Below are positions 1 to 5,057 of a stretch of 5,057 nt of DNA, piece by piece. The translations under genes were made by a program, and so were the position numbers. How positions within the stretch are numbered: the first letter of the stretch is position 1; each line of letters begins with the position of its first letter. Origin of the DNA: Bacillota bacterium (GTDB lineage: Bacteria > Bacillota > Sulfobacillia > Symbiobacteriales > Symbiobacteriaceae); contig JAQBPS010000564.1 of assembly GCA_028287415.1 (NCBI GenBank), forward strand, positions 1 to 5,057. Reading direction: 5' to 3'. Below the pieces are notes generated by a model. That model saw only the letters and a list, made by a program, of their open reading frames with translations, did no database searches and was not told the origin of the DNA.

Positions 1-567
1 GACCGACTCGAACGCTCGCTGATCAACCGGTTCCATCAGCAGTGCCCCGGATCGCATGAGCTGGGAGAGTATTATATGGCGCTGCTCCCCCGCACGACAA
101 TGCAGGCGATCGGTGCACACCTGGAACGCTGTTCGGTTTGCCAGACTGAACTCCAGGAGCTGACGCAGTTCCTGACCGAGGATCAGCGCACGCCGCTCGG
201 GCAGATGGTTGAGGTGATCCGCCAATGGGGCCGCGGCCTCACAACCGGACAAGCGGGCGCCGCCCTGCCGGGCATCCGCGGCGACGCCGGGGCCGGGCAG
301 ACCTTCGAAGCCGGCGACCTGTGGCTGACGGTGAAGGTGCGCGAGCGGGAAGACGGCCTGCGTGATCTCCTGGGTCTGGTCACAAGTGCGGACGGCTCCC
401 AGCTGCCGGCGGGCGTTGCCTGGGTGCATCAGGACGGCCGGTATTGCGCAGGCGCTACGCTCGATGCGAAAGGCAACCTTGTCATCACCGGCCTCCGCCC
501 GGGCGAGTACGACCTCTCCGTCGAGTATGCGGAGATCCGAGTCTCCGTGCGAGGGGTGACCCTCTAG
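1..567 (+). CDS. Zinc-finger anti-sigma-like (ZAS) protein with C-terminal beta-sandwich, 5' end outside window
   Basis: The reading frame is open from base 1 to the TAG at 565-567, giving 188 residues without the true start. Counted from base 1, C15, H40, C44 and C47 form C-x24-H-x3-C-x2-C, the zinc-binding anti-sigma signature (as in RsrA-type proteins), set in a typical context (LGEYYMALLP, HLERCSVCQTEL). The in-frame ATG at 76 is a poor start because it would discard C15 and helix 1; no ATG, GTG or TTG precedes C15 in this frame, so the start is upstream. Residues about 50-100 are a linker with no hydrophobic segment long enough to cross a membrane. Residues about 105-188 resemble a carboxypeptidase-regulatory-like beta-sandwich (GLVTSADG, DAKGNLVITGLRPGEYDLSV). 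The family role is to bind and hold an ECF sigma factor, presumably cytosolic here. A sigma gene may lie just upstream, unseen. The stop is 2 bases before the CHAT gene start, implying coupled translation. The ZAS call is firm; sigma binding is inferred. Confidence 0.85.
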   Translation, partial: DRLERSLINRFHQQCPGSHELGEYYMALLPRTTMQAIGAHLERCSVCQTELQELTQFLTEDQRTPLGQMVEVIRQWGRGLTTGQAGAALPGIRGDAGAGQTFEAGDLWLTVKVREREDGLRDLLGLVTSADGSQLPAGVAWVHQDGRYCAGATLDAKGNLVITGLRPGEYDLSVEYAEIRVSVRGVTL

Positions 568-569
568 CC

Positions 570-3344
570 ATGTCGGCCGTCACGCAGGAACTCGTCGCGC
601 TGGAGCAAGCGGCGGATGAGTGGATGCATCGCAACCCCGCCCGCTATCGTGAGACTGCGGAGCAAATGCTCACCCTCAGTCGGCACGGCGAGCCGGGCGC
701 CCGGGCCCGGGCCCAGCGCGCCTACGGCAACGCCCTGCGCATGGCAGGCGAACTGCCCGCAGCGCTGCGAGCCATCAGATCCGCGTTGCGGCTCTGGCAC
801 CAGGCCGGCGATGAGGTTGAGTGGGCCCGGACGCAGACTGCCTGCGTCGCGGTGCTCGCCGAACTCGGCAACATCCGCGGCGCCCTGAGTGCGTCCGCGC
901 TCGGGCTGGCTGTCTTCCTGAGGCATGAGCAGCCGCTGCCAGCGGCCCGCCTGCTCAACAATACCGGTGGCATCTACCTCTTTACCGGCCGGCCGCACGA
1001 AGCGCTCACGCAATATGCCCGGGCGAGATCGCTGGCAAGTAGCGCCGGTGACGGGTCGCTCCTCTCGCGGATCGACATGCATCGTGCGGTCGCGCTGCAA
1101 GCGCTCGGCCGGCACACGGAGGCGCTCACCGCCTGTGCCGGGGCGCTCCGGCGTGCACGGCCGACGGGACAAAAGCTCCACGCAGCCCGGATTCAGGTGA
1201 CCGCGGCCATTTCGCTCTTCCAGCTGGGCCGGTTCAGCAAGGCGCTGCGCCGCTTTTCACAGGCGCGGACGGTTTATGAGGAGCACGGTGCCACGCGGGA
1301 TGTGGCTGAGTGCGATCTCCATATCTGCGCCTGTTACCTCGAGTTAAACCGGGTGGAGCAGGCGCTGGAACGCGTCACTGCTGTGATCGAGCAGCCGGGT
1401 ACAGGTCGGGCCTGGTATGAGACTGCTTATGCCTGGTTCTACCAGGCTGTCGCGCTCGCTCGGTGCGGGCGCCTGCCGGAGGCGCGGGCCGTACTGCTGA
1501 AGCCGCGGCAGTTGTTTGCGAAGCACCATGACGCCTACGGGGCCGGGCGAGTCGCGCTGGAGGAGGCGCAGATCCTGCTCAGGCTGAACGAGACGATGCC
1601 GGCATCGCGGTGGGCAGCGCGTGCGAAGCAGTTGTTCGCGGTTGCCGGCAGCCGGCTGGAGGAGGCACGTGCCACCCTGCTGCTGGCGGAGACGCTCTAT
1701 CGGGGCGGGCGCCTGGCGCGCGCCTGGTCGGAAGCGCAAGCGGCCGACCGGGCCTTCCGGCGGGCACATACCCCCGGCCCGCGTTTTCAGTGCCTTCATC
1801 TGATGGGGCAGATCGCGATGCAGCGCGGCGCGTTCACCACCGCCCGGCGACTCCTGGCCAGGGCGATCCGACTGGCCGAGCAAATGCGCGGGGCGGTCCA
1901 GGTCACGTTCCGCGAGGGGTTTCTGGACGACAAAGCTGTCGCCTACGGCGACATGGTCTGGCTACACTTGCAGGAAGGGCGGGTGGCCGCCGCTCGCCGC
2001 CTTGCCGATCTGGCCAAGTCGCGGGGGCTGTCCGACCGCCAGATTGCCCGTCCTGATGCTCGCTCCCGTCCGGCCCGCCCTGCTGATCAGCGACTGCTCG
2101 CTGAAATCGAAGCGGTCAGGCTGGAGTACCAACAATTGACCCTGCCCTCGCGGTTGGGCTCACCGGCGCCCGCCACTGGCTCACTCAGAAGTTGGTGCGT
2201 CGACCCGGACCGCCGCAGCGACTTGGAACGGCGCCTGACGGCCCTCTGGGACGAGTGGGAACTCCGGCAGCTTGCGTCGGGATATGGCACCGCACAGCGC
2301 GGTGCGCGGCGAGCGCCAGCCGCGGCACGGCTCGGTCCCAAGGTGGCCATGGTGGAGTACCTGGTGATCCGCACGCGGGTGATCGCCTTCGTCAGCAACA
2401 GCAGGGGGCTCCGGGCGTGGGCGGATCTCGGCCCGCTGCACCCGGTCACGGAGGCGCTTGAACTGCTGCACCTCAACCTGGACACGGCGCTGGTTGCGAT
2501 GCAGGTCTCGCCCGGGCGCATGACCGGGCTGACCCGGAACGCACAGGGGCTGCTCGCCATACTGTATCGGCGCTTGTGGGCGCCTTTGCTGCCGTGGCTC
2601 ACCTTGATGCAGCAGGTGGTGGTTATCCCCCATGGCCCGCTCCATCTGGTGCCGTTCGCCGCCCTGTATGACGGCAAAGAGTACCTGGTGGCACAGGCTG
2701 AGCTGACACTGGCGCCGTCCCGGGCGATCTGGGCGCAATGCCGGGAGCGGACCGGCGAGTCCCTGGCAGGGCGCCCGGATCTGGTGATGGGCTGTAACGC
2801 CGACGGTCAGATTCCCCTCGTCGAGGAGGAGGCCCGTGCCGTCGGTGCCGCCCTCCAGGCGGCTGTCCATCTGGGGGCGGACGCCTCATTGACCCGGCTG
2901 GCCGAGGGCGCCCCCTATCGGATCGTCCACCTCGCCGTGCATGGGCAGTTTCGCGCCGATAACCCCCATTTTTCCACCTTGCTGCTGGCAGATGGCCCGC
3001 TCACCGCCATCGATGCGGTCACGCTGCCCCTGCACGCCGCGATGGTCGTGCTGAGTGGCTGTGAAACCGGCATTAGCAAGGTGACCCACGGCGAGGAACT
3101 CGTGGGGCTGGTGGCCGCCTTTCTCTCGTCCGGCTGCGCCTCGGTCCTCGCCAGCCACTGGCGGGTCGCTGATCCGAGCGCAGCCGATCTGATGCAGCGG
3201 GTATACAAGGGGCTCCTGGCAGGGCGCGGCAAGGCGGCAGCCCTGCGCGAGGCGCAAGCGAGCCTGGCAGGGGCCGGGCTTCACCCGGTCTATTGGGCCG
3301 CGTTCTCGCTGATTGGCGACGGCGGACCCGTAGCGGGGATATAA
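570..3344 (+). CDS. TPR-CHAT caspase-like cysteine protease
   Basis: This 924-residue protein has two parts. Residues about 41-490 are some eleven TPR-like helical hairpins (patterns such as YLFTGRPHEALTQYARA and ISLFQLGRFSKALRRFSQA), a protein-binding superhelix. Residues about 588-920 are a CHAT domain, a clan CD (caspase/separase) peptidase: the His motif HLAVHG places catalytic H791, the motif VVLSGCETG places C831, followed by the family hallmarks GEELVGLVAAFLSSG, ASHWRVAD and HPVYWAAFSLIG. Both dyad residues are present, so it should be active. No signal peptide or membrane segment is seen, so it should act in the cytoplasm. TPR-CHAT proteins are regulated proteases; the substrate here is unknown, with the neighbouring ZAS protein and subtilase as candidates. 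The frame extends upstream to ATG 444, but that start would overlap the ZAS gene by 124 bases and add an Arg/Pro-rich out-of-frame shadow; ATG 570 directly follows the ZAS stop and has GAGGGG (551-556) upstream, at a rather long spacing. Confidence 0.93.
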   Translation: MSAVTQELVALEQAADEWMHRNPARYRETAEQMLTLSRHGEPGARARAQRAYGNALRMAGELPAALRAIRSALRLWHQAGDEVEWARTQTACVAVLAELGNIRGALSASALGLAVFLRHEQPLPAARLLNNTGGIYLFTGRPHEALTQYARARSLASSAGDGSLLSRIDMHRAVALQALGRHTEALTACAGALRRARPTGQKLHAARIQVTAAISLFQLGRFSKALRRFSQARTVYEEHGATRDVAECDLHICACYLELNRVEQALERVTAVIEQPGTGRAWYETAYAWFYQAVALARCGRLPEARAVLLKPRQLFAKHHDAYGAGRVALEEAQILLRLNETMPASRWAARAKQLFAVAGSRLEEARATLLLAETLYRGGRLARAWSEAQAADRAFRRAHTPGPRFQCLHLMGQIAMQRGAFTTARRLLARAIRLAEQMRGAVQVTFREGFLDDKAVAYGDMVWLHLQEGRVAAARRLADLAKSRGLSDRQIARPDARSRPARPADQRLLAEIEAVRLEYQQLTLPSRLGSPAPATGSLRSWCVDPDRRSDLERRLTALWDEWELRQLASGYGTAQRGARRAPAAARLGPKVAMVEYLVIRTRVIAFVSNSRGLRAWADLGPLHPVTEALELLHLNLDTALVAMQVSPGRMTGLTRNAQGLLAILYRRLWAPLLPWLTLMQQVVVIPHGPLHLVPFAALYDGKEYLVAQAELTLAPSRAIWAQCRERTGESLAGRPDLVMGCNADGQIPLVEEEARAVGAALQAAVHLGADASLTRLAEGAPYRIVHLAVHGQFRADNPHFSTLLLADGPLTAIDAVTLPLHAAMVVLSGCETGISKVTHGEELVGLVAAFLSSGCASVLASHWRVADPSAADLMQRVYKGLLAGRGKAAALREAQASLAGAGLHPVYWAAFSLIGDGGPVAGI
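690..1889 (+). repeat. Ten 40-residue (120-base) TPR units in exact register
   Basis: Within the TPR-CHAT protein the turn between helix A and helix B, usually Gly followed by Arg, falls at residues 60, 100, 140, 180, 220, 260, 300, 340, 380 and 420: ten repeats of exactly 40 residues with no insertion or deletion. Examples are ELG-N (100), ALG-R (180), QLG-R (220) and RGG-R (380), followed by E-A-L or a similar A-rich helix B. Asn replaces Gly at 260 and 340. A further hairpin follows with its turn at residue 470, displaced by ten extra residues. The DNA copies are diverged, so this is an old protein-level repeat and not a recent duplication. Confidence 0.75.
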
Positions 3345-3350
3345 GGAGGA
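3343..3350 (+). promoter_or_regulatory. Strong ribosome binding site of the subtilase gene, overlapping the CHAT stop
   Basis: AAGGAGGA shares its first two bases with the TAA stop of the CHAT gene (3342-3344). The GGAGG core (3345-3349) is 8 bases from ATG 3358 and 5 bases from the in-frame GTG 3355. The ATG is favoured by codon and spacing, but the two differ by one residue only. The arrangement suggests ribosomes finishing the CHAT gene reinitiate on the protease gene. Confidence 0.8.
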
Positions 3351-3357
3351 GAGCGTG

Positions 3358-4824
3358 ATGAGTACCTTAAGGCCGACCGTTGCACCGACCCCAACGCCGA
3401 GTGCGGCACCGCCGCGGCGCAGACTGAATCAGGCGATTGTCTCGGGCCCGCTGGATCAGGTGGATCAGTTGGCCCGGGCGGTTACGCCAATGCCGGGATA
3501 TACGGTTGAGCCCCTGGCGCTGTATCAGAGTGGGCGCGGGGAAGTGAAGGCGGTCAAGGTCCTGTACCAGCCTGCGACCACCGAACCGCCAGATTGCACC
3601 GACCAGTTAAACCGGACCCTCCTGAACACGGCCATCCGTAACAATCTGACGGCGATCCGCACAGAGCCGAACTGCACCACATCGACACGCCCGGCCTGGC
3701 AAGGTCACCCGTATTCCTGGGAGGGGAACCCCTATTCGTGGGAGGGCAACCCGTTCACGGGGGATGGCGGCGCCTACGCCTGGGAGGGGAATCCCTACGC
3801 ACAGCCCCAGCCGCAGGCTGCCGCCAAAGTCGCACACGTGGTGCCAGCCGGCGCCAGCGTCGCCGCCGCACAGGCGCTCTTCGCGGCGCAGGATGCGTTC
3901 GCACGGATCCAGGTGGCGGAGAACGGTAAGCGGATCGCTGCGCTGGGGGAGAAGCTGGGGCAGGGGGTGCGAGTGGCGATCTTCGACACCTGCCCCAGCG
4001 CCCAGGGCCTCGGCGCACTGCCGGCGGGGCCGCTGCCCTGGCTCCATCCGCACTGGAACGCACCGCTCCTGCCCGCCGGCGAGTTCAGCGACCATGGGCT
4101 GTTCATTGCCTCGTTGATTAACTTTGTGGCGCCGTCCGCCGATATCCACCTGTACCAGGTGCTGGGCGGGGATGTGTTTGGCGATACGGCGACCCTGGTG
4201 AAGGCTATGGGCGATTTCCTCAACGATACGGCGACCAGCCCGGCGGTGATCAGCCTCAGCCTCGGCAGCATGTGCTGCGATGGCGGCGCCATGCCCGCCG
4301 TGGAAGGGCTCATCTGGGAGGCGCAGCGGCGGGGCATGGTGATCTGTGCTGCGTCAGGCAACAATGGCCGCCGGGCGATGAAGGCGGCGACGATTCCCCC
4401 TGCGCAGATGCCGGCCGCCTTGCGAAACGTGATTGCCGTTGCTGCCGCGAACCGCCAGGATATCCGTGCCAGTTATTCGCACCGCGGCGATATTGCGGCG
4501 CCGGGCGGCGAAACGGCTGGCGCAGCCGGGCCCAACGGCTTCGATGACATCATCGGTCTCGGTACGGTCTCCCCATCGGGGTACATTCGCATGGACTGCG
4601 GCACCTCGTTTGCGACGCCGCTGGTGGCGGGCGCTGCAGCGCTCGTGCTGGCCGATCTGGTGGGGCGCGGGGCATCGCTTGATTCCGGGATGTGGCGCCG
4701 GGTTTATGACCGGCTTGCGCTGGGCGCAGTGCCACCGGCCGGCGAGCCGGATACCCTGAACACAACGGGCCTGGGGGCAGGTGTGATCCGGATTGGTGGG
4801 CGCAACAGCATCTACGGCTGTTGA
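3358..4824 (+). CDS. S8 family subtilisin-like serine protease, cytoplasmic, with heptapeptide repeats
   Basis: The product is 488 residues from ATG 3358. The catalytic domain covers about residues 205-465: D210 in VAIFDT, H246 in SDHGLFIASLI, oxyanion-hole N335 in AASGNNG, and nucleophile S417 in GTSFATPLVAGAAAL. Supporting family segments are VISLSLG, RNVIAVAA, SYSHRGDIAAPGG. All four key residues are present, so the enzyme should be active, although the His motif is divergent (HGL instead of the usual HGT). The N-terminus is Thr/Pro/Ala-rich (residues 7-19) and then Arg-rich (20-22), with no signal peptide or membrane helix, which is unusual since most subtilases are exported. Residues about 22-72 might be a small alpha/beta prodomain resembling inhibitor I9; this is tentative. 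Residues 114-148 are five tandem seven-residue repeats, followed by an Ala-rich stretch. It lies 13 bases after the CHAT gene and is probably in the same operon. It could be a cell-internal effector, a maturation protease for the downstream secreted protein, or a CHAT substrate. Confidence 0.93.
   Translation: MSTLRPTVAPTPTPSAAPPRRRLNQAIVSGPLDQVDQLARAVTPMPGYTVEPLALYQSGRGEVKAVKVLYQPATTEPPDCTDQLNRTLLNTAIRNNLTAIRTEPNCTTSTRPAWQGHPYSWEGNPYSWEGNPFTGDGGAYAWEGNPYAQPQPQAAAKVAHVVPAGASVAAAQALFAAQDAFARIQVAENGKRIAALGEKLGQGVRVAIFDTCPSAQGLGALPAGPLPWLHPHWNAPLLPAGEFSDHGLFIASLINFVAPSADIHLYQVLGGDVFGDTATLVKAMGDFLNDTATSPAVISLSLGSMCCDGGAMPAVEGLIWEAQRRGMVICAASGNNGRRAMKAATIPPAQMPAALRNVIAVAAANRQDIRASYSHRGDIAAPGGETAGAAGPNGFDDIIGLGTVSPSGYIRMDCGTSFATPLVAGAAALVLADLVGRGASLDSGMWRRVYDRLALGAVPPAGEPDTLNTTGLGAGVIRIGGRNSIYGC
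3697..3801 (+). repeat. Five tandem 21-base units encoding WEGNPYS-type heptapeptides
   Basis: In the subtilase frame the units are WQGHPYS (3697-3717), WEGNPYS (3718-3738), WEGNPFT (3739-3759), GDGGAYA (3760-3780, degenerate) and WEGNPYA (3781-3801). They abut exactly, giving 105 bases or residues 114-148. Among the four better copies the base differences fall largely at third codon positions (for example GGG/GGC, AAC/AAT, CCC/CCG), so the peptide pattern rather than the DNA appears to be conserved. The repeats lie between the N-terminal segment and the catalytic domain, where a cleavage or binding linker would sit. Confidence 0.9.
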
Positions 4825-4873
4825 TTACGGAAGAAAAAACGCTCTTGCCCCAAAATGCCTGACGGCCGTGTTA

Positions 4874-4914
4874 CCTCCTCATGGAATGGCCATTCCGATC
4901 TGCCCTTGAGGAGG
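4874..4914 (+). promoter_or_regulatory. Candidate Shine-Dalgarno-sequestering RNA hairpin
   Basis: CCTCCTCA (4874-4881) is the perfect complement of TGAGGAGG (4907-4914), which contains the ribosome binding site of the gene starting at TTG 4922. In the transcript this is an 8-bp stem, five G-C and three A-U pairs, that would hide the whole Shine-Dalgarno. The 25-base interior contains a second perfect inverted repeat at 4883-4896 able to form a 5-bp hairpin with a GGCC loop. The 5' arm with its preceding A (ACCTCCT, 4873-4879) matches the anti-Shine-Dalgarno tail of 16S rRNA. There is no T tract, so it is not a terminator. Pairing is seen in sequence; a regulatory effect is inferred. Confidence 0.6.
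4883..4896. repeat. Perfect 14-bp palindrome GGAATGGCCATTCC
   Basis: The sequence equals its own reverse complement over 14 bases and sits inside the larger hairpin upstream of the secreted-protein gene. In RNA it can fold as a 5-bp stem with a four-base loop, stacked nearly on the outer stem (one base between them on the 5' side). In DNA it could equally be a site for a dimeric regulator. Which, if either, applies cannot be told from sequence. Confidence 0.55.
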
Positions 4915-4915
4915 A
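4908..4915 (+). promoter_or_regulatory. Ribosome binding site that fixes the TTG start at 4922
   Basis: GAGGAGGA with its GGAGG core at 4910-4914 is 7 bases upstream of TTG 4922. That spacing, together with the signal peptide that begins at this codon, selects TTG over the in-frame ATG at 4955, which would remove the positively charged n-region and half of the hydrophobic core. The site is also the 3' arm of the 4874-4914 hairpin. Confidence 0.8.
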
Positions 4916-4921
4916 TCCGTC

Positions 4922-5057
4922 TTGCGGAAAATATTTGGTGTTCTGCTGAGTACCATGTTGGTCTTTGCTTCGGTCGGCTTTGCTTCGGCGGCGACCAAGA
5001 TACCGCCGGACCCGTACAAGATCAAGGTCCCGCCGGACCCGTACAAGAGCCCGGCTG
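4922..5057 (+). CDS. Secreted protein with signal peptide and PPDPYK repeats, 3' end outside window
   Basis: The frame starts at TTG 4922 and remains open to the window end, giving 45 residues. Residues 1-23 are a classic Sec signal peptide: basic n-region (MRKIFG), hydrophobic core (VLLSTMLVFASVGF) and A-S-A at 21-23, with predicted cleavage after A23. The mature part starts ATK and then carries PPDPYK at residues 28-33 and again at 37-42, nine residues apart. The segment is Pro/Lys-rich and probably extended rather than globular. There is no lipobox Cys at the cleavage site, so it is likely released or periplasmic and not a lipoprotein. I do not recognise a family and the full length is unknown. 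It follows the subtilase by 97 bases on the same strand and may be read from the same transcript; its translation could be damped by the upstream hairpin and the TTG start. It is a possible substrate or partner of the upstream proteases, by context only. Confidence 0.75.
   Translation, partial: MRKIFGVLLSTMLVFASVGFASAATKIPPDPYKIKVPPDPYKSPA
5003..5047 (+). repeat. Direct repeat, 18 identical bases at 27-base period, encoding PPDPYK twice
   Basis: CCGCCGGACCCGTACAAG occurs at 5003-5020 and 5030-5047, in frame, as PPDPYK-IKV-PPDPYK. The copies are identical to the base, including third positions, in contrast to the diverged heptads of the subtilase gene, so this is either a recent duplication or a repeat kept uniform. 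The array may continue past the window end. Confidence 0.9.

Follow-up and report, generated by a model that had tools for sequence, protein, structure and literature searches.

Based on sequence comparisons, we describe a real, recurring four-gene cassette, which encodes a sigma factor, an anti-sigma protein, a TPR-CHAT protein and an S8 subtilase and is found in at least three phyla. The stretch of DNA analysed here (the window, 5,057 nucleotides) is one complete contig (C565) of its source genome and carries the last three of these genes (Table 1). At about even odds (a probability of roughly 0.5), we read the cassette as a guide-free sigma switch, in which the anti-sigma protein would silence an ECF sigma factor until a signal lets CHAT cut the anti-sigma protein in its hinge. 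What we observe is the gene content and order in the window and in its closest relative, an intact CHAT dyad and S8 triad, a zinc knuckle by pattern, a hinge Arg that does not vary in the family and the recurrence of the cassette in Acidobacteriota and Actinomycetota.

Table 1. Features of the window and the basis on which each was placed
Feature	Position	Strand	Basis or detail
Anti-sigma gene	1-567	+	Reading frame already open at the first base, ending with a stop at 565-567; encodes a zinc-type anti-sigma domain, then a hinge and a carboxypeptidase-regulatory-like beta-sandwich
Candidate zinc ligands C15, H40, C44, C47 (partial-protein numbering)	43-141	+	Sequence; HX3CX2C plus upstream Cys
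Gly91-x-Arg93 hinge motif, putative CHAT cut site	271-279	+	Alignments; low-pLDDT linker in L003 model
TPR-CHAT protein, 924 aa	570-3344	+	ATG at 570; Pfam
22 helices, about 11 TPR-like hairpins (residues 3-441)	576-1892	+	Model m7d820f7d7e99, mean pLDDT 89.8
CHAT peptidase domain (residues 662-917)	2553-3320	+	Pfam; alignment
CHAT sites H791, C831 and Asp868 (W-x-V-x-D motif)	2940-2942, 3060-3062, 3171-3173	+
S8 subtilase, 489 aa	3355-4824	+	D211/H247/S418 and N336 present
Trp-rich repeat (HPYSWEG/NPYSWEG type), between S8 N-terminal region and S8 domain	3697-3798	+	Sequence

Gene content of the window and its closest relative

The anti-sigma gene is truncated by the contig end, with about 3 codons missing as judged against contig C63 of the same genome, and 2 bases separate its stop from the TPR-CHAT start, as the original prediction had stated. 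That prediction also credited the protein with all four zinc ligands; they are present as candidate ligands in a ZAS-type pattern, an upstream Cys followed by HX3CX2C. The counterpart in L003, the closest relative (Symbiobacteriaceae MAG contig JARBUG010000081.1), passes the Pfam zf-HC2 cut-off (24.8 versus 22.2 bits), and its model has a helical N-terminal domain with a ChrR match. The C-terminal sandwich of the window protein gives a weak Pfam match to CarboxypepD_reg, below the cut-off (E 3.5e-5). Foldseek with the anti-sigma model gave no match that reached E 0.001, and a hydrophobic stretch (19 residues, mean KD of at least 1.6) is absent from the anti-sigma proteins of both the window and L003.

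The TPR-CHAT protein combines TPR families with a CHAT domain (Pfam, E 1.6e-57) and has the features of a CHAT peptidase, a His/Cys dyad in a CHAT domain that follows TPR repeats. The dyad, described as intact in the original prediction, is indeed so: H791 and C831 do not vary across an alignment of the window, L003, L092 and 27 Acidobacteriota sequences (30 of 30 rows), nor in alignment A10 (49 of 49). Asp868, which we take to be comparable to the S1 Asp of separase, has an equivalent in 26 of 30 controls, and being widespread in CHAT generally it argues only weakly for Arg specificity. The same Asp is lost in Csx29, according to passages of PMC9729208. The top fold matches of the TPR-CHAT model are Craspase TPR-CHAT chains. 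Among database sequences, 19 close relatives (P0002-P0020; two named Symbiobacteriaceae) share 47-55% identity with the window protein, L003 shares 49%, and the next relatives, including three that carry the names of Acidobacteriota groups, share about 30%.

The feature had originally been drawn as a pair ending at 3344. This outline was too narrow, as the S8 gene also belongs to it and the anti-sigma protein also has the C-terminal sandwich. PADLOC matched the S8 protein to subtilase and IetS models (E 1.9e-8, 4.4e-6 and 1.4e-4), matches that we did not accept as system membership, and assigned no family to the window anti-sigma or TPR-CHAT protein.

A sigma gene presumably lies directly upstream of the anti-sigma gene in the source genome, where the contig ends. 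The row in L003 reads sigma (4608-5213), anti-sigma (5273-5872), TPR-CHAT (5869-8631) and S8 (8655-10010). At the end of contig C63, a sigma gene (3325-3927) is followed by a 62-codon open anti-sigma start, and the last 136 bases of this contig are identical to window positions 1-136 at 125 of 136 sites (92%); this start is either a second copy or a variant from another strain. Judged by sequence, the Symbiobacteriaceae sigma is divergent and ECF-like. It has no Pfam sigma match, its NCBIfam sigma70-ECF matches are both below the cut-off (2.2e-6 in L003, 8.7e-5 in C63), and profile comparison ties it weakly to the sigmas of the other cassettes (E 4.8e-4, 32% probability). Those others are ordinary sigma factors: Sigma70_r2 is above the cut-off in 9 of the 10 Acidobacteriota sigmas scanned (none for L098) and in 2/2 from Actinomycetota.

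Recurrence of the cassette

We found at least 27 TPR-CHAT places in 20 of 247 Acidobacteriota genomes at E 1e-70 or better, scoring up to 3 candidates per genome and taking all 27 found places for context. CHAT proteins are common, and several genomes hold many. Neighbours were called by HMMs with an E cut-off of 1e-6 and a range of 6 kb; anti-sigma was found at 23 of the 27 loci, S8 at 21, sigma at 20 and all three at 16, counts that are favoured because the HMMs were seeded from these same loci. Sigma, anti-sigma, CHAT and S8 follow in this order on one strand in 12 of the 16 complete loci; four differ (L094, L097, L106, L109). Before the HMMs, a phmmer search with the proteins of the window and of L003 had picked up S8 and, weakly, the anti-sigma next to many of these CHAT genes, but hardly the sigma.

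At 34 control CHAT loci, anti-sigma and S8 were each found at none and sigma at 8, with E values between 2e-14 and 7e-7 and with six of the eight genes on the strand opposite to CHAT. L008, which shares a contig with L092, and L023, from a Bryobacterales genome, are both near the Acidobacteriota family and were excluded from the controls; L092 was excluded from the Acidobacteriota group. None of the three has a sigma, anti-sigma or S8 match. Several of the control and Acidobacteriota stretches end at contig ends.

In Actinomycetota, 144 of 296 genomes match anti-sigma profile A5 at 1e-5. From the matches listed we picked 27 places by E-value or sandwich coverage; CHAT is present at 20 of them, which, given this hand selection, is not a phylum-wide rate, and each of the 20 also has sigma and S8. 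Gene order is that of the window in 11, has S8 in front in 2 and is different again in 7. As for the seven loci without CHAT, L150 and L168 touch a contig edge, L162, L169 and L172 show no CHAT in the stretch examined, and L173 and L174 resemble ordinary membrane anti-sigmas. The expectation of a sigma factor beside a conserved anti-sigma/TPR-CHAT pair thus holds in L003, in 20 of the 27 Acidobacteriota loci and in all 20 CHAT-bearing Actinomycetota loci.

In Bacillota, the phylum of the window, sigma profile A1 was found in 1 of 299 sampled genomes and A9 in 1 of 199, each time the window's own genome; among 8 genomes from the window's order, 2 have TPR-CHAT. In Planctomycetota, A9 has matches in 4 of 149 genomes; apart from one genome at 2e-17, these are no better than E 4e-14.

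Relation to Craspase, DdvA and ECF54

Close prior art exists in Craspase, DdvA and the ECF54 context. In Craspase (type III-E), which also includes CASP-sigma, the TPR-CHAT protein Csx29 cleaves the sigma inhibitor Csx30, as described in passages of PMC10028731 and PMC9729208. Unlike Craspase, the cassette has a zinc-type anti-sigma protein as its predicted inhibitor and an added S8 gene. Its TPR-CHAT protein scores 43.5 bits against a cut-off of 300 in the curated Csx29 model, and we do not classify it as Csx29. The absence of a gRAMP effector, noted originally from the window, extends to the RAMP domain (PF03787) in 0 of 2 genomes, those of the window (G000, 77.8% complete, so that a missing contig is possible) and of L003 (G306). 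The suggestion of a stand-alone version of Craspase logic stands in part: the sigma gene and the conserved adjacency speak for it, whereas ECF54 and DdvA are closer precedents, the protease is not Csx29 by score and the cassette has four genes. We consider the sigma-switch circuit of the original prediction plausible.

DdvA is the subject of PDB entries 8rot and 8rw5, the former titled as a transmembrane anti-sigma factor. Chain 8rot_B (991 residues) combines an N-terminus that resembles an anti-sigma domain (residues 3-45, whole-chain E 0.001) with a CHAT domain (residues 833-975, E 7e-8), and its His and Cys align with those of the window. It thus resembles the window in joining an anti-sigma-like part to a TPR-CHAT-like fold, but it is a single transmembrane chain, whereas the window has separate genes and no long hydrophobic stretch, and adds the sandwich domain and S8. 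The structure paper reportedly appeared in Sci Adv in 2024 (eadp1053). With the pair split here and fused in DdvA, we argue that the two parts act together.

For ECF54 of Actinobacteria, passages of a review (PMC8999054, citing Huang 2015 and Casas-Pastor 2021) describe carboxypeptidase, subtilase and CHAT domain proteins conserved beside the ECF sigma, give no anti-sigma in the context and report that proteolytic control has already been proposed. L003 and the Actinomycetota loci likewise have an ECF sigma with CHAT, subtilase and carboxypeptidase-type proteins, the sigma of the window being beyond the contig end; this likeness is one of gene content. Unlike ECF54 as reviewed, the carboxypeptidase-regulatory-like protein here bears a zinc-type anti-sigma domain. 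Alignment and hhalign connect it to proteins of Actinomycetota in which the zinc ligands or the entire N-terminal domain are missing. The 'carboxypeptidase' of the loci that are ECF54-type by gene content looks like a derived anti-sigma relative, which, together with the cassette's spread across three phyla, is what we regard as new. ECF270 and ECF271, with model members from Acidobacteria and Chloroflexi, are described as regulated by ZAS proteins, and CHAT and S8 go unmentioned for them in the same review passages (PMC8999054). We found no report of CHAT cutting an anti-sigma outside type III-E in titles or abstract openings, which is no proof of absence.

A proposed guide-free sigma switch and its alternatives

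Cutting of a sigma inhibitor by the Craspase TPR-CHAT is the precedent from which we propose the same step here without a guide. The anti-sigma protein likely binds the cassette sigma and keeps it silent; on a signal, for which the TPR superhelix is the probable sensor, CHAT would cut the anti-sigma protein after the hinge Arg. The freed sigma would then raise cassette expression, with S8 as a putative output protease. By analogy, such a switch would resemble a Craspase without its CRISPR guide, or a soluble, split DdvA. A two-block search for a common promoter motif upstream of 28 sigma genes yielded nothing clearly exceeding shuffles (best 5/17 for Acidobacteriota plus Symbiobacteriaceae and 6/11, GC-rich, for Actinomycetota, with shuffle maxima of 3-5 in each case), and autoregulation is therefore unsupported.

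The hinge Arg is a candidate cut site on account of its invariance: it is present in 65 of 65 rows of anti-sigma alignment A9 (the window, L003 and 63 of the 120 listed database matches, out of 236 found) and in all 50 rows of the locus set, 38 of which also keep the Gly ahead of it. In the L003 model it occupies a low-pLDDT linker position. The strongest argument against this role is that the Arg is also retained where no CHAT is seen nearby (L162, L169 and L172), so that it may serve folding or sigma binding. Anti-sigma proteins that have lost the zinc knuckle, in which sigma binding is hard to explain, and the divergence of the Symbiobacteriaceae sigma weigh against the switch as well. It is doubtful, though conceivable, that the fuller picture holds, namely an ancestor-like guide-free Craspase in which CHAT cuts a zinc anti-sigma protein at this Arg, the sigma fires the cassette, S8 is a second protease and the ECF54 'carboxypeptidase' is the same protein with its zinc head worn away.

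Other arrangements of the same genes are individually unlikely. S8 itself may be the main CHAT substrate, cut in the linker between its N-terminal and catalytic parts in a caspase-to-subtilisin cascade, with sigma and anti-sigma only setting expression. Its linkage to CHAT in Acidobacteriota is nearly as tight as that of the anti-sigma, and Trp-rich repeats occupy this linker in the S8 proteins of the window and L003 and in 6 from Acidobacteriota (L106, L108-L111, L113). However, the other S8 members compared have no such repeats, and by a crude hydropathy rule the N-terminus is hydrophobic and export-like in every one of the 21 S8 proteins from Acidobacteriota, which would therefore leave the compartment of CHAT; the window S8 has no such N-terminus by that rule. 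We hold it similarly improbable that CHAT is non-proteolytic and that TPR-CHAT is a docking sensor, a split DdvA that keeps the anti-sigma-sigma complex bound and releases it on a signal. The single chain of DdvA offers a model for this, while the invariant CHAT His and Cys are as expected of an enzyme, yet they align in DdvA too.

Somewhat less probable still is that the anti-sigma protein is itself the sensor, a zinc or thiol switch like ChrR or RsrA, with TPR-CHAT and S8 acting only as effectors whose expression the freed sigma drives. The zinc knuckle and beta domain recall the ChrR layout, and soluble ZAS proteins normally answer oxidative stress, according to passages of PMC8999054; against this, the cassette persists where the knuckle is missing, in 7 of 23 Acidobacteriota and 14 of 14 full-length Actinomycetota members, as it is also in 11 of 11 short anti-sigma proteins. 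That the genes are chance neighbours with no joint function is very hard to credit: CHAT proteins are indeed abundant, but none of the control loci has anti-sigma or S8, and the same set of four genes is seen in three phyla.

The pairing of a sigma inhibitor with TPR-CHAT that Craspase and DdvA display is now placed in a three-phylum cassette, with no RAMP domain in the two genomes checked. ECF54-type loci would gain an anti-sigma-like partner that they were thought to lack, and the hinge Arg offers one residue for testing sigma release by bacterial caspase-like protease cutting. More speculatively, the cassette may be a source setting for the protease and sigma parts of type III-E systems.

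S8 protease genes and their 3′ flank

Tandem Trp-rich repeats are found in the S8 subtilase of the window, in that of its closest relative (L003) and in those of six Acidobacteriota loci (L106, L108, L109, L110, L111 and L113). In both phyla they sit in a like position, after the N-terminal region and ahead of the catalytic domain, but their sequences differ. Shortly 3′ of the window S8 gene, a partial ORF with a TTG start runs off the contig end; the N-terminus of its product resembles a signal peptide, and the encoded stretch also contains an IPPDPYK/VPPDPYK repeat.

Features located in this part
Feature	Location	Strand
Trp-rich repeats of S8	window 3697-3798	
Partial ORF	window 4922-5057	+
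Tandem S8 pair 3′ of TPR-CHAT	L096 (Acidobacteriota) 8950-11505	
Match to window 1-136 (92% identity)	C63 (L040) 4000-4135	

Possible variant or additional cassettes

Two Actinomycetota loci (L162 and L169) pair a sigma gene with a sandwich protein (anti-sigma family, carboxypeptidase-regulatory-like beta-sandwich), without CHAT or S8 within the stretch examined. The match at the end of C63, another contig of the same genome, would from its sequence be either a strain variant or a second cassette copy.

Sigma genes near distant TPR-CHAT loci

At six distant TPR-CHAT loci (L004, L006, L007, L010, L013 and L015), five of them from Bacteroidota-type MAGs or Phaeodactylibacter, an ECF-like sigma gene lies around 1-2 kb away on the opposite strand, perhaps another link between CHAT and sigma factors.
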